DNA of 64,000 nucleotides from Thermonema rossianum DSM 10300 (lineage in GTDB: Bacteria > Bacteroidota > Bacteroidia > Cytophagales > Thermonemataceae), in NCBI RefSeq assembly GCF_000426825.1, contig NZ_AUGC01000012.1, positions 1 to 64,000 of the forward strand, given 5' to 3'. The notes under the pieces are model-generated. The model saw only the letters and a program-made list of their open reading frames with translations, had not been told where the DNA came from and searched no databases. A program made the translations under genes and the position numbers. Positions within the stretch are counted from its first letter, which is position 1; each line of letters opens with the position of its first letter. Shown here piece after piece: positions 1-64,000 of this stretch.

Positions 1-2
1 CG

Positions 3-185
3 GCTGAACTGGCTCAATTAATATTGAGCGATTATAACGGAGATGAAATATTACAAGACCATATTTGTTCTTTCTTTCTCAAATGCCAAGAAAACAACAG
101 GCCCCTCTTCGTAGTCGAAAAACTGCAAGACAAAGCGGTGATTTATCGCGTAGAATTTATTTCTGTATTCTGCATAAAGCTATAA
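3..185 (+). CDS. 3' end of an unidentified protein (partial at window start)
   Basis: An open frame enters from the left edge and ends at the TAA at 183-185. It encodes about 60 residues with a mixed hydrophobic and charged composition (it begins AELAQLILSD and ends EFISVFCIKL). A strong rho-independent terminator follows 30 bp later, which supports this being a real gene end rather than chance. I recognise no domain in the visible part. Coding is inferred from the frame and the terminator position only. Confidence 0.55.
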   Translation, partial: AELAQLILSDYNGDEILQDHICSFFLKCQENNRPLFVVEKLQDKAVIYRVEFISVFCIKL

Positions 186-215
186 ATAGAAAAAGATATA
201 CGCCCCCTTCATCCT

Positions 216-242
216 GCCGCCCCTCACCGGGCGGCTTTTTTA
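216..242 (+). terminator. Rho-independent terminator
   Basis: A perfect 7-bp stem (GCCGCCC / GGGCGGC) with a 6-base loop is followed by a run of seven T on the + strand. It lies just after the truncated gene that enters from the left edge and faces the guaB terminator. Confidence 0.85.
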
Positions 243-272
243 TCAAGATGCCATCAATTGTGAAAAGCAACG

Positions 273-303
273 AAGCCACGGCACATTTAAACTGCCGTGG
301 CTT
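273..303 (-). terminator. Hairpin terminator downstream of guaB
   Basis: An 11-bp perfect inverted repeat (core AGCCACGGCA / TGCCGTGGCT) with a 9-base loop lies 36 bp past the guaB stop codon. The minus-strand tail is only moderately T-rich, so termination is inferred mainly from stem strength and position. Confidence 0.7.
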
Positions 304-338
304 ATGGCTTATATTGTATATGCCAAACAGACAAGCAT

Positions 339-1865
<1,527 letters not shown>

Positions 1866-2018
1866 TTATTAAAGCGCTTGATTAAAAAGATTTTAACAAT
1901 TGAAGTAATTGCTTGGCGGCAAAAAAGATATTTTACCAAATCTTGTTTGTCTCAATACCACACGGGCTTTAGTTTTACGCTTATCAATGATGTTTTCCAC
2001 AAAGAAACCCACAAGTAT

Positions 2019-2726
2019 ATGCTTATTCATCTGAGCTGGAGCGGTGGCAAAGATTCTGCTTTGTGCTATGCCCGTCTGCGGCAACTGTACCCACAGGCCT
2101 GTATTCAACTGCATTGCGCTGTCAACGAATCACTGGAGCGTGTAAGCATGCACGGCGTACCGTTGTCTTTGATTGAAGCTCAAGCCCAAGCCATGAACAC
2201 CGCTTTGCGCGTCATTCATGTGCCGGCTGCCTCCGACAACAGTGCCTATGAGCAAGTGATGTTGGATTTCTACCGGCAAATACAAGCAGAAGGATGCACA
2301 CAAGTGGCTTTTGGTGACTTGCATCTCGAAGACCTGCGGCAATATCGCTTGGCGTTGTGCCGGCGGGCTGGCATTCATGCGCTTTTCCCTCTATGGAAAG
2401 AGCCTTACAGTTCTTTGAGTAAGTGCTTCGAAAAGTGGCAAATACGCACCTTGATATGCGCTGCCGACTTGCAAAAGCTGCCCGCGGACATTACCGGCAA
2501 AGACTACAATCCCGAAGGCTTTGCCCGTCGCTTTCCGGATGTAGACATGTTTGGTGAAAAAGGCGAATTTCACACTTTTGTATATGATGCTGCCTTTTTC
2601 CAAAATCCACTACCCGTAAGCTGCCGTGGCATTCGCCACCAAGCCTACCACTATACGCTTGCCGACGGCAGGCGCCATACCCATACGTATGCTTTTGCCG
2701 ATTTGGTATTGAGCGAGGCAGATTAA
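2019..2726 (+). CDS. PP-loop ATP pyrophosphatase of the Dph6-related family
   Basis: A 235-residue protein with the PP-loop SGGKDS at residues 8-13, which binds ATP and forms an adenylated intermediate. The overall pattern (GVPLSLIEAQA, then GDLHLEDLRQYR, then LFPLWKEPY) matches the bacterial relatives of diphthine-ammonia ligase. The bacterial substrate is not known to me. The frame is open back to 1878, but the ATG at 2019 places the PP-loop at the usual distance from the N-terminus. It converges on the neighbouring hydrolase gene, with the two stop codons overlapping by 4 bp. Confidence 0.85.
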   Translation: MLIHLSWSGGKDSALCYARLRQLYPQACIQLHCAVNESLERVSMHGVPLSLIEAQAQAMNTALRVIHVPAASDNSAYEQVMLDFYRQIQAEGCTQVAFGDLHLEDLRQYRLALCRRAGIHALFPLWKEPYSSLSKCFEKWQIRTLICAADLQKLPADITGKDYNPEGFARRFPDVDMFGEKGEFHTFVYDAAFFQNPLPVSCRGIRHQAYHYTLADGRRHTHTYAFADLVLSEAD

Positions 2727-3499
2727 ATACACTGCCCAATGAAAGCCACCAGAAACTGCAAGCACTCCTGTGGGCGTTCAAACATTCCCATGTGCCCGGT
2801 TTCTCCCAAAAAGTGGGCCGTGCATTGTCGCGGCAACACTATTTGCTCCATGTAGCTCTCAAGCGGCACGGCCGCATCGTTTTTCCCGATGATGAAACAC
2901 ACAGGATAATCTGCTTTTTCCAATACATGCAGTCTTGCCGGACGGTCGCGCATGGCTTCGGTGACTGCCACCACCGATTCCAGCGGTGTCTGGGCTGCTT
3001 CTGCCTTCAATACTTCTATGTAGTCGCTCAGTTCTTCGCGCCGTCCTTCATAAAACAGGGGCGGCACGAAAGAATCGATAAACACGGGCACACCCACCTT
3101 TTTCACGAACTCAATCACCTTGTTGCGTGTGCGTTTTTTCTCTTCGCTGTCGGCAAGGGCTGTAGAATGAAACAAACACAAGCCTCTAACCCTTGTGGGA
3201 TAAAGGTCGGCAAATGCCAAGCTCACATAGCCGCCCAGTGAATGCCCGATGAAGACAGCTTTTTCTATTGACAGATGGTCGAGCACGGCAGCCACCTGTT
3301 GTGCCATACTGTCCATGGTTACCGGTTGGGGCAGTCGGCCGGCACTTTGCCCAAAGCCTCCCAAGTCAATTGTTATCACCCGCCCATGCGCCGTCAACGA
3401 AGGCAAAAAGTGTTTGAAGATAGAAGAGCTTTCGCAGAAGCCGTGCAACAATACAATTGCCGGACCCTCGCCATAGGTTCTATAATGAAGCAGTTCCAT
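2723..3499 (-). CDS. Alpha/beta-fold hydrolase
   Basis: A cytosolic hydrolase of about 258 residues. Visible catalytic features are the nucleophile elbow GHSLGG with Ser87, an acidic residue in the strand FIIGKNDAAVP, and His in ETGHMGMFERP. The oxyanion stretch is LLHGFCESS. The substrate cannot be told from sequence; related proteins include esterases and haloperoxidase-like enzymes. An alternative ATG at 3514 would add five residues, but the one at 3499 fits the family start. It is divergent from mazG. Confidence 0.88.
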   Translation of the reverse strand: MELLHYRTYGEGPAIVLLHGFCESSSIFKHFLPSLTAHGRVITIDLGGFGQSAGRLPQPVTMDSMAQQVAAVLDHLSIEKAVFIGHSLGGYVSLAFADLYPTRVRGLCLFHSTALADSEEKKRTRNKVIEFVKKVGVPVFIDSFVPPLFYEGRREELSDYIEVLKAEAAQTPLESVVAVTEAMRDRPARLHVLEKADYPVCFIIGKNDAAVPLESYMEQIVLPRQCTAHFLGETGHMGMFERPQECLQFLVAFIGQCI

Positions 3500-3514
3500 A
3501 CAGTTGAATTTCAC

Positions 3515-3522
3515 TAAATTTG
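3515..3522 (+). promoter_or_regulatory. Putative -7 element of mazG
   Basis: TAAATTTG fits TAnnTTTG, 24 bp before the mazG ATG. The -33 element is unclear. The site sits at the 5' end of the divergent hydrolase gene. Confidence 0.45.
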
Positions 3523-3546
3523 TCGCACCGGCTAATTTAAAAAATC

Positions 3547-4335
3547 ATGCACACAAAAGAAGAAAAACTGCGCGCATTCGGACGTTTATTGGATATCATG
3601 GACGAACTGCGCGAAAAATGCCCTTGGGACAAGAAGCAAACCATCGACAGCCTGCGCCACCTGACCATCGAAGAAGTATATGAGCTGTCGGATGCCATCC
3701 TTTCGAAAGACATGGAAGAAATCAAAAAGGAATTGGGCGACGTGCTCCTGCATATCGTCTTCTATGCGCGCATAGCCTCCGAAACCCAAACCTTCGATAT
3801 TGCCGATGTCATCGAGCAACTTTGCGAAAAGCTGATTCGCCGGCATCCGCATATTTACGGCGACGTGCAAGCCGACAACGAAGAACAGGTAAAAAAGAAC
3901 TGGGAACAGTTAAAGCAAGCCGAAGGGCAAAAGTCTGTGCTTTCCGGCGTACCCCAATCGCTGCCGGCTTTGATTAAAGCCATGCGCATACAAGAGAAAG
4001 CCCGTGCCGTAGGCTTCGATTGGGACGAAGCCGTGCAAGTACTCGACAAGGTGGAAGAAGAGTTGCACGAATTCAAAGCCCATCTGCAAGAAGGCAAGCT
4101 CAAAGACAAAGAGCAAGCGGAAGCTGAATTTGGTGACCTGCTCTTTGCCCTTATCAACTACGCCCGTTTGGCAGGTCTCAACCCCGAAACCGCTCTCGAA
4201 CGCACCAACCGCAAGTTTATACAGCGTTTCCAATATCTGGAACAGAAAGCCCGTGAACAAGGGCGCCATTTGCAAGATATGACCTTGGCCGAAATGGATG
4301 CCCTATGGAATGAAGCCAAGCAAACAGAGAAGTAG
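3547..4335 (+). CDS. mazG: Nucleoside triphosphate pyrophosphohydrolase MazG
   Basis: Hydrolyses nucleoside triphosphates to monophosphates and pyrophosphate, a housekeeping or stress function in the cytosol. At 262 residues it matches two-domain MazG proteins of the E. coli type. The first MazG domain shows EEVYELSDAI and KKELGDVLLHIVF, and the second shows KVEEELHEFKAHL and EAEFGDLLFALINYARL. These acidic helices bind Mg2+. It converges on the EamA transporter gene with a 13-bp gap. Confidence 0.95.
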   Translation: MHTKEEKLRAFGRLLDIMDELREKCPWDKKQTIDSLRHLTIEEVYELSDAILSKDMEEIKKELGDVLLHIVFYARIASETQTFDIADVIEQLCEKLIRRHPHIYGDVQADNEEQVKKNWEQLKQAEGQKSVLSGVPQSLPALIKAMRIQEKARAVGFDWDEAVQVLDKVEEELHEFKAHLQEGKLKDKEQAEAEFGDLLFALINYARLAGLNPETALERTNRKFIQRFQYLEQKAREQGRHLQDMTLAEMDALWNEAKQTEK

Positions 4336-4348
4336 TGCAAGTGAACGG

Positions 4349-5278
4349 CTATTCAATATGTGTGGCGCGCATAGGTTCTATGTGCGCTTTCTTTTTTCGC
4401 CCATAGAACCAGTAATTCAGCACCGGATAGGCAAACACCGCCCCCAAAATGATGGCGCCGCCTACAAAAAAGTCTTCTGACAAATATTTGGCTTCGTCCA
4501 ACAACCAAAAAGCCAGCAGAATGCCATAAACCGGCTCCAAGTTTACCGTCAAATTCACTGCAAAAGCCGTAAATTTTTTCATCAACTTCACACTTGCCGA
4601 AAAAGCATAGACGGTGCAAATACCCGACAAAGCCAGCAAATAGCCCCAGTCGGCAGGCGTAGGCAGCAGCTGCAGTTCTTCCACCCAAAAGAACCTGTAC
4701 ACAGGCAAAAACAACACGCAGGTAACCCAAGCGCCCAACATTTCATACAAGGTGATGGAATAATAGTGGTATTGTTTCACAAGCCGGGCATTCAGAATAC
4801 CAAAAAGTGCACCCAAAAAAGCCGATGCCACGGCAAATATCAAGCCCAAAGCATAGGAAAACTCTGCGGCAAATACCCGGTAAAGCCCAAAAATCATAAT
4901 CAACCCCAAGACCACTTCCAACAACTTAATGCGCTGCCGGTTGATGAGCGGCTCCAGAAGGCTTGTCCATAAGGTAACCGATGCCAAACCCACCAGACAA
5001 ATAGACACATTGGCCACCTTGGTAGCGGCAAAAAACAAAATCCAGTGGGCAGCAATCAAACTGCCGGTTAAGAAAATAGGCAGCAAAGCACGCCGTTCAA
5101 GACGCAAAGGCACCTTGCGCCAGCGCATATAAAAAGCCATCCCTGCAAAGGCAAGCAAGGTGCGCCAGAAAACCAGCTCCACCGCCGGAATGCTGATGAG
5201 GTCGCCCAGCACTGCCGTAAACCCCCAAATGAAAACAATAAAATGCAAGTGCAAGTAGTCTTTCCAGTCTGCTTTCAT
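4349..5278 (-). CDS. EamA/DMT-superfamily inner membrane transporter
   Basis: A 309-residue, very hydrophobic protein with about ten predicted membrane helices in two repeated halves, typical of the drug/metabolite transporter superfamily. The N-terminal WGFTAVLGDL and the second-half LEPVYGILLAFWLLDEA resemble EamA repeats. The substrate is unknown; many relatives export amino acids or other metabolites. It starts 11 bp after the lptG stop on the same strand, so the two are probably co-transcribed. Confidence 0.87.
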   Translation of the reverse strand: MKADWKDYLHLHFIVFIWGFTAVLGDLISIPAVELVFWRTLLAFAGMAFYMRWRKVPLRLERRALLPIFLTGSLIAAHWILFFAATKVANVSICLVGLASVTLWTSLLEPLINRQRIKLLEVVLGLIMIFGLYRVFAAEFSYALGLIFAVASAFLGALFGILNARLVKQYHYYSITLYEMLGAWVTCVLFLPVYRFFWVEELQLLPTPADWGYLLALSGICTVYAFSASVKLMKKFTAFAVNLTVNLEPVYGILLAFWLLDEAKYLSEDFFVGGAIILGAVFAYPVLNYWFYGRKKKAHIEPMRATHIE

Positions 5279-5289
5279 AAAAGAAGCGC

Positions 5290-6369
5290 TTATTTAGGCG
5301 TTACACGGTAAATAAAGAAACCAATCACCGCAAAGATGAGATTGGGCAACCACACCGCCAACATAGCCGGCATGTTGCCGGCATTGGCAATCGCCCGGCT
5401 CAGGATGAAGAAAAGAATATACACAAAAGCCAGAACGAAACCCAAGGCAATTTGCGCCCCTACGCCCCGCCGGCTTTTGCGCGACGACACCAGCACCCCT
5501 ATCACCGTCAGAATAATCATGGCAAAGGGATAGGTGAAGCGCAGGTACTTTTCAATCAAATACATTTGCACATTTTCAGAGCCGCGCAACCTCAGCAAAG
5601 CGATGTATTCATTCAGTTCGGGCAAAGTCAGCTTTTCATTGAACAGGTGCTTGCTTTGAAAGTCTTCGGGCGAAAGATTCAAAGTAGTGTCCATACCGTC
5701 ATGAAAGCTAAGCTCTTCTTTCATGCCATCGATTTTGCGCAACGTATAGCGGTCAACGTGCCATTTGTTTTTGGTACTGTCCCAAACGATGCGCGGGGCT
5801 TCCAGTTTTTCGAGCAGCTGCCCGTCACGAATACGCTCCAGTGTGAAACGGTAGCCGATGTTGTAAATATTATCGTAACTCTCCATGTAGGCATACACTT
5901 CCGGCGCCACTTGTATGTGCACATTGCGCTGATCAAAATAGTAGCGCGACTTGATGTAGGTGTTTTCAAAATCGACGCGTACCTTATTGGCATCCGGAAT
6001 AACCCAGTTGATAAGATAAAAAGTAATGACCGCCAAAATAGAAGAGCCAATCAAATAAGGGCGCAAAAAGCGCAGGTAACTCACCCCGCTACTCAGAATA
6101 GCCACGATTTCGGTGCGGTTGGCCATGCGCGAGGTCACAAACACCGTGGCAATAAACACCATGATGGGACTGATGGTGTTGGCAATGTAGGGAATGAAGT
6201 TCAGATAATACTGCGTAATGATCATTTCCACCGTGGCAGGCATGTTGTGGAAGTCTTCCAACTTCTCTATGATGTCAATCACCACGATGATGGAAATGAA
6301 AATAAACACCACGTAAACGAAAGTCACCAGAAACTGCCGCAGAATATATTTGTCAAGAAGTTTTAGCAT
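5290..6369 (-). CDS. lptG: LptF/LptG-family permease (lipopolysaccharide export)
   Basis: A YjgP/YjgQ-family inner membrane protein of 359 residues. It has N-terminal membrane helices (LDKYILRQFLVTFVY onward), a large periplasmic domain, and C-terminal helices ending in the short tail IYRVTPK. In the family these permeases work with the LptB ATPase to extract LPS from the inner membrane. The ATG at 6369 gives the conserved LDKYILRQF start; the frame is open further upstream, but that part is poor in family-like sequence. LptF and LptG cannot be separated with certainty here. Confidence 0.88.
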   Translation of the reverse strand: MLKLLDKYILRQFLVTFVYVVFIFISIIVVIDIIEKLEDFHNMPATVEMIITQYYLNFIPYIANTISPIMVFIATVFVTSRMANRTEIVAILSSGVSYLRFLRPYLIGSSILAVITFYLINWVIPDANKVRVDFENTYIKSRYYFDQRNVHIQVAPEVYAYMESYDNIYNIGYRFTLERIRDGQLLEKLEAPRIVWDSTKNKWHVDRYTLRKIDGMKEELSFHDGMDTTLNLSPEDFQSKHLFNEKLTLPELNEYIALLRLRGSENVQMYLIEKYLRFTYPFAMIILTVIGVLVSSRKSRRGVGAQIALGFVLAFVYILFFILSRAIANAGNMPAMLAVWLPNLIFAVIGFFIYRVTPK

Positions 6370-6474
6370 ACATCCGGGAAAATATTGAAAATCAAATAAG
6401 CCCAACGGCTTGCATATATGCAAAAATAATACAGAAAGCCAAAGTAGCACCCTTTCCACGGGCAAGAGCATAAA

Positions 6475-6503
6475 AAAAGCCCGGCTGTGCACACCGGGCT
6501 TTT
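6475..6503 (-). terminator. Rho-independent terminator of pruA
   Basis: A perfect 10-bp stem (AAAAGCCCGG / CCGGGCTTTT) with a 9-base loop and A/T runs on both sides. It follows pruA on the minus strand and separates it from lptG. The structure is symmetric and could act in both directions. Confidence 0.88.
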
Positions 6504-6521
6504 GCTTATTGATGCGCTTGC

Positions 6522-8150
6522 TTAGTCTTCCTGCATAAACGGATAGCGGTAATCTACCGGGGGCACAAAGGTTTCTTTGATGGTGCGTGGCGATACCCAG
6601 CGCAGCAGGTTCAAAATAGAACCGGCCTTGTCGTTGGTGCCTGATGCACGCCCGCCACCAAAAGGCTGCTGCCCCACCACAGCGCCCGTGGGCTTGTCGT
6701 TGATGTAGAAGTTACCTGCGGCATGGCGCAGTTTCTTGGTGCCCAGCTCTATGGCATAGCGGTCTTGGGCAAACAGCGCTCCGGTCAAACCATAAGGCGA
6801 TGTTTGGTTCACCAGGCTAAGCGTATCTTCATAGTTTTCGGGCTGATAGACGTACACCGTCAGCACCGGACCAAATATTTCTTCGCACATGGTGGTGTAC
6901 ATCGGATCATCGGTGCGGAAGATGGTGGGCTCTATAAAGTAACCCTCCGATTTATCGTAGTTGCCACCGGCAATCAACTCTACATTGGGCGCCTGCTTGG
7001 CTGCGTCTATGTAACCGGTGATTTTGTTGAATGCCTTTTCGTCGATCACCGCATTGATGAAGTTGGTGAAGTCCTCGGGGCTGCCCATCTTCATGCTTGC
7101 GAGGTCTTCCAACATATATTGCTTCACTTCCTCCCACAAGTTGGCAGGAATATAGGCGCGCGAAGCAGCCGAGCACTTCTGTCCCTGGTATTCGAAAGCC
7201 CCGCGTACCAAGGCTGTAGCCAAGGCTTTGGCATCGGCCGAAGCATGGGCAATCACAAAGTCTTTGCCGCCGGTTTCGCCCACAATACGCGGATAGTACT
7301 TGTAGCGGTCGATGTTGTTGCCAATGGTGCGCCACAGGTGTTGGAAAGTGGCCGTGCTGCCGGTAAAGTGCAAGCCGGCAAATTCGGGATGCGAGAAGAT
7401 AACCTCACCGGCCACGGGTCCATCCACAAAAACAAGGTTAATGACTCCGTCAGGCAAGCCGGCTTCGCGGAAAATTTCCATCAGCACATGTGCCGAATAA
7501 ATTTGCGTTTCGGCCGGCTTCCATACTACCACATTGCCCATCATGGCGGGGGCGGTGGGCAGGTTGCCGGCAATAGAAGTAAAGTTGAAAGGCGTAAGTG
7601 CAAAGATGAAGCCTTCGAGCGGGCGGTGCTCCATACGGTTCCACATGCCGGGCGCCGATTCAGGTTGCTCGCGGTAAATCTGCTCGGCAAACTTGGCGTT
7701 GAAGCGCAGGAAATCGACCATTTCGCAAGCAGAATCTATTTCTGCCTGAAACACGTTTTTCGACTGCCCCAACATGGTAGCCGCATTCAACTTGGCACGA
7801 TAAGGACCGGCAATCAAATCAGCGGCTTTCAGGAAGATGGAAAGGCGCTGCTCCCATGCCATATTTTCCCATGCTTCTTTGGCATTCAGGGCAGCACGAA
7901 TGGCTTGTTCTACTTCTTCTTTGCCCCCTTTATGAAAATGTCCCAAAGTATGCGACAACTCATGGGGCGGGGCGATGCGTACCACCTGGCCGGTGCGTAC
8001 TTCTTGCCCGCCAATCACCATGGGGATGTCCAACTCTTGCGATTTGAGAGTGCGTAAAGCTTCTTTTAAGGCTGCACGCTCGGGCGTACCGGGCGCATAG
8101 CTCAATACAGGTTCATTTTTGGGGATAGGTAAGGTGAATATTCCGGACAT
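6522..8150 (-). CDS. pruA: L-glutamate gamma-semialdehyde dehydrogenase (delta-1-pyrroline-5-carboxylate dehydrogenase)
   Basis: Oxidises glutamate semialdehyde to glutamate with NAD, the second step of proline catabolism. The 542-residue length matches the stand-alone type (as in mitochondria) rather than PutA fusions. The aldehyde dehydrogenase core shows GFIFALTPFNFTS, the catalytic-Glu motif VGETGGKDFVIAH and the catalytic cysteine in GQKCSAASRAY. The ATG at 8150 gives the start SGIFTLPIPKNEP; the frame extends upstream, but a -7 element at 8181-8188 lies inside that extension and argues against it. No proline dehydrogenase gene is in the window. Confidence 0.95.
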   Translation of the reverse strand: MSGIFTLPIPKNEPVLSYAPGTPERAALKEALRTLKSQELDIPMVIGGQEVRTGQVVRIAPPHELSHTLGHFHKGGKEEVEQAIRAALNAKEAWENMAWEQRLSIFLKAADLIAGPYRAKLNAATMLGQSKNVFQAEIDSACEMVDFLRFNAKFAEQIYREQPESAPGMWNRMEHRPLEGFIFALTPFNFTSIAGNLPTAPAMMGNVVVWKPAETQIYSAHVLMEIFREAGLPDGVINLVFVDGPVAGEVIFSHPEFAGLHFTGSTATFQHLWRTIGNNIDRYKYYPRIVGETGGKDFVIAHASADAKALATALVRGAFEYQGQKCSAASRAYIPANLWEEVKQYMLEDLASMKMGSPEDFTNFINAVIDEKAFNKITGYIDAAKQAPNVELIAGGNYDKSEGYFIEPTIFRTDDPMYTTMCEEIFGPVLTVYVYQPENYEDTLSLVNQTSPYGLTGALFAQDRYAIELGTKKLRHAAGNFYINDKPTGAVVGQQPFGGGRASGTNDKAGSILNLLRWVSPRTIKETFVPPVDYRYPFMQED

Positions 8151-8180
8151 AACGTCTATTGTTTTTGGTGAACGTTCATA

Positions 8181-8188
8181 CAAATCTA
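8181..8188 (-). promoter_or_regulatory. Putative -7 element of pruA
   Basis: TAGATTTG on the minus strand, 31 bp upstream of the chosen pruA ATG, fits TAnnTTTG. It helps to decide the start codon. Confidence 0.5.
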
Positions 8189-8236
8189 CACAATGCCATG
8201 CAAAGCACTGGCAAAAACAGGCTCGTTTGCGCCGCT

Positions 8237-8746
8237 TTAATCCCAAGAAACAGGCAACTCGGGATGTGTGCGGTCAAAAAGCAAAGTGGCTTTCCGCCCT
8301 TGATAATCTATGTTGAGCAGGTTGTTCTGGTCATCAAACAAATCAAACATCAGGCTGTAGCGCCAACGAAGCTTATCGGGGCGAATGCTACCGGCCGGAA
8401 TTTCAAAGTAAATCCATGTTACGTCCACGATGTTCTCTTTGCCTAAATAGTGAATATCGTTCAGGGGTTTGCCTTTATACACGGGATAGAAGTGCTGCTT
8501 CAAGTAGGCGGTCAAAGCGGCATCGGGGCTGCGGTCCTTTCCTTGTTGCGGATAACGTACTTTCTTACCGGTAAACTTACTCAGGTCTGCCTCCAAATCA
8601 TCGGTAAAAACACGCAGCGCCACTTCAAAGTGCTTGCTTTTCGTGTTGTAGCGCACGTCGGCAAGGCTGGTATGGAAGTCATGCCGGGTAGAAAGCGAAA
8701 CAAACGAAAGCCAAAAAGAGCATATAAAAGACACAAGTGCTGTCAT
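8237..8746 (-). CDS. DUF6702-like exported or membrane-anchored protein
   Basis: A 169-residue protein with an N-terminal hydrophobic segment (ALVSFICSFWLSFVSL) that may be a signal peptide or anchor. The body fits the DUF6702 pattern: HDFHTSLADVRYNTKSKHFEVALRVFTDDLE near the N-terminus, IDVTWIYFEI-like strands in the middle and a beta-rich end. Function is unknown. In other Bacteroidota such proteins often lie beside peptidases or TonB-linked genes, which is not the case here. It is upstream of pruA on the same strand, but each has its own -7 motif. Confidence 0.7.
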   Translation of the reverse strand: MTALVSFICSFWLSFVSLSTRHDFHTSLADVRYNTKSKHFEVALRVFTDDLEADLSKFTGKKVRYPQQGKDRSPDAALTAYLKQHFYPVYKGKPLNDIHYLGKENIVDVTWIYFEIPAGSIRPDKLRWRYSLMFDLFDDQNNLLNIDYQGRKATLLFDRTHPELPVSWD

Positions 8747-8769
8747 AGGATTGATTGTTTGAGTCAAAA

Positions 8770-8777
8770 CAAAGATA
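8770..8777 (-). promoter_or_regulatory. Putative -7 element of the DUF6702 gene
   Basis: TATCTTTG on the minus strand, 24 bp before the ATG at 8746. Confidence 0.5.
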
Positions 8778-8835
8778 CAAGCTTTGCGCTTTTCTGTCCG
8801 GGCAAAACGAATGTGCCTGATTCGTTTGCACAATG

Positions 8836-8866
8836 TTGAGAATTGTTTGTTAAATTTCTATTTTTA
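8836..8866 (+). promoter_or_regulatory. Candidate promoter of pdhB
   Basis: TTG at 8836-8838 and TATTTTTA at 8859-8866 are spaced 20 bp apart, matching the Bacteroidota -33/-7 layout with one mismatch in the -7 box. Confidence 0.35.
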
Positions 8867-8918
8867 CCACCTCATAAACATTTACTTTCAAAAAAGTATT
8901 CAATTAAGCACACACGAT

Positions 8919-9896
8919 ATGAGACTAATACAATTCAGAGAAGCCCTGCGCGAAGCCATGTGCGAAGAAATGCGTCGCGACGAGCGCGTGTTTCTCATGG
9001 GCGAAGAAGTAGCCGAATACAATGGCGCCTACAAAGTGAGTGAAGGCATGTTGGCAGAGTTTGGACCCAAGCGTGTCATCGATACCCCCATTTCGGAACT
9101 GGGCTTTGCAGGCATAGGCGTAGGGGCTGCCATGAACGGCTTGCGTCCTATTATCGAATTCATGACTTTCAACTTCTCATTGGTAGCCATAGACCAGGTC
9201 ATCAACAGCGCTGCCAAGATGATGCAAATGTCAGGGGGGCAATACCCTGTGCCTATTGTTTTTCGTGGTCCTACCGGCAATGCCGGTCAGCTGGCGGCAC
9301 AGCACTCGCAAAACTTCGAAAGCTGGTATGCCAACTGCCCGGGCTTAAAGGTGGTGGTTCCTTCCAACCCCTACGATGCCAAAGGGCTTCTCAAGTCAGC
9401 CATCCGCGATGACGACCCGGTTATTTTCATGGAATCCGAGCTGATGTACGGCGACAAAGGCGAAGTACCCGAAGAAGAATATTTGATTCCCATAGGCAAA
9501 GCCAAAGTAGTGCGCGAAGGCAATGCTGCCACCCTCATTTCTTTCGGTAAAATGATGAAAGTAGCCCTGGCAGCCGCCGACGAAATGGCAAAAGAAGGCA
9601 TTGAAGTGGAAGTGATTGACCTGCGTACCGTACGCCCCATTGATTATGACACCGTCATTCAGTCCGTAAAGAAAACCAACCGTGCCGTGGTTGTGGAAGA
9701 AGCTTGGCCCCTGGGCGCCATCTCTTCTGAACTGACTTATCATATCCAACGCTTTGCCTTCGACTATCTGGATGCGCCGGTGCGCCGTGTCAACAGCATG
9801 GATGTGCCCTTAGGCTATGCCCCCACTTTGGTAGAAGCCACCCTGCCCAATGTGAAGCGCACCATAGAAGCACTGAATGCGGTGATGTACAGATAA
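8919..9896 (+). CDS. pdhB: Pyruvate dehydrogenase E1 component, beta subunit
   Basis: With the alpha subunit it decarboxylates pyruvate to acetyl-lipoyl E2 using thiamine diphosphate. The 325-residue length is normal. Recognisable parts are FREALREAMCEEMRRDERVF, FMGEEVAEYNGAYKVSEG, the RPIIEFMTFNFSL and GPTGNAGQLAAQHSQ segments of the transketolase-like domain, and the C-terminal regulatory domain around VVVEEAWPLGAISSE. The ATG at 8919 gives the standard start MRLIQFREAL. The alpha subunit and E2 are not in the window, so in this genome pdhB is separate from them. A crotonase follows after 36 bp. Confidence 0.95.
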   Translation: MRLIQFREALREAMCEEMRRDERVFLMGEEVAEYNGAYKVSEGMLAEFGPKRVIDTPISELGFAGIGVGAAMNGLRPIIEFMTFNFSLVAIDQVINSAAKMMQMSGGQYPVPIVFRGPTGNAGQLAAQHSQNFESWYANCPGLKVVVPSNPYDAKGLLKSAIRDDDPVIFMESELMYGDKGEVPEEEYLIPIGKAKVVREGNAATLISFGKMMKVALAAADEMAKEGIEVEVIDLRTVRPIDYDTVIQSVKKTNRAVVVEEAWPLGAISSELTYHIQRFAFDYLDAPVRRVNSMDVPLGYAPTLVEATLPNVKRTIEALNAVMYR

Positions 9897-9932
9897 TTTG
9901 TATATAGAACCCCTAACCAAACAGAAACAACT

Positions 9933-10718
9933 ATGCCGGACTTTAAGAATATTTTGTTTGAAGTCAACGAAGGGATTGCCCTCATCACCATCAACCGGGA
10001 AAGCAAGCTCAATGCCCTGAACGCAGCCACCCTCGAAGAGCTGCACGAAGCCATGCAAATTGTCTATGACGACGACAGCATCCGTGGTGTGATCATCACC
10101 GGTGCAGGACAAAAAGCCTTCGTGGCGGGGGCAGATATAGCCGAAATCGCTCAACTGACAGAACTCGACAGCCGCAAGTTCTCCGAAGTAGGGCAAGAAA
10201 TATTTGCCATGATAGAGCAAGCCTACAAGCCGGTGATTGCTGCGGTCAATGGCTTTGCCCTGGGAGGCGGTTGCGAGCTGGCAATGGCTTGCCATCTGCG
10301 CATTGCCGTGAAAACAGCCAAGTTCGGCTTACCGGAAGTAAAACTGGGCGTCATTCCCGGTTATGGCGGCACTCAGCGCCTGCCGCAGCTCGTAGGCAAA
10401 GGGCGTGCCCTCGAAATGATTCTTACCGCCGAAATGATTGACGCCACCAAAGCGCTGGATTGGGGCTTGGTGAACCGCGTGGTGGACACCTACGAAGAGT
10501 TGATGCCCGCCGCTCAAGAATTGATGGCTAAAATACTGAAAAACAGCCCAAAAGCCATAGGACTGGCTATTCAGTGCGTGAATGCTTCTTACAACGAACA
10601 AGAAAACGGCTACCAAACCGAAGCCAATTCGTTCCGTTTGGCTGCTAAGTCGGAAGACTTCAAAGAAGGAACTTCTGCTTTCTTGGAAAAACGAACCCCA
10701 CACTTCACCGGTAAGTAA
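9933..10718 (+). CDS. Enoyl-CoA hydratase/crotonase family protein
   Basis: A 261-residue crotonase-fold enzyme that adds water across the double bond of short-chain enoyl-CoAs. The oxyanion-hole segments are AGADIAEI and GGGCELAMA. Both catalytic glutamates of true hydratases are present: Glu115 in GGGCELA and Glu135 in GLPEVKLGVIPGYGG. This favours a hydratase (3-hydroxybutyryl-CoA dehydratase type) over an isomerase. It lies 36 bp after pdhB and may share its transcript. Confidence 0.93.
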   Translation: MPDFKNILFEVNEGIALITINRESKLNALNAATLEELHEAMQIVYDDDSIRGVIITGAGQKAFVAGADIAEIAQLTELDSRKFSEVGQEIFAMIEQAYKPVIAAVNGFALGGGCELAMACHLRIAVKTAKFGLPEVKLGVIPGYGGTQRLPQLVGKGRALEMILTAEMIDATKALDWGLVNRVVDTYEELMPAAQELMAKILKNSPKAIGLAIQCVNASYNEQENGYQTEANSFRLAAKSEDFKEGTSAFLEKRTPHFTGK

Positions 10719-10750
10719 AACAGACTTTTATCGATTGACACACACACTCC

Positions 10751-12226
10751 ATGAGTAGCATTCGCAAGCTGGCAGGTGAGACGCTCTGGTATGGACTAAG
10801 CAGCATACTGGGGCGTCTTATCAATTACTTGTTGGTGCCCTTCTATACAAGCAAGGGCATCCTGCAGCCCGAAGAATACGGCGCCGTAGGCGAGCTGTTG
10901 AGTTATGTGGCCTTTCTGAATATCATCTACACTTTTGGACTGGAAACCACCTACTTCCGCTATGCCAATAAACTGGACGAGTCAAAGGTGTATTCGCAAG
11001 CCCTTTCTTTTATCATTGTGTTGGGCGGCTTGCTCTCTGCCCTGCTTGCCTTGAATGCCACTCAGCTGGTCAATTATATGGGCTATACGGGAAAGGAAGA
11101 GTACATTTACCTGCTGGCAGCTCTGATGTTTATCGATGCCCTCTGGGCTATTCCGTTTGCCCGCCTGCGCTTTTTGCACAAAGCCCGTTATTTTGCCCTC
11201 ACCAAAGTAGGCAGCATCTTACTCAACGTAGGTTTCAACATACTCTTTTTATGGATACTGCCACAAGGCGGCACTTTGCCTTCCTTGTTGGGCGCTCACG
11301 ACAAAGTGGGCTACGTCTTCTTGGCCAACCTGTTGGCCAACGCTTTGTTGTTTTTCCCTTTGCTGCCCTATCTCAAAGACTTCCGTTTTCGCATTGAACG
11401 CCCACTCATGCGTCAGCTCATAGCTTATGCAGCCCCTCTGGTGGCTACCGGTTTGGCAGGACAGGTCAATGGCCTGGCTGACCGGTGGTTTATCAAATAT
11501 TACATGCCCGAAGGCCTGTACCCGCAATCCAACCAATATATTTTGGGCGTTTATAATGCCTGCGTCAAGTTTTCTGTGTTTCTGTTGCTTTACATTCAGG
11601 CGTTTCGCTATGCTTCCGAGCCTTTTTATTTTTCAAAAGTCAAAGACCGGAATGCCCCTGAAGTATTTGCCCGCGTACTTGACTGGTTCACAGCCATAGG
11701 CTGCCTGGCCGTACTGGCGGTTTCTTTCAACATCGACTGGCTCAAGTGGTTGCTCATACGCAATGAGGCTTACCATCAAGCGCTTGGCATTGTGCCCGTG
11801 CTGCTGATGGCCAATCTGCTTTTAGGCATTTATTTCAACTTGGGCGTTTGGTATAAGCTTACCGACCGCACCATATACGGTACTTATTTCACCCTTCTGG
11901 GGGCGGTAGTTACGGTACTTGCCAACCTATGGTTGGTACCGCGTATAGGATATATGGGCAGTGCTTATGCAACGCTCGCGGCTTACGGCATCATGCTGTT
12001 GGCTTGCTATTGGCTTGGGCAGCGCCACTACCCCATTCCTTATCGTGTGGGCTACCTTGTAAGCTGTCTGCTTGGAACAGCTTTGGCTCTGTGGGCTGCC
12101 GACACTTTCTTTTACCTCGAGGGATGGCAAAGTATTGTATGGAAAAACCTGCTGCTCATACCCTTGGGGCTGGGCTTTTATTGGGGCTTGCAAAGCGGGG
12201 CATCTCGTGATTTGCCGTCCTCATAA
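10751..12226 (+). CDS. Polysaccharide/lipid-linked oligosaccharide flippase (Wzx/MVF type)
   Basis: A 491-residue inner membrane protein with about 12-14 hydrophobic helices, starting SSIRKLAGETLWYGLSSILGRLINYLLVPFYTS, which is typical of Bacteroidota flippases of the polysaccharide biosynthesis family (MOP superfamily). The likely role is flipping lipid-linked sugars for surface polysaccharide. No glycosyltransferase cluster surrounds it, so the substrate is open. It starts 32 bp after the crotonase gene. Confidence 0.9.
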   Translation: MSSIRKLAGETLWYGLSSILGRLINYLLVPFYTSKGILQPEEYGAVGELLSYVAFLNIIYTFGLETTYFRYANKLDESKVYSQALSFIIVLGGLLSALLALNATQLVNYMGYTGKEEYIYLLAALMFIDALWAIPFARLRFLHKARYFALTKVGSILLNVGFNILFLWILPQGGTLPSLLGAHDKVGYVFLANLLANALLFFPLLPYLKDFRFRIERPLMRQLIAYAAPLVATGLAGQVNGLADRWFIKYYMPEGLYPQSNQYILGVYNACVKFSVFLLLYIQAFRYASEPFYFSKVKDRNAPEVFARVLDWFTAIGCLAVLAVSFNIDWLKWLLIRNEAYHQALGIVPVLLMANLLLGIYFNLGVWYKLTDRTIYGTYFTLLGAVVTVLANLWLVPRIGYMGSAYATLAAYGIMLLACYWLGQRHYPIPYRVGYLVSCLLGTALALWAADTFFYLEGWQSIVWKNLLLIPLGLGFYWGLQSGASRDLPSS

Positions 12227-12240
12227 AGTCCATCATGCCT

Positions 12241-12270
12241 TTGATTAGCCTATAAAATTCTATAAATTTT
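12241..12270 (+). promoter_or_regulatory. Candidate promoter of the sensor-kinase-like gene
   Basis: TTG at 12241-12243 and TAAATTTT at 12263-12270 are 19 bp apart, 30 bp before the ATG at 12300; one mismatch in the -7 box. Confidence 0.35.
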
Positions 12271-12299
12271 AGCATCTTACAGAAACCTTTCTCTTAGCT

Positions 12300-13829
12300 A
12301 TGGGCAGCCCAACCAAGACCAATTCGCCATTGTTGCATCGTTATTTTTTATGGAGTTACATCATCGGCTTAAGCTTGGTCGCAGGCATCATTTTGCTCAA
12401 TTATGGCATCATCAGCCGTTATTTGACACCGGACCCAAACAACCCGCTGAATGCCCGGTCCTATGTAAGCCGCATGGTCAACATAGCCGGACGTTGCGCC
12501 ACCGACGCACAAGCCATTGAAATAGCCGTATGGAAGCTGAGTGCAGCAAGCACAGCCGAAGAGCAACAGCAACATATTCAGAACATTCAATACAGCTTGG
12601 CAACCCTCGAAAAGGGCTATGTCGGCTTGCAGAAAGGAGACCCTGACTTCAACTTAGATGTACAATACAACACCGAAGAAATACAAGCGATCTTTAGAGT
12701 AGCCAACCAACACTTCTCACGACTGACAAACCTCGCCCACGAGCTTATCGAGGCACCTCAACTCGATTCCTCGCTGCTTGCACAAGCCCGGCAAACCATC
12801 AGCAAAGAAGTGCCTCTTTTTGTTTCCTACATGCAGGATATTGCCTTTAAATATGACGAGCAGGCGGCTCAGGTAGTAGCCTATTGGGGGCGCGTGGCTT
12901 TAGGGCTCACGATTGTGTCCATTGTGTTACTGCTGCTTATAGGCTTGCTTGTTTTTCGCCCTGTTACCCGTACTATTCAACAGTACTTCGAAAAGCTGCA
13001 GATACAAAAACAAGCACTGGAGTCTGCCAACCGGGAACTGCAGCTCAACGAGGACCGGATGCGCCGCCAAGCACACCGCTTGCACGAGCTGAATCAGGAA
13101 CTATTGAAAGCCCAAGAAGAGCTGCTCCATGCCAATCAAGAGAAGGAGATGCTCCTTGCTTTATTGACTAAGAACCTGCGCGTTCCCTTGCGCACCATGC
13201 GAAACATTACCCACCTGCTCACCCACTTTGTTGATAAGCTCTCAAAAGAAGAAATCCGTCAGTCGGCTCAAGACCTGGAGTATGCCATCAATCAAATCGA
13301 CGTGATTGCAGAGAACATATTCGTTTGGCTGGCCATTCAAAAAGATGAACTGCCCCTGCATTTATCAAGCATTACGCTCAATTATGACAAAGTACAACAG
13401 CTTATCGAAGAAATTCAAAGCAGCTTGGATACCAATAAAGTAAGCCTGCAAACCTCCATAACGGATGTAATACAGATTTACGCTGATGCACAGCTTTTGC
13501 GCCTGCTACTTCTCAATATCATTTACTTTCACATCAGTGAAAGCAAACAAGGCAACGGCATCACACTTGCCATTGCAGCTGTCAACGAAAGCAAATGCGT
13601 GTTGCGAATCGAGGTGCCGGCCTCTGTGGCTGCCATCAAACTGCCCGGTTATGAAGGGCCGGTGCGAAGCTACCTGGCTTTCTCGCTACGCGAAACCTTC
13701 AGCCTGATTTACAAAGACATACTAAAAAAACAGGCGGGCACCCTGAAAGTAGAGAAATCAGAGCACCCGCAAAGTATTATTTATGAAATACAGCTGCCTA
13801 CTCAAAAAAGTGCTTATTCAGCCAAATAA
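12300..13829 (+). CDS. Membrane sensor with a degenerate histidine-kinase-like region
   Basis: A 509-residue protein with a membrane helix at about 16-38 and another at 197-219 enclosing a helical periplasmic domain that resembles the PilJ-type (type IV pili chemotaxis) sensor region. A coiled coil follows at about 225-285. The next segment looks like a histidine kinase dimerisation helix (LLTKNLRVPLRTM), but the phospho-accepting His is replaced by Lys291. The C-terminal part keeps a remnant N-box (DAQLLRLLLLNII), yet no DxGxG or GxGLGL nucleotide-binding boxes. It is therefore probably catalytically dead and works by binding a partner. Its 3' end overlaps the convergent PhnD-like gene by 16 bp. 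Confidence 0.8.
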   Translation: MGSPTKTNSPLLHRYFLWSYIIGLSLVAGIILLNYGIISRYLTPDPNNPLNARSYVSRMVNIAGRCATDAQAIEIAVWKLSAASTAEEQQQHIQNIQYSLATLEKGYVGLQKGDPDFNLDVQYNTEEIQAIFRVANQHFSRLTNLAHELIEAPQLDSSLLAQARQTISKEVPLFVSYMQDIAFKYDEQAAQVVAYWGRVALGLTIVSIVLLLLIGLLVFRPVTRTIQQYFEKLQIQKQALESANRELQLNEDRMRRQAHRLHELNQELLKAQEELLHANQEKEMLLALLTKNLRVPLRTMRNITHLLTHFVDKLSKEEIRQSAQDLEYAINQIDVIAENIFVWLAIQKDELPLHLSSITLNYDKVQQLIEEIQSSLDTNKVSLQTSITDVIQIYADAQLLRLLLLNIIYFHISESKQGNGITLAIAAVNESKCVLRIEVPASVAAIKLPGYEGPVRSYLAFSLRETFSLIYKDILKKQAGTLKVEKSEHPQSIIYEIQLPTQKSAYSAK

Positions 13830-14728
13830 AAATCCAAGATAAACATCAGCTCTTCGTCGCTCTCTACCAAGGCTTGCAGGTAATCAAACACCGATTCTTC
13901 GCCTTTGATAATGCGCACTTTAGGATTGCGCCACAGCTTCTCGGTGAAAATTTGCCATAAGGCAGGGGCTTTTTCAGGTATGGCCTGCAGTGCTTTCAAC
14001 ATGGCATCCTTTTGTGTGGCATCCAAGCTGCTTTGGCACACGATGGGCCCATGTGGAATAGCCTCCGACTTCCACAGTATCTTGTAAGAGGCCGGGTCTA
14101 TGCTTCCTTCCTGTGTCTTCAGCTGCAATAAATCGTAAGAGCAAGCCAATACGGCAGGCTCACCGCCATGCAATCGTTCAATCACCGCCTGGTGGGTACC
14201 TGCAAAAACAATATCGCTAAAATATACCTCCGCCTGAATACCTGCCTTGTTCAATACCAGGCGGGGCAACAGATGCCCGGAAGTGGAAGTAACGTTGGTA
14301 AAAATAATGGGGTATTCGCCCATATGGTCTTGCAAGTCTTCAATACTATTGAGCGGTACTGCTTGCGGCACTACCAGGCAGCTGCGGTAAACTTCCGGTT
14401 GTCCATCCAGATTGCCACGCATAGCCAACACTTCCAAGGCGGCTTCACTCTTTGCCAAAAGGTAGCCAAAGGGGTTAATGTATGCATACTGTGCTTCCCC
14501 ACCTTGCAATGCTTTCACCAAATCATAAACCGAATCATACATGCGCACCTCGACCGGAAAAGGCATCTCTTTGTTTAAGTACTCCTGGAGCAGGGGAGCA
14601 ATGTCTGTGGTTTGTTTACTCAGGCCCATCGGGCTGATGCCAAACACTGCTTTTTGTGCCTGTGTCATGTACATATTGCCCAACAGACAAATAAGAGAAA
14701 GAGCGAAGTATTGTGCAATTTTCCTCAT
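13814..14728 (-). CDS. PhnD-like phosphate/phosphonate-type periplasmic binding protein
   Basis: A 304-residue exported protein with an N-terminal signal peptide (hydrophobic core FALSLICLLGNMYM). The fold pattern is that of PhnD/SsuA-like binding proteins: FGISPMGLSKQT at the start, AYINPFGYLLAKS, TSTSGHLLPRLVL and KSEAIPHGPIVCQ. No ABC permease or ATPase gene is adjacent. In some two-component sensors a PhnD-like protein serves as ligand-binding partner, so a link with the convergent kinase-like gene is possible; that is inference. The ATG at 14728 gives a normal signal peptide. Confidence 0.85.
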   Translation of the reverse strand: MRKIAQYFALSLICLLGNMYMTQAQKAVFGISPMGLSKQTTDIAPLLQEYLNKEMPFPVEVRMYDSVYDLVKALQGGEAQYAYINPFGYLLAKSEAALEVLAMRGNLDGQPEVYRSCLVVPQAVPLNSIEDLQDHMGEYPIIFTNVTSTSGHLLPRLVLNKAGIQAEVYFSDIVFAGTHQAVIERLHGGEPAVLACSYDLLQLKTQEGSIDPASYKILWKSEAIPHGPIVCQSSLDATQKDAMLKALQAIPEKAPALWQIFTEKLWRNPKVRIIKGEESVFDYLQALVESDEELMFILDFYLAE

Positions 14729-14762
14729 TTTTTTTAAAGGTTATTTTCAGTGCAATATAATG

Positions 14763-14799
14763 ATTCCCAAAGCCATAAGAAAATCATGACTTTGGGAAT
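14763..14799 (-). repeat. Long inverted repeat (possible transcript-end hairpin)
   Basis: ATTCCCAAAG and CTTTGGGAAT form a perfect 10-bp stem. One mismatched base and a further CAT/ATG pair extend it, with a 9-base loop. It sits between the protease gene and the PhnD-like gene, both on the minus strand. There is no T-run, so it may be an mRNA 3'-end hairpin or an operator rather than a classic terminator. Confidence 0.6.
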
Positions 14800-14827
14800 T
14801 CTATCGAATGTAGGTTTTGGGCAAATA

Positions 14828-15997
14828 TTACTGAAGTGCCGACTGACTGTAAGTCTTTAGCTCAAAGACCAGGGGGCGTAGCGCTTTAATCTGCGCAGGA
14901 CGCTTGTAATAACGCAAAGGAGCATAGCGCTGCGCAACCAAGTGTTGCCAGCAGGCCGCAAAGGAAGAATCGGCCTCGGCTATATGCTGTAAAAACTGCC
15001 ATAAATAAGTGCTCTTTACGGCAAAAGCCGCCCCTTCAGACTGCGTGTGCTTCCCGGTAATAACGCCTACCAGCCGTCCGGCGCCATCAAACAAAGGGCT
15101 GCCACTATTGCCGGGGTTCACCGGAATGCTGATTTCATAGGCCAAGGTGTCGCCCTCATAACCGGTGTGTGCACTCACCGCGCCCACGCCATACACCAGG
15201 TCTTCACGGGGATAAGCCAAGGTGAACACCTCCTCGCCAAGGTCTATGGTGCCCGCTATCAACCGTAAGCTTTTCAAATCATATTCATTAGGCTGAAAAG
15301 CAGTATCTTCTATTTTCAAAAGAGCCAAGTCCAAGGTTTTGTCGAAGTGTACCAAAGCGGCATCGAGCTGGATGGTGTCTTGCTCGCGATATTGCACCAA
15401 TTGCATGCTGCGTGCGTTTTCTACGGCATGGTAGGTAGTAACCACGTAGCCTTCGGCAGAGAGCAAGAAAGCAGTGGCGCTGGTGTTGGCCTGCCGCAAA
15501 GCAGGCATATCTTCTTCTTCTTTTTCCCGCTCTTTTATTAAAGAAGCGTTTTGCTCGCGTATTTCATCAATATCGCGTTTTAAGGCTTGGTAATAGTTCT
15601 GCTGCTTTACCTCAAGGGTATTTACCTTATAGAAATTGATGGCAAATACTGTCACTACTGCCGCCACCGAGGCCGCAATCAGCATGCTGGATAAATGATA
15701 ATGCCACACCTTGGGCTTGCGCACCGGAGCGGCATCAGCCCCAAACGGCTTTTCCTGTGTGGAAGCCTGCTGTTTCTTTTCGGCAAAGAACAAAGCCCCG
15801 GCTTGTTGGATACGCTTCTTCAGCTGCTGTGACTTCCAGTAAGCCTCCATATTTTGGCGAAGCGTACAATAGTCCTCCCATTCCTTTTGCAGGACTTTGT
15901 CCGTTGCCAACAGCTGCTCAAAGTGTTGTCTTTCCTCTTCACTCAGGCGCTGTTCATAGTAGCCCTCTATCCACGTTATGCGCTCCTCCCATTTCAT
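14828..15997 (-). CDS. Anti-sigma-like membrane protein fused to a periplasmic trypsin-like protease
   Basis: A 389-residue protein with three parts. Residues 1-60 form an acidic helical cytosolic region like the N-terminus of FecR/RskA-type anti-sigma factors (WIEGYYEQRLSEEERQHFEQLL). One membrane helix lies at about 103-122, then a short coiled coil. Residues 170-345 are a chymotrypsin-fold protease with His190 (TTYHAVENA), Asp223 (DKTLDLALLKI) and Ser298 (NPGNSGSPLFD), and no PDZ domain. The gene starts 28 bp after an ECF sigma factor on the same strand, so the pair is likely one operon. I infer that the protein holds the sigma factor and that its outer domain senses or cuts something. The ligand is unknown. 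Confidence 0.88.
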   Translation of the reverse strand: MKWEERITWIEGYYEQRLSEEERQHFEQLLATDKVLQKEWEDYCTLRQNMEAYWKSQQLKKRIQQAGALFFAEKKQQASTQEKPFGADAAPVRKPKVWHYHLSSMLIAASVAAVVTVFAINFYKVNTLEVKQQNYYQALKRDIDEIREQNASLIKEREKEEEDMPALRQANTSATAFLLSAEGYVVTTYHAVENARSMQLVQYREQDTIQLDAALVHFDKTLDLALLKIEDTAFQPNEYDLKSLRLIAGTIDLGEEVFTLAYPREDLVYGVGAVSAHTGYEGDTLAYEISIPVNPGNSGSPLFDGAGRLVGVITGKHTQSEGAAFAVKSTYLWQFLQHIAEADSSFAACWQHLVAQRYAPLRYYKRPAQIKALRPLVFELKTYSQSALQ

Positions 15998-16025
15998 ATC
16001 ATTGCTTAATAAAGTCTTTTATTAA

Positions 16026-16589
16026 CTACTTAACATCCAATATCTTAAAAAAATAACGCTTCAGACGCTGCAAACATTTATACTTTTGATTTTTGGCATT
16101 TTTGGCATTGGTATATCCAAATAAGTCGGCTATTTCCTGCATACTTCTATGCTCGAAGTAATAGGCTTTCAATAGCTCTTTACAAGGGCTCCCCAATTCC
16201 TCCATTGCCCGGTGCATAGCCCGGCGTTGCTGCTCCATTGCTTCCCAGTCTTCATTCTCCTCTTCTAAGGGAATGAACTCCTGAAAGTCATCTACGTCTA
16301 AATGTCGTTTTGCATCGCGCAGGCGTTTGAGCCACATGCGTCTGCAAATGGAATACAGCAAGGTGCTCAGGGAAGATGTAAGCATGAAATGCGGCTGTGA
16401 CACTTTTTCGCAAAGCACAATCAAGGCTTCTTGAAAAATGTCTTGCGCATCGGCTTCACTTCCACTATTCTGCACAATAAAGTGCTCTACGCTATGGTAG
16501 CTCATTTTGTATAGCTGCAGGATGGCAGCGGTGTCTCCCCTGCGGATTCCCTCCAGCAGTTGTTCATCTGTAGATGACTGAATGGGCAT
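16026..16589 (-). CDS. ECF-type RNA polymerase sigma factor
   Basis: A sigma-70 family protein of about 187 residues. Region 2 covers EQLLEGIRRGDTAAILQLYKM through QDIFQEALIVLCEKV, and region 4 covers LGSPCKELLKAYYFEHRSMQEIADLFGYTN. The final segment is rich in Lys and Asn. An alternative ATG at 16643 would add 18 residues, but a candidate promoter (TTG at 16659-16661, TAGATTCG on the minus strand at 16631-16638, spacing 20) would put the transcript start downstream of it, so 16589 is preferred. It is followed by the anti-sigma/protease fusion. Confidence 0.9.
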   Translation of the reverse strand: MPIQSSTDEQLLEGIRRGDTAAILQLYKMSYHSVEHFIVQNSGSEADAQDIFQEALIVLCEKVSQPHFMLTSSLSTLLYSICRRMWLKRLRDAKRHLDVDDFQEFIPLEEENEDWEAMEQQRRAMHRAMEELGSPCKELLKAYYFEHRSMQEIADLFGYTNAKNAKNQKYKCLQRLKRYFFKILDVK

Positions 16590-16630
16590 AGTGCTCGTTT
16601 GTGTCGGCGATACATGACTTTCTATCTTTC

Positions 16631-16661
16631 CGAATCTATGCATATATGCCCATTTTTACAA
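16631..16661 (-). promoter_or_regulatory. Candidate promoter of the ECF sigma operon
   Basis: On the minus strand, TTG (16659-16661) and TAGATTCG (16631-16638) are 20 bp apart, one mismatch from TAnnTTTG. The position supports the downstream ATG at 16589. Confidence 0.4.
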
Positions 16662-16732
16662 ACAGCCCGGGACCATCCTTGCATATAAGGATACCTTTTT
16701 TGCCGGAAGGTAACCCATGCCCGAAGAAAAAA

Positions 16733-17263
16733 TTATGCTTTGCCTGCGCTCAGATGCTTTTTTAAGCGCGCCAGTGATGCCATACCGGCACCAATAACTA
16801 CCATGAACAAAGTCGCCCATTTGGCGGTAGTGCCAAAGGCAGCCAAGCGACCGGCAAAAGCAGGGAAAGCGGGATAAGCATGCAGCAAAAAAAGAATGGA
16901 AAGGTTTTCTACATAGTCAAAAAAGGCTGCTGCAAAAGGAAGAAACTTCCAATACCGGTACTTTGTCTTTTCGCGCGGTGAGAGCAACTGTAAAAGCAGG
17001 TAAAAGAAAAGCGAGTAGCACAACGGATAAAGCAGGTCGGCCTGTAGAATCATTTGCCGGTATATGCTGCGCCCTTCACTGCCCAAGTTTTGTAGCAGCT
17101 GCCTAAGCTCCCCGGTAGAGTACATCAGGTGTACGTCCGGAAGGCGATACTGCTGCCCGGCAACAGCTTCTATCTGCTGCATGAAGGAAGGGAAAACATA
17201 GGTGTTGAAAAAAAACATAGCCCCCGCCGGTAACACCAGCCACAAAAGCCAATATCGCCTCAT
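16733..17263 (-). CDS. Hypothetical four-helix membrane protein
   Basis: A 176-residue protein that I do not recognise. Four hydrophobic segments are visible: about residues 5-25, 78-95, 108-127 and 148-165. The loop after helix 1 contains VHLMYSTGELRQLLQNLG, and the segment FLPFAAAFFDYVENLSILFLL is aromatic-rich. The C-terminus is basic (RLKKHLSAGK), suggesting a cytosolic end. It sits between the sigma operon and a small conserved protein, all on the minus strand. Confidence 0.7.
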   Translation of the reverse strand: MRRYWLLWLVLPAGAMFFFNTYVFPSFMQQIEAVAGQQYRLPDVHLMYSTGELRQLLQNLGSEGRSIYRQMILQADLLYPLCYSLFFYLLLQLLSPREKTKYRYWKFLPFAAAFFDYVENLSILFLLHAYPAFPAFAGRLAAFGTTAKWATLFMVVIGAGMASLARLKKHLSAGKA

Positions 17264-17323
17264 GCTCCAAGGTTTTAACTGCCGTATCGCATAGTTTTTA
17301 AGTGGCCAAAAAGCTTACTTAAA

Positions 17324-17509
17324 TTATTTTGCATATACCGGCTGGTGGAAATACTTATCGAGTAAAGGCTTGTAAACATCTAAAAATTGTTGATAACACC
17401 AATCTCTCAAAACGGAGCGCTCGCTCGGATGCAGCAATACCAAAGCTTTGCGCAATTCTCTTTCAAACAAAGCAGCATCAAAGCTTACTTTTTGCAAGAT
17501 GGTCTTCAT
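17324..17509 (-). CDS. Small conserved Bacteroidota-type protein of unknown function
   Basis: A 61-residue protein starting MKTILQKVSFDAALFERELRK-like and containing LHPSERSVLRDWCYQQF. As far as I recall, this pattern of about 60 residues recurs in Bacteroidota genomes as an unnamed family. The ATG at 17509 is preferred; in-frame upstream starts at 17521 (ATG) and 17530 (TTG) would add only a few residues. No function can be assigned. Confidence 0.65.
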   Translation of the reverse strand: MKTILQKVSFDAALFERELRKALVLLHPSERSVLRDWCYQQFLDVYKPLLDKYFHQPVYAK

Positions 17510-17626
17510 GTACTCCAACATAACTTTCAATAATTTAGCATTAACTTAGGCGTAGCGATGCATCATAGGCAGCGTCGTTTTTTTCAATTTTAAGAAAAAA
17601 ATTTATTGTATGCAAGCGCCCAAACA

Positions 17627-19057
17627 ATGAATAGTGCAATAAAAACAAAATATAGTACAATATTACTACTTTTTCTGCTGCTATTTACTGCCTCGCGGGC
17701 AGGTGCCCAGCAGGTAGAAGTTGCTACAGGTGACACGCTGCTGCACCTCTATGAGCCCTTTTCCATATCGGTCAGTATTTTCAACGAAGAATTTCGCACA
17801 CTGAGCGCCTTCCCTGATTATCCGCTTCTCAAAAAAGGCGAGCGCTTTACTGAAAGTACAACAGAAAACAGCAATGAAGGGGCTATAGTAAAGCATAGCA
17901 TTACCCAGTATTACTATCCTCAAGAAGAAGGGTATTTGCACTTGCCCGAGCGCAGTATGCAAGTCAACGACAGCATAGTGAAAATTCCTGCATTAAGCCT
18001 GCATGTTTTACCTCCGCTCGAAGGGCAAGAAGCCCCCGAGTGGTATGAAACGCCCCTCAGCAAAGAAGAGCAGGAAGCGCTGCCCGCTCAAGATGTTTAC
18101 CTGTTGCTATATCTGAATAAAGATACGGTGTACATAGGCGAAGAATTTCATTTGCGTTTGTCTTTGTTAGTAAGCAAGCAGCTGCGTGCTGCTTATGAGT
18201 TTCCGGATATAGGCAAGCAAATGCTGCGCTTGTCAAAAACACTCACGCCCGTACAGTGTTGGGTAGAAGACTTCACCATTCATCAACTGTATGCGCAAGA
18301 AGTGACATTTCAAGGAAAAAAATACGACAGTTATACGCTGTTTGCAGCTTCCTTTTTCCCTTTTCAAACCGGCGACATAGTCATACCGGCACCTTATATT
18401 GAAGGCAACAAGGCAGGGAAGGGCATAGACACCGGCTTCCGGCTTTATGCCGACTCTGCGCGGGTGCATGTCAAGGCGCTGCCGCCGCACCCCTTGGCCA
18501 CACGAGTGCCCGTAGGCAATTTTTATTTGGATGAAAAGCTCAGTATTCCCAACAATATGCTTTCAGCGGTCACGGGGCATGTGGTGGAATACAGCCTTGC
18601 CATTGTGGGGTATGGCAATATAGCCAGTGTGCCGCCACCCGCCATGCAAGTGCCCGCGGGTCTGGATGTTTATGAAAACGGCAGTGTACAAAACATCAAA
18701 CGAGCAGGCACTTCTGTCTTTGGTACCAAGCTGTTCCGTTACCGTTTGGTGGCGCGCAACCCGGGCAAATATCCCTTGGGGCAATACATTGCCTTTGTGT
18801 ATTTCAATCCATCGGAAGCACGTTACGACACCCTGCGCCCTCGAAGTGTTTTGGAAGTAGTAGGCGCCCCATTGCCCGATGCACACAAGAAGCAAATAAA
18901 AGCGGCCTATGAAGCCTATCGCCCGGAGGCCCCCTGGGTACACTACCTGCACCTGCCTGCCCGGCTTTGGCTGCACCGCCAATATGTTTTGTACAGCCTC
19001 ACGGGCATTGCTATTCTTTGCCTGCTTTTGTTTTTACTCAAAAACAGGCGTCCTTGA
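17627..19057 (+). CDS. batD: BatD-like exported protein with C-terminal membrane anchor
   Basis: A 476-residue protein with a signal peptide (core ILLLFLLLFTASRAGA), an all-beta periplasmic body and one C-terminal membrane helix (VLYSLTGIAILCLLLFLL) followed by KNRRP. Family-typical stretches are the early VEVATGDTLLHLYEPFSISV and the repeated Ig-like strands near GDIVIPAPYIEG. BatD belongs to the Bacteroides aerotolerance group, usually encoded with MoxR and the VWA proteins BatA and BatB. None of these is adjacent, so this is a stand-alone copy. The ATG at 17627 starts the signal peptide. Confidence 0.82.
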   Translation: MNSAIKTKYSTILLLFLLLFTASRAGAQQVEVATGDTLLHLYEPFSISVSIFNEEFRTLSAFPDYPLLKKGERFTESTTENSNEGAIVKHSITQYYYPQEEGYLHLPERSMQVNDSIVKIPALSLHVLPPLEGQEAPEWYETPLSKEEQEALPAQDVYLLLYLNKDTVYIGEEFHLRLSLLVSKQLRAAYEFPDIGKQMLRLSKTLTPVQCWVEDFTIHQLYAQEVTFQGKKYDSYTLFAASFFPFQTGDIVIPAPYIEGNKAGKGIDTGFRLYADSARVHVKALPPHPLATRVPVGNFYLDEKLSIPNNMLSAVTGHVVEYSLAIVGYGNIASVPPPAMQVPAGLDVYENGSVQNIKRAGTSVFGTKLFRYRLVARNPGKYPLGQYIAFVYFNPSEARYDTLRPRSVLEVVGAPLPDAHKKQIKAAYEAYRPEAPWVHYLHLPARLWLHRQYVLYSLTGIAILCLLLFLLKNRRP

Positions 19058-19066
19058 GTTTATTGT

Positions 19067-19074
19067 TATTTTTG
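19067..19074 (+). promoter_or_regulatory. Putative -7 element of the SDR gene
   Basis: TATTTTTG, 27 bp before the ATG at 19102, fits TAnnTTTG. It lies just after the batD stop codon. Confidence 0.45.
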
Positions 19075-19101
19075 CCTGTAAGACAAAACCGAAACCGGAA
19101 C

Positions 19102-19920
19102 ATGAATCAATCAAACAAAGCTGTAGTTATTGTCACAGGCGCCTCGTCGGGAATAGGCAAGGCCTGTGCCGAACGTTTCGGAAAGGCCGGCATGCGCGTA
19201 GCCATCACCGGCAGAAACCAAGAGCGTTTGGAAGCCACTGCCCAAGCCCTGCGCAACCAAGGCATTGAGTGCCTGGCTGTGCCCTGCGATGCGGCAAAAA
19301 AAGAAGACAACGAACGAATGGTGCAGCGGGTAGTAGAAGAGTGGGGGCAAATCGATATATTAATCAATAATGCCGGTATTTCCATGCGGGCGCTGTTCGA
19401 AGACCTTGACCTCTCGGTCATTGAACAAGTCATGCAAATCAATTTCTTTGGAACGGTCTATGCCACGAAATATGCACTGCCCTACATCATAGAGCGCCAA
19501 GGCAGCATCGTGGGGGTATCTTCCATTGCCGGTTATCGCGGATTACCTGCACGTACCGGCTATTCAGCTTCCAAATTTGCCATGAATGGTTTTTTGGAAG
19601 CCCTGCGTACCGAACTGCTCAAAAAGCGGGTGCATGTGCTCACTGCCTGCCCGGGCTTTACTGCTTCAAACATACGCAATACGGCACTTGCCAAAGACGG
19701 GCGTCCGCAAGGGGAGTCGCCGCGTGATGAAAAAAAATTGATGAGTGCCGAAGAAGTGGCCGATGCCATTTTCAAAGCAGTAAAAAAACGCAAAAACACA
19801 TTGATACTCACCGGCCAAGGCAAACTCACGGTGTTTTTAAACAAATGGCTGCCTTCTAAAATCATGGACAGGTTGGTGTATAACAACTTGGCAAAGGAAA
19901 AAGACTCGCCCCTACGCTAA
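19102..19920 (+). CDS. Short-chain dehydrogenase/reductase
   Basis: A 272-residue NAD(P)-dependent oxidoreductase of the classical SDR family. The cofactor motif is VTGASSGIGKA, followed by NNAG (ILINNAGISM), the catalytic Ser in VGVSSIAGYRG and the YxxxK motif in TGYSASKFAMNG. A basic residue in the AITGRNQERL strand favours NADP. The substrate is unknown. The C-terminal segment FLNKWLPSKIMDRLVYNNLAK resembles the membrane-associated DltE/YqjQ-type group. It converges on a sigma factor gene with a 9-bp overlap. Confidence 0.92.
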   Translation: MNQSNKAVVIVTGASSGIGKACAERFGKAGMRVAITGRNQERLEATAQALRNQGIECLAVPCDAAKKEDNERMVQRVVEEWGQIDILINNAGISMRALFEDLDLSVIEQVMQINFFGTVYATKYALPYIIERQGSIVGVSSIAGYRGLPARTGYSASKFAMNGFLEALRTELLKKRVHVLTACPGFTASNIRNTALAKDGRPQGESPRDEKKLMSAEEVADAIFKAVKKRKNTLILTGQGKLTVFLNKWLPSKIMDRLVYNNLAKEKDSPLR

Positions 19921-20502
19921 TTGTATATTGTGCTTATCGATTTGCTTGCGCAGGTTTATCAACGCATAACGCATGCGCCCCAAAGCCGTGTTGATGCTTA
20001 CGTTGGTAGCCTGCGCTATTTCTTGGAAGCTCATATTTTGAAAATGGCGCATCTTGACTACCTCTTGCTGTGCCGGGGGCAGTGTTTCTATCAACGCATG
20101 CAATTTTTGTATTTTCTCCTCTTGAATTTGCTGCTCCTCTATCGACTCCTCATAAAAAGCCAAATCGTTTTCAAAATCTTCATTCCCCTCAATAGGCCCG
20201 GTCGGGTAGCGCTTGTTTTTGCGAAAATGGTCGATGGCAAGATTATAAGCAATGCGTGACACCCACGCAACAAACTTGCCCTCCTCCTGATATTTGCCCT
20301 TGCGCAGGGTCATCAGTGCCTTAATGAAGGTTTCTTGTAAAATATCTTCGGCAAGGGCTTCGTCTTTTACAATATTCACGATGGTTGCCATAAGGCGATC
20401 GCGATGTCGCGCCACTAAAAGCTCGAACGTAAGTGCCTCATTGCGGCTACTGATATCTTCAAATTGCTTTTTATCTAACTGTGGAGAAACGATGGTCATC
20501 AT
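19912..20502 (-). CDS. ECF-type RNA polymerase sigma factor (second)
   Basis: A sigma-70 family factor of about 197 residues. Region 2 includes ELLVARHRDRLMATIV, AEDILQETFIKAL and FVAWVSRIAYNLAIDHFRKN. Region 4 includes LPPAQQEVVKMRHFQNMSFQEIAQATNVSINTALGRM. No anti-sigma gene is adjacent, unlike the other sigma factor in the window. The frame is open to 20586 with ATGs at 20559 and 20535; I prefer 20502/20499, where region 2 begins at a normal distance, but the longer forms cannot be excluded. Confidence 0.92.
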   Translation of the reverse strand: MMTIVSPQLDKKQFEDISSRNEALTFELLVARHRDRLMATIVNIVKDEALAEDILQETFIKALMTLRKGKYQEEGKFVAWVSRIAYNLAIDHFRKNKRYPTGPIEGNEDFENDLAFYEESIEEQQIQEEKIQKLHALIETLPPAQQEVVKMRHFQNMSFQEIAQATNVSINTALGRMRYALINLRKQIDKHNIQLA

Positions 20503-20650
20503 AGCACAAAACAAGTTAAAAGGTTGTTGTGCCATAAGTAAAGGCAAAATCGATTCCATCTTTTCCCCCAAGAAGCAAAAAGCCAATAAAACAGTGTATT
20601 TCAGGCTTTTTTTCTAATCTTCTACCAAAAGAGGGCCGGCTTACAAAAGA

Positions 20651-20678
20651 AAAAACTGCCCGTCATCGGACAGTTTTT
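20651..20678 (-). terminator. Rho-independent terminator of the pseudouridine synthase gene
   Basis: AAAAACTG / CAGTTTTT with an inner CCG/CGG and one mismatch form a long stem with a TCAT loop. Runs of A and T on both sides make it able to act in either direction. Confidence 0.82.
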
Positions 20679-20708
20679 GTTCGAAAACGAACACTTTTAA
20701 CAGCTGCC

Positions 20709-21611
20709 TTACTCTTGCATCATATATTTCAGCTGAATCACTTCTTCTTTGGTAAGGAAGCGCCACTTGCCTCTCGGCAAATCTTTTTTGGAAAGCCCGG
20801 CATAAAGCGTGCGGTCCAGGTGCTTGACTTCATAACCCAGTTGCTCAAAGATGCGTCTTACAACCCGGTTCCAACCAATATGCAACTCTAAGCCAACCAC
20901 ATGGGGTTTGATGAGTGCAATGTCATCGACCTGTGCCACACCTTCTTCCAAACGCACCCCTTGCTTGATGGCCTCCAGGTGTTCGGGTGCCAGCGGTTTG
21001 TCGAGCGTCACTTCATACACCTTGCTGACACGATGCGAAGGATGCGCCAGCTTTTCGGCCAAATCGCCATCGTTGGTTAGAAGCAGCAAACCAGTAGTAT
21101 CGCGGTCGAGGCGCCCCACCGGATACACCCGCTGTTCACAAGCACCGCGGATCAGGTCCATGACGGTGCGGCGGCCACGCGGGTCTTTGGTGGTGGTGAT
21201 ATAGTTTTTGGGTTTATTGAGCAATATATACACAAAAGACTCAGGCAGAATGCGCCGGCCGTCCACTTCCACCAAGTCGTCGCGCTTCACTTTTAGTCCC
21301 AGCTCCTTGACCACACTGCCATTTACTTTTACCCGCCCTGCAGCAATAAGCTTGTCGGCTTCACGGCGCGAACATATGCCCGAGCGGGCAATATACTGAT
21401 TGAGGCGTAGCACCCGGGGCGTTGGGGCTTTCTCTTTTTTCAAAAATGCTGCTTTTTCTTCCCGTTTTGCTTCTTTGTGTCTTTTTACAAAGGGTTTGCG
21501 GGATTCCTGTTTGCCTTCTTGCCTTTCCTTCCTGCCCAAAAATTTCTTTTTGTTTTCAGAAGCGTTTTCCTTTGAGGTCCTTCTTCGCGACGGTCCTTTT
21601 TGTCTGTTCAT
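20709..21611 (-). CDS. rluB: Pseudouridine synthase, RsuA/RluB type
   Basis: A 300-residue RNA-modifying enzyme that isomerises uridine in rRNA. After a basic, Lys/Arg/Glu-rich N-terminal tail of about 65 residues comes an S4 RNA-binding domain (LNQYIARSGICSRREADKLI). The catalytic domain has the motif VGRLDRDTTGLLLLTNDG with the active aspartate, and the later ELHIGWNRVVRRIFEQLGYEV. The RluB/RluF/RsuA choice is not certain; RluB fits best by overall pattern. The low-complexity tail is common in Bacteroidota members and may help bind RNA. Confidence 0.92.
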   Translation of the reverse strand: MNRQKGPSRRRTSKENASENKKKFLGRKERQEGKQESRKPFVKRHKEAKREEKAAFLKKEKAPTPRVLRLNQYIARSGICSRREADKLIAAGRVKVNGSVVKELGLKVKRDDLVEVDGRRILPESFVYILLNKPKNYITTTKDPRGRRTVMDLIRGACEQRVYPVGRLDRDTTGLLLLTNDGDLAEKLAHPSHRVSKVYEVTLDKPLAPEHLEAIKQGVRLEEGVAQVDDIALIKPHVVGLELHIGWNRVVRRIFEQLGYEVKHLDRTLYAGLSKKDLPRGKWRFLTKEEVIQLKYMMQE

Positions 21612-21643
21612 AATAGTACTGTGTTACTTGAAAATAAACCTTG

Positions 21644-21651
21644 CAAAGGTA
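21644..21651 (-). promoter_or_regulatory. Putative -7 element of the rluB gene
   Basis: TACCTTTG on the minus strand, 33 bp before the ATG at 21611, fits TAnnTTTG. Confidence 0.5.
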
Positions 21652-21760
21652 TTAAAAAATTGCCCAACGAATTTACCAACAACAACTTCCGTTGAAGGAA
21701 AACAAGAAAAAATTGGAAAAACACCGTATTCTTTCTATTTTTATTTTTATCCTCAGAAAA

Positions 21761-22210
21761 ATGCAAGACTTATTAAAGCCTCCTTCTATGGTACAAGATG
21801 AAGTACTCTACAACGCTGATTTTGCTCAAGTTATTTACCACGCCGACACCGACATTTTACGCTTGAATCTGATTGGCAACATCATGAAAGAAGACTATCA
21901 AACCGCATGGAATGTGCTGCTTGATTTTTATTTGGAGAAGCAACCCAAAAAGGTACTGATAGACCAACGCCCTATGAACAAAGCCAGCCTTGAATCGCGT
22001 GCATGGTTTGTAGTAAAATGGCTACCTAAATTCAAAAGAAAAGTAAATCAAAAAATAAGAGTAGCCGTATTATTTTCTAAAAGCATTGCCATGAAAATAG
22101 GTGGGCAATTTTTGGTAGATTCGGCCACAAAAGACGTCCCCAATTTGGAGATTAAAACCTTTCAAAGCGAAGAAGATGCCCTGTTGTGGTTGCATCAGGT
22201 AGCTGACTAA
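21761..22210 (+). CDS. SpoIIAA-like (STAS/SEC14-type) protein, first of a tandem pair
   Basis: A cytosolic protein of about 149 residues. Its core (LRLNLIGNIMKEDY, VLIDQRPMNKASLESRAW, RVAVLFSKSIAMKIGG, IKTFQSEEDALLWL) follows the alternating strand-helix pattern of the SpoIIAA-like/STAS-SEC14 family. Function is unknown. An in-frame ATG at 21788 gives a start aligned with the next gene; the one at 21761 adds MQDLLKPPS. The neighbour 14 bp downstream encodes a clear paralogue, so the pair arose by tandem duplication. Confidence 0.72.
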   Translation: MQDLLKPPSMVQDEVLYNADFAQVIYHADTDILRLNLIGNIMKEDYQTAWNVLLDFYLEKQPKKVLIDQRPMNKASLESRAWFVVKWLPKFKRKVNQKIRVAVLFSKSIAMKIGGQFLVDSATKDVPNLEIKTFQSEEDALLWLHQVAD

Positions 22211-22223
22211 AAACGATAACACA

Positions 22224-22634
22224 ATGAGCCCGGAAATCTTATTGAACAACGAAGTGGCACGCATAGAATACCTGCCACAAGACTCTTTTTTGAAGCTTAC
22301 GCTTATCGGAAATCTCGATAAAGATGACTATCAATCCACATGGAACTTTTTGCTGGACTGCATCATGGACAAACAACCAAAAAAGATTTTGGTGGATCAG
22401 CGTCCTATGACCAAAGCCAGCATAGAGTCCAGAGCGTGGTTGTTGGTGAAATGGGTGCCCAAATTCAAGAATAAAGTGGTGCACCCTACGAAAGTAGCGG
22501 TACTCTTCTCCAAGAGTCTCGCAGTGAAAATAGGCGGCGAGTTTTTGGTAAATGCCGCCTCTAAGGAGGTGGAAAGCGCTCAATTGAGGGTGTTTCAAGA
22601 CGAAAACGAAGCCTTGCGTTGGCTGCAAGAGTAG
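22224..22634 (+). CDS. SpoIIAA-like (STAS/SEC14-type) protein, second of a tandem pair
   Basis: A 136-residue paralogue of the preceding gene. They share, among others, the stretches DQRPM-KAS-ESRAW, VAVLFSKS and KIGG-FLV with only conservative changes, and the same length and ending (EALRWLQ). Early charged residues differ most (QDSFLKLTLIGNLDKDDY here). It overlaps the next gene, which starts at a TTG inside its last codons. No function is known to me. Confidence 0.75.
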   Translation: MSPEILLNNEVARIEYLPQDSFLKLTLIGNLDKDDYQSTWNFLLDCIMDKQPKKILVDQRPMTKASIESRAWLLVKWVPKFKNKVVHPTKVAVLFSKSLAVKIGGEFLVNAASKEVESAQLRVFQDENEALRWLQE

Positions 22635-23551
22635 CTCCCGGCATACAATGCCCTGCCCCCGTACCGGCTGCCCACACCATTGCCTTGTGGGCAGCCGCCT
22701 TTGCCCCGTCGCAAGACACCACTGCCCGGTGGAAAGCTATTGAACAATGGTGCCGACAACACGCATGGCAGTGCTTCATTCCGCCTTCCTTTTCATCTTT
22801 TCATGCATTTGCGGGCACAGCCACAGAGCGTATCCGGGCACTGCAATCGCTCTTGACGCATCCCCAGGTGGCGGCTATATGGGCAGTCAGAGGGGGCTAT
22901 AGCAGTTATCACTTGTTAGAGGATTTTCCTATTGAACAATGGCGAAAAAAAATGCCATGGCTTATCGGGTTTAGCGACCTGACAGCCCTGCAGCTGTATC
23001 TTATCAAGCAAGGCATTGCTTCTTTGCACGCCCCCATGCCTTCGGTGTTACACAATACCCATCCGGATGCACTTCGCCACTTGGCTACTTTTTTGCAAGG
23101 TGGTGCGCCTGTTTATACAGCTCCTGCACATCCTCTGCAGCAAGCAGGTGAGGCAGAAGGCTGCCTGATAGGGGGCAATTTGGCCGTACTTTGCAGCCTT
23201 ATAGGCACTCCCTTTATGCCGGAATTGCAAGACTGCATACTTTTCATAGAAGAAGTGGGGGAGCACAGCTACGCCATCGACCGCATGTTGCATCATTTGC
23301 ACTATGCCTTTCCCTTGCACCGCCTGCGTGGCTTAATTATAGGGGCAGTGAGCCGCTCACCTGATGGTGAATCACAAGAATACCTTTACAAGCGCATAGC
23401 CGAGATAGTGCAACAAAAAGCGCCCCACTTGCCCTTTTGTTTGGGGTTCCCGGTAGGGCATGAAAACCAAAACTATCCTATGCTACAAGGCGCTATGGTA
23501 AGGCTTAGCATCCATGCTCAAGGGTGCACGCTATCTTTTCAATTGCAGTAA
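22619..23551 (+). CDS. LD-carboxypeptidase (peptidase family S66)
   Basis: A 310-residue enzyme of the muramoyltetrapeptide carboxypeptidase/MccF family, which trims peptidoglycan peptides in recycling or degrades peptide toxins. The S66 triad is visible: Ser in WLIGFSDLTAL, Glu in ILFIEEVGEHSYAIDRML and His in GFPVGHENQNYPML. The AIWAVRGGYSSY segment is also typical. The start is a TTG overlapping the preceding gene by 16 bp; no ATG or GTG is found in frame before the conserved N-terminal strand. The 3' end overlaps the convergent glycosyltransferase gene by 21 bp. Confidence 0.88.
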   Translation: MAARVAPGIQCPAPVPAAHTIALWAAAFAPSQDTTARWKAIEQWCRQHAWQCFIPPSFSSFHAFAGTATERIRALQSLLTHPQVAAIWAVRGGYSSYHLLEDFPIEQWRKKMPWLIGFSDLTALQLYLIKQGIASLHAPMPSVLHNTHPDALRHLATFLQGGAPVYTAPAHPLQQAGEAEGCLIGGNLAVLCSLIGTPFMPELQDCILFIEEVGEHSYAIDRMLHHLHYAFPLHRLRGLIIGAVSRSPDGESQEYLYKRIAEIVQQKAPHLPFCLGFPVGHENQNYPMLQGAMVRLSIHAQGCTLSFQLQ

Positions 23552-24817
23552 CTCTTCGTACAGCTCCGCATACTGCCGGGCTACTACTGCTTCAGCATAG
23601 TGTTTTTCTACCCACTGCCGTGCCAAGGGGCGCAGCATGGCAGCCTGTTTCATCAAAAACAAAATGCCATCCACGCAAGCTTCGGGCGATAGGTCGCGCA
23701 TCAGGTAACCATTGTGCATGTGTGCAATCATCTCCGGAATGCCACCCACAGGTGTAGCCAATACAGGCGTGCCACTTGCCATGGCCTCCATGATGGTGTT
23801 GGGCAAGTTATCCTGACGCGAAGTCAACACATAGGCATCGGCAGCTGCATACAGACGATTCAGGGCGGCGGGGTCGCGGAAACTGCCCAAGTGCTTATGT
23901 TCAATTTTTTTGAATGCTTCGAAGTCGGCAGTCTTGCCAAAAGTACAAAGCAACAGGCGCCCGGCTGTCTCCGGCTGCTCTTGTTCCAAACGCCGCAATG
24001 CTTCCCATAAAATATCCATGCCCTTGCGTCTGTCGTTCAATGAGGCGGCACCACAAAGTAAAATAAAGCGATCGTGGGGCAACTGCAGCGTATCTCGCGC
24101 CTGCTGCTGTGGTAAATACCTGAACAAGTCTGTATTTATTGGGTTAGGAATATGCCTGATGGCAGTCGCATGCAAAATGCCTGCTGCCCGCGCGCAATCG
24201 GCCAGCCAGCGGCTGCACCCAACCCAGCGAACTCCTCCTGCCCGGAACTGCTGCCAAACACTGCTCTTGCCCTGCCTGTGATTTTGCACCATGGCGTGAA
24301 AAGGCCTTCGCACTTTAGGACACCGGACACACCCCTCCCGGTAGCCTTCACATGCACCGCTGTAATGACACCCGCCCGTAAACGTCCACATATCGTGCAT
24401 GGTAACAACCACCGGCTTATGCCATGTGCTCATGCTACGCAAAGCATGTAGCGAAAGAAAAGCATCATTTACCCAATGCAGGTGGATGATGTCGGCCTGT
24501 TGCACTAAAGGATGACGATGCAGTGCCATGCCCCAAGGTGCCAAGGAAAACTGAAACCAATCTTCCTTTTTTTGTAAAAGGAAGCGCATACTCAACTCTT
24601 CGGCTATAAACTTTGCCCACCATTGCTTTTGCAAAAGAAAAGCCGGTGCACGGCTGTATATCCCTTCGTCCGGCCGGTGTGGCGAAGGTTCTACGTGTAA
24701 AAAGTTGATATTGAAAGCCGTATATTTATGCAAGCTGTGCCACAGACGTGTTGCGGCAATGGCGGCTCCCCCCTTGTTGAAATAGGTACTTAGTATAAGA
24801 GCTGTTGGTTTCTTCAA
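23531..24817 (-). CDS. Glycosyltransferase family 4
   Basis: A 428-residue GT-B glycosyltransferase. The N-terminal domain has the donor-sensing loop STYFNKGGAAIAATRLW and an HxH-type segment (ADIIHLHWVNDAF). The C-terminal domain has LCGAASLNDRRKGMD and the ExxxxxxE nucleotide-sugar motif in NLPNTIMEAMASGTPVLATPVGGIPE. It likely adds a sugar to a polysaccharide or glycolipid; the acceptor is unknown. The start is a TTG at 24817, because an in-frame stop lies about 45 bp upstream with no ATG or GTG between. Confidence 0.9.
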   Translation of the reverse strand: MKKPTALILSTYFNKGGAAIAATRLWHSLHKYTAFNINFLHVEPSPHRPDEGIYSRAPAFLLQKQWWAKFIAEELSMRFLLQKKEDWFQFSLAPWGMALHRHPLVQQADIIHLHWVNDAFLSLHALRSMSTWHKPVVVTMHDMWTFTGGCHYSGACEGYREGCVRCPKVRRPFHAMVQNHRQGKSSVWQQFRAGGVRWVGCSRWLADCARAAGILHATAIRHIPNPINTDLFRYLPQQQARDTLQLPHDRFILLCGAASLNDRRKGMDILWEALRRLEQEQPETAGRLLLCTFGKTADFEAFKKIEHKHLGSFRDPAALNRLYAAADAYVLTSRQDNLPNTIMEAMASGTPVLATPVGGIPEMIAHMHNGYLMRDLSPEACVDGILFLMKQAAMLRPLARQWVEKHYAEAVVARQYAELYEELLQLKR

Positions 24818-24881
24818 GGCTTTGTCGTTTGGACGGTTTGTAAAACTAACACAACAGCACTATTTTGCCTATTATTTGCAT

Positions 24882-24889
24882 TATTTTTG
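24882..24889 (+). promoter_or_regulatory. Candidate -7 element of the nucleotidyltransferase operon
   Basis: TATTTTTG fits TAnnTTTG, 56 bp before the ATG at 24946. The -33 element is unclear, so support is modest. Confidence 0.35.
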
Positions 24890-24945
24890 AGGTCATTCAG
24901 CCTGTTTGAACATCAACAATTAAACACAAAAACCATCAAATACCT

Positions 24946-25956
24946 ATGTTGCGACTTATCATTCCAATGGCCGGTATGGGCAAACGCATGCGCCCCCACA
25001 CCCTTACAGTACCCAAACCATTGATTCCCATTGCCGGCAAACCCATCGTGCACCGTTTGGTAGAGGACATTGCCAAAACCTGCCCGGAGCCTATTGGCGA
25101 GGTGGCCTTCATCATTAAAGAAAGCTTTGGTAAAGAAGTGGAAGAAGCCCTGCACAAGGTAGCGGAAAGCATACAGGCAGAAGCCAAAATTTATTATCAA
25201 CACGAGGCGCTGGGCACGGCACATGCCATCTTGTGTGCCGCTGACAGCTTGCAAGATAAAACCATCATCGCCTTTGCCGACACACTCTTCAAAGCAGACT
25301 TTACCATAGATACCAACCAAGATGGCATCATTTGGGTACAAGAGGTGGAAGATCCACGCCCCTTTGGTGTGGTAAAGCTCGACGACCAAGGTTATATCAC
25401 GGAATTTATAGAAAAGCCCCAAACCCCCGTTTCTAATTTAGCCATCATCGGCATCTATTACATTAAAGACGGTGCCAACTTGAAAAAAGAGCTTCAGTAC
25501 CTTATAGACAACGACATAAAAGAGAAAGGCGAGTATCAACTAACCAATGCCCTTGAAAACATGAAACAAAAAGGGCTGCGCTTCACCACAGGGCAGGTGA
25601 GCGAATGGTTGGATTGCGGAAACAAAGATGCTACCGTGCACACCAATCAACGTTATTTGGAGTTTATCAAAGACAGGCCCTTGATTGACGGCAGCGCTGT
25701 CATTGAGCAGTCGGTTATTGTTCCGCCCGTGTATGTAGGCGAAGGGGTGGTTATTCGAAATGCGGTGGTGGGCCCCCATGTCTCGATAGGTGCCCATAGT
25801 CATATAGAAAACGCCATCCTAAAAAACGGTATCATACAAACCAATAGCCAAATCAATGGTTTAATTGCCGAGAATTTCATGATTGGCAACTTTGTTGTAT
25901 ATTCAGCTAAACCCGAAGACCTTAGCATCGGCGATTATAACCAAATCAAAAAATAA
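24946..25956 (+). CDS. Sugar-1-phosphate nucleotidyltransferase with left-handed beta-helix tail
   Basis: A 336-residue RmlA-like enzyme that makes NDP-sugars. The N-terminal signature is LIIPMAGMGKRMRPHTLTVP with the nucleotide-binding G-x-G-x-R, then PKPLIPIAGKPIV, ALGTAHAI and the metal-site stretch FADTLF. From about residue 250 hexapeptide-like repeats form a left-handed beta-helix (VIVPPVYVGEGVVIRNAVVGP). The sugar base is not determined; glucose-1-phosphate is a common substrate. It heads a run of five genes with gaps of 2, -11, 0 and -4 bp. Confidence 0.9.
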   Translation: MLRLIIPMAGMGKRMRPHTLTVPKPLIPIAGKPIVHRLVEDIAKTCPEPIGEVAFIIKESFGKEVEEALHKVAESIQAEAKIYYQHEALGTAHAILCAADSLQDKTIIAFADTLFKADFTIDTNQDGIIWVQEVEDPRPFGVVKLDDQGYITEFIEKPQTPVSNLAIIGIYYIKDGANLKKELQYLIDNDIKEKGEYQLTNALENMKQKGLRFTTGQVSEWLDCGNKDATVHTNQRYLEFIKDRPLIDGSAVIEQSVIVPPVYVGEGVVIRNAVVGPHVSIGAHSHIENAILKNGIIQTNSQINGLIAENFMIGNFVVYSAKPEDLSIGDYNQIKK

Positions 25957-25958
25957 CG

Positions 25959-27689
25959 ATGGCAGCAGTTCGAAGTGCTCTTCTTTTTCTGTGTTTGTTG
26001 CTTGCCACACAGCCAAGCCATGCACAGAAGCGCAAGCAAAAAAGAAATGAGGAAAGCGGACGCGAGCAAGTGTTGCTGGCAGAAGCAGAACTCATAGAAG
26101 GCATGCGTTATTACATTCAGGATAATTACGACAGAGCACTTCAACACATATTGAAGGGCATACGCCTCAACCCCAAAAGCAGTGGCTTGTATTACCAAGC
26201 CGCTGTTACTCTTTCTAAAATGAACAAAAACGAAGAGGCGCTGGTATATGTGGAAAAAGCACTCAGTTTAGAAAACAGCAACCCTTACTATTATATTTTG
26301 AAAGCTCATTTGCAAAGTGCGCTCTTTCAATACAAAGAGGCAGCCAAAACCTATGAATTGCTGATAAGTCATTTTCCGAACTACAGTTTTTATGCGCTTG
26401 ATTTGGCACTGCTCTATGAAGAGCAACTAAACGAGCCGGAAAAGGCGCTGTCTGCCTACCGCAAACTGCTGGCGGAAGTAGGGGACTCGGAAGAAGTGCT
26501 TGCACGTATGCAACAGCTTTATACCCGACAGGGCGAATACGTAGAAGCATTTCGCATAGCCCTGCGCCGCCTCGAACAACAGCCCGGTGACCTTGCGCCT
26601 TACCTGCCTTTTGTGGAGCTGATTGAACGTGGCACCCCCGCGCAAGTAGAAGCAATGACCCGGGCCATCGGCAGCGATGCACAGCTAAAAACGCGCCCGG
26701 AAGCCCAAATCATGTTGGCACTGGGCTTGTACAGACTTGAAAAAAAAGACGACAGCCGCCATATTTTACGCTCTGTCATTGAAAACCCCGGCACCGGCGA
26801 GGCACTGCGCGAAGTGGCAGTCTTAAGCTATGTGCGTATGTTTAAAGATGAGGCAGACCCAAGCTTTCAGCTGAAGTACCTTGAAAAGCTATGCCGCAAA
26901 AATCCCCACAATACCGACTTGCTCAATCAGTATGGCAGCGCTTTGCAAAAAACATATCACTATGCCGAAGCCGCCCGGGTATTCCTGCAAAGCCTGGAAA
27001 CCCAAAGCTCGCAAATAGAAATATGGCTGCGCCTGTTCGACTGCCTCGACAAAACAGCGCAGTACCGCCTTTTTTACACCAAAACGCAGGAAGCACTCGA
27101 GCTTTACCCTTTTCAAGGCATCATATGGACCTGGCATGCCACTGCCTGCCTGCGGCTAAAAAAGAGTGAGGAAGCCGCCCGCGCCATCAAACGGGCACGC
27201 GAGCTGACAAGCAGCAATCAGACTGTTTTTTTGGCAGAAATAGACAGGATAGAAGCGCTTTTGTGGGCGCAACAGGGCGCATTTGAGAAAGCTGTCCAAA
27301 AAATGGAAAGCCTTTTAAAGGAATATCCACAGTCCACACAGCTGCTGTATGAGTATTGTTTGCTGCTGGCAACCCACAAGCAGAAACTTGAACGCGCGTA
27401 TAGCCTCTCGGAAAAATTAACTAAACTTGCAGGCGATAATCCGCTTGCACAATACGCACGGGGGCGGGTCCTCTACAGCCTGGGCAAATACGCAGAGGCA
27501 GTGGACTATTTGCAGCAAGCAGCCGGGCGTTTGCCCACTGCCTACACCTTGGAGCACTACGGCGATGTGCTTTTCCGTTTGGGCAAGGTGGAGGAAGCGG
27601 TCAAGCAATGGCAACAAGCCATGCAATATTCCGATACACCGGACACATTGAAGAAAAAAATTGAAGAAAAAAAGCTATATGAAAATTAA
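25959..27689 (+). CDS. Exported TPR-repeat protein
   Basis: A 576-residue protein with a signal peptide (core LLFLCLLLATQPSHA) and many TPR units across most of its length, for example YDRALQHILKGIRLNPKSSGLYYQAAV and YAEAVDYLQQAAGRLPTAYTLEHYGDVL. It is a periplasmic or envelope scaffold by type. In Bacteroidota such a protein commonly precedes a DUF4292 lipoprotein, as here, and the two overlap by 11 bp. The group is often linked to an M23 peptidase, which is not next to it in this window. Confidence 0.85.
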   Translation: MAAVRSALLFLCLLLATQPSHAQKRKQKRNEESGREQVLLAEAELIEGMRYYIQDNYDRALQHILKGIRLNPKSSGLYYQAAVTLSKMNKNEEALVYVEKALSLENSNPYYYILKAHLQSALFQYKEAAKTYELLISHFPNYSFYALDLALLYEEQLNEPEKALSAYRKLLAEVGDSEEVLARMQQLYTRQGEYVEAFRIALRRLEQQPGDLAPYLPFVELIERGTPAQVEAMTRAIGSDAQLKTRPEAQIMLALGLYRLEKKDDSRHILRSVIENPGTGEALREVAVLSYVRMFKDEADPSFQLKYLEKLCRKNPHNTDLLNQYGSALQKTYHYAEAARVFLQSLETQSSQIEIWLRLFDCLDKTAQYRLFYTKTQEALELYPFQGIIWTWHATACLRLKKSEEAARAIKRARELTSSNQTVFLAEIDRIEALLWAQQGAFEKAVQKMESLLKEYPQSTQLLYEYCLLLATHKQKLERAYSLSEKLTKLAGDNPLAQYARGRVLYSLGKYAEAVDYLQQAAGRLPTAYTLEHYGDVLFRLGKVEEAVKQWQQAMQYSDTPDTLKKKIEEKKLYEN

Positions 27690-28440
27690 GCACTTACTGT
27701 ATTTTCTTATTCTCACCTCTTGCTTTTTGTTTTCTTGTAAAAAGCGCACCTTTTCCAAAGTAGATCTCAGCGACAGCCTGCTGGTGAGCAGTACCCATTT
27801 TCAATACCTTAGTGCCAAAGCAAATTTGGATTTCACGCTTCCTTCACAAAATGCCAAAGCAAAAACAGCCATACGCATGCAACAAGACTCGCTGATATGG
27901 CTTTCCATAGGCAGTTCCATGGGCATTGAGGTGCTAAGAGTGCAAGCCAACCCCGACAGCATCTGGGTTATCAACCGCGACCAACAAAGCTATCAAGTGT
28001 TTGCCTTTCAAGAACTGAGCGAGCGCTTCAGTTTTCCTTTATCTTTTCATTTGGTACAAGACCTGCTGGTGGGCGAAATGCCCGTAAAGCAGTTTTCTAA
28101 AAACCAAACCATGCTTAACGACGACGAGTATGTCATCACACAACAAATCAATGGCATTGAAATACAGAATTACATGAGCACCGCCACACGCAAGCTCAAC
28201 CGCTTGCTTATCAAAGATACCCGCAGTGGCAGTCTGATGGAAATTGTTTACCAGCACTACACCCTTGTAGATGGCATTTTGTTTCCTTACCACATCAAAG
28301 CGCAATTACACTACCGGGACAAACAAAGTGGCGAAAAGCAGCGCATCAAGGCTGAAGTAGAGTATCAAAAAATAGAACTGAGCAACGAACCGCTGCGTTT
28401 TCCTTTTAAAGTGCCCGGCACTTACCAAAAGACCAATTAA
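27679..28440 (+). CDS. DUF4292 lipoprotein
   Basis: A 253-residue lipoprotein with signal LLYFLILTSCFLFSC followed by the basic KKR stretch; the lipidated cysteine is at about residue 19. The body is DUF4292-like (LSAKANLDFTL, SIGSSMGIEVLRV, QELSERFSFPLSF), a LolA/LppX-like half-barrel fold that may bind lipid. The role is probably in the outer membrane or envelope. The ATG at 27679 is chosen because a TTG further up has no signal peptide. It is translationally coupled to the TPR gene and ends one base before nuoI. Confidence 0.82.
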   Translation: MKIKHLLYFLILTSCFLFSCKKRTFSKVDLSDSLLVSSTHFQYLSAKANLDFTLPSQNAKAKTAIRMQQDSLIWLSIGSSMGIEVLRVQANPDSIWVINRDQQSYQVFAFQELSERFSFPLSFHLVQDLLVGEMPVKQFSKNQTMLNDDEYVITQQINGIEIQNYMSTATRKLNRLLIKDTRSGSLMEIVYQHYTLVDGILFPYHIKAQLHYRDKQSGEKQRIKAEVEYQKIELSNEPLRFPFKVPGTYQKTN

Positions 28441-29532
28441 ATGTTTTGGCACAATATAGTTACCACCCTTCGCAGCCTGCTGAAAGGCCTGCAACTCACC
28501 CTTCGGCACTTGATTCAAGCCAAAGAGCGGCGCCCTGCACTGCCCATTTGGCATCCCGATTATTTTCAATACACCCGCGGGCGGGTTACCCTGCAATACC
28601 CACACGAGCAAATACCTGTGCCTGACAACGGGCGCTACCGCTTGCACAATGAAATCGACGACTGCATTGTATGCGACAAGTGCGCCAAAATATGCCCGGT
28701 TGACTGCATAGAGATAGAAGCCATCAAATCGCCCGAGCCCATAGGCACCACCAGCGATGGCACCGTCAAAAGGCTGTATGCCGCCAAGTTCAATATCGAC
28801 ATGGCCAAGTGCTGCTATTGTGGGCTGTGCACCACGGTTTGCCCCACCGAGTGCCTGACAATGAGCAAAACCTTCGACTACACCGAAGCCGAGGTGTATG
28901 ACCTGCTTTATTTATTTGGCAATTTGAGCAAAGAAGAAATTGCAGAAAAGCAGGCGCTTTGGGCACAATATCAAGCCGAGAAGCAAGCACAACCCAAGCC
29001 CAAGGCGCCGGACGAAAAACAGAGCGCACAGGCGGCTAAAGCCAAACCTGCGTTTAAACCCAAAACAAAAAAAGCCACCGCAACGGAAGAGGGAAAAGAA
29101 AAAAAACCATCTGCCAAGCCTGTGTTTAAACCCAAAATAAAGAAAACGGAAAAGACTTCGGCAGAAACAAGTCACGAAAGCCTGCAACAGCCCAAGCCCA
29201 AAATAAAGCCGGTGGTAAAAACGAGCGAAACGGGCACAGACGGTAATGACCTGCCCCCGAAGCAGGATGCCCCGAAGCCGAAAATGAGCAAACCGGTTAT
29301 TAAACCCAAAATAAAGCCATCGCAAGCAGACGAAACAAGCAATTCCCTTCCCGGCAAAAATCCGGAAGTAAAGCCGGATGAGCCTAAAAAGAAGGCAGCC
29401 AAACCGCTGATAAAGCCCAAAATAAAACCTGTTGACAAAACAGACTCAACAGAAGAACAAGCAGCAAAAAGCAAGAAAATAAAGCCGGTTATTAAACCTA
29501 AAATACCGCCTAAAAAAGATTCAGACACATGA
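28441..29532 (+). CDS. nuoI: NADH-quinone oxidoreductase subunit I with an extended Lys/Pro-repeat tail
   Basis: Complex I subunit that carries two 4Fe-4S clusters in the electron path to quinone. Two ferredoxin motifs are present, Cys75/78/81/85 and Cys124/127/130/134, each ending in CP. The normal NuoI core finishes near residue 180. The remaining 183 residues are a low-complexity tail with repeated KPKIKP-like blocks, for example around residues 226, 252, 288 and 320, so the protein is about twice the usual length. The ATG immediately follows the DUF4292 stop codon, and nuoJ overlaps the end by 4 bp. Confidence 0.93.
   Translation: MFWHNIVTTLRSLLKGLQLTLRHLIQAKERRPALPIWHPDYFQYTRGRVTLQYPHEQIPVPDNGRYRLHNEIDDCIVCDKCAKICPVDCIEIEAIKSPEPIGTTSDGTVKRLYAAKFNIDMAKCCYCGLCTTVCPTECLTMSKTFDYTEAEVYDLLYLFGNLSKEEIAEKQALWAQYQAEKQAQPKPKAPDEKQSAQAAKAKPAFKPKTKKATATEEGKEKKPSAKPVFKPKIKKTEKTSAETSHESLQQPKPKIKPVVKTSETGTDGNDLPPKQDAPKPKMSKPVIKPKIKPSQADETSNSLPGKNPEVKPDEPKKKAAKPLIKPKIKPVDKTDSTEEQAAKSKKIKPVIKPKIPPKKDSDT
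28981..29529 (+). repeat. Region coding KPKIKP-type protein repeats in the NuoI tail
   Basis: DNA encoding the low-complexity tail. At least five copies of a motif like (P/A)VIKPKIKP or FKPKIKK are separated by acidic Ser/Thr/Glu linkers. Codons vary between copies (aaa/aag, ccc/ccg/cct), so the repeat is kept at protein level rather than as recent DNA duplication. Confidence 0.75.
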
Positions 29533-30032
29533 ATAATTGGCTTCCTTATATGTTTGGTGCTGTGGTGATAGGCAGTGCTGCCTATGCCGCCTTCAGCAAG
29601 CACTTGGTGCGTGTCATCTTTGCTCTTTTGGCTTGTTTGCTTGGTGTGGCAGCCCTTTATGCCCTGCTGATGGCCGAACTCATAGCCGTAGCGCAACTCA
29701 TCGTTTATATTGGCGGGCTGTTGATTGTATTGCTTTTTGCCGTTTTGCTGACCCAACGCCATACCCAAGGTGGGCCACCACGCATCCATAACCGAAATGT
29801 TTTAGCAGGCTGGCTGTTGAGCCTTTCTCTGCTGTGTGTGTTGTTTTATGGCATCATGCAGCTGTCGCTTCCCCGGCAAACGACCGAAGCACCTTCGCTT
29901 TACGAACTTAGTGCCGGGCTCATGACCAAACACTTAGTGGCATTTGAGATTGCCGGCTTGCTGCTTACCATTGCCCTTATTGGGGCTCTGTACTGGACGA
30001 AAAAAGCACAAACACAAACAGATACGGACTAA
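29529..30032 (+). CDS. nuoJ: NADH-quinone oxidoreductase subunit J
   Basis: A 167-residue membrane subunit of complex I with five hydrophobic segments. The conserved central part AELIAVAQLIVYIGGLLIVLLFAVLLTQ is typical of NuoJ, and the region between ALLACLLGVAALYALL and that stretch matches the family. The start overlaps the nuoI stop by 4 bp, so the two are coupled. No nuoK follows; the next gene is a hemerythrin protein after 101 bp, so nuoI-nuoJ here are separate from the rest of the complex I cluster. Confidence 0.93.
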   Translation: MNNWLPYMFGAVVIGSAAYAAFSKHLVRVIFALLACLLGVAALYALLMAELIAVAQLIVYIGGLLIVLLFAVLLTQRHTQGGPPRIHNRNVLAGWLLSLSLLCVLFYGIMQLSLPRQTTEAPSLYELSAGLMTKHLVAFEIAGLLLTIALIGALYWTKKAQTQTDTD

Positions 30033-30065
30033 ATCGCTCATTTTCTGAACACAAGCAGCTACAGT

Positions 30066-30094
30066 TTGGTGTTTTTTTATTAAATTAGCTTTTG
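30066..30094 (+). promoter_or_regulatory. Candidate promoter of the hemerythrin gene
   Basis: TTG at 30066-30068 and TAGCTTTTG at 30086-30094 (one base longer than TAnnTTTG) lie 17 bp apart, 39 bp before the ATG at 30134. Tentative. Confidence 0.3.
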
Positions 30095-30133
30095 CATTCT
30101 TCGTCATTATCATCACTTCTTGTATAAAAAAGC

Positions 30134-30883
30134 ATGCTGCTCCACACTACCATAGAGCAACTGGTTCGAAACAATTACGTTTATGCCATGGCATTGCGCC
30201 ATTTGGGCATCCGTTTTTTTGAACACCCACACACCACAGTGGCAGAGCTCTGCCGCCGCTATGCATGGAATGAGCAGCACATATCTTCATTTTTTGCAGA
30301 CTACCACAGGCTGTTCCGTAATCTTTCTTTAAAAGAAGCCCAATCGTGCAGTATTGAGTTTTTGCTGGATTTTCTACGGCATGCACACCGCTTGTTTGTT
30401 CGCGAGCGTCTGCCTTTTATAGCAGAGCTTATCGAAGCATTGCCGGTGTCGCCTGCACACAAAGACCTGATAGAAGATTTAAAGGTGCTTTTTCCTTTAT
30501 TCAGCGAAGAGTTTATTCTTCATATTCATGAGGAAGAGGACCACTTTTTTCATTACATAGAGCTACTCACACAAGCCAAAAAAGAAAAAAAGCCCTCTGC
30601 CGGGCTCATTTTCAAAATGCAAGAAACGCATATAGGAAGTTTTGCGCTTGACCACGAAACCCACGATGACGAAATGCGCGGCATCCGGCGCCTGACCCAC
30701 AACTACCACATCCCTGCCGATGCGCCTACCAACCTGGTCGTTGTGTTGTCAGCCCTTTCCGATTTTGACAAAGAGTTGCATTTGCATGCTCAAATTGAAA
30801 ACGAAATACTGTTTCCCAAGGCTCTACGCTTAGAGCAGGAAATAAGACGCAGCTTTATGGTGCATCTGTTTCCGCCCAATTGA
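30134..30883 (+). CDS. Hemerythrin-like di-iron protein (RIC/ScdA-like)
   Basis: A 249-residue protein built like iron-sulfur cluster repair proteins. The C-terminal hemerythrin domain shows FILHIHEEEDHFFHYIELL, DHETHDDEMRGIRRL and LHLHAQIENEILFPKA, with the expected His and acidic ligands. The N-terminal part resembles the ScdA DUF542 region, but the usual GIDFCCGG cysteine pair is missing; here it reads HLGIRFFEHPH. It may therefore bind oxygen or iron without the thiol chemistry of RIC. It converges on a histidine kinase gene with a 1-bp gap. Confidence 0.82.
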   Translation: MLLHTTIEQLVRNNYVYAMALRHLGIRFFEHPHTTVAELCRRYAWNEQHISSFFADYHRLFRNLSLKEAQSCSIEFLLDFLRHAHRLFVRERLPFIAELIEALPVSPAHKDLIEDLKVLFPLFSEEFILHIHEEEDHFFHYIELLTQAKKEKKPSAGLIFKMQETHIGSFALDHETHDDEMRGIRRLTHNYHIPADAPTNLVVVLSALSDFDKELHLHAQIENEILFPKALRLEQEIRRSFMVHLFPPN

Positions 30884-30884
30884 C

Positions 30885-32174
30885 TTAATCCTTCTCGCTC
30901 AAAGAGGTGTTGTTTTCCCAAGCTTCGACAATCTTGCGCAAAGGATTTTTCTTATTGATAAGCTCGTAAGCCTCTATGCCTTCCGTCTGCTGGTTGGGCA
31001 ATATGATACGGAACTTGGTGCCTTTGTCTATCTCGGATGCTTTCACAAAAATGCGCCCCTTGTGATAATTCTCCACAATGCGCTTGGCCAAGGTAAGCCC
31101 CAAACCCCATCCGCGTTTCTTGGTAGTATAGCCGGGCGTAAATATTTTTTTGAATTTCGACTTGGGAATGCCTTTTCCCGTATCGCTTACGTCTATAATC
31201 GTCTTTTTGTGATTGGCAGTTACTTTTAATTTGATTTCTATTTTTCCCACGCCGTTCATGGCATCCACTGCATTCTTGCAAAGGTTTTCAATCACCCACT
31301 GAAACAGATGCCTGTTCATCAATACGCGTGTATCCTTCAAGGTGTAATTGATGACCTCCATTTCCACCTTCGGTGATATGCGCGGACGCAAATAATCAAT
31401 AATCTCTTTCACCACCTCATAAGGATTCTCCGGCTTGAAGGTAGGTTTTGAGCCTATATTTGAAAAGCGCTCGGTAATGATTTGCAAGCGTTTAATGTCT
31501 TTTTCCAACTCGCCCAACACTTCGTGCCCTTTAAACTGCTCATCGTGTTTGAGCAGCTCCACCCAAGCCATCAAAGAAGAGATGGGCGTCCCCAACTGAT
31601 GCGCCGTTTCTTTTGCCAAGCCCACCCATATGCGGTTTTGCTCTGCCTTTCGCGAATACGAAAAAGCCAAGTAGGTGAGAAAGCCAAAGATAGCAATCAC
31701 ACTCAACTGCGCATAAGGATACCAACGCAGTTGATAAATCAAATCGGAATTGCGGTAATAAATCTTATTGTGAGTGGGGGCACCTACTTCATACTCCACA
31801 ATAATGGGCGAGTGCTCTTGTTTCATGATTTCCAGCTCCCGCTGCAGAATCCGCTCTTTTCGCTCCGGCGAAACTCCCGGCGGTATATCTATGTTCTTGT
31901 ACGTGATTATGTTCCCTTCATGATCTGTGAGAATCACCGGGATATGTTGGTTGGACTTGATAATTTCATCGAAAATAAAGGTAAGAGGCTCATTGTTTTC
32001 GGGGTCCAAGGTAAAGCGCAAAGCCGAGGCATAAAGCTCTATTTGCTCTTTTTCGCGCTCTACCAGTTTTTTCACCAAGGTGTCGGTATAATAAAGCGAC
32101 ACCCCACCTATCAGAAGGGCTATCACGAAAACCAATAGCTTAAACTCCGACTTATGTCTGTAAATATCCATCAT
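30885..32174 (-). CDS. Membrane-bound sensor histidine kinase
   Basis: A 429-residue kinase with two membrane helices (about 12-28 and 154-172) around a small periplasmic sensor domain. The phospho-accepting His192 lies in KETAHQLGTPISSLMAW. The ATP-binding domain has the N-box WVIENLCKNAVDAM, G1 DTGKGIP and G2 RGWGLGLTLAKRIV. All catalytic boxes are intact. No response regulator is adjacent, so it is an orphan kinase here. M1 and M2 are both ATG; the first is annotated. Confidence 0.93.
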   Translation of the reverse strand: MMDIYRHKSEFKLLVFVIALLIGGVSLYYTDTLVKKLVEREKEQIELYASALRFTLDPENNEPLTFIFDEIIKSNQHIPVILTDHEGNIITYKNIDIPPGVSPERKERILQRELEIMKQEHSPIIVEYEVGAPTHNKIYYRNSDLIYQLRWYPYAQLSVIAIFGFLTYLAFSYSRKAEQNRIWVGLAKETAHQLGTPISSLMAWVELLKHDEQFKGHEVLGELEKDIKRLQIITERFSNIGSKPTFKPENPYEVVKEIIDYLRPRISPKVEMEVINYTLKDTRVLMNRHLFQWVIENLCKNAVDAMNGVGKIEIKLKVTANHKKTIIDVSDTGKGIPKSKFKKIFTPGYTTKKRGWGLGLTLAKRIVENYHKGRIFVKASEIDKGTKFRIILPNQQTEGIEAYELINKKNPLRKIVEAWENNTSLSEKD

Positions 32175-32258
32175 GAAGTTAAGCGGCTTGCTTATTTAGA
32201 ATCTTTCTAAATTTCAACTTGTTGATTGTAATCATTTATCCCATTGTGAATTAAACGC

Positions 32259-32266
32259 TAATTTTG
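32259..32266 (+). promoter_or_regulatory. Putative -7 element of hemA
   Basis: TAATTTTG fits TAnnTTTG, 21 bp before the hemA ATG. Confidence 0.5.
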
Positions 32267-32287
32267 CAATAATCAAAACTTAGAAAA

Positions 32288-33547
32288 ATGCTATACGGTT
32301 TCAAAGCACTTACCCTCACTTACCATACAGCCCCCGTAGAAGTGCGCGAACGTTATGCGCTCAATGAAGCAGAAGCCAAGCAGTTGTTGCAAATGCTTCA
32401 GGAGCAAGGCATACAAGAGGCAATGGTGCTTTCTACCTGTAACCGTACGGAAATATACTACTCTTCCCAGGAGCCGCAAGAAGCCTTGCTGTTTTATGCT
32501 TTGGGCATGCTCAAGAGTTATCCCATAGACCAAGATAAGCAATATTTCTTGCATCTTGGCGATCAGCGCGAAGCTGTTCGCCATCTCTTTGAGGTGAGCT
32601 TGGGACTGGATTCACAGGTGCTGGGCGACCTTCAAATCATCAATCAAGTAAAAAGGGCTTATCAATGGGCTGCCGATCTGAACATGGCGGGCCCTTTTCT
32701 GCATCGTTTGATGCATACCATCTTTTTTGTAAACAAACGCGTGGTGCAGCAAACGGCCTTCCGCGATGGCGCCGCTTCTACTTCCTATGCGGCTGTTGAA
32801 ATTGCCGATGAAATCAGCACTGCTATCCACGAGCCTGTGGTGCTGGTTGTAGGGGTAGGGGAAATAGGCGCCGACGTATGCCGAAACTTGGTAGGCAGAC
32901 CCGTAGGCGAGGTAATCATTACCAACCGGACTTACGAAAAAGCCGAGGCGCTGGCAGCAGAAACCGGCTTCCGGGCTGAACCTTTTGACAAACTCGACGC
33001 ACTCCTGCACAAAGCCGATATTATTATTTCATCGGTAGGCATGGCACAGCCCCTGTTCAATAAAGAACGTGTGGCGGCTCTTCCTATCGCTTCATTCAAA
33101 TACTTCATCGACCTTGCCATTCCACGCAGTGTGGCCAAAGAAGTTGAAGACATTCCCGGCATGGTGGTTTACAACGTGGACGACATCAGCCAACGGGTGC
33201 AGGCCTCTCTTGAAACACGCAAGCAGGCCATTCCGCAAGTGCGCGCCCTCATGGAAGAAGGATTGGCCGAGTTTGAAGAGTGGTCGAAGGAAATGGAAGT
33301 ATCGCCTACCATCAAGAAACTGAAAAACGCACTCGAAGAAATCCGGCAAAAAGAGATAGCCAAGTACCTGAAGCATCTCGACGAAAAAGAAAGAGCTGCC
33401 GTAGAGCGGGTAACCAAAAGCATGATTCAAAAAATCATACAGTTGCCGGTGCTTCAGCTGAAGGCAGCCTGCAAACGCGGCGAAGCAGAAACCTTGGTCG
33501 ATGTGCTCAACGACCTGTTCAACCTCGAAAAACAAGCCGTCAAATAG
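32288..33547 (+). CDS. hemA: Glutamyl-tRNA reductase
   Basis: Reduces glutamyl-tRNA(Glu) to glutamate-1-semialdehyde with NADPH, the first committed step of tetrapyrrole synthesis by the C5 route. The 419-residue protein has the catalytic Cys51 in LSTCNRTEIYY. The shikimate-dehydrogenase-like cofactor domain shows VVGVGEIGADVCRNL, and a C-terminal dimerisation helix runs to the end. The GNRTYEKAEALA-like motif appears as ITNRTYEKAEALA. A gamma carbonic anhydrase starts 9 bp later and may be co-transcribed. The rest of the haem pathway is not in the window. Confidence 0.96.
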   Translation: MLYGFKALTLTYHTAPVEVRERYALNEAEAKQLLQMLQEQGIQEAMVLSTCNRTEIYYSSQEPQEALLFYALGMLKSYPIDQDKQYFLHLGDQREAVRHLFEVSLGLDSQVLGDLQIINQVKRAYQWAADLNMAGPFLHRLMHTIFFVNKRVVQQTAFRDGAASTSYAAVEIADEISTAIHEPVVLVVGVGEIGADVCRNLVGRPVGEVIITNRTYEKAEALAAETGFRAEPFDKLDALLHKADIIISSVGMAQPLFNKERVAALPIASFKYFIDLAIPRSVAKEVEDIPGMVVYNVDDISQRVQASLETRKQAIPQVRALMEEGLAEFEEWSKEMEVSPTIKKLKNALEEIRQKEIAKYLKHLDEKERAAVERVTKSMIQKIIQLPVLQLKAACKRGEAETLVDVLNDLFNLEKQAVK

Positions 33548-33556
33548 TTCAACTGT

Positions 33557-34075
33557 ATGGCGCTCATCATGGATGTACGAGGACACTCGCCCCGCTGGGG
33601 GGAAGGTTGTTTCATAGCCCCCAATGCCACTATAGTAGGCGACGTGCTCATGGGCAATCATTGCAGCGTGTGGTTCAATGCCGTGATACGGGGCGATGTA
33701 AACAGCATTCGCATTGGTGACTACTGCAACATACAAGATGGCGCCGTCATCCATTGCACCTACGAGCGCACCAAAACCATCATAGGCAACCGGGTATCCA
33801 TAGGGCATAACGCCATTGTTCACGGGTGCACCATTCACGACAACGTGCTCATTGGCATGGGTGCCATTATCATGGACGGTGCTGTTATTCATAGTGGTTC
33901 CATCATTGGCGCCGGTGCGGTGGTATTGGCCGGCACCGTCGTAGAAGCCGGCACCATATGGGCAGGCAACCCTGCGCGCTTCATTAAAATGGCCGGCGAT
34001 AAAAGTGATGAAATTGCCCGCATTGCAGGCAACTACCCCCTCTATGCTTCCTGGTTTCAGCAAGAAAAAGAATAA
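33557..34075 (+). CDS. Gamma-carbonic anhydrase family protein
   Basis: A 172-residue left-handed beta-helix protein of the YrdA/PaaY/Cam type that forms trimers. Hexapeptide repeats run from about residue 18 (FIAPNATIVGDVLMG) to 140, then a C-terminal helix. The zinc-binding histidines His66, His84 and His89 are present (VIHCTYER, SIGHNAIVHG). Whether it hydrates CO2 or acts on another substrate cannot be told from sequence. It is 9 bp after hemA. Confidence 0.93.
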   Translation: MALIMDVRGHSPRWGEGCFIAPNATIVGDVLMGNHCSVWFNAVIRGDVNSIRIGDYCNIQDGAVIHCTYERTKTIIGNRVSIGHNAIVHGCTIHDNVLIGMGAIIMDGAVIHSGSIIGAGAVVLAGTVVEAGTIWAGNPARFIKMAGDKSDEIARIAGNYPLYASWFQQEKE

Positions 34076-34376
34076 CGACTTCCTGTAATCATTCTATCCA
34101 TACACTGCCATAGTGGCGTGGTCTCGCATCTCTACTACAGGTACTCCCCCCTCTCTTATTCAACAGCTTTGCCTTTTAGCCGTCTTGCCAAAAAGCGCCG
34201 GCAAGCAGCATTTCTTAAATACAAGTAAGTTGGAATTTTTTGCACTTTTTTTCGCTTTTATTATTAGCTTTGCTATCTTTGTTTAGTATTTAATCAAAAA
34301 TAACTCTCTTTAAATCAAGAACTTTCAGTTCAAATATTGGATTTTTGCTCAAAAAATCACAAGAAACGAATAAACT
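34076..34376. other. Intergenic region between the carbonic anhydrase gene and a coiled-coil protein gene
   Basis: A 301-bp gap. The first half contains an imperfect hairpin (CTTGCC / GGCAAG near 34182-34208) without a T-run. The second half is A/T-rich and carries two overlapping -7-like elements, described separately. I see no gene or structured RNA in it. Confidence 0.5.
34265..34281 (+). promoter_or_regulatory. Two adjacent -7 elements
   Basis: TAGCTTTG (34265-34272) and TATCTTTG (34274-34281) both fit TAnnTTTG and lie about 95-110 bp before the ATG at 34377, suggesting two start sites or one shifted start with a long leader. Confidence 0.45.
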
Positions 34377-35357
34377 ATGGATACCATACAAATACACTTG
34401 ATTTATGGCGCGGCATTGATAGCCGTTGTCATCGTGATGAGCCTGTGGATTATGTGGCTGCACTTGAAAAACAAAAGTCTTACCGAGCGCAACAAAGAAC
34501 TCTATGAGCTGATATTCCAACGCCTCGATATGGTCACCAACAGCTCCGATTATGCCCTGATTATCAGGCAAAACAACCAATTGCGCAAACAATTCGAAGA
34601 TTTGAAAGAAGTGGTGGTAGAATACATCGTACATCACCTGCAGCGCGAAAACACTCAACCGCATCATCATTCTTTATATGCTCAAACTCAAAAAAATGCC
34701 GAAAAAGAGCCAACACAGCGAACCCAACCTCATGCCATAACTCCCGGCGATACCATTATTGAGCAAAGGCTGGCTTTCGAAGAGATAGCCAATAAGAAAG
34801 AAGACGAGGAAGATGCCTTTACCGAAGAGCTGTTGATTCAAGAAGCGCTGCACCTTATTCAAGCCCAAGGCGGCATTCAATCGCAACACAAGCCGGCACC
34901 GGCAAGCCCACACAATGCTAAGAATGGCAAAGTAGCTACGGGGCAGGAGAGAAGCACTTCCATTGAAAGCAAACAAGAAGAAGAAAAGGAACAACCCGGG
35001 ACCGCTTCGCTTGATTCCATACAAAAAGAGTTGAACGACGTGGAAGCGGCAGAGCAAATGATACTCAAAAGGCTCTATGCAGAAGCACTTGACCTGATAA
35101 ACCAAGCCCTTTCTCAAAGTGAATCACTCACAGAGCGTGCCGTTTTACTCATTGAAAAGTTGATTGTGCAAAAAGCGTTGCGCGCCAACTCGGAAACCAC
35201 CGAAGAACAAATCGATGAGATGATACGCCGCAAGATAAGCTTGCAGTTCGACTTTAGCAGACTCAACTTTCATATAGAAAACGAAATGGAACAGGTTCCC
35301 TATATAGAACGAAGACTCATACAAATGAAAATGCAGCTGCTTTCCATGAAGCGTTGA
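34377..35357 (+). CDS. Hypothetical membrane-anchored coiled-coil protein
   Basis: A 326-residue protein I do not recognise. It has one N-terminal membrane helix (IYGAALIAVVIVMSLWIMWL), then a basic turn and a short coiled coil. A long low-complexity, Gln/Glu/Lys-rich middle follows. A helical C-terminal domain (ELNDVEAAEQMILKRLYAEALDLINQAL and onward) looks ordered. It would sit in the inner membrane with most of its mass in the cytosol. No functional context is visible; a bidirectional terminator follows. Confidence 0.7.
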   Translation: MDTIQIHLIYGAALIAVVIVMSLWIMWLHLKNKSLTERNKELYELIFQRLDMVTNSSDYALIIRQNNQLRKQFEDLKEVVVEYIVHHLQRENTQPHHHSLYAQTQKNAEKEPTQRTQPHAITPGDTIIEQRLAFEEIANKKEDEEDAFTEELLIQEALHLIQAQGGIQSQHKPAPASPHNAKNGKVATGQERSTSIESKQEEEKEQPGTASLDSIQKELNDVEAAEQMILKRLYAEALDLINQALSQSESLTERAVLLIEKLIVQKALRANSETTEEQIDEMIRRKISLQFDFSRLNFHIENEMEQVPYIERRLIQMKMQLLSMKR

Positions 35358-35367
35358 CAACAAAAAT

Positions 35368-35404
35368 AAAAAAGCACCGCATGAAAAGAGCGCAGTGCTT
35401 TTTT
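35368..35404. terminator. Bidirectional rho-independent terminator
   Basis: A 10-bp stem (AAAAAAGCAC / GTGCTTTTTT) with an inner CGC/GCG pair and A/T runs on both flanks lies between the convergent coiled-coil gene and trkH. Confidence 0.9.
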
Positions 35405-35417
35405 ACTCTCTTCACAA

Positions 35418-37232
35418 TCACCCCACCATTACATACTCCGTAGGGTAGCCGTAATTTGTGCTGATTACCTTCGTGCTGAGAGCCAGCGCTAAGGTGAGCG
35501 TGCCCACACGTCCCAGATACATAGACAGGATGATGATGCACTTGCCGGCCGCCGATAACTCCGGCGTAATGCCCAAACTTAAACCTACCGTAGCAAATGC
35601 CGATACTTGTTCAAAAATAAGAGAGAGCACCGGCAATTCCGGCTCGGTGATGGTCAGAAAGAAGATAGCCAAAAAGTTATAAACCACCGCCACAATGAAA
35701 ACGGTATAAGCTTTTGAAATCACCTCCGGGGCAATGCGGCGGTGCCCAAGTTCCAAATCTTTTTTGCCCCGTATGCTGTCGATCATGGCAAAGAAAAGCA
35801 CAGTAATCGTAGTGGTTTTTATTCCTCCGCCCGTAGATGCAGGCGATGCCCCTATAAACATCAAGCCTATGAACATCAGAACCGTAGGCACCCGCATTTG
35901 GCTTAAATCAACGGTGTTGAAGCCTGCGGTACGTGTAGTTACCGATTGAAAGAAAGAAGCAATGAGGGCTTCCATGGTGTTCATGTCACGAAGCAGGGCA
36001 TGGCGTTCAAGAGCATAGAATACAACGGTACCAATCAGCAGTAAAAACAAGGTAGTATAAACCACAATTTTAGTACTGATACGCCAGTCTTTCCATGGCT
36101 TTTCCAAGCGTTCGCGCAGCCGTTTAATAGAGAAATCGTTCCAGGTGCCAAAGCCAATGCCCCCTAATATGATAATGAAAGCAATGACCAGGTGCAGCAT
36201 ATAAGCCGAACGAACCCCCTCTTCATATAAGCCATTGGAAAAAAGACTGAAACCGGCGTTACAAAAGGCAGACACTGAATGAAAAACCGAGTAAAAAATC
36301 TTTTGCCAAAGGCTTTCAAAAGGAACACTGCTTCCCCAAGCCCAAAAAATAAACAAAGCCCCTAAGCCTTCAAACAAAAAAGTGAAAGTAAATATTTGAC
36401 GCAGCAGCACCACACTGCTTTTCAGGTTTTCGGTGCTCAATATATCTCGAAGCAGCGACTGATGGCGTATTCCCACGCGCTCTTGGGCAAACAAAGCAAA
36501 GAAAGTGGCAAATGTAACGATGCCGATACCCCCAAACTGTATCAGTACGAGAATCACAACTTGCCCTTTGAGCGTGAAATAGGTAGCCGTATCGACCACA
36601 ATCAGCCCTGTTACGCAAGCAGCACTGGTGGCTGTAAACAAAGCATCAAGAAAAGGCATGCTGTCCGGTCCTTTTGTGAACGTAGGCAGCATCAACAAGC
36701 CGGTGCCCACGGCAATCAACAGCAAAAAGCTCAATAAAAAAAGTGTGGAAGGTTTGGTATTGAGTCGTGAAATAAAATGCCCGCTGCGCCCTATTTCCAA
36801 AAAAAGCCATAGGAGCAAATAGGAAGACAAAATAAGCTCATAAAAAGCGCGTGGACTCTCCCACTCTAAAAAAAGTGCCAATTCTGCCAGCAGTCTTTTA
36901 TTCAGCAATAAATTCAACAACACATTGACAAGCAGAAACAAAACCAGAATTGTTTCATACCAATGCCGCCAGGCAAAGCGCCACCAGTTGTCTGCATATA
37001 CCAGCTTGGCAATGTATAGTATGACAAACAGCGCAAAGACAATATCAAAGAAGTCGAACACCAACTCTTTTTCTATGTCACTCAAATAAAAACCATAAGC
37101 TATGACCAATAAGATGATAGCCAACAGGGCATTTACCATTGAAAGCGCACGGATAATCAGCTTGGCATCGGCTGCTGTCTCATAAACAAACGAGCGGAAG
37201 CGCTCTGCCAACTCTCTACTCCAAAGGTTCAT
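35418..37232 (-). CDS. trkH: TrkH/KtrB-family potassium uptake protein
   Basis: A 604-residue inner membrane potassium transporter. After extra N-terminal helices come four pore-loop repeats with the filter glycines: TSAACVTGLIV, SAFCNAGFSLF, TTRTAGFNTV and SAFATVGLSLG. The length is larger than minimal KtrB and fits TrkH-like proteins of this phylum. It needs a cytosolic TrkA/KtrA gating subunit, which is not in the window. It follows hldE after 21 bp on the same strand. Confidence 0.92.
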   Translation of the reverse strand: MNLWSRELAERFRSFVYETAADAKLIIRALSMVNALLAIILLVIAYGFYLSDIEKELVFDFFDIVFALFVILYIAKLVYADNWWRFAWRHWYETILVLFLLVNVLLNLLLNKRLLAELALFLEWESPRAFYELILSSYLLLWLFLEIGRSGHFISRLNTKPSTLFLLSFLLLIAVGTGLLMLPTFTKGPDSMPFLDALFTATSAACVTGLIVVDTATYFTLKGQVVILVLIQFGGIGIVTFATFFALFAQERVGIRHQSLLRDILSTENLKSSVVLLRQIFTFTFLFEGLGALFIFWAWGSSVPFESLWQKIFYSVFHSVSAFCNAGFSLFSNGLYEEGVRSAYMLHLVIAFIIILGGIGFGTWNDFSIKRLRERLEKPWKDWRISTKIVVYTTLFLLLIGTVVFYALERHALLRDMNTMEALIASFFQSVTTRTAGFNTVDLSQMRVPTVLMFIGLMFIGASPASTGGGIKTTTITVLFFAMIDSIRGKKDLELGHRRIAPEVISKAYTVFIVAVVYNFLAIFFLTITEPELPVLSLIFEQVSAFATVGLSLGITPELSAAGKCIIILSMYLGRVGTLTLALALSTKVISTNYGYPTEYVMVG

Positions 37233-37253
37233 CTTATTCCGGTCTTTTTGGTG

Positions 37254-38267
37254 TTAGTTTGAAATCGCCACTTGCTTCCACACAGCCGCCTGACGTGCTG
37301 CCTCTTCCATAAAACGCGCGCGCGGCACCGGCACTACGCCCGGGTATTCACACACGATGCCGCCGGCCAAGTTTGCCAGGGCGGCCGTAGGATAAGGGGG
37401 CAAGCCCAATGCCAAACAAAGCGATGCCACTGCAATGACCGTATCGCCGGCTCCCGACACGTCGGCAATGCTGCGCACATGAGCAGGCACATGCCACTCG
37501 CCCTCTGCCGATTGCCAATATACACCTTTCTCCGAAAGGGTGGTCATCAAATGAGTAGCCTGCAAGCGCTGCCGCAATTGAGCTACCACTTCTTTAAAAG
37601 CAGGAGACAACGGCTCTACCTCTGCCAACATTGCCTCTTTCAATTCCTTGAGATTGGGCTTAAACAAATCGACCGCCGTGTAAGCAAAAAAATTGCGTTT
37701 TTTAGGGTCCACCGTTACCTTGATGCCCCGCTTGTGCGCTTCGCTTACCACCCATTGTATCAGCTCCGGGGTCAGGCATCCTTTGTCATAGTCTTCAAAT
37801 ATCACGACATCGGCTTGCCGGAGCAAGGGGGCTATCTGCGCCCGGAATTGTCCGGTTTGCACTTCGTTCAAAGGGCGGTCTTCTTCTGCATCGACGCGCA
37901 GCAGCTGTTGGCTGCCGGCTATAATACGGTGCTTGATGGTAGTAGGGCGGTCATCTACCTGCAAAAGCCCGCTCGTGTTCAGCCCTTCTTCTTCCATCAA
38001 AGATAAAAAGCGTGCGGCTTCGGCATCGTTGCCCAACACACCACACAAGATGGCTTCTGCCCCCAATGCTTTCACATTCAAGGCTACGTTGGCAGCGCCC
38101 CCCAAACGCCACTCTCTTTTTTTTACGTTTACTACCGGCACCGGCGCTTCGGGCGAGATGCGCGTGGCTTGCCCCCACAAATAAGAGTCAATCATCACAT
38201 CGCCCACAATCAGCACGCGCAGGCCTCGAAAACGCTCAAACAGTGCTTCTACTTTTTGCTTATTCAT
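37254..38267 (-). CDS. hldE: D-glycero-beta-D-manno-heptose-7-phosphate kinase (PfkB family)
   Basis: A 337-residue sugar kinase matching the N-terminal (RfaE1) domain of HldE: LIVGDVMIDSYLWGQATRISPEAPVP and the substrate-binding RLGGAANVALNVKALG, then the catalytic base in DVSGAGDTVIAV. It phosphorylates heptose-7-phosphate for LPS core or S-layer glycans. The nucleotidyltransferase domain of fused HldE is absent, so the partner must be encoded elsewhere. It lies between aspC and trkH on one strand with gaps of 30 and 21 bp. Confidence 0.92.
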   Translation of the reverse strand: MNKQKVEALFERFRGLRVLIVGDVMIDSYLWGQATRISPEAPVPVVNVKKREWRLGGAANVALNVKALGAEAILCGVLGNDAEAARFLSLMEEEGLNTSGLLQVDDRPTTIKHRIIAGSQQLLRVDAEEDRPLNEVQTGQFRAQIAPLLRQADVVIFEDYDKGCLTPELIQWVVSEAHKRGIKVTVDPKKRNFFAYTAVDLFKPNLKELKEAMLAEVEPLSPAFKEVVAQLRQRLQATHLMTTLSEKGVYWQSAEGEWHVPAHVRSIADVSGAGDTVIAVASLCLALGLPPYPTAALANLAGGIVCEYPGVVPVPRARFMEEAARQAAVWKQVAISN

Positions 38268-38297
38268 TCCCTTTGCGTCTTCTCCTTTCTTTGGCTT

Positions 38298-39512
38298 TTA
38301 CTGAAGCTGTGCCAACTTGTCTTTTATTCGCTTGAGTGCCTCGGTAAGTGATTCGTCGGATGCAGCAAAAGAAATGCGGATGCAGTTGGGCGCTCCGAAA
38401 GCATCGCCGGCAACCAAAGCTACATGCGCTTCATTGAGCAGATACATACACAAGTCTTCTGCATTGGCAATGGTTTGCCCCCGGTAAGATTTGCCAAAGT
38501 AGCTGCTCACGTCGGGGAAAATATAAAATGCCCCTTGTGGCACATAGGTACCCACGCCGGGAATCTCTTTGAGCAGGTTCAGCACCAAATCCCGTCTGCG
38601 TTGAAATGCCTCTTTCATGGCTTGTATGGGGGCACGGTCGCCGGTAATGGCGGCATAGGCCGCTTTTTGTGCAATAGAGCAGGTAGCCGACGTAAACTGC
38701 CCTTGCAGCTTGATGCAAGCTTTGGTAATAGGAGCAGGGGCATGCAAATAGCCCACACGCCAGCCGGTCATGGCAAAGCCTTTCGAAAAACCGTTGACCG
38801 TTACCACACGGTCGTGCATATCCTCAAAAGCCCCTATGCTAAAGTATTCGCCCGTGAAGTTGATGTACTCGTAAATCTCATCGGAAATCACAACGACGTT
38901 GGGGTATTCCTGCAACACATCGGCAAAGGCACGCAACTCTTCTTTTGAATACACGGTGCCGGTAGGGTTCGAAGGCGAAGAATATAAAACCACCTTGGTT
39001 TTGTCGGTCAAGGCAGCCTTCAATTGTGCGGGGCTCACCTTGAACTGATTGTTGATGTCGCCTTGAAGAAATACGGGCTTGCCCTCCGCCAGTTCAATCA
39101 TTGCCAGGTAACTCACCCAATAAGGTGAAAAAACCACCACCTCGTCGCCGGGGTTCACCAAGCATAGAATTGCATTCATCAAAGCTTGCTTGGCACCGGT
39201 GGTAACTACCACCTGCTCGGCTTTGGCAGGCAGGGCATTCTCTTTACGTAGCTTTTCAGCGATGGCTTCGCGCAGCTCCAAATAAGCAGGCACCGGCGTA
39301 TAAAAAGAGAAATTGTCGTCTATAGCCTTTTTGGCAGCTTCTTTAATATGGTCCGGGGTATAGAAATCGGGCTCTCCCAAACTCAACTTAATGACTTCAA
39401 CGCCTTGGCGCTCCAGTTCACGCGCTTTGGCAGCCATTTGTAAAGTGGCCGATTCCGACAAGCGGCTTACCCGCTCAGCAATTTGTATTTTATCGAAAGA
39501 AAGAGTACTCAT
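38298..39512 (-). CDS. aspC: Pyridoxal-phosphate aminotransferase, aspartate type (class I)
   Basis: A 404-residue enzyme that interconverts aspartate/2-oxoglutarate with oxaloacetate/glutamate or similar. The PLP lysine lies in NGFSKGFAMTGWRVGY at about residue 240; other markers are SLGEPDFYTPDHI, the cofactor site SSPSNPTGTVYSKEEL and the aspartate in VISDEIYEYINF. The Ib-type subgroup is suggested by the overall motif pattern. The ATG at 39512 is chosen over an upstream TTG at 39518. It is probably the first gene of an aspC-hldE-trkH operon. Confidence 0.94.
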   Translation of the reverse strand: MSTLSFDKIQIAERVSRLSESATLQMAAKARELERQGVEVIKLSLGEPDFYTPDHIKEAAKKAIDDNFSFYTPVPAYLELREAIAEKLRKENALPAKAEQVVVTTGAKQALMNAILCLVNPGDEVVVFSPYWVSYLAMIELAEGKPVFLQGDINNQFKVSPAQLKAALTDKTKVVLYSSPSNPTGTVYSKEELRAFADVLQEYPNVVVISDEIYEYINFTGEYFSIGAFEDMHDRVVTVNGFSKGFAMTGWRVGYLHAPAPITKACIKLQGQFTSATCSIAQKAAYAAITGDRAPIQAMKEAFQRRRDLVLNLLKEIPGVGTYVPQGAFYIFPDVSSYFGKSYRGQTIANAEDLCMYLLNEAHVALVAGDAFGAPNCIRISFAASDESLTEALKRIKDKLAQLQ

Positions 39513-39543
39513 AAACAAAGCTTTGTTTGAGTTTCAAGATATG

Positions 39544-39551
39544 CAAATCTA
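39544..39551 (-). promoter_or_regulatory. Putative -7 element of aspC
   Basis: TAGATTTG on the minus strand, 32 bp before the aspC ATG at 39512. It lies 4 bp from a -7 element on the + strand, so the two divergent promoters overlap. Confidence 0.5.
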
Positions 39552-39554
39552 ATG

Positions 39555-39562
39555 TATCTTTG
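39555..39562 (+). promoter_or_regulatory. Putative -7 element of the phosphatase gene
   Basis: TATCTTTG, 45 bp before the ATG at 39607, fits TAnnTTTG. Confidence 0.45.
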
Positions 39563-39606
39563 TAAATAAAGAGACACTTTTTCAACTTCTTCATTTTGCC
39601 ACACTT

Positions 39607-40344
39607 ATGTATCGCTGCACTTACCCTTATGCGTTGTGTTATGCCTATTGCGTACCTAAAGGCCAAGGGCGCCGTCTGGTGATTCCCGACATTCACGGCT
39701 GCTATCATTCGTTACGCACTTTGTTGCAGCGAGTACAACTCGAGCCCCGCGATCAGTTGTTTTTGCTGGGCGACTACATCGACCGCGGGCCACACAGCAG
39801 CGCTGTCCTCCGGTTTATTATGAAGCTGCAAAAGGAAGGGTATGAGATATACCCGCTGCGGGGCAACCATGAACAAATGCTGCTGGAAGTGTATTTCGAA
39901 AACCCCGCACAGCTGAAAGAGCACTTGTCGTTTCATCAAGCCACCGATTTGCTTTCAACCGATGGCAGCTTAGACCCGGATATTATCGATTTTTTGCTGC
40001 ATTTGCCCTTTTTTATTGAAACCGACGTGGCTATTCTGGTACATGGGGGATTGGACTGCCGGGAAAGCAACCCGTTTACTGCTTTCGACAAACTGCTGTG
40101 GACACGCGACAGCCGCGGTGCCGAAAAATGGCTGCGTGGCAAAAAACTTATACACGGGCACACACCCCGTCTTCTGTTTCAAATAGAAGAAGCCATTGAA
40201 GACGATGCCCCTTTTATCAACTTAGACAACGGCTGTGTGGTGGCAGACGACAACCACGAAGCAGGCAACCTGCTTTGTTACGACATAGACAAGAAAAAAA
40301 TCATTGCCGTCCAGCCCAATGTAGATGCCGTTCGAAGCCGCTAA
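39607..40344 (+). CDS. Metallophosphoesterase (serine/threonine-phosphatase-like)
   Basis: A 245-residue calcineurin-like phosphatase. The metal-site motifs are PDIHG (residues 27-31), GDYIDRGPHS (55-64), GNHE (86-89) and the later IHGHTP, matching bacterial PrpA/PrpB or ApaH-type phosphatases. The likely target is a protein phosphate or diadenosine polyphosphate, not determined here. It ends 3 bp before the convergent glycosyltransferase stop. The promoter overlaps that of the divergent aspC. Confidence 0.93.
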   Translation: MYRCTYPYALCYAYCVPKGQGRRLVIPDIHGCYHSLRTLLQRVQLEPRDQLFLLGDYIDRGPHSSAVLRFIMKLQKEGYEIYPLRGNHEQMLLEVYFENPAQLKEHLSFHQATDLLSTDGSLDPDIIDFLLHLPFFIETDVAILVHGGLDCRESNPFTAFDKLLWTRDSRGAEKWLRGKKLIHGHTPRLLFQIEEAIEDDAPFINLDNGCVVADDNHEAGNLLCYDIDKKKIIAVQPNVDAVRSR

Positions 40345-40347
40345 GGT

Positions 40348-41082
40348 TTATTTTCTATCCCAGATATTGTACTTCAAAATGCAGTAAATGGCGCGGAAGC
40401 CATCTTTCCAGTTGATTTTTTTGCCTTCTTCGTAGGTTCTGCCATAATAAGAGATCCCCACCTCATAGATACGCACACCCGGCACACGCGCTACTTTGGC
40501 AGTTACTTCGGGCTCAAAACCAAAGCGCTTTTCTTTTAGGCGTATGTTTTGAATAATATCGCGCCGGAAGAGCTTGTAGCAAGTTTCCATGTCCGTTAGG
40601 TTCAAATTGGTGAACATATTGGACAGGAATGTCAGGAACTTGTTGCCTATGGTGTGCCAAAAAAACAAAATACGATGCGGATTGCCCCCCATGAAGCGCG
40701 AACCATAAACCACATCGGCATGCCCATCAACAACGGGCTGTAGCAAAATATTGTATTCGTGGGGGTCATACTCCAAGTCGGCATCTTGAATCACCACGTA
40801 GTCGCCGGTAGCTTTGGCAATGCCGGTATGCAAAGCAGCCCCCTTGCCTTGGTTCTTTTCGTGTTTGTAGTATTGAATATTTAAATCGGGGTTGTTGCTT
40901 ATGTAGCGCTGCACGGCTTCTTCGGTGTCGTCGGTAGAGCAATCGTTTACAATAATCACTTCTTTTTCAATATTCTGAATTAACTGTACCGACTTGATGC
41001 GATCCAAAATGTAGTGAATGGTTTTGCCTTCGTTGTAGGCGGGAATCACAATAGAGAGTTTTCGAACTACCGGTAACTGCAT
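40348..41082 (-). CDS. Glycosyltransferase family 2
   Basis: A 244-residue GT-A enzyme with [13 protein letters not shown] at the start, the metal-binding DxD in [11 protein letters not shown], and an ending ([21 protein letters not shown]) like dolichol-phosphate-mannose synthase or polyprenyl-phosphate glycosyltransferases. It likely charges a lipid carrier with a sugar. The frame is open to 41241, but the ATG at 41082 fits the family and a promoter (-7 at 41118-41125) lies between, so the longer form is rejected. Confidence 0.9.
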
Positions 41083-41117
41083 GATCGTGTTTTTATTAGG
41101 CAAAGCAATGAAGCGTA

Positions 41118-41148
41118 CAAAGATAGAGTTTTCAAGCTTGCTGCACAA
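41118..41148 (-). promoter_or_regulatory. Promoter of the GT2 gene
   Basis: On the minus strand, TTG (41146-41148) and TATCTTTG (41118-41125) are separated by 20 bp, a good match to the Bacteroidota -33/-7 pair. This also fixes the ATG at 41082. Confidence 0.6.
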
Positions 41149-41256
41149 GGCAGCCTTCATGGCAATTGTCTTGATTTTTTTCGCTTTTTTTGAAACCTTT
41201 TTTTCAATTCTGGTGTATATAGGAATGCTGTTCACAACCAAAACACGAAGAGCCTT

Positions 41257-41273
41257 CTAATACCCTGTATTAG
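41257..41273. promoter_or_regulatory. 17-bp perfect palindrome, possible operator
   Basis: CTAATAC / GTATTAG with a 3-base centre. It lies between the divergent GT2 and hypothetical genes. No known binding site is recognised; a role in regulation is speculative. Confidence 0.3.
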
Positions 41274-41493
41274 TTTCCCCCCTGTTTTTGTAGAGCCATG
41301 CCCCGGGCTGGCGTATGCTTTGCGGAACTCGTCCATCCGGAGGCGAGGAAGTAGGCATTTGTGTATTGGCAACATCTTCCTTCAGGTTTAGAACCTAAAA
41401 ACAGCAACAACATTCACAAACATCCATCATCTTCTCGTAGAACAGACAGCGGCTCAAATCAGAGCGCTGCAACGCGCAGGTCAGCTGCATTTA

Positions 41494-41958
41494 TTGGCAC
41501 AAGCCTTAGGGGCACAAACCATTTACGAAATCAAACAAGCCCTGCACCACTGTCCGGTACAACTCAGCCGGTTGGTTGTTCACACAAACCAGGACTATGC
41601 TCTTGAGTTGGTCGATTATAAAGTATTTGTCCCCTTGAATCCTCTATGTAAAGCGCTTTATTTGCTGTTTCTGCGACATCCCGAAGGGATTGTGTTAAAA
41701 GAGATGAGTCGTTACCAAGCGGAATTATGGGACATTTACTTACAAGTATGCCGGCACGACGACCTGAAAAAGGCAAAAGAAAGTGTGGCAGAATTGTGTA
41801 ACCCATTGAGTAATTCGATTCACGAAAAAATTTCGCGTATAAAAGCAACCTTTGAAGAGATTACAGATAATCACGTAGCAACGCATTACATCATAGCCGG
41901 TGCCCGCGGTAAGGCAAAAAAAATTGCACTTGACCCGGCACTCGTTTGTTGGCAATAG
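41494..41958 (+). CDS. Conserved Bacteroidota-type hypothetical protein, start uncertain
   Basis: At least 154 residues with a central helix-rich part, LNPLCKALYLLFLRHPEGIVLKEMSRYQAELW, and SNSIHEKISRIKATFEEI; I recall this arrangement from an unnamed Bacteroidota family. The first acceptable start is a TTG at 41494, but the frame is open back to 41392 and reads plausibly as coding (for example VEQTAAQIRALQRAGQLHLL). The usual N-terminus may thus begin at a non-standard codon or be truncated. A strong terminator follows. Confidence 0.6.
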   Translation: MAQALGAQTIYEIKQALHHCPVQLSRLVVHTNQDYALELVDYKVFVPLNPLCKALYLLFLRHPEGIVLKEMSRYQAELWDIYLQVCRHDDLKKAKESVAELCNPLSNSIHEKISRIKATFEEITDNHVATHYIIAGARGKAKKIALDPALVCWQ

Positions 41959-41962
41959 GTGG

Positions 41963-41991
41963 GGCGTCCCCCTCGCGGGGGCGCCTTTTTT
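41963..41991 (+). terminator. Rho-independent terminator
   Basis: GGCG-t-CCCCC and GGGGGCGCC form a G/C-rich stem with a TCGC loop, followed by six T. It lies 5 bp after the hypothetical gene and before the convergent smc end. Confidence 0.88.
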
Positions 41992-41999
41992 GTTTTGTC

Positions 42000-44900
42000 T
42001 CAAGCCGTCATTTCGCGCATATCGACGGCTACCAGCTTCGACACGCCGGGGTCTTCGGGCAGCATGGTAACGCCATACATGACGTCGGTGGCGGCCATGG
42101 TGCGTTTGTTGTGGGTAACGATAATAAACTGCGATTCTTTTGAAAACTCCCGGATGATGTTGGTAAACTTGTCTATGTTGGCATCATCGAGTGGGGCATC
42201 TACCTCATCGAAAATACAGAAGGGGGCAGGTTTAATCAGATAAATGGCAAAGAGCAAAGAAGTAGCCGTAAGGGTTTTTTCGCCCCCCGACAGCTGATTG
42301 ATGGTTAAGGGGCGTTTGCCTTTAGGTTTGGCAATAATTTCAATGGGTGATTCCAAGGGGTTTTCCGGGTCGGTCAATACAAGGTCGCAGGTATCTTCTT
42401 CGGTAAAAAGCGACCGAAAGACCTTTTGGAAATTGAGCCGTATTTGCTCGAAGGTAGCCAAGAAGTTTTCACGTGCTACGCGGTCGGCTTCGTCTATGGT
42501 ATCCAGCAAGCTTTGTTTGGCTTCGAGCAGGTCTTGGCGCTGCCCTTGAATGAAATCATAGCGTTCTTTCATTTCTTGATAAGCCTCCATGGCCATGGGG
42601 TTAATGGCGCCAAAGCCGTCGAGTTTTTGTTTCAGTGTGCTTACTTCTTGCTCAAGGGCTTGCACATCCGGGGCTTCCTGTGGGGGTTCCAGCTGATCCA
42701 AGTCCACACTGAACTCTACCGACACGCGTTCTTTTGCCGATAGAAGTGTCATTTTCAGTTCGTTCCGGCGGTTTTGCAGCTCTTGAATCAAGTGGTTCTG
42801 TAGTTCTTTTTGCCGTGCAGCCTCCCGTATTTTCTTTTCCAGCTCTTCTATTTCGCCACGCTGTTTGTAGTAGTCGCGCTCGGCTTCGTTGACGGCTGCT
42901 TCCAAGCGCTCTTTTTCTTCGTACATTTCTACCAGGCGGTCGTCTTTTTCTTGGCTGTCGTTTTCAAAATGAAGCACTTCTTGTTGCACCTGCGCCAGTT
43001 CTTCCCTGTTTTTCTTCATGCGGTTGCGCAGGGTTTCCACATAAGAATGCCGGAAGTCGTATTCCTGCACAAGGCTTTCCAGGCGACTTTGCATTTGGGT
43101 AGTCTGCAGCTTGAGCGTATTGTAGCGGTCGTTCAGCCGGGCAAAGCGGCCGGCCTGTGTGCGCTCCTCTTCTTCGAGTGCCTGCAGGCGGGCGTTTAGC
43201 GCTTCTTGCTCCTTCTTTAGGCGCTCGTAGTCGGGCTGCAGCTCTTCTATTTCTTCCTGAAGCATTTGGCGTTGCTCTTCCATTTCATGGCTTTGTGCTT
43301 CTTGCTGCGCCAAAAGCTGTTGTTTTTGTTCGTAACGCGTGCGCAAGGATACGTACTGCTCGTTGGCAGCATTCAGCCGGCGTTGCAGCTGTTGCAACAG
43401 CTCGCGATAGTTCAGCTGCTTCAGTGCGCGCAGTGCTTCCTGCTTTTCTTGCAGGCGTGCTTCTTCATCGGCTATTTTTTTATCGATGGCGGCAATTTGT
43501 TGTTGCAGGGCTTGCAGCTCTTTCACTTTGCCGATGCGCTTGCCTTCGAAGCTGCCGACACTGCCCCCCGAGAGCACATAAGCCGAGCGCATTTGTTTTC
43601 CGTCGCGGCTAATGAGAGTGATACCTTCGGGCAGTGGGTCTTCGGGCATGTCATCTACAATCCACACATTGGCTAAGAGCGCCTGCAAAAGGGGGCGGTA
43701 AGGCTCTTCGCATTCTATGACGTCGCGGGCAGGCACGCCCTTACCATAGAAAGTAAACGTTTGGGTAGGAGGGAAAGCGCCTTTCTTCAGGAAAAAGGAA
43801 GCCTTGCCTTTCTTTTGCTCGTCCAGCAGGCGAATGGCACTGCCGGCTTCGGAAGGGTCTTCCACCACAAAATAGCTTAACCAAGGTTCCAGGTAGCGCT
43901 CAATGGCCAGCTTGTACTCTTCACTACAAGCCACCACTTCAGACAGCAGGGGCGCTTTGCTCTGCCATTGCCCTGACTTACGCAAAAAGCGGATGGTCTC
44001 GGGGTATCCTTCCAGGTTGTCGATGAGCGACTGCAGCAACTTGGCTTCGTGGTGTTTGGCGTCGCGCTCGCGGTGATGCACGCGCAGACTCTCGCGCAGC
44101 TCTTCTATTTCCTGCTCCAGCTGATGCACTTGCTCGCGATGCTGCTGCTCTTCTGTTTCCTTTTGTTTGAGTTCTTCTTCGGTTTCTTCTCTTGCTATTT
44201 TGGCTTCTGCAATGGCTTCCTGCAGTTCTGCCAGGTCTTCATCTTGGTTTTGTTTATTTTGCCAATGGCGCTCTATTGCCTGCTTGATGGAAGATATTTG
44301 CGTTTGCTTGATTTCTATTTGCTTTTCCAGCAGGCGCAGGGCTTCGGTTTTTTGCTTTAACTGATTTTGCAAGTCGCGTATTTGCTCTTTAAACTTGGCG
44401 ACTTTGTCTTTTTCCTGCTCATAATCGGCAGTTACGGTTTCGAACTGCTCATTAAGGCTTTTGAGTTGTTCTTCGGTTTGGCGCCTTTCTTTTGCAATGC
44501 GCTCGAGGTCTGCAATGAGCTCTTCTTCACGGCTTTGGTCTTGATGAATTTGTTCTTCGAGGGTGTTTATTTTTTCATGTAAAAACTTGAGACGCTCGGC
44601 TTTCAGCTTTTTTTCGCTTTCATATTGCCGTATGTTTGCCACGTGCTCATTCAGGGCCTTTTGACGCGAAGCCAACAGGCGCTCCTGCTGCAGCAGCTTG
44701 GTTTTAAGCTCTTCTATTTCGGCTTCGAAAGAGGCCGTTGCCGTGGCTATTGCTTGCAGCTTGTCTTGCTCTTGCTCTATGTCTTTTTCTATTTGTGCAA
44801 GTTGTGCCCTTTGAGCCGCTGTTTTGCTTTGTGCCAGCAAAATGCTCTTTTGTTTGTACTCTTCCTTCAGCTCGTAGTAACGCTTGGTTTTTTTGGCTTG

Positions 44901-45521
44901 GCGCTCAAGCGATTTCAGGTTTTTTTCAATTTCAAACAGCAGGTCTTCGACCCGGTCCAAGTTTTGCTGTGTGTCGTTCAGCTTACGCAGGGTTTCTTTT
45001 TTGCGCACCTTGAATTTGGAAATACCGGCCGCTTCTTCGAACAGGTTGCGGCGCGAGTTTTCTTTGTCGTTGAGTATTTCATCCACCATTTTCAACTCAA
45101 TGATGGCGTAGCTATCGGGCCCAATGCCCGTGTCCATAAACAGGTTGGTGATGTCTTTCAAACGGCAGGGCACGCCATTGAGCAAATATTCGCTTTCGCC
45201 GCTGCGGTACAAGCGGCGTGTGACGGTCACTTCCGTGTATTCGGTAGGCAAGAGGTTTTTGGTGTTTTGAAAAGTAAGCGACACCTCTGCCATTTGCAGC
45301 GGCTTGCGTTTTTTGGTACCGTTGAAAATGATATTTTCCATTTTGTCGGAACGTAGCGCACGGGTCTTTTGCTCGCCCAGCACCCAACGAATGGCGTCTA
45401 CGATATTGGACTTTCCGCATCCGTTTTGTCCTACGATACCGGTTACACCTTCGCCAAAATGAATGGTTACTTTGTCGCCAAAGCTTTTGAATCCCTTGAT
45501 TTCTAAACGCGTTAACTGCAT
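42000..45521 (-). CDS. smc: Chromosome segregation ATPase SMC
   Basis: A 1173-residue SMC protein that compacts and aligns sister chromosomes; it works with ScpA/ScpB. The N-terminal ATPase half has Walker A GQNGCGKSN at residues 31-39. Two long coiled-coil arms (about 170-500 and 670-1000) flank the hinge at about 510-660. The C-terminal half has the signature LSGGEKTLTATSLLFAIY and the Walker B FCIFDEVDAPLDDAN. The length is normal. The gene is some 18 kb from the proposed origin. A TAACTTTG -7 box lies 27 bp upstream. Confidence 0.97.
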   Translation of the reverse strand: MQLTRLEIKGFKSFGDKVTIHFGEGVTGIVGQNGCGKSNIVDAIRWVLGEQKTRALRSDKMENIIFNGTKKRKPLQMAEVSLTFQNTKNLLPTEYTEVTVTRRLYRSGESEYLLNGVPCRLKDITNLFMDTGIGPDSYAIIELKMVDEILNDKENSRRNLFEEAAGISKFKVRKKETLRKLNDTQQNLDRVEDLLFEIEKNLKSLERQAKKTKRYYELKEEYKQKSILLAQSKTAAQRAQLAQIEKDIEQEQDKLQAIATATASFEAEIEELKTKLLQQERLLASRQKALNEHVANIRQYESEKKLKAERLKFLHEKINTLEEQIHQDQSREEELIADLERIAKERRQTEEQLKSLNEQFETVTADYEQEKDKVAKFKEQIRDLQNQLKQKTEALRLLEKQIEIKQTQISSIKQAIERHWQNKQNQDEDLAELQEAIAEAKIAREETEEELKQKETEEQQHREQVHQLEQEIEELRESLRVHHRERDAKHHEAKLLQSLIDNLEGYPETIRFLRKSGQWQSKAPLLSEVVACSEEYKLAIERYLEPWLSYFVVEDPSEAGSAIRLLDEQKKGKASFFLKKGAFPPTQTFTFYGKGVPARDVIECEEPYRPLLQALLANVWIVDDMPEDPLPEGITLISRDGKQMRSAYVLSGGSVGSFEGKRIGKVKELQALQQQIAAIDKKIADEEARLQEKQEALRALKQLNYRELLQQLQRRLNAANEQYVSLRTRYEQKQQLLAQQEAQSHEMEEQRQMLQEEIEELQPDYERLKKEQEALNARLQALEEEERTQAGRFARLNDRYNTLKLQTTQMQSRLESLVQEYDFRHSYVETLRNRMKKNREELAQVQQEVLHFENDSQEKDDRLVEMYEEKERLEAAVNEAERDYYKQRGEIEELEKKIREAARQKELQNHLIQELQNRRNELKMTLLSAKERVSVEFSVDLDQLEPPQEAPDVQALEQEVSTLKQKLDGFGAINPMAMEAYQEMKERYDFIQGQRQDLLEAKQSLLDTIDEADRVARENFLATFEQIRLNFQKVFRSLFTEEDTCDLVLTDPENPLESPIEIIAKPKGKRPLTINQLSGGEKTLTATSLLFAIYLIKPAPFCIFDEVDAPLDDANIDKFTNIIREFSKESQFIIVTHNKRTMAATDVMYGVTMLPEDPGVSKLVAVDMREMTA

Positions 45522-45547
45522 GCTACCATTTTCTTTACACTTCCTTC

Positions 45548-45555
45548 AAAGTTAC
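45548..45555 (-). promoter_or_regulatory. Putative -7 element of smc
   Basis: TAACTTTG on the minus strand, 27 bp before the smc ATG, fits TAnnTTTG. Confidence 0.5.
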
Positions 45556-45736
45556 GACATTATGAGATTTCATGCGCTTGTTTTGCAAAAGAGTGCAACC
45601 TTCTGCGGCTATTGCTTCAAAAAGTGGAATGTTTGCGGCGCATAAGCACGGAAATTAAAGCTAAGGACGGCTATTTTGTTTTTTATGAAAGAATAAGCAT
45701 TCCGTTTGTTCTGTACGCATTTTATTTAGTAACTTT

Positions 45737-46384
45737 ATGAAACACCATCAATATAGTTTTACTATGAATGCCGGTTTCATTATTTTCTTCCTTATTGGGG
45801 TATATGTTTTGAAAGCTTTCGGCTTATCGACGAGGGCGGCTGTTGCCACATCTTTTTTTTCGAACTTGCTTTTATTCAGCCTCCTTTCGAGAGGTAAAGC
45901 AAAGAACTCGGATGATAAAGAAAATAGCTCGAAAAAGGCGGATTTAAAAGACAAGCAAAAAAGCAAAAAAGAATTAATAGAGGAAATGCTTAAATACATG
46001 GATGAATCCGAAAGAAAGTATATAAAAGAAATAGAGGATTCGTTAGAAATCGAAGAAATAGAGGAAATTACGGAATCACTAAAAATGGATAAGATGCTAA
46101 GAGAAAAGTATGGAGTAGTATCTGATAAAGAGGAAAGTGTGGATAAATACGAAAGTGAACCATTTGAATACGAAAGTGAACTACTTGACAAAGTTTTTCA
46201 AACAAAAAAAATAAAGAAGGAAACAAAGCAGAGAAAGCATCTTTTAAAAGTACAAGAAGATCATTTGCCCGGCTACCAAGTAAAAAAACAGCAACGAAAT
46301 GCCTATGCAAGCAAGTTGAAGGACAAAAAACGCCTTAAAGAAGCTTTCATTGCTTCTGAAATACTCAACCGCAAGTATTTTTAA
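45737..46384 (+). CDS. Hypothetical membrane-anchored protein, A/T-rich
   Basis: A 215-residue protein with one hydrophobic segment near residues 12-28 and then a long, highly charged Lys/Glu/Asp/Ser-rich helical region. The C-terminus ends KEAFIASEILNRKYF, a tail that I recall from other small Bacteroidota hypothetical proteins. The DNA is markedly more A/T-rich than its neighbours (many aaa, gaa and ata codons). It may be recently acquired or simply unconstrained. No function can be assigned. Confidence 0.65.
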   Translation: MKHHQYSFTMNAGFIIFFLIGVYVLKAFGLSTRAAVATSFFSNLLLFSLLSRGKAKNSDDKENSSKKADLKDKQKSKKELIEEMLKYMDESERKYIKEIEDSLEIEEIEEITESLKMDKMLREKYGVVSDKEESVDKYESEPFEYESELLDKVFQTKKIKKETKQRKHLLKVQEDHLPGYQVKKQQRNAYASKLKDKKRLKEAFIASEILNRKYF

Positions 46385-46409
46385 GCTTTCTTCTACTTGC
46401 TGCAAAGTG

Positions 46410-46823
46410 TTATTGAGCCGGGTGTTTTTCTTGACAAAGTTCAAGCAAAACGCCTCCGGTAGAGCGCGGGTGTACAAAACAAATTAGCTTATTGTCGGCC
46501 CCTTCTTTTGGTTCTTCGTTGATAAGCTCAAAGCCGGCGGCACGCAAACGCTCCATTTCGGCGTGTATGTCGTCTACTTCTACAGCCACATGATGGATGC
46601 CCTGTCCACGCTTCTGCAGATATTTGTAAATGGCACTTTCTTCGTGCATAGCGCCCAATAACTCCACTTTGCTTTCGCCCAACTCAAAAAAAACAGTGGT
46701 GACGCCTTCGGAAGGCACCGTTTCTTCTTTATAGGCTTTGCGGTTCAATAGCACCTCAAACAGATGGGTGGCTTGTTTCAAATCGGCAACGGCAATGCCC
46801 AAGTGTTCTATTTTCTTTATCAT
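46410..46823 (-). CDS. mce: Methylmalonyl-CoA epimerase
   Basis: A 137-residue VOC-fold (glyoxalase-like) enzyme that racemises methylmalonyl-CoA between propionyl-CoA carboxylase and methylmalonyl-CoA mutase. The metal-binding residues are His in IEHLGIAVADL, His in GIHHVAVEVDD and Glu in VLLELCQE. The length matches the family. The ATG at 46823 is chosen over an upstream TTG at 46850. It is divergent from a biotin carrier gene, a natural partner in propionate metabolism. Confidence 0.93.
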   Translation of the reverse strand: MIKKIEHLGIAVADLKQATHLFEVLLNRKAYKEETVPSEGVTTVFFELGESKVELLGAMHEESAIYKYLQKRGQGIHHVAVEVDDIHAEMERLRAAGFELINEEPKEGADNKLICFVHPRSTGGVLLELCQEKHPAQ

Positions 46824-46847
46824 CTCTGCGTATTTTTTAACATCTCT

Positions 46848-46855
46848 CAAAAATA
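46848..46855 (-). promoter_or_regulatory. Putative -7 element of mce
   Basis: TATTTTTG on the minus strand, 25 bp before the ATG at 46823, fits TAnnTTTG. Confidence 0.45.
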
Positions 46856-46891
46856 GTTATTTTCGCTGATGCACTAAACCGGTTCAAGTCC

Positions 46892-47425
46892 ATGAAACTC
46901 ACACTCCGGCTTTTAAATACAGATGAATTTAGTGAATTGCCTGCCGCTGCCGAAGGCATAGAAGTAGAAAGCAAAGACAAGCAGCTGTTGCTGAATGGGG
47001 TAGCGCAAAGTATAGACATACGCCCGCTCGATGCGCGCCGCTTTCATTTGATTGCCGGGCAACGCTCTTATACTGTCGAAGTATTGGAAATAAACAAGAC
47101 AGAAAAGAGCATTACACTGCTGATGAACGGCAAGACCTTGCGGTGGGGCATTCAAGAACCCATAGACCTGTTGCTCAAAGAGATGGGGATTGATCAGGCG
47201 GCGGCACTCCAAGCCGAAGACCTGAAAGCGCCCATGCCGGGCTTGGTATTGGACATTAAAGTAAGTGTGGGGCAGGAAGTCAAAAAGGGCGACGCTTTGC
47301 TCATCTTGGAAGCCATGAAAATGGAAAACGTGCTGAAAGCGCCTGCCGACGCCAAAGTAAAAAACATTTGTATTGAAAAAGGGCAGGGGGTAGAGAAAAA
47401 TCAAGTACTCATAGAGTTCGAATAA
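46892..47425 (+). CDS. Biotin carboxyl carrier protein (probably propionyl/acyl-CoA carboxylase)
   Basis: A 177-residue protein whose C-terminal biotinyl domain has the biotinylated Lys143 in LEAMKMENVL and the flanking KAPMPGLVLDIKVSVGQEVKKGD. The N-terminal part lacks the Ala/Pro-rich linker of classic AccB. Being divergent from methylmalonyl-CoA epimerase, it is more likely the biotin subunit of a propionyl-CoA carboxylase than of acetyl-CoA carboxylase. The carboxylase and carboxyltransferase subunits are not in the window. Confidence 0.9.
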   Translation: MKLTLRLLNTDEFSELPAAAEGIEVESKDKQLLLNGVAQSIDIRPLDARRFHLIAGQRSYTVEVLEINKTEKSITLLMNGKTLRWGIQEPIDLLLKEMGIDQAAALQAEDLKAPMPGLVLDIKVSVGQEVKKGDALLILEAMKMENVLKAPADAKVKNICIEKGQGVEKNQVLIEFE

Positions 47426-47455
47426 AGCGGGACTTACAGGCAGCATTTGCTTCTT

Positions 47456-48193
47456 TCATGCAAAGGCATCGCCGGCGTAAGCCAAGGTGATGACACCAAC
47501 TGACTGCGGTCCGGCCACTTGTATTGTTTGATAGAGTGCTTCCAAAGTAGCGCCCGTAGTCAGCACATCATCTACCAGCACCACCTTTTGATGACGCAGG
47601 GTGCTTTTGCCTTCGGGTGTCAGTGCAAAAACGTCCCGCACGTTCATCCAGCGCTCCCATAAACCTTTCCGGGTTTGAGACGCACGGTGAATATGACGCT
47701 CCACGGCTTGTGTCCATACAGCCACAGGCTTATGCCAGGCAGCCGCCAAGCCCCGGGCAAAATATTCACTTTGGTTATAACCGCGCTTTCTCTGTTTTTT
47801 GGGATGGAGCGGCACAGGTAAAAAACCGTCTATTTCATAAGCAAAGCCGGCACGGCACAAGCGCTCACCATACACATAGCCCATTTCATAAGCCAGTGTT
47901 TTGGCGCCTTTGTATTTGATGGCATGCAGCAGCCTTTGAGTGCTTCCGCCTTTTTGAAAAATCAAAAAGGGCAATACAAATCCGGCAGGAATGCGCCCCA
48001 TAAGCACCTTTCCTGCCGGATTCTCCATATATTGACGTTCGTCTTTAAAAAAGTCGGTATAAGGCAATGCCGCACGACACGAAGCACAAACAAAGCGAAG
48101 CTCTTCTTTGAGTATGCCCCTGCAAACGATGCAAGCCTCGGGAAAGAGCAAGTGTAAAAAGCCTTCTGCCAATAATTGCGCCGTAGAATGCAC
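47456..48193 (-). CDS. comF: ComF-family phosphoribosyltransferase-like protein
   Basis: A 245-residue protein with an N-terminal zinc ribbon (Cys21, 24, 36, 39) and a phosphoribosyltransferase fold ending in the PRPP motif VVLVDDVLTTGAT. It corresponds to ComF, needed for DNA uptake or linked to recombination in some bacteria; its role in this phylum is not established to my knowledge. The first usable start is a GTG at 48193. It is 23 bp downstream of a coiled-coil protein gene on the same strand. Confidence 0.9.
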   Translation of the reverse strand: MHSTAQLLAEGFLHLLFPEACIVCRGILKEELRFVCASCRAALPYTDFFKDERQYMENPAGKVLMGRIPAGFVLPFLIFQKGGSTQRLLHAIKYKGAKTLAYEMGYVYGERLCRAGFAYEIDGFLPVPLHPKKQRKRGYNQSEYFARGLAAAWHKPVAVWTQAVERHIHRASQTRKGLWERWMNVRDVFALTPEGKSTLRHQKVVLVDDVLTTGATLEALYQTIQVAGPQSVGVITLAYAGDAFA

Positions 48194-48216
48194 GACCGCT
48201 CCGGTTTAGTGTACGA

Positions 48217-48912
48217 CTACTGCTTAAAAGGGGGCTTTACTTCATCTGCCAACTTGCGTAACAAGCCCGCCACATGGAAACGGTTGGCGCCTTCTTCTTC
48301 TACTTGCTTGATATTAAGCATGAAATCGTTTTGCAGGTTGCGGATGGCTGCCTGCACTTTCTCTTCCATTGCCTGTACTCGCTCGTAAATCTCATCTACC
48401 ACTTCCGCAAGGCTTTCTTTTTGCTGCTGCATCACCTTGGATACGTGGTTTTGCATTTCGCCAATTTCTTTATACAGCAGCTCGGTGTCGTGTCCGGCAA
48501 TGAGTTCTTTCACGGCATCCAGGCGTGTGTGCCGCTTAGGCTTGCCTTTGGGCACTCCATATTCAGACTCTTCTATAAATACATATTGCTCGTCTTGGCG
48601 CAGACGGTCTGCCTCGTGAATGATTTTGGGCAGTTCCTTGTAAAGGTCCTGCAATTGCTCTTTGAACTGTTTACGATTTTCCTCCATGATGGTCGTAAAC
48701 AGCTTTTTCATTTCGGCTATTTGATACTCGTAGTCTTTTTTGTTTTCTTGCAAAATAGCCGTAAAGAGGTCTTTCATGCCTTGAAAGCGGCTCTCTATTT
48801 CTTTCTTATCCGGGTTCACTACTGCCTCTTTCAAGTCATCCACCTCTTCGGGGTTGATGGGCTTTTCCTCGGGCTGCTCTCCGGGATTTTTGTAGAAGTC
48901 TTCCATACTCAT
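48217..48912 (-). CDS. Hypothetical coiled-coil protein with an internal 22-residue repeat
   Basis: A 231-residue, highly charged, mainly helical protein without signal peptide or membrane helix. Residues 46-67 and 68-89 are a clear tandem duplication (MKDLFTAILQENKKDY and MKKLFTTIMEENRKQF). A middle loop (EESEYGVPKGKPKRHTR) separates two coiled-coil halves. It begins 11 bp after the stop of another coiled-coil gene, so the two form an operon with comF. I recognise no function. Confidence 0.7.
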   Translation of the reverse strand: MSMEDFYKNPGEQPEEKPINPEEVDDLKEAVVNPDKKEIESRFQGMKDLFTAILQENKKDYEYQIAEMKKLFTTIMEENRKQFKEQLQDLYKELPKIIHEADRLRQDEQYVFIEESEYGVPKGKPKRHTRLDAVKELIAGHDTELLYKEIGEMQNHVSKVMQQQKESLAEVVDEIYERVQAMEEKVQAAIRNLQNDFMLNIKQVEEEGANRFHVAGLLRKLADEVKPPFKQ

Positions 48913-48923
48913 AGCTTCGCTGT

Positions 48924-49271
48924 TTATTGGCCTAAGGTGTTGGACATTTGGTCAAAAATCTGCTTCAATGCCGATTTGCTGACCTGGCGCTGACGCTGGT
49001 TCTGCAGCTCTTGTTGCATGGCTGCCTGCACTTGTTGGATTTGATTGAGCAAGCGCTCTTCCGATTTTTCAATGCTGCGCAGCATTTCTATTTTTACCTC
49101 ATCGATCTTCACCGATATTTCGGTGCGGTAGCTCTCTACCAGATTTTTCAACTTTTTCAGCTCGTTGTTGTAAGTCTCAAGCTCTTCACCGAAAATAATC
49201 TTCTTGATTTCGTCTAACTTAGAGCTTGACATTTGCGCGCCGCCCATATTGTAGTCTTGTGTGTTTTCCAT
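48924..49271 (-). CDS. Hypothetical small coiled-coil protein
   Basis: A 115-residue acidic-to-neutral helical protein. The stretch LDEIKKIIFGEELETYNNEL resembles a motif (LFGEE followed by a coiled coil) seen in some bacterial filament or motor-associated proteins, but this is only a resemblance. Most of the rest is predicted coiled coil (SEERLLNQIQQVQAAMQQEL). It heads the operon with the larger coiled-coil gene and comF, and has its own promoter-like element upstream. Confidence 0.7.
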   Translation of the reverse strand: MENTQDYNMGGAQMSSSKLDEIKKIIFGEELETYNNELKKLKNLVESYRTEISVKIDEVKIEMLRSIEKSEERLLNQIQQVQAAMQQELQNQRQRQVSKSALKQIFDQMSNTLGQ

Positions 49272-49307
49272 ACGCTTTTCAATTTAAACACTTGCTTTTT
49301 ATATGCC

Positions 49308-49336
49308 TAAATATAGAAAGTATTTTTCTATTTCAA
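49308..49336 (-). promoter_or_regulatory. Candidate promoter of the coiled-coil/comF operon
   Basis: On the minus strand, TTG (49334-49336) and TATATTTA (49308-49315) are 18 bp apart, one mismatch in the -7 box. Confidence 0.45.
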
Positions 49337-49377
49337 AAAGAATCATGCCTTGCTTTTCGTTAGCTAAAAAGATATTC

Positions 49378-49385
49378 TAAGTTTG
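49378..49385 (+). promoter_or_regulatory. Putative -7 element of the AhpD-like gene
   Basis: TAAGTTTG, 27 bp before the ATG at 49412, fits TAnnTTTG. Confidence 0.5.
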
Positions 49386-49411
49386 CAAAAAGATTTATAA
49401 ACTCAACAGCT

Positions 49412-49765
49412 ATGAAGGATTTGGTAAAAGAGTTCAACGACTACCGGTCGGCAATGAATGAAAAAATTATGGCAGCCGACAACCTTGTGCTCAAACGCAT
49501 ATTCAGCCTCGACAGCCAAACATACAAAGAAGGGGCGCTGCCGGTCAAAACCAAAGAGATGCTGGGACTGGCCTGCTCCATGGTGCTGCGTTGCGACGAC
49601 TGCATTCGCTATCATTTGGGCAAGTGTTATGAAGAAGGGGTAAGCGATGCCGAAGTGTTTGAGATATTCTCCATTGCCACATTGATTGGGGGCACCATTG
49701 TGATTCCTCACCTGCGCCGTGCCGTAGAGTACTGGGAAGCCCTCAAAAACCAAGATGCATCATGA
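49412..49765 (+). CDS. Carboxymuconolactone decarboxylase/AhpD-like protein
   Basis: A 117-residue helical protein with the redox motif Cys61-x-x-Cys64 and a nearby His68 (RCDDCIRYHLG), as in AhpD-type thiol peroxidase partners. It might reduce hydroperoxides or have another thiol role. It heads a three-gene run: a 4-bp overlap with a small hypothetical gene, which overlaps exonuclease III by 8 bp. Confidence 0.88.
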   Translation: MKDLVKEFNDYRSAMNEKIMAADNLVLKRIFSLDSQTYKEGALPVKTKEMLGLACSMVLRCDDCIRYHLGKCYEEGVSDAEVFEIFSIATLIGGTIVIPHLRRAVEYWEALKNQDAS

Positions 49766-50133
49766 GCAAACAAAAACGTGTGGATCCTTATTTGGAACTG
49801 GAATGGCAAAAACTGCTGGGCAAACTGGAAAAAATAATCGGCAAGCGCCCGCAGAATATGGAAGCCGTACTTTTTCTGATTGGTATGCGTGAGCTGGGCA
49901 AAGGGGCACGCCGCTTCTCCAAAGAGCAAAAGCAAGACCTCATGCATATTGCTGTTTGCAGGGTGCTGAGCAAGTCCGGTTTTTATGAACTGGAAGGGGT
50001 CGATGAGGAAGGTTGGCCCCATTGGAAGTTGGTGAAGCCTTTGCCCAAAGTAGATTTGCTTTCCCAGGAAGCTTTGCTCATGTCGCATATCATCGACTAT
50101 TTTTATGACGAAGGCATTGTAGAGCATGAGTAG
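49762..50133 (+). CDS. Conserved small hypothetical protein
   Basis: A 123-residue soluble protein that I do not recognise by function. A central segment (LFLIGMRELGKGARRFSKEQKQDLMHIAVCRVLSKSGFYEL) looks ordered and helical, and the C-terminal half contains GWPHWKLVKPLP. It starts with an ATGA overlap after the AhpD-like gene and ends inside exonuclease III, so the three are translationally coupled. A role with DNA repair or redox stress is possible from position only. Confidence 0.7.
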   Translation: MSKQKRVDPYLELEWQKLLGKLEKIIGKRPQNMEAVLFLIGMRELGKGARRFSKEQKQDLMHIAVCRVLSKSGFYELEGVDEEGWPHWKLVKPLPKVDLLSQEALLMSHIIDYFYDEGIVEHE

Positions 50134-50908
50134 TAAGTTACGCATCATCACTTATAATGTAAACGGTATACGGGCGGCTGTTCGTAAAGGCTTGGCCGAT
50201 TGGGTACAGGCCGCCCGTCCTGACGTCTTGTGTCTTCAGGAAATCAAAGCCAATCACGATACTTTCCCCCGTGCACTCTTTGAGTCATTGGGCTATCGTT
50301 GTTATCTGTACCCCGCACAAAAAGCGGGGTATAGTGGTGTGGCCATATTGAGCCGCCTGCCGGCCAAGCAAGTAGTAGAAGGCATGCAACATCCGCTATA
50401 TGATGCCGAAGGGCGGGTGCTTCGTGCTTTTTATGAAGGTATTTGCGTGGTATCGGTCTATATGCCCTCGGGGTCTTCGGGCGATGAGCGCCAAGCGGTC
50501 AAGATGCAATTCCTCGAGGACTTCAACCACTTTGTGGAACAACACCGGCAACAATATCCGGAATACCCGCTCGTGATTTGTGGCGATTTCAATATTTGCC
50601 ATCAGGCAATAGACATTCATAACCCGGTGCGCAATGCCAACACTTCCGGCTTTTTGCCCGAAGAGCGTGCCTGGATGTCGGATTTTTTGGAGCGTGGTTT
50701 TATCGATACTTTTCGTCATTTCAACCCTGAACCCCATCATTACACATGGTGGAGCTACCGCGCCCGTGCCCGTGAGAAGAATTTAGGCTGGCGCATCGAT
50801 TACTGCATGGCCGACGTGCAACTGAAAGAGCAGCTGCAACGGGCGGTCATCTTGCCGGAAGCGCGCCATTCGGACCATTGCCCAGTGCTGCTCGAACTGT
50901 CGCTTTAG
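50126..50908 (+). CDS. xth: Exodeoxyribonuclease III (apurinic/apyrimidinic endonuclease)
   Basis: A 260-residue DNA-repair enzyme that cuts at abasic sites and trims 3' blocks. Visible motifs are the start IITYNVNGIRAA, catalytic Glu in VLCLQEIKA, YSGVAILSR, the metal/active site in GDFNICHQAID and the C-terminal HSDHCPVLLEL, with WRIDYCMA before it. It overlaps the preceding hypothetical gene by 8 bp, which joins it to a thiol-redox gene in one transcript. Confidence 0.96.
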   Translation: MSSKLRIITYNVNGIRAAVRKGLADWVQAARPDVLCLQEIKANHDTFPRALFESLGYRCYLYPAQKAGYSGVAILSRLPAKQVVEGMQHPLYDAEGRVLRAFYEGICVVSVYMPSGSSGDERQAVKMQFLEDFNHFVEQHRQQYPEYPLVICGDFNICHQAIDIHNPVRNANTSGFLPEERAWMSDFLERGFIDTFRHFNPEPHHYTWWSYRARAREKNLGWRIDYCMADVQLKEQLQRAVILPEARHSDHCPVLLELSL

Positions 50909-50932
50909 TGTTGATTTTTTTGTGTATTGCCT

Positions 50933-50961
50933 TTGATGATTCTTACAAGTTGCTATATTTG
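50933..50961 (+). promoter_or_regulatory. Promoter of the peptide-binding lipoprotein gene
   Basis: TTG (50933-50935) and TATATTTG (50954-50961) lie 18 bp apart, a good -33/-7 pair, 65 bp before the ATG at 51026. Confidence 0.6.
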
Positions 50962-51025
50962 TAAAGTAAGCTTTTGTAAGTTATATTTCAACACACCTAA
51001 AGCCGTCAGTAAAACGCCTGTGTTC

Positions 51026-52798
51026 ATGAAACACTTCCTTTCCTACCTTATATTGGCATTACTTTTTGCTTCCTGCAGCAGCTCTTCGCAAGAAAACACC
51101 CAGCAGGAAAATATACCCAGCGGGCCCGCCAAAGGCGGCGTGTATTATGGTGGGGAGTTCCACCTGAACGAATCCGAATACATCAAGTCATTGTACCCGC
51201 TAAGTATTGCCGATGTTTACTCATACCGGGTTGCCTGCCAGATATACGAGGGATTGTTCAAGTTCGACCCGGCCACCCTCGAAGTAGTGAATGGTTTGGC
51301 TGAATCTTATACATTGGACAGCACACGCACCATTTATACTATCAAATTGCGCAAAGGCGTGCGCTTCCATGACGACCCCTGTTTTCCTGACGGCAAGGGC
51401 AGGGAAGTAAAGGCTCAAGATGTAGCTTACTGTTTTCAGCGCGTGTGTACTCAGTCGAGCAACAATCAGGGATTTACCATTTTTAAAGATTTGCTCAAGG
51501 GCGCCAACGAATACTATGCTGCCTCGGCAGGTGGCAATACGCCCAGCTTCGACATTGCGGGCATCAAAGTAATTGACGATTACACCATTCAACTACAGCT
51601 GACACGCCCTTACGCTTTCTTTCTTTATAATTTAGCACGTCCGTTTGCCTTTATTTACCCCCGCGAGGCAGTTGAAAAGTACGGCGAAGACGGGCTGCGC
51701 GAAAAAGCCGTCGGTACTGGTCCTTTCTTTTTAGCATCGATAGACCCGGGCAACGCCATTTTGCTCAAGCGCAATCCGCACTACTACATGAAAGATGAGC
51801 ACGGCAACCAATTGCCTTATTTGCATGGGATAAAAATCAGCTTCATACGAGAAAAGAAAACCGAATACAATGAATTCAGAGCCGGCAAGCTGGATATGGT
51901 GTATCGCCTGCCTACGGAGCGAATCATCGATTTCTTGATGGAAGCCGAAAAAAGTGAAAACGGGGAAGTGCAGGACTTTATCCTCGACCGCGTGCCTGAA
52001 ATGGCTACACAGTATCTCACCTTTATGACTGCCAAAGGTGTATTTCAGAACAAAAACCTTCGTAAAGCATTTAACTTTGCCATAGACCGTGAAAAGATTC
52101 TGGAGTTTGTATTGAACGGCGAAGGCGAAGCCCCCGGGCATCATGGCATTGTGCCGCCTGTATTCAAAAACTATGACATCAATAAAATCAGAGGCTATCA
52201 ACTCAATATAGACTCTGCCCAGTACTATCTGGCCAAGGCAGGCTATCCGAATGGCAACGGCTTTCCGGAAATCACCTTGCAGGTAAACGCCGAAGGCGAC
52301 CGGCATTTAAACGTGGCTTTGGAAATACAAAAGCAGCTTCAGGAAAACCTCAACATTAAAATCAATATAGAAACCCTGCCATTTGCACAACTTCTGGAAA
52401 ACAGTCTGCAGGGCAAATTTGACTTGGTGCGCACAGCTTATTTTGCCGACTACCCCAACCCCGAAAACTTCTTATGGCTGTTCACCGGCATGGAAGTGCC
52501 CGATAGCTTTGAAGAAAAGTCTTATCCCAACATAGCACGCTACAAAAATCCGCGCTATGATGAGCTTTACAACAAAGCACTCCTGGCAAGCACGCCGGAA
52601 GAGGCCTACCGTTACCTGCAGCAAGCAGAACAAATTTTGCTTGATGATGCAGTTATTTTGGTACTCTGGTACGACGAGGCCTACCGCCTGACTCAACCCT
52701 ATGTGCGCAACTTCCCCAACAACCCCATTCAGTATCGCGATTTCACAAAAGTATATTTCGATAAGAGTTATTTTGAAAAACAAAACGCTAAAAAATAA
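51026..52798 (+). CDS. Oligopeptide/dipeptide ABC transporter substrate-binding lipoprotein
   Basis: A 590-residue lipoprotein with lipobox ending at Cys17 (LLFASC). The SBP_bac_5 fold is shown by YEGLFKFDPATLEVVNGLAESY, LRKGVRFHDD, GTGPFFL and the later NFAIDREKILEFVL. It would capture peptides or similar ligands in the envelope. No permease or ATPase follows, so it either works with a transporter encoded elsewhere or has another role. The upstream open frame (to 50927) is rejected because it runs through the promoter. Confidence 0.9.
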   Translation: MKHFLSYLILALLFASCSSSSQENTQQENIPSGPAKGGVYYGGEFHLNESEYIKSLYPLSIADVYSYRVACQIYEGLFKFDPATLEVVNGLAESYTLDSTRTIYTIKLRKGVRFHDDPCFPDGKGREVKAQDVAYCFQRVCTQSSNNQGFTIFKDLLKGANEYYAASAGGNTPSFDIAGIKVIDDYTIQLQLTRPYAFFLYNLARPFAFIYPREAVEKYGEDGLREKAVGTGPFFLASIDPGNAILLKRNPHYYMKDEHGNQLPYLHGIKISFIREKKTEYNEFRAGKLDMVYRLPTERIIDFLMEAEKSENGEVQDFILDRVPEMATQYLTFMTAKGVFQNKNLRKAFNFAIDREKILEFVLNGEGEAPGHHGIVPPVFKNYDINKIRGYQLNIDSAQYYLAKAGYPNGNGFPEITLQVNAEGDRHLNVALEIQKQLQENLNIKINIETLPFAQLLENSLQGKFDLVRTAYFADYPNPENFLWLFTGMEVPDSFEEKSYPNIARYKNPRYDELYNKALLASTPEEAYRYLQQAEQILLDDAVILVLWYDEAYRLTQPYVRNFPNNPIQYRDFTKVYFDKSYFEKQNAKK

Positions 52799-52894
52799 CG
52801 TTTTATCTTGCATGTAGCGGAGTAAGCGCCCAAGCATACGCCAAAAAATCAGTATATTACTACACTTACTCCCGAAAATAAAATACATGCAAGT

Positions 52895-55800
52895 ATGCTC
52901 CGTGTGGACGAAAGGCTGCGACAATTCAAAAAAAAGTATTACCTCTATCAAGCACTACGAGGTGTACTTCTTTCTTTTCTGCTTACTCTAAGCTTTTATT
53001 TGATCTTCGCTGTATTGGAATACTTCGGGCACTTTCACTCTTCGGTGCGTGCCCTTTTCTTTTTTGGCTTGCTCTTCACCCTCAGTGGCACACTCCTTTA
53101 TTATGTGCTCCGTCCATTGGGCGCTTATGCCGGCTTTTATAGCTTAATGAGCGATGAAGAAGCAGCCCGCTATATAGGCAACGAAATTCCGGAAATCAGC
53201 GATAAGCTTTTGAATGCTCTTCAGCTTAAACGTCAGTTCAATGGGGAAGACCGCCTGCTACTGGCTGCCATTGAACAAAAAGAAGCGCAAATTGCCGGTA
53301 TTTCCCTGTGGAAAGCCCTTCCCATAGAGGAAACCAAGCAAGCTGCCCGCTATTCCTTAATTCCGCTATTGCTACTTATTATTTTGTTTCTGGCAGTGCC
53401 TTCTTTGCTGGTCGAAAGCTCACAGCGCATCATTCAATACAAAAAACATTTTCCCAAGCCTGCGCCTTTTCAATTTCTATTGAGCAACACAAAGCTCTCT
53501 GTGTTTCGAGGCGAAGACTTGCCCCTCGTTGTTGAAACCAAAGGCAAGCTCATACCCAAAGAGATGTATGTAGTTTTGGACCAAAGCACCGGCATTCCCA
53601 TGCAGGCAATAGGTGAGGGGCGTTTTGCCGCTACCTTGCCCAATATTCAAAAAAGCCACCGGCTCTTTTTTCAATCCGGTGAATATACTTCGCATGAATA
53701 TCAGATAGAACTCAAAGAAAAACCCTTCTTATTGGGCATAAAACTTAGTGTAGAATATCCTGCCTACACCGGTAAAACCCAAGAAACATTTCAGAATGCT
53801 ACCAACCTGCTGGTACCCGCCGGAAGCAAAATTACATGGCACATTCTGTCAAAATACGCACAAAAAACAAGCATATTCTTTTCAAGTGACTCAACCGAAG
53901 TAGAAGCCCAAGCAAACGGCAAAGACAACGACAGAGTGCTTAGTAAAAAGTTTACAAAATCAACTATATACCAAATCATTCTTTACAATGCCGACACCAG
54001 TCTGCAAAGCAGCCCTTATCAAATAGATGTGATTCCCGACTTAGCTCCCGTCTTGGAAGTACAAAACTTTGAAGACACACTCAGCTATCGTTTGGTAGGT
54101 ATTGCAGGCAGTGCACGGGATGATTACGGAATTTCCCGGGCTGTTTTTGCTTATCGCATCTTACGCAAGGGCAGCAAAACAGCAGCTTTCAAGCAGCAAG
54201 CGATTCGTATGAATGGCAGCAACAACTATGTACGCCTGCTGCATGAGTTTGACCTCAGCCCCTTGAACCTGCAACCCGGTGATGTGGTCGAGTATTTTGT
54301 GCAAATATGGGACAACAACCAAGTCAACGGGGCACAATCTGCCCGCAGCCCCTTGTATCGCTTTGAAATACCTACCGCCCAAGAGTTAGAAAAAGAAATT
54401 AAAGAAGAAAGCCGGCGCAGCGAGGAAAAAATGCGCAGTGCCTTGGAAAAAGAAAAAGAGCTGAACGAAGAGCTCAAACGCGCCGAAGAACGCATGCGCC
54501 TGAAAAAACAACTGGACTTTTCCGATAAAAAACTACTGGAAAATATCATTCAAAAACGGCAGGATGTAGAGCAAGAAATTGAACAACTGCAAGATGAATT
54601 CCAAAAGTTGCAAGACAAAATCAATCGTTTTGAACAGCCTTCACCCGAGCTGATGGAAAAAATGCAAGAGTTACAAAAACTCATGGATACCCTGCTCGAT
54701 GAAGAAACCAAAAAACTTTACGAAGAACTGCAGCAGTTGCTCGATAAGATGATGCAAGACCCCGAGGTTTTGAAAAAACTGCAAGAGATTCAACAAAACG
54801 AAGAAGAACTTGAAAAGTCCTTAGAAAGGACCCTTGAGCTGTTCAAGCAGTTGCAGTTTGAGCAACAACTCGAACAAAGCATCGAAAAGCTCCATGAGCT
54901 TTATCAAAAACAAGAGCAATTGCAACAAGAAACACAACAAACCAAAGCCAAGGATCAAGAAAAACTTAGCGAACTAAAACAACAACAAGAAGAGCTTCAA
55001 AAAGAGCTTCAAAAAGTAGAGGAGGATCTGAAAGAGCTTCAAGAGCTCAACGAAAAGCTCAGCACCCCACAAGCCATGCCCGACCTGCAAGAAGAGCAGC
55101 AAAAGGCAAAAGAGTCAATGCAACAAAGTATTCAGCAATTGGAGCAAAAGAATCCGAAAAAAGCCGGCGAGCCGCAACAAAAAGCCAAAGAGCAAATACA
55201 GCAAATGCAACAAAAGCTGCAGCAAATGCAGCAGTCCATGCAGCAGCAGCAAATACAGGAAAACATACAAACGCTTCGGCATATTCTTGACAATCTGCTG
55301 CAACTTTCTTTTGAACAAGAACAGCTCATCGAGGAAACACGGCAAGTCAACGTGCAAGACCCGCGTTATGTGGAATTGATTCAAAGACAATACAAGATTG
55401 AACAAAGCAGCCAAATCGTAAAAGACAGCCTGTGGGCACTTGCCAAGCGTGTCTTTCAATTGCAATCCTTCATCACAGAAGAGGTGGGAGAGATGGAAAC
55501 TGCTTTAAAGCAGAGCCTTCAGTCAATGAAAGAGCGTAAAATACGCCAATCCAATATTTACCAACAACAAGCCATGACCCGCATCAACAACTTGGCGCTC
55601 ATGCTTAGCGACCTGTTGGAGCAAATGCAAAACCCTGCCGGTTCAGGGAAGGGCAAGCCTCAAAAAAACCAAAAAAACACCCCTTCCATGAGCGAACTGC
55701 AAAAGCAACTCAATCAACAAATACAACAGCTGAAAGAAGGGAAACAGCAGGGGCGGCAACTTTCCGAACAACTTGCTAAATTAGCAGCCCAACAAGAACT

Positions 55801-56185
55801 GCTACGCCGAAAAATAGAAGAACTTCAAAAAAGTGGAGAGCTGAGCCCGGAACAAAAGCAGATGCTCGAGGAGATAAAACAAGAGATGGAAAAAACAGAA
55901 AAAGACCTCATCAATAAAAACCTTACTCAAGAAACGCTCAAAAGACAAAAAGAAATAGAAACCCGGCTTTTGGAAGCAGAAAAATCGCTGCGCGAACGCG
56001 GCGAGGAAGACAAACGAAAAGGCGAAACCGCTACACCCAAAGAACGCAAAGAGCTGCCGCCACCCCTGCGTGAATACTTAAAAAAACAGCAGGAACAGCT
56101 CGAGCTTATAGAATCTGTGCCACCCAGCATGACCCCTTATTTTAAACAACGCACCGATGAGTACCTCAAACAAATTAAACCTTAA
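52895..56185 (+). CDS. Large membrane protein with DUF4175-like N-terminus and long coiled coil
   Basis: A 1096-residue protein. Three membrane helices lie near 25-45, 52-72 and 153-175, followed by beta-rich segments to about residue 490, as in DUF4175 proteins. From about residue 500 to 1060 it is an uninterrupted Gln/Glu/Lys-rich coiled coil with repeats such as LQKLQDKI, QQMQQKLQQM and KELQKVEEDLKELQEL, likely extending through the periplasm or cytosol. The function of this family is not known to me. It overlaps no gene; an RsbW-like kinase begins 5 bp after its stop. Confidence 0.82.
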   Translation: MLRVDERLRQFKKKYYLYQALRGVLLSFLLTLSFYLIFAVLEYFGHFHSSVRALFFFGLLFTLSGTLLYYVLRPLGAYAGFYSLMSDEEAARYIGNEIPEISDKLLNALQLKRQFNGEDRLLLAAIEQKEAQIAGISLWKALPIEETKQAARYSLIPLLLLIILFLAVPSLLVESSQRIIQYKKHFPKPAPFQFLLSNTKLSVFRGEDLPLVVETKGKLIPKEMYVVLDQSTGIPMQAIGEGRFAATLPNIQKSHRLFFQSGEYTSHEYQIELKEKPFLLGIKLSVEYPAYTGKTQETFQNATNLLVPAGSKITWHILSKYAQKTSIFFSSDSTEVEAQANGKDNDRVLSKKFTKSTIYQIILYNADTSLQSSPYQIDVIPDLAPVLEVQNFEDTLSYRLVGIAGSARDDYGISRAVFAYRILRKGSKTAAFKQQAIRMNGSNNYVRLLHEFDLSPLNLQPGDVVEYFVQIWDNNQVNGAQSARSPLYRFEIPTAQELEKEIKEESRRSEEKMRSALEKEKELNEELKRAEERMRLKKQLDFSDKKLLENIIQKRQDVEQEIEQLQDEFQKLQDKINRFEQPSPELMEKMQELQKLMDTLLDEETKKLYEELQQLLDKMMQDPEVLKKLQEIQQNEEELEKSLERTLELFKQLQFEQQLEQSIEKLHELYQKQEQLQQETQQTKAKDQEKLSELKQQQEELQKELQKVEEDLKELQELNEKLSTPQAMPDLQEEQQKAKESMQQSIQQLEQKNPKKAGEPQQKAKEQIQQMQQKLQQMQQSMQQQQIQENIQTLRHILDNLLQLSFEQEQLIEETRQVNVQDPRYVELIQRQYKIEQSSQIVKDSLWALAKRVFQLQSFITEEVGEMETALKQSLQSMKERKIRQSNIYQQQAMTRINNLALMLSDLLEQMQNPAGSGKGKPQKNQKNTPSMSELQKQLNQQIQQLKEGKQQGRQLSEQLAKLAAQQELLRRKIEELQKSGELSPEQKQMLEEIKQEMEKTEKDLINKNLTQETLKRQKEIETRLLEAEKSLRERGEEDKRKGETATPKERKELPPPLREYLKKQQEQLELIESVPPSMTPYFKQRTDEYLKQIKP

Positions 56186-56189
56186 CACG

Positions 56190-56600
56190 ATGGATTCTAT
56201 CCATATACAAATTCCGTCGCTCATTGAGAACATTCGCATCATTGAAAGCTTCATCGACAACGTAAAAGAAGCTTATCAATTATCTGACGACATTTATGGA
56301 AACATCATGGTTGCCGTAACCGAGGCAGTCAACAATGCCATTGTACACGGGAACAAACAAGACCGTAAAAAGAATGTAGATTTGACCTTGCACTTCTATG
56401 AAGACATGATTTGCTTTGTGGTGGAAGATGAAGGCGAAGGTTTCGACTACCATCATTTGCCGGACCCTACCGACCCGGAAAACCTGCATAAACCACATGG
56501 CAGGGGCATTTATCTTATAAAACAGCTGTGCGACGAAGTGAAATTTAAGGACAACGGCAGACGCATAGAATTAATTTTCTACATCAATGGACAATATTAA
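56190..56600 (+). CDS. RsbW-like anti-sigma/serine kinase ATPase domain protein
   Basis: A 136-residue single-domain GHKL ATPase like RsbW/SpoIIAB, which phosphorylate anti-anti-sigma proteins or hold sigma factors. The N-box is EAVNNAIVHGN, G1 is DEGEGFD and G2 is PHGRGIYLI. The phospho-partner is not encoded nearby; the SpoIIAA-like pair at 21.8-22.6 kb is far away. The ATG at 56190 is chosen over an in-frame ATG at 56157 inside the DUF4175 gene. ybeY overlaps it by 14 bp. Confidence 0.9.
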   Translation: MDSIHIQIPSLIENIRIIESFIDNVKEAYQLSDDIYGNIMVAVTEAVNNAIVHGNKQDRKKNVDLTLHFYEDMICFVVEDEGEGFDYHHLPDPTDPENLHKPHGRGIYLIKQLCDEVKFKDNGRRIELIFYINGQY

Positions 56601-57021
56601 TTTCTTTTTTGAGGAGATTATTCCGCCGGCTTACCTCCGGGAAGAAAGCAAAGCATGGTTGGTGCAAATAGCCAAGCATTTCGAAGCCGAGATTATAGCA
56701 CTCAATTACATTTTCTGCAGCGACGAATACTTACTGCAAATCAATCGACAATACCTTAACCACGATTATTATACTGACATCATCACTTTTCCCCATTCCG
56801 AAAGCCACCTGTTCATAGAGGGCGATGCCTTCATTTCTATAGAACGAATCGAAGACAATGCCCAAACATTAAATGTGTCGCCTAAAGAAGAGCTGCATAG
56901 AGTAATGGCACATGGCTTACTTCACCTGCTTGGCTTCAAAGACAAAACAGAAGAAGAAGCCGCAGAAATGCGCAAGATGGAGGATTGGGCGCTGTCACTG
57001 CGTGTTCCACGTGGAACATAA
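56587..57021 (+). CDS. ybeY: rRNA maturation endoribonuclease YbeY
   Basis: A 144-residue metal-dependent RNase for 16S rRNA 3' maturation and ribosome quality control. The zinc motif reads AHGLLHLLGFKDKTEEE, with His109 and His113; the third canonical His is an Asp (residue 119), which I recall as common in Bacteroidota YbeY. The last codons, coding RVPRGT, lie in a parS-like palindrome at 57003-57018. It starts inside the RsbW-like gene. Confidence 0.93.
   Translation: MDNINFFFEEIIPPAYLREESKAWLVQIAKHFEAEIIALNYIFCSDEYLLQINRQYLNHDYYTDIITFPHSESHLFIEGDAFISIERIEDNAQTLNVSPKEELHRVMAHGLLHLLGFKDKTEEEAAEMRKMEDWALSLRVPRGT
57003..57018. other. parS site 1 (ParB-binding palindrome)
   Basis: TGTTCCACGTGGAACA is a perfect 16-bp palindrome that differs at one position from the B. 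subtilis parS consensus TGTTCCACGTGAAACA. It coincides with the end of ybeY, so the site is also coding. The second copy is 180 bp away. Confidence 0.85.
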
Positions 57022-57047
57022 AAAACGCCATTCCATTCATCCGGACT

Positions 57048-57071
57048 AAAGCCTCAAAAAGAGGCTTTTTT
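57048..57071 (+). terminator. Rho-independent terminator of the ybeY transcript
   Basis: AAAGCCTC / GAGGCTTT form an 8-bp stem with a 5-A loop followed by six T. Confidence 0.85.
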
Positions 57072-57174
57072 CTTTTATATCGACATTAAAGAGTGGGGGA
57101 GAGGCCACAAACCCCATAAAAAGCCGGCATTCCCCGGTGAATTACAGAACAACTTCAAAACCTCTGAAAATTAA

Positions 57175-57182
57175 TATCTTTG
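57175..57182 (+). promoter_or_regulatory. Putative -7 element of mnmG
   Basis: TATCTTTG, 49 bp before the mnmG ATG, fits TAnnTTTG. parS site 2 lies 15 bp downstream, inside the expected 5' leader. Confidence 0.5.
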
Positions 57183-57197
57183 CAAAGAGAAAAGGAA

Positions 57198-57213
57198 TGT
57201 TCCACGTGAAACA
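57198..57213. other. parS site 2 (ParB-binding sequence)
   Basis: TGTTCCACGTGAAACA is identical to the well-known parS consensus of B. subtilis. It lies in the leader between the putative mnmG promoter and its ATG, so ParB binding could affect mnmG transcription. Confidence 0.9.
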
Positions 57214-57230
57214 TTTTAAATAAGAAACCA

Positions 57231-59090
57231 ATGTTCCCTGAATACGATGTAATAGTAGTAGGTGCAGGGCATGCCGGCAATGAAGCGGCGGCAGCAGCAG
57301 CCAATTTAGGTTCCAAAACCCTGCTTGTCACCATGAACATGCAGGTAATAGGGCAGATGTCGTGCAACCCTGCCATGGGCGGTGTGGCCAAAGGGCAAAT
57401 AGTACGGGAAATAGATGCCATGGGCGGGCTTTCGGGCATCGTAACAGACGAAAGCATGATTCAATTCCGCATGCTGAATCGCTCCAAAGGTCCTGCCATG
57501 TGGAGCCCCCGCAGCCAAAACGACCGCATGCTGTTTGCCCAAAAATGGCGTTTGGCGCTCGAAAAAATCGCCAATCTTGACTTCTGGCAAGACATGGTGG
57601 TAGGCTTGATAGTAAAAGACAAGCGCGTGAGGGGCGTCAAAACAAGCATGGGGCACGAAATATACGCCAAGGCAATCATTATCACCAGCGGCACCTTCTT
57701 GAATGGTATCATACACATAGGTGAAAAACAATTTGGTGGAGGCAGGGCAGGCGAACGGGCGGCTACCGGCATTACCGAGCAACTGGTTGAACTGGGCTTT
57801 GAAGCCGGCAGAATGAAAACAGGCACGCCCCCCCGCGTAGATGGGCGCACACTCGACTACAGTAAAATGACAGAGCAACCCGGCGACGACCCGCCCGGTA
57901 AATTTTCTTTCATGGATACAAGCCCGCTTACCAAGCAAAGAAGCTGCTGGATGACCTACACCAACCCCAAGGTGCATGAAGTGTTGGCAACGGGCTTTGA
58001 TAAATCGCCCATGTTTACCGGCCGAATCAAAGGGCTGGGACCACGCTACTGTCCATCCATAGAAGATAAAATCAATCGTTTTGCCGAACGGGAACGCCAT
58101 CAAATATTTGTAGAACCGGAAGGCTGGGAAACGGTTGAAATCTATGTCAATGGTTTTTCGACTTCTTTGCCCGAAGATGTGCAATACAAAGCTTTACGGC
58201 TTATTCCCGGATTTGAAAATGCCAAAATGTTTCGTCCGGGCTATGCCATAGAGTATGACTTTTTCCCCCCCACACAGTTAAAATCCACTCTGGAAACCAA
58301 ACTGGTGGAAAACCTTTTCTTCGCCGGGCAAATCAATGGCACCACCGGCTACGAAGAAGCAGCCTGCCAAGGATTGATAGCCGGTATCAATGCGCATTTG
58401 AAAGTACATGACTTACCACCTTTCACTCTGAAGCGTTCGGAGGCATACATAGGTGTGCTGATCGACGACCTCATTAATAAAGGCACCGAAGAGCCTTACC
58501 GTATGTTTACCTCACGCGCAGAATATAGATTGCTGCTCCGGCAAGACAATGCCGATTGGCGATTGACAGAAAAAGCCTACAAGCTGGGACTGGCCTCAGA
58601 AGAGCGCTACCGCCGCTTTTTAGATAAAAAAGAAAAAATAGAGAAAGGCATTCGCTTGGTAAAAGAAGCCCGTATTAGTCCCGAAGAAATCAATGGTTAT
58701 CTTGAAAGTATTGGTTCTGCTACCATCAAAGAAAAAGTAAGCATTGAGCGCTTGTTGAAACGCCCCGAGTTGAATATCTATCAGCTGATAGAACACATTA
58801 GCCACTTAGAACCCTTGCGGCATTTCAGCAATGAAGTATGTGAAGAAATAGAAATCATGATTAAATATGAAGACTACATTGAGCGGGAAGAAAAAATGGC
58901 TCAAAAAATGATGGCATTGGAAGATTACCGCATTCCCGCAAATTTCGATTACGATTTGGTAAAAGCTCTGTCGGCCGAAGGCAGAGAGAAACTCAAGCGC
59001 TTGCGTCCCGAAACACTGGGGCAAGCCTCCCGCATCAGTGGCGTGTCGCCCTCCGATGTATCCATTCTTATGGTTTACTTAGGTAAATAA
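57231..59090 (+). CDS. mnmG: tRNA uridine-5-carboxymethylaminomethyl modification enzyme MnmG (GidA)
   Basis: A 619-residue FAD enzyme that, with MnmE, installs cmnm5 on wobble U34 of several tRNAs. The FAD site [10 protein letters not shown] is at residues 11-20. Other signatures are [40 protein letters not shown] and [23 protein letters not shown]. The length is standard. The gene is named glucose-inhibited division A because of its historic place next to replication origins; here the origin lies 4 kb downstream. A methyltransferase starts 8 bp later. Confidence 0.97.
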
Positions 59091-59098
59091 AAGCGAGC

Positions 59099-60001
59099 AT
59101 GAACAACAGTCAAATAGAAGAACTCGCTGCGTGTCCTGTTTGTGGACATGCAGCGTTTTCCCTCTGGATACGCACCAAGGACTTCAGCATCAGCCAAGAA
59201 GATTTCGATATAGTTTCCTGTAAAAAATGTGGTTTTAAATTCACCAACCCGCGCCCGGCTGAATCTGCCATCAGCCGGTATTACGATAGTAGCAACTACA
59301 TTTCTCACCATGACGAAAAGCGCGGGCTTATGCCCTTACTGTATAAGTGGATACGTGAACATATCACCCTTAAACAAAAACGGAAGTGGATAGAGCAAAT
59401 GCTGCCACACAAAGGCAAACTGTTGGATGTAGGTTGTGGCACCGGCCACTTTCTGCTTCATATGCAAAAGCATGGATGGGAAGTGACAGGTATTGAACCC
59501 GCAGCAGAAGCAAGCAAAAAAGTAAAGGAAAACGGCATTCAGGTTTACAGCCACTTAGAAGAAGCAGCACCCCATGCCCCGTTCGATGCCATCAGCATGT
59601 GGCACGTACTGGAGCATGTGCATGACCTGAAAGGCTATCTGCAAAAATTAAAAAAACTGCTAAAACCAGATGGTTATCTTTTCATAGCCGTTCCTAATAT
59701 CAACGCTTACGATGCTCAACTCTATGGAGCACATTGGGCAGCCTTAGACGTGCCCCGTCACCTTTACCATTTCGCACCTTCTCACATAAGACTACTTTTA
59801 GAAAACAATAAATTTCAATTGCAAAAAACTATAGGCATGCCCCTCGATGCCTATTATATCAGTTTGTTGAGTAGCGAATACCGCTCGGGCAGGAAAAAAT
59901 GGATACAAGCTTTTTACCACGGCAGCTTGTCTAACTTACGGGCACTCAAAGATAAAAACTACTCAAGTTTGGTGTATATAGTTAACAAAATCAACCAATA
60001 A
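59099..60001 (+). CDS. Class I SAM-dependent methyltransferase with N-terminal zinc ribbon
   Basis: A 300-residue protein with an N-terminal CxxC pair (Cys12, Cys15) and a second pair in SCKKCGFKFTNPRP, then a Rossmann-type methyltransferase domain with motif I LLDVGCGTGHF and acidic motif ending VTGIEP. The HVLEHVHDL stretch is typical of small-molecule methyltransferases. The substrate is unknown; related proteins act on sugars or cell-surface lipids. It converges on a response regulator gene. Confidence 0.9.
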   Translation: MNNSQIEELAACPVCGHAAFSLWIRTKDFSISQEDFDIVSCKKCGFKFTNPRPAESAISRYYDSSNYISHHDEKRGLMPLLYKWIREHITLKQKRKWIEQMLPHKGKLLDVGCGTGHFLLHMQKHGWEVTGIEPAAEASKKVKENGIQVYSHLEEAAPHAPFDAISMWHVLEHVHDLKGYLQKLKKLLKPDGYLFIAVPNINAYDAQLYGAHWAALDVPRHLYHFAPSHIRLLLENNKFQLQKTIGMPLDAYYISLLSSEYRSGRKKWIQAFYHGSLSNLRALKDKNYSSLVYIVNKINQ

Positions 60002-60021
60002 AACAGACCTCTCAAAAACTT

Positions 60022-60429
60022 TCAAACCTTGTACAACACCGAAACCTTTTGCAACACATCTTCTGAAATAGGCTTGCTTATAAAGAATATTTTGTGGGGA
60101 TAGTCGGCAAAAGCATTTTCATCAATTTCCGTCTGTATGGCACTCGACATAATCACAAAAGTAACCTCCTTCCGTAAAGAAGCCGGTAACTTCAAAAAAC
60201 TTTCCAAAAAACTATGTGCATTCATTTCAGGCATGAGCACATCCAAAAAAATCACCTGAGGGAAATCATCCAAGCGTCCCAAGTCAAAAGCAGTCAGATA
60301 ATCCAAGGCATCCATGGCACGCTCAAACAACAAAATGTTATCGGCAAACTGATACTTTTCCAAAATTTTTTTTGCTAAAATCGCATCCAATTTACTGTCA
60401 TCGATAATTAGTACATTTCTAAGGCTCAT
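60022..60429 (-). CDS. Single-domain response regulator
   Basis: A 135-residue CheY-like receiver domain with no output domain. The acidic pocket is Asp10/Asp11, the phospho-acceptor is Asp63 in FLDVLMPEM, and the conserved Lys is Lys119 in FFISKP. It may act by binding partners, as in chemotaxis or phosphorelay. It is the only minus-strand gene between 49.4 and 63.5 kb. Confidence 0.93.
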   Translation of the reverse strand: MSLRNVLIIDDSKLDAILAKKILEKYQFADNILLFERAMDALDYLTAFDLGRLDDFPQVIFLDVLMPEMNAHSFLESFLKLPASLRKEVTFVIMSSAIQTEIDENAFADYPHKIFFISKPISEDVLQKVSVLYKV

Positions 60430-60506
60430 AATTTTAAAAATTTAAGGGCTTTGCGGTTTTATGATAAATATAGAAATTTTTTAACTTCCTTAATAAAAAG
60501 GAATCA

Positions 60507-61280
60507 ATGAAAAAGAATCAAAAGACAAAAGTTATTTCCATAGTCAATCAAAAAGGCGGAACAGGCAAAACCACCACGGCAGTCAATCTGGCAAAAGCCT
60601 TGGAATTGCTTGGATACAAAGTCTTGCTTGTCGATTTTGACCCACAAGGCAGCCTCTCCTATTACCTCGATATAGAAGATGCAAGCCCCAACATAGCCGA
60701 TGTGCTTCTTGGCGAAGCCAACATAGAAGATGCGCTGCTTCAGGTCAGCGGCATGCACGTGTTGCCATCCAATACGGAACTTGCCGACTTGGAAATTTCC
60801 TTAGCCAATTACGATGCAAGGGAGTCTTTATTAAAAGAGTATTTGAGCCGCATCCAAGAAAACTACGATTATATTATTATCGACTGCTCGCCTTCGCTTT
60901 CCTTGCTCACAGTCAATGCCTTGGTGGCCTCTCATCATATTATCATCCCTATTCCGATGGAAGTATTGAGTTTTCACGGGCTGCACCTGATTAAAGACAC
61001 CGTGCAGGCGGTGAAAGAAACGCTCAATCCTTCACTCAACATCCTGGGCATTTTGGTTGTGAAATATTCACCTGTACGCCGTATCACCACCCAACTACTG
61101 ACTGCTATACAAGAAGAGTTTTCCGATACGCTTACGTTTAAAACCAAAATACGTCTGGATACCCGCCTCATAGAATCACCGGCCTATGGGAACAATATTT
61201 TTGAAACCGCCCCCAATTCAAAAGGCGCAGAAGATTATCTGGATTTTGCAAAAGAAATCATTCAGCTCACAAAAAAATAA
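60507..61280 (+). CDS. parA: ParA/Soj-type partitioning ATPase
   Basis: A 257-residue deviant-Walker-A ATPase that positions plasmid or chromosome origins on the nucleoid. Walker A is KGGTGKTTT at residues 16-24 with the signature Lys; the DFDPQG switch and DCSPSLSLLTVNAL are also typical. The usual chromosomal order is parA-parB, but no parB follows; the next gene is a lipoprotein 31 bp later. It lies between the parS sites (3.3 kb upstream) and the proposed origin (1.7 kb downstream), so a role in origin segregation is likely. Confidence 0.95.
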   Translation: MKKNQKTKVISIVNQKGGTGKTTTAVNLAKALELLGYKVLLVDFDPQGSLSYYLDIEDASPNIADVLLGEANIEDALLQVSGMHVLPSNTELADLEISLANYDARESLLKEYLSRIQENYDYIIIDCSPSLSLLTVNALVASHHIIIPIPMEVLSFHGLHLIKDTVQAVKETLNPSLNILGILVVKYSPVRRITTQLLTAIQEEFSDTLTFKTKIRLDTRLIESPAYGNNIFETAPNSKGAEDYLDFAKEIIQLTKK

Positions 61281-61311
61281 CGTTCTGTTTTACTCATAAC
61301 TTTTCAACACC

Positions 61312-62910
61312 ATGCAAGCAAGTCGTTGGTTTTGCTCTGCGATGCTTACCGGCATCGGTTTATTGCTATTGTGCCGTTGTGCCAACCCCGGAGCCCTCAC
61401 CGGCGGTCCTAAAGACACCATACCGCCGCAAGTGGTTAAAAGAATACCACCGCTCGGACAAACAAACTTCAAATCACAAGAAGTAAGCATTACCTTCAAC
61501 GAGCCCGTACGCAGCAAGAACCTTCAGCAAGAACTTATCATCACGCCACGACTGCAAGAAAAAGACGCTTATGAAATCATAGAAAAGAAATACAGCATCA
61601 TTTTACGCTTCAAAAAACCACTTTTGGAAAACACAACCTACAGCATCCACTTCCGGAACGGCATAGTAGATGCCACGGAAGGCAACGCCGCCCAAGAAGC
61701 CATGATTGTGTTCAGTACGGGCGCCCAATTGGACTCCCTGCAAGTAGGTGGAACATGCACGCAGGCACTCAGTGGTGAAAGCATCGAAAACGCCCTGGTA
61801 GGACTTTACCCCGCTCATGACAGCATAGACCCCGCCCTGCATGAACCTCTATATCTGACAAAAACCAACAACAAGGGGCAGTTTCGCTTGCAATTTGTGA
61901 AAGCGGGCAGCTATCAACTGTTTGCCATCGATGACCAAAACAACAACGGCAAATGGGACAAAACGGAACTATTGGGCTTTTTGCCCGAAGCTCTTTCGTT
62001 GCAAAACTCTATAGATAGCCTTCACATAGAACTGGTACCACAAGACGTAAAAGCGCCCCAAATAGTCGGCAAGCGCGCCTCCGGACAATATGCCTATACA
62101 GTCATTACCTTTAATGAAGGAATCGACTCCTGCCACTTACAACCCGCTTTGCCCTTCGTGCTCGACAAATCGGGCCGCATATTAAAGCTGTATCATCGCG
62201 ACAGCCTCGAAGTGCAAATCACGGCAAGAGATTCAACAGGCAACCTGCTGCACGATACCTTGCAGTTGGCGGCGCCCCAAGGAAAAGAAAAAGAAAAATT
62301 TGAAGTGGATATTAGCGAAAGCTACCAAGCCTATACACAAGAACTACAATTGAAAATACATGCCAATAAACCCATTGCCCGGCAAATCGATAGTCTGTTC
62401 TATGCTTACATAGACCAAGATACGCTGAATAAGCAATTGTTTGCCCGGGCGTATTTTCAACAGCCAACCCCCAACCGGCTGGTATTCAAACAAAAAATTG
62501 ATTTTCGCGACAGTGCCAAAATATTCATCGACAAAGGTTGGCTCATCTCTATAGAAGAGGACAGCAGCCAAACCCAATGGAGCAAAAAAGTGAATCACGC
62601 CAACCCTAAAGAGTTCGCTACCCTGCGGCTCTACATAGAAAAAAAAGAAGGTGAGCGCTGGATTATGCAGCTGCTCAACAAAGAAAATAAAGTAATCCAA
62701 GAGCACAAAGTGGGTAGTGAACCTATCGAAATAAAAGGACTTCCCCCCGGTGAGTACAAACTCCGTTTTTTTCAAGACAGCAACGCCAACGGACGGTGGG
62801 ATAGTGGCAACTACAAAGAGAAAATTTTACATGAAAAAATATTCATATATAACAAAGCCCTTCGTTTAAAAGCCAATTGGGAAGTAGAAGAGCGTCTCGT
62901 CATAGAGTAG
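61312..62910 (+). CDS. Ig-like-domain lipoprotein (Big_5-like)
   Basis: A 532-residue lipoprotein (lipobox about residues 17-23, LLLCRC) common in Bacteroidota. The first domain is Ig-like (VSITFNEPVRSKNLQQELIITP) and further all-beta domains follow. Two calcium-binding-like loops, DDQNNNGKWD and DSNANGRWD, appear in the middle and near the end. It is probably an outer-membrane surface protein of unknown role. It is the last complete gene before the origin region. Confidence 0.86.
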   Translation: MQASRWFCSAMLTGIGLLLLCRCANPGALTGGPKDTIPPQVVKRIPPLGQTNFKSQEVSITFNEPVRSKNLQQELIITPRLQEKDAYEIIEKKYSIILRFKKPLLENTTYSIHFRNGIVDATEGNAAQEAMIVFSTGAQLDSLQVGGTCTQALSGESIENALVGLYPAHDSIDPALHEPLYLTKTNNKGQFRLQFVKAGSYQLFAIDDQNNNGKWDKTELLGFLPEALSLQNSIDSLHIELVPQDVKAPQIVGKRASGQYAYTVITFNEGIDSCHLQPALPFVLDKSGRILKLYHRDSLEVQITARDSTGNLLHDTLQLAAPQGKEKEKFEVDISESYQAYTQELQLKIHANKPIARQIDSLFYAYIDQDTLNKQLFARAYFQQPTPNRLVFKQKIDFRDSAKIFIDKGWLISIEEDSSQTQWSKKVNHANPKEFATLRLYIEKKEGERWIMQLLNKENKVIQEHKVGSEPIEIKGLPPGEYKLRFFQDSNANGRWDSGNYKEKILHEKIFIYNKALRLKANWEVEERLVIE

Positions 62911-62942
62911 TTGAATTCTTTGAAAAGTACAATAAAGCTAAA

Positions 62943-63357
62943 TGTGGATAACGCCCGTTTGCAGGGAAAAGTTATCCACATTTGCTTCTAAAGCTGTGGA
63001 TAACTCCCGTTTTTTTGTGGATAAGTATGTGGATAACTCGAGCACTTATCCACATTTAAAAAAAATTTGTGGATAACTTTTTCCACACTCAAAAAGTTAT
63101 CCACAGTCCACTGAAGTTATCCACAAGTTATCCACAGCTAAAGCCCACTTATCCACAGAGTTATCCACATTTACACATAAAACAAAAGTAAGATGTGGAT
63201 ATGTGGATAACAGTTATCCACAATGTGGATAACTATATTTAACTAATTGATTGTCAGCAAAAAAGTTATCCACACCCCTGTGGATAACTCATGTGGAAAA
63301 CTTTTTAAAAATAGTACTTTACAAATATTTTTTTCGTTCGTCGAATACTTATCCACA
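62943..63357. repeat. Array of 18 exact DnaA boxes
   Basis: TTATCCACA on the + strand starts at 62972, 63046, 63097, 63117, 63128, 63149, 63161, 63214, 63266 and 63349. On the minus strand the boxes occupy 62943-62951, 62995-63003, 63016-63024, 63028-63036, 63068-63076, 63202-63210, 63224-63232 and 63279-63287. One-mismatch variants lie at 63079-63087, 63194-63202 and 63292-63300. Orientation is mixed. Two more exact boxes (63670-63678 and 63844-63852) sit inside the downstream coding sequence. Confidence 0.97.
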
Positions 63358-63360
63358 TTT

Positions 63361-63420
63361 TTTGCGCCTATAACAATAACAATAGAGAATTAAATTTTTA
63401 TTAAAAATTATTGTTATTAG
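63361..63420. other. A/T-rich duplex-unwinding-element candidate
   Basis: Directly after the last DnaA box comes TGCGCC and then an almost pure A/T segment. It contains a perfect 10-bp inverted repeat: AATAACAATA at 63375-63384 and TATTGTTATT at 63409-63418. The order box, G/C-rich hexamer, A/T-rich triplets resembles the basal unwinding unit described for Bacillus oriC (box, G/C-rich patch, DnaA-trio). Functional assignment is inference. Confidence 0.65.
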
Positions 63421-63484
63421 TAGAAAAACAGGGCTTGCACATTTCAAAAAAAATCGTTATATACTATAAGCCTGAAAGTAGTGT

Positions 63485-64000
63485 ATGGAAAAAATACAAA
63501 AAATCAAGTGGATAACTTTTCTGCTGTTGAGCCTATCCACCAACTTGTGTGCACAAATCAATGTCAACTTATCATTGGCAAGAGAATACTTCCAAAAGGG
63601 TGAGTGTGACAAAGCCATTACCGAATACGAAAATATTATCAAAGAAGCCCCGGAATATTTTTTGGTGGTTTATCCACAATACAAAGAGTGTTTGTGGAAA
63701 AGTCGCTCTTGGAAGGACTTGGAAAAACTGATTGAAAAGGCAGCAAAAGAAGCCCCCGACAATCCCGCTTATAAAATAGACCTGCTGAGCTTTTACGAAG
63801 AGCAAGGCGAAAAACGCAAGGCAGAGAAGACTTATCAACAGCTTGTGGATAAGTTTGCCGCTTCTTATGAACAGGCCGTGGGCGTTGTGCATTGGCTTAT
63901 GGAAAAGCAGCAATGGGCGTGGGCGAAGGCTTTCATCAAAGAAGCGCGGCGGCGTTTATATGAATATGCCTTTGCCATAGAGATGGCCGAAATTTATGCT
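63485..64000 (+). CDS. Exported TPR-repeat protein (partial at window end)
   Basis: The open frame from the ATG at 63485 runs to the window edge, giving 172 codons. The N-terminus is a signal peptide (core WITFLLLSLSTNLCAQ). The body has helical TPR-like units such as REYFQKGECDKAITEYENII and YQQLVDKFAASYEQ. It would be an envelope protein. It is the first gene after the proposed origin and carries two exact DnaA boxes within its coding sequence. The 3' end is missing, so its length is unknown. Confidence 0.85.
   Translation, partial: MEKIQKIKWITFLLLSLSTNLCAQINVNLSLAREYFQKGECDKAITEYENIIKEAPEYFLVVYPQYKECLWKSRSWKDLEKLIEKAAKEAPDNPAYKIDLLSFYEEQGEKRKAEKTYQQLVDKFAASYEQAVGVVHWLMEKQQWAWAKAFIKEARRRLYEYAFAIEMAEIYA

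Follow-up and report, generated by a model that had tools for sequence, protein, structure and literature searches.

Genes and DnaA boxes at the locus

The window analysed here is a stretch of 64,000 nucleotides taken from one contig (C11) of the present genome (G000; assembly of 2.95 Mb in 24 contigs, 97.5%-complete). Near its right end, between the end of a Big_5 gene at 62910 and the start of a TPR gene at 63485 in the list of open reading frames, lies a gap without any open reading frame of at least 90 aa (Table 1). The first-pass annotation had described a gene-free stretch holding 18 exact DnaA boxes, ten forward and eight reverse, in about 415 bp, and both the stretch and the count were reproduced. 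The order Big_5, boxes, TPR was the same in the same-genus genome G001 and in G002, whereas in G005 the TPR gene sits between mnmG and the boxes.

Table 1. Features of the locus (window coordinates unless stated otherwise).
Feature	Position	Strand	Remarks
parS site TGTTCCACGTGGAACA	57003..57018	.	End of ybeY; exact match to the parS pattern
parS site TGTTCCACGTGAAACA	57198..57213	.	Just upstream of mnmG; exact match to the parS pattern
Left neighbour, Big_5 + DUF2141 protein gene	61312..62910	+	Pfam; neighbour kept in G001 and G002
Gap (predicted oriC)	62911..63484	.	574 bp, 68% AT; ORF list, composition, skew minimum at 63,380
DnaA-box array	62943..63357	.	18 exact TTATCCACA (10 +, 8 -) in 415 bp, plus three one-mismatch boxes
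Element-proximal box	63349..63357	+	Points into the AT-rich element
Putative DNA unwinding element	63358..63422	.	Holds the skew minimum; overlaps the most AT-rich 60 bp
Triplet array TAA-CAA-TAA-CAA-TAG	63371..63385	+	On the TTATCCACA strand; polarity opposite to that of published DnaA-trios
Facing triplet array	63408..63422	-	Reads TAC-TAA-TAA-CAA-TAA; four triplets at 63408-63419 counted
Right neighbour, TPR-repeat protein gene	63485..64000, on to 65305 in the contig	+	Pfam; orthologue adjoins a box-rich interval in many relatives

The one-mismatch boxes of the array start at 63079, 63194 and 63292. The window as a whole contains 21 exact copies of TTATCCACA, whereas 100 shuffles of the window averaged 0.40 and never exceeded 2. 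The assembly has 56 exact boxes, 21 of them at 62.9-64.7 kb of the present contig; the reversed control pattern occurs 24 times. A second cluster of boxes, which had been named beforehand as evidence against an origin at this place, was searched for in the 97.5%-complete assembly; no other cluster of exact boxes was found, and elsewhere there are at most two exact boxes per 2 kb. The TPR coding sequence itself contains three exact boxes, at 63670 and 63844 of the window and at 64615 of the contig, and all three have counterparts in G001.

All 18 boxes of the array are retained in order and strand in G001, which has one extra box. When the gap, extended by 16 bp into the TPR gene, was aligned with G001, 162 of 162 box columns were identical; outside the boxes 333 of 432 columns matched. 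Box positions follow a period of 10.5 bp (Rayleigh p = 0.0005 for the + boxes and 0.017 for the - boxes), and in a scan of periods from 9 to 13 the + boxes fitted best at 10.5 in G000, G001 and G002 and at 10.45 in G359; G000 and G001 are closely related, so that their phasing results are not independent. The 10.5-bp phase was absent from the boxes of G005 and G043 and was weak in those of G052.

The density of boxes had been called unusual, which held within the phylum sample and failed against near relatives. Among 296 phylum genomes, G000 included, G000 leads with seven close pairs of same-strand boxes, followed by a genome with four, whereas among 58 relatives nine such pairs were counted in G001, eight in G052 and seven in G002. 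The number of exact boxes is 19 in 416 bp in G001, 19 in 453 bp in G002 and 24 in G359 over a longer span (761 bp), and studied origins contain 5 to 19 boxes according to a review (PMC4285127); the array of G000 therefore marks the upper end of the known range and is not a different thing. It is distinguished less by the number of its boxes than by their fidelity: the family members G004, G006 and G007 have 2 to 5 exact boxes and 12 to 17 within one mismatch. In G045 (L079) no exact TTATCCACA was found, and its 15 one-mismatch boxes, mostly TTATTCACA by eye, may reflect a change of box preference. High growth temperature as the cause of perfect boxes was considered and was not supported. For G000, G001 and G002 the IVYWREL index gave about 58-62 C, and the pattern was broken by G007, with an index of 59 (from 8,036 residues only) yet three exact boxes, and by G005, with an index of 28 yet 13.

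Skew, parS sites and the TPR gene as origin markers

The cumulative GC skew of the 109,779-bp contig reaches its minimum at 63,380 and then rises, the GC skew being -0.045 to the left of the minimum and +0.033 to the right of it. A skew minimum at the boxes had been proposed as a check on the origin; it was obtained at the level of the contig and again in G001, where the lowest point of a 60-kb stretch, at 920,118, falls within the box array. In G002, G005 and G011 the minimum of a 60-80 kb stretch was located away from the box cluster, and skew therefore supports oriC only within the genus. In G002 (L041 2865-2895) three exact boxes follow one another in tandem at intervals of 11 bp, about 1.4 kb from the 60-kb skew minimum.

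The only exact parS matches in the assembly are the two at 57,003 and 57,198, about 6 kb from the boxes, and the reversed control gave none; once one mismatch was tolerated, 2 + 2 matches turned up for the reversed pattern too, and only the exact search discriminates. G001 and G005 likewise have two parS matches each close to the beginning of mnmG, and none was found in the examined stretches of G002, G003, G004, G006 and G007. As in other parABS origin domains, parS lies near oriC and a parA-parB pair is encoded elsewhere in the genome; here, by contrast, there are just two exact parS sites, by mnmG, and a ParA on the oriC side without a ParB on the contig. This ParA-like ATPase is encoded at 60507-61280, close to oriC, and no match to it was found between Big_5 and mnmG in G002. 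It was considered as the partner of the parS sites and rejected: the sole ParB_N match above the cut-off is encoded on C6 immediately after the ParA that belongs to it, and the oriC-side ParA therefore looks extra. A weaker ParB_N match, below the cut-off, lies on C12.

The statement of the first-pass annotation that dnaA is not adjacent was borne out, the gene being on another contig (C2:216874); its product contains all three Pfam DnaA domains, the helix-turn-helix among them. DciA is encoded on contig C2 as well.

The TPR gene was followed through the order with a search built on an alignment of seven TPR proteins, which gave a match, in some cases weak, in 112 of 118 genomes. From these 118 genomes 90 TPR loci were examined, 28 genomes being left out, and boxes with at most one mismatch were counted upstream of the gene over 700 bp (29 best loci) or 800 bp (60 further loci). 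At least eight boxes were present beside the gene at 36 of the 90 loci, among them G000 and all eight family genomes; the 36 comprise 21 of the 29 best-match loci, G003 and 14 of the 60 further loci. Fewer than eight were counted at the other 54, of which 37 have 0 to 2 (eight best-match and 29 further loci). Downstream of the gene at least eight boxes were found at one of the 29 best-match loci. In G353 (L076) the TPR gene has exact boxes both upstream (eight within 700 bp) and downstream (seven), as in a split origin.

With the skew minimum, the nearby parS pair and the full conservation of the boxes in G001, the earlier reading of 62911-63484 as the chromosomal oriC is supported, and it is assigned a probability of about 0.97. 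Such an oriC would be ordinary in kind. Like the single-interval origins of E. coli and Streptomyces it combines a box array and an AT-rich element within a single intergenic gap, and its box consensus equals the E. coli consensus TTATCCACA; it differs from them in its 18 perfect and three near-perfect boxes and in having dnaA on another contig. It would give the Bacteroidota a precisely placed origin; among the matches listed in a literature search, no title reported an experimentally mapped origin from this phylum. The box array also offers a clean natural substrate for studies of DnaA assembly, because 18 of its 21 sites are perfect and the sites are helically phased.

The AT-rich element and its triplet arrays

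In 62801-63600 the most AT-rich 60 bp (88% AT) start at 63369, 12 bp past the last box, and the box-proximal end of the putative unwinding element includes the sequence GCGCC at 63364-63368 (TCGCC in G001). In E. coli, box R1 likewise points into the AT-rich element. Within the element of G000 one triplet array lies on each strand, and the two face each other across a gap of 22 bp.

The arrays were compared with sequence shuffles. In the eight family genomes both exceeded 500 of 500 shuffles (means of 4.88 for the box-side and 3.50 for the far array; shuffle maxima of 2.12 and 1.88), and the corresponding mirror-strand sets were not enriched, 448 and 384 of the 500 shuffles reaching them. At 13 non-family loci the box-side array again exceeded 500 of 500 shuffles; the far array was not enriched there (reached by 103 of 500). 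The triplet sets had been picked after inspection of these first loci (eight family and 13 other) and were therefore tested on the 60 further loci, of which the 14 with at least eight boxes gave a box-side array above 500 of 500 shuffles (mean 2.5, shuffle maximum 1.64) and a far array without enrichment (reached by 152 of 500). The looser last-box pattern used in the triplet tests moved the window of G006. The loci are related, so that the triplet counts are not independent. The reversed arrays, paired in the family, are a fact of the sequence; judged from these comparisons, the inverted second array holds as a family-only trait.

Both sets of loci were then combined with a slightly wider box pattern, by which the values of G048, G017 and G351 shift relative to the 14-locus test. 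Runs of at least three triplets of the set TAA/TAG/CAA/CAG follow 18 of 35 gene-proximal boxes, G000 included, and none of 286 other boxes in these 35 loci (0/182 other + boxes and 0/104 exact - boxes); the control drops + boxes at most 40 bp from the last box and takes only exact - boxes. The opposite-strand set gave a run of three at one of the 35 gene-proximal boxes. G353 was dropped from the 8 + 13 and 35-locus counts because its nearest 'box' is spurious, and it enters the 22-locus test described below. A palindromic element was tried as a general rule and rejected. When the best inverted repeat was compared with dinucleotide shuffles at 22 loci, p fell below 0.05 only in G007 (0.005) and G000 (0.035); in this test the window of G006 began at the wrong box.

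The basal unwinding system (BUS) of B. subtilis is described as a DnaA-box, a GC-rich spacer and DnaA-trios (PMC8287927, PMC6669920). G000 shares the succession of a box, a GC-rich spacer and A-centred triplets (TAA, TAG), and differs from that description in that its box-side triplets are placed 3' of the box and on the box strand. Published DnaA-trios are given as 3'-GAT-5' (5'-TAG-3') on the '5'-tail' adjoining the boxes (PMC8287927) and those of B. subtilis lie on the bottom strand (PMC10201434); in H. pylori the trios are reported as 5'-CTA-3' on the complementary strand, and reversal of their polarity stopped opening (PMC8235120). With the published BUS rule (at least three NAN trios within at most 16 nt, the box at the 3' side) a run of just two was found at box 63349 and at its G001 counterpart, and a loose form of the rule selects boxes 62943, 63194 and 63202. 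A relaxed NTN rule of the published polarity was enriched over 22 loci (mean 3.41, compared with 2.23 in shuffles) because AAT repeats satisfy both polarities; as (AAT)n conforms to this rule, the polarity is ambiguous in many relatives. At box 63349 the NTN reading gives only 2 in G000 and in G001, and the arrays of these two genomes contain CAA, which breaks the ambiguity there. The Thermotoga maritima unwinding element is reported to consist of TTATT, an eTrio and a DnaA-trio (PMC10316083). It has TTATT-like and TAG/TAA motifs adjoining the last box in common with G000, although its motifs are apparently on one (upper) strand, as far as described in PMC10316083, and those of G000 form arrays on opposite strands next to E. 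coli-type boxes. The layout of the unwinding element is possibly new, and among the matches listed no title concerned paired or reversed trios.

Proposed mechanism and competing readings

From these features we infer the following course of initiation. DnaA would bind the 18 perfect and three near-perfect boxes, whose helical phase would align two opposed sets of DnaA molecules. Box 63349 would steer the DnaA complex into 63358-63422, where the DNA is predicted to open, and DnaA would then grip single-stranded TAA/CAA/TAG triplets and the helicase would be loaded, DciA being the likely helper in this step. ParB, acting on the parS pair 6 kb away, would separate the copies.

It is considered very improbable that the cluster instead titrates DnaA or acts as a control site while the true origin is at another place. 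datA is a DnaA-titration site and serves as the model for this reading. So many perfect boxes could soak up DnaA, and three further exact boxes in the TPR gene have G001 counterparts, but the contig skew minimum at 63,380, the proximity of both exact parS sites, the AT-rich element and triplet array adjoining the last box and the lack of any other exact-box cluster in the assembly all argue for an origin. With the origin at this locus, unwinding might also begin at its left edge (62911-62942), from the outward-pointing box 62943. In the flank of this box five T-centred triplets (six in G001) have the published polarity, and the permissive rule (spacer of at most 16, at least three NAN) returns a run of 5 with a spacer of 6 in G000 and a run of 6 with a spacer of 3 in G001. 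This start is nevertheless judged unlikely: the left edge is just 32 bp from the coding region, the AT-richest stretch and the skew minimum are both at the right edge, and none of the 104 exact - boxes in the 35 loci carries at least three triplets of either of two trio-like sets.

A weightier objection, held to be a serious possibility though somewhat short of an even chance, is that DnaA ignores the triplet array and that this is merely easy-melting AT-rich DNA of period 3, in which case its strand and polarity would be meaningless. The fit of (AAT)n to the relaxed NTN rule (3.41 against 2.23, 22 loci) and the 17 of 35 gene-proximal boxes without a run of three are in keeping with this objection. 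It is at odds with the restriction of runs of at least three to gene-proximal boxes (18/35, compared with 0/286 other boxes and 1/35 for the opposite-strand set), with the repetition of the enrichment in 14 further loci (0/500 shuffles) and with the CAA triplets that break the AAT ambiguity in the G000 and G001 arrays.

Use of the arrays by DnaA is accordingly framed as a hypothesis, and the general form of it is offered tentatively, with more doubt than confidence: in this order (within the Bacteroidota, perhaps the Cytophagales) DnaA might open the origin on the strand opposite to that used in B. subtilis by capturing box-strand TAA/CAA/TAG triplets located 3' of the last box, and the facing arrays of the family could seat two filaments and two helicases. 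Since these arrays lie on opposite strands, one short element could hold a DnaA filament and a helicase on each strand. Should the reversed triplets prove functional, the idea of a single common bacterial unwinding layout would have to admit a second polarity, and two-helicase loading could be tested on one 65-bp element; the two-array layout, if true, may be a built-in answer to the loading of the second helicase. In G359 (L103) an AT-rich element has inward-pointing boxes and, by eye, near-mirror CTA/TAG triplets on either side of it, a two-sided origin layout.
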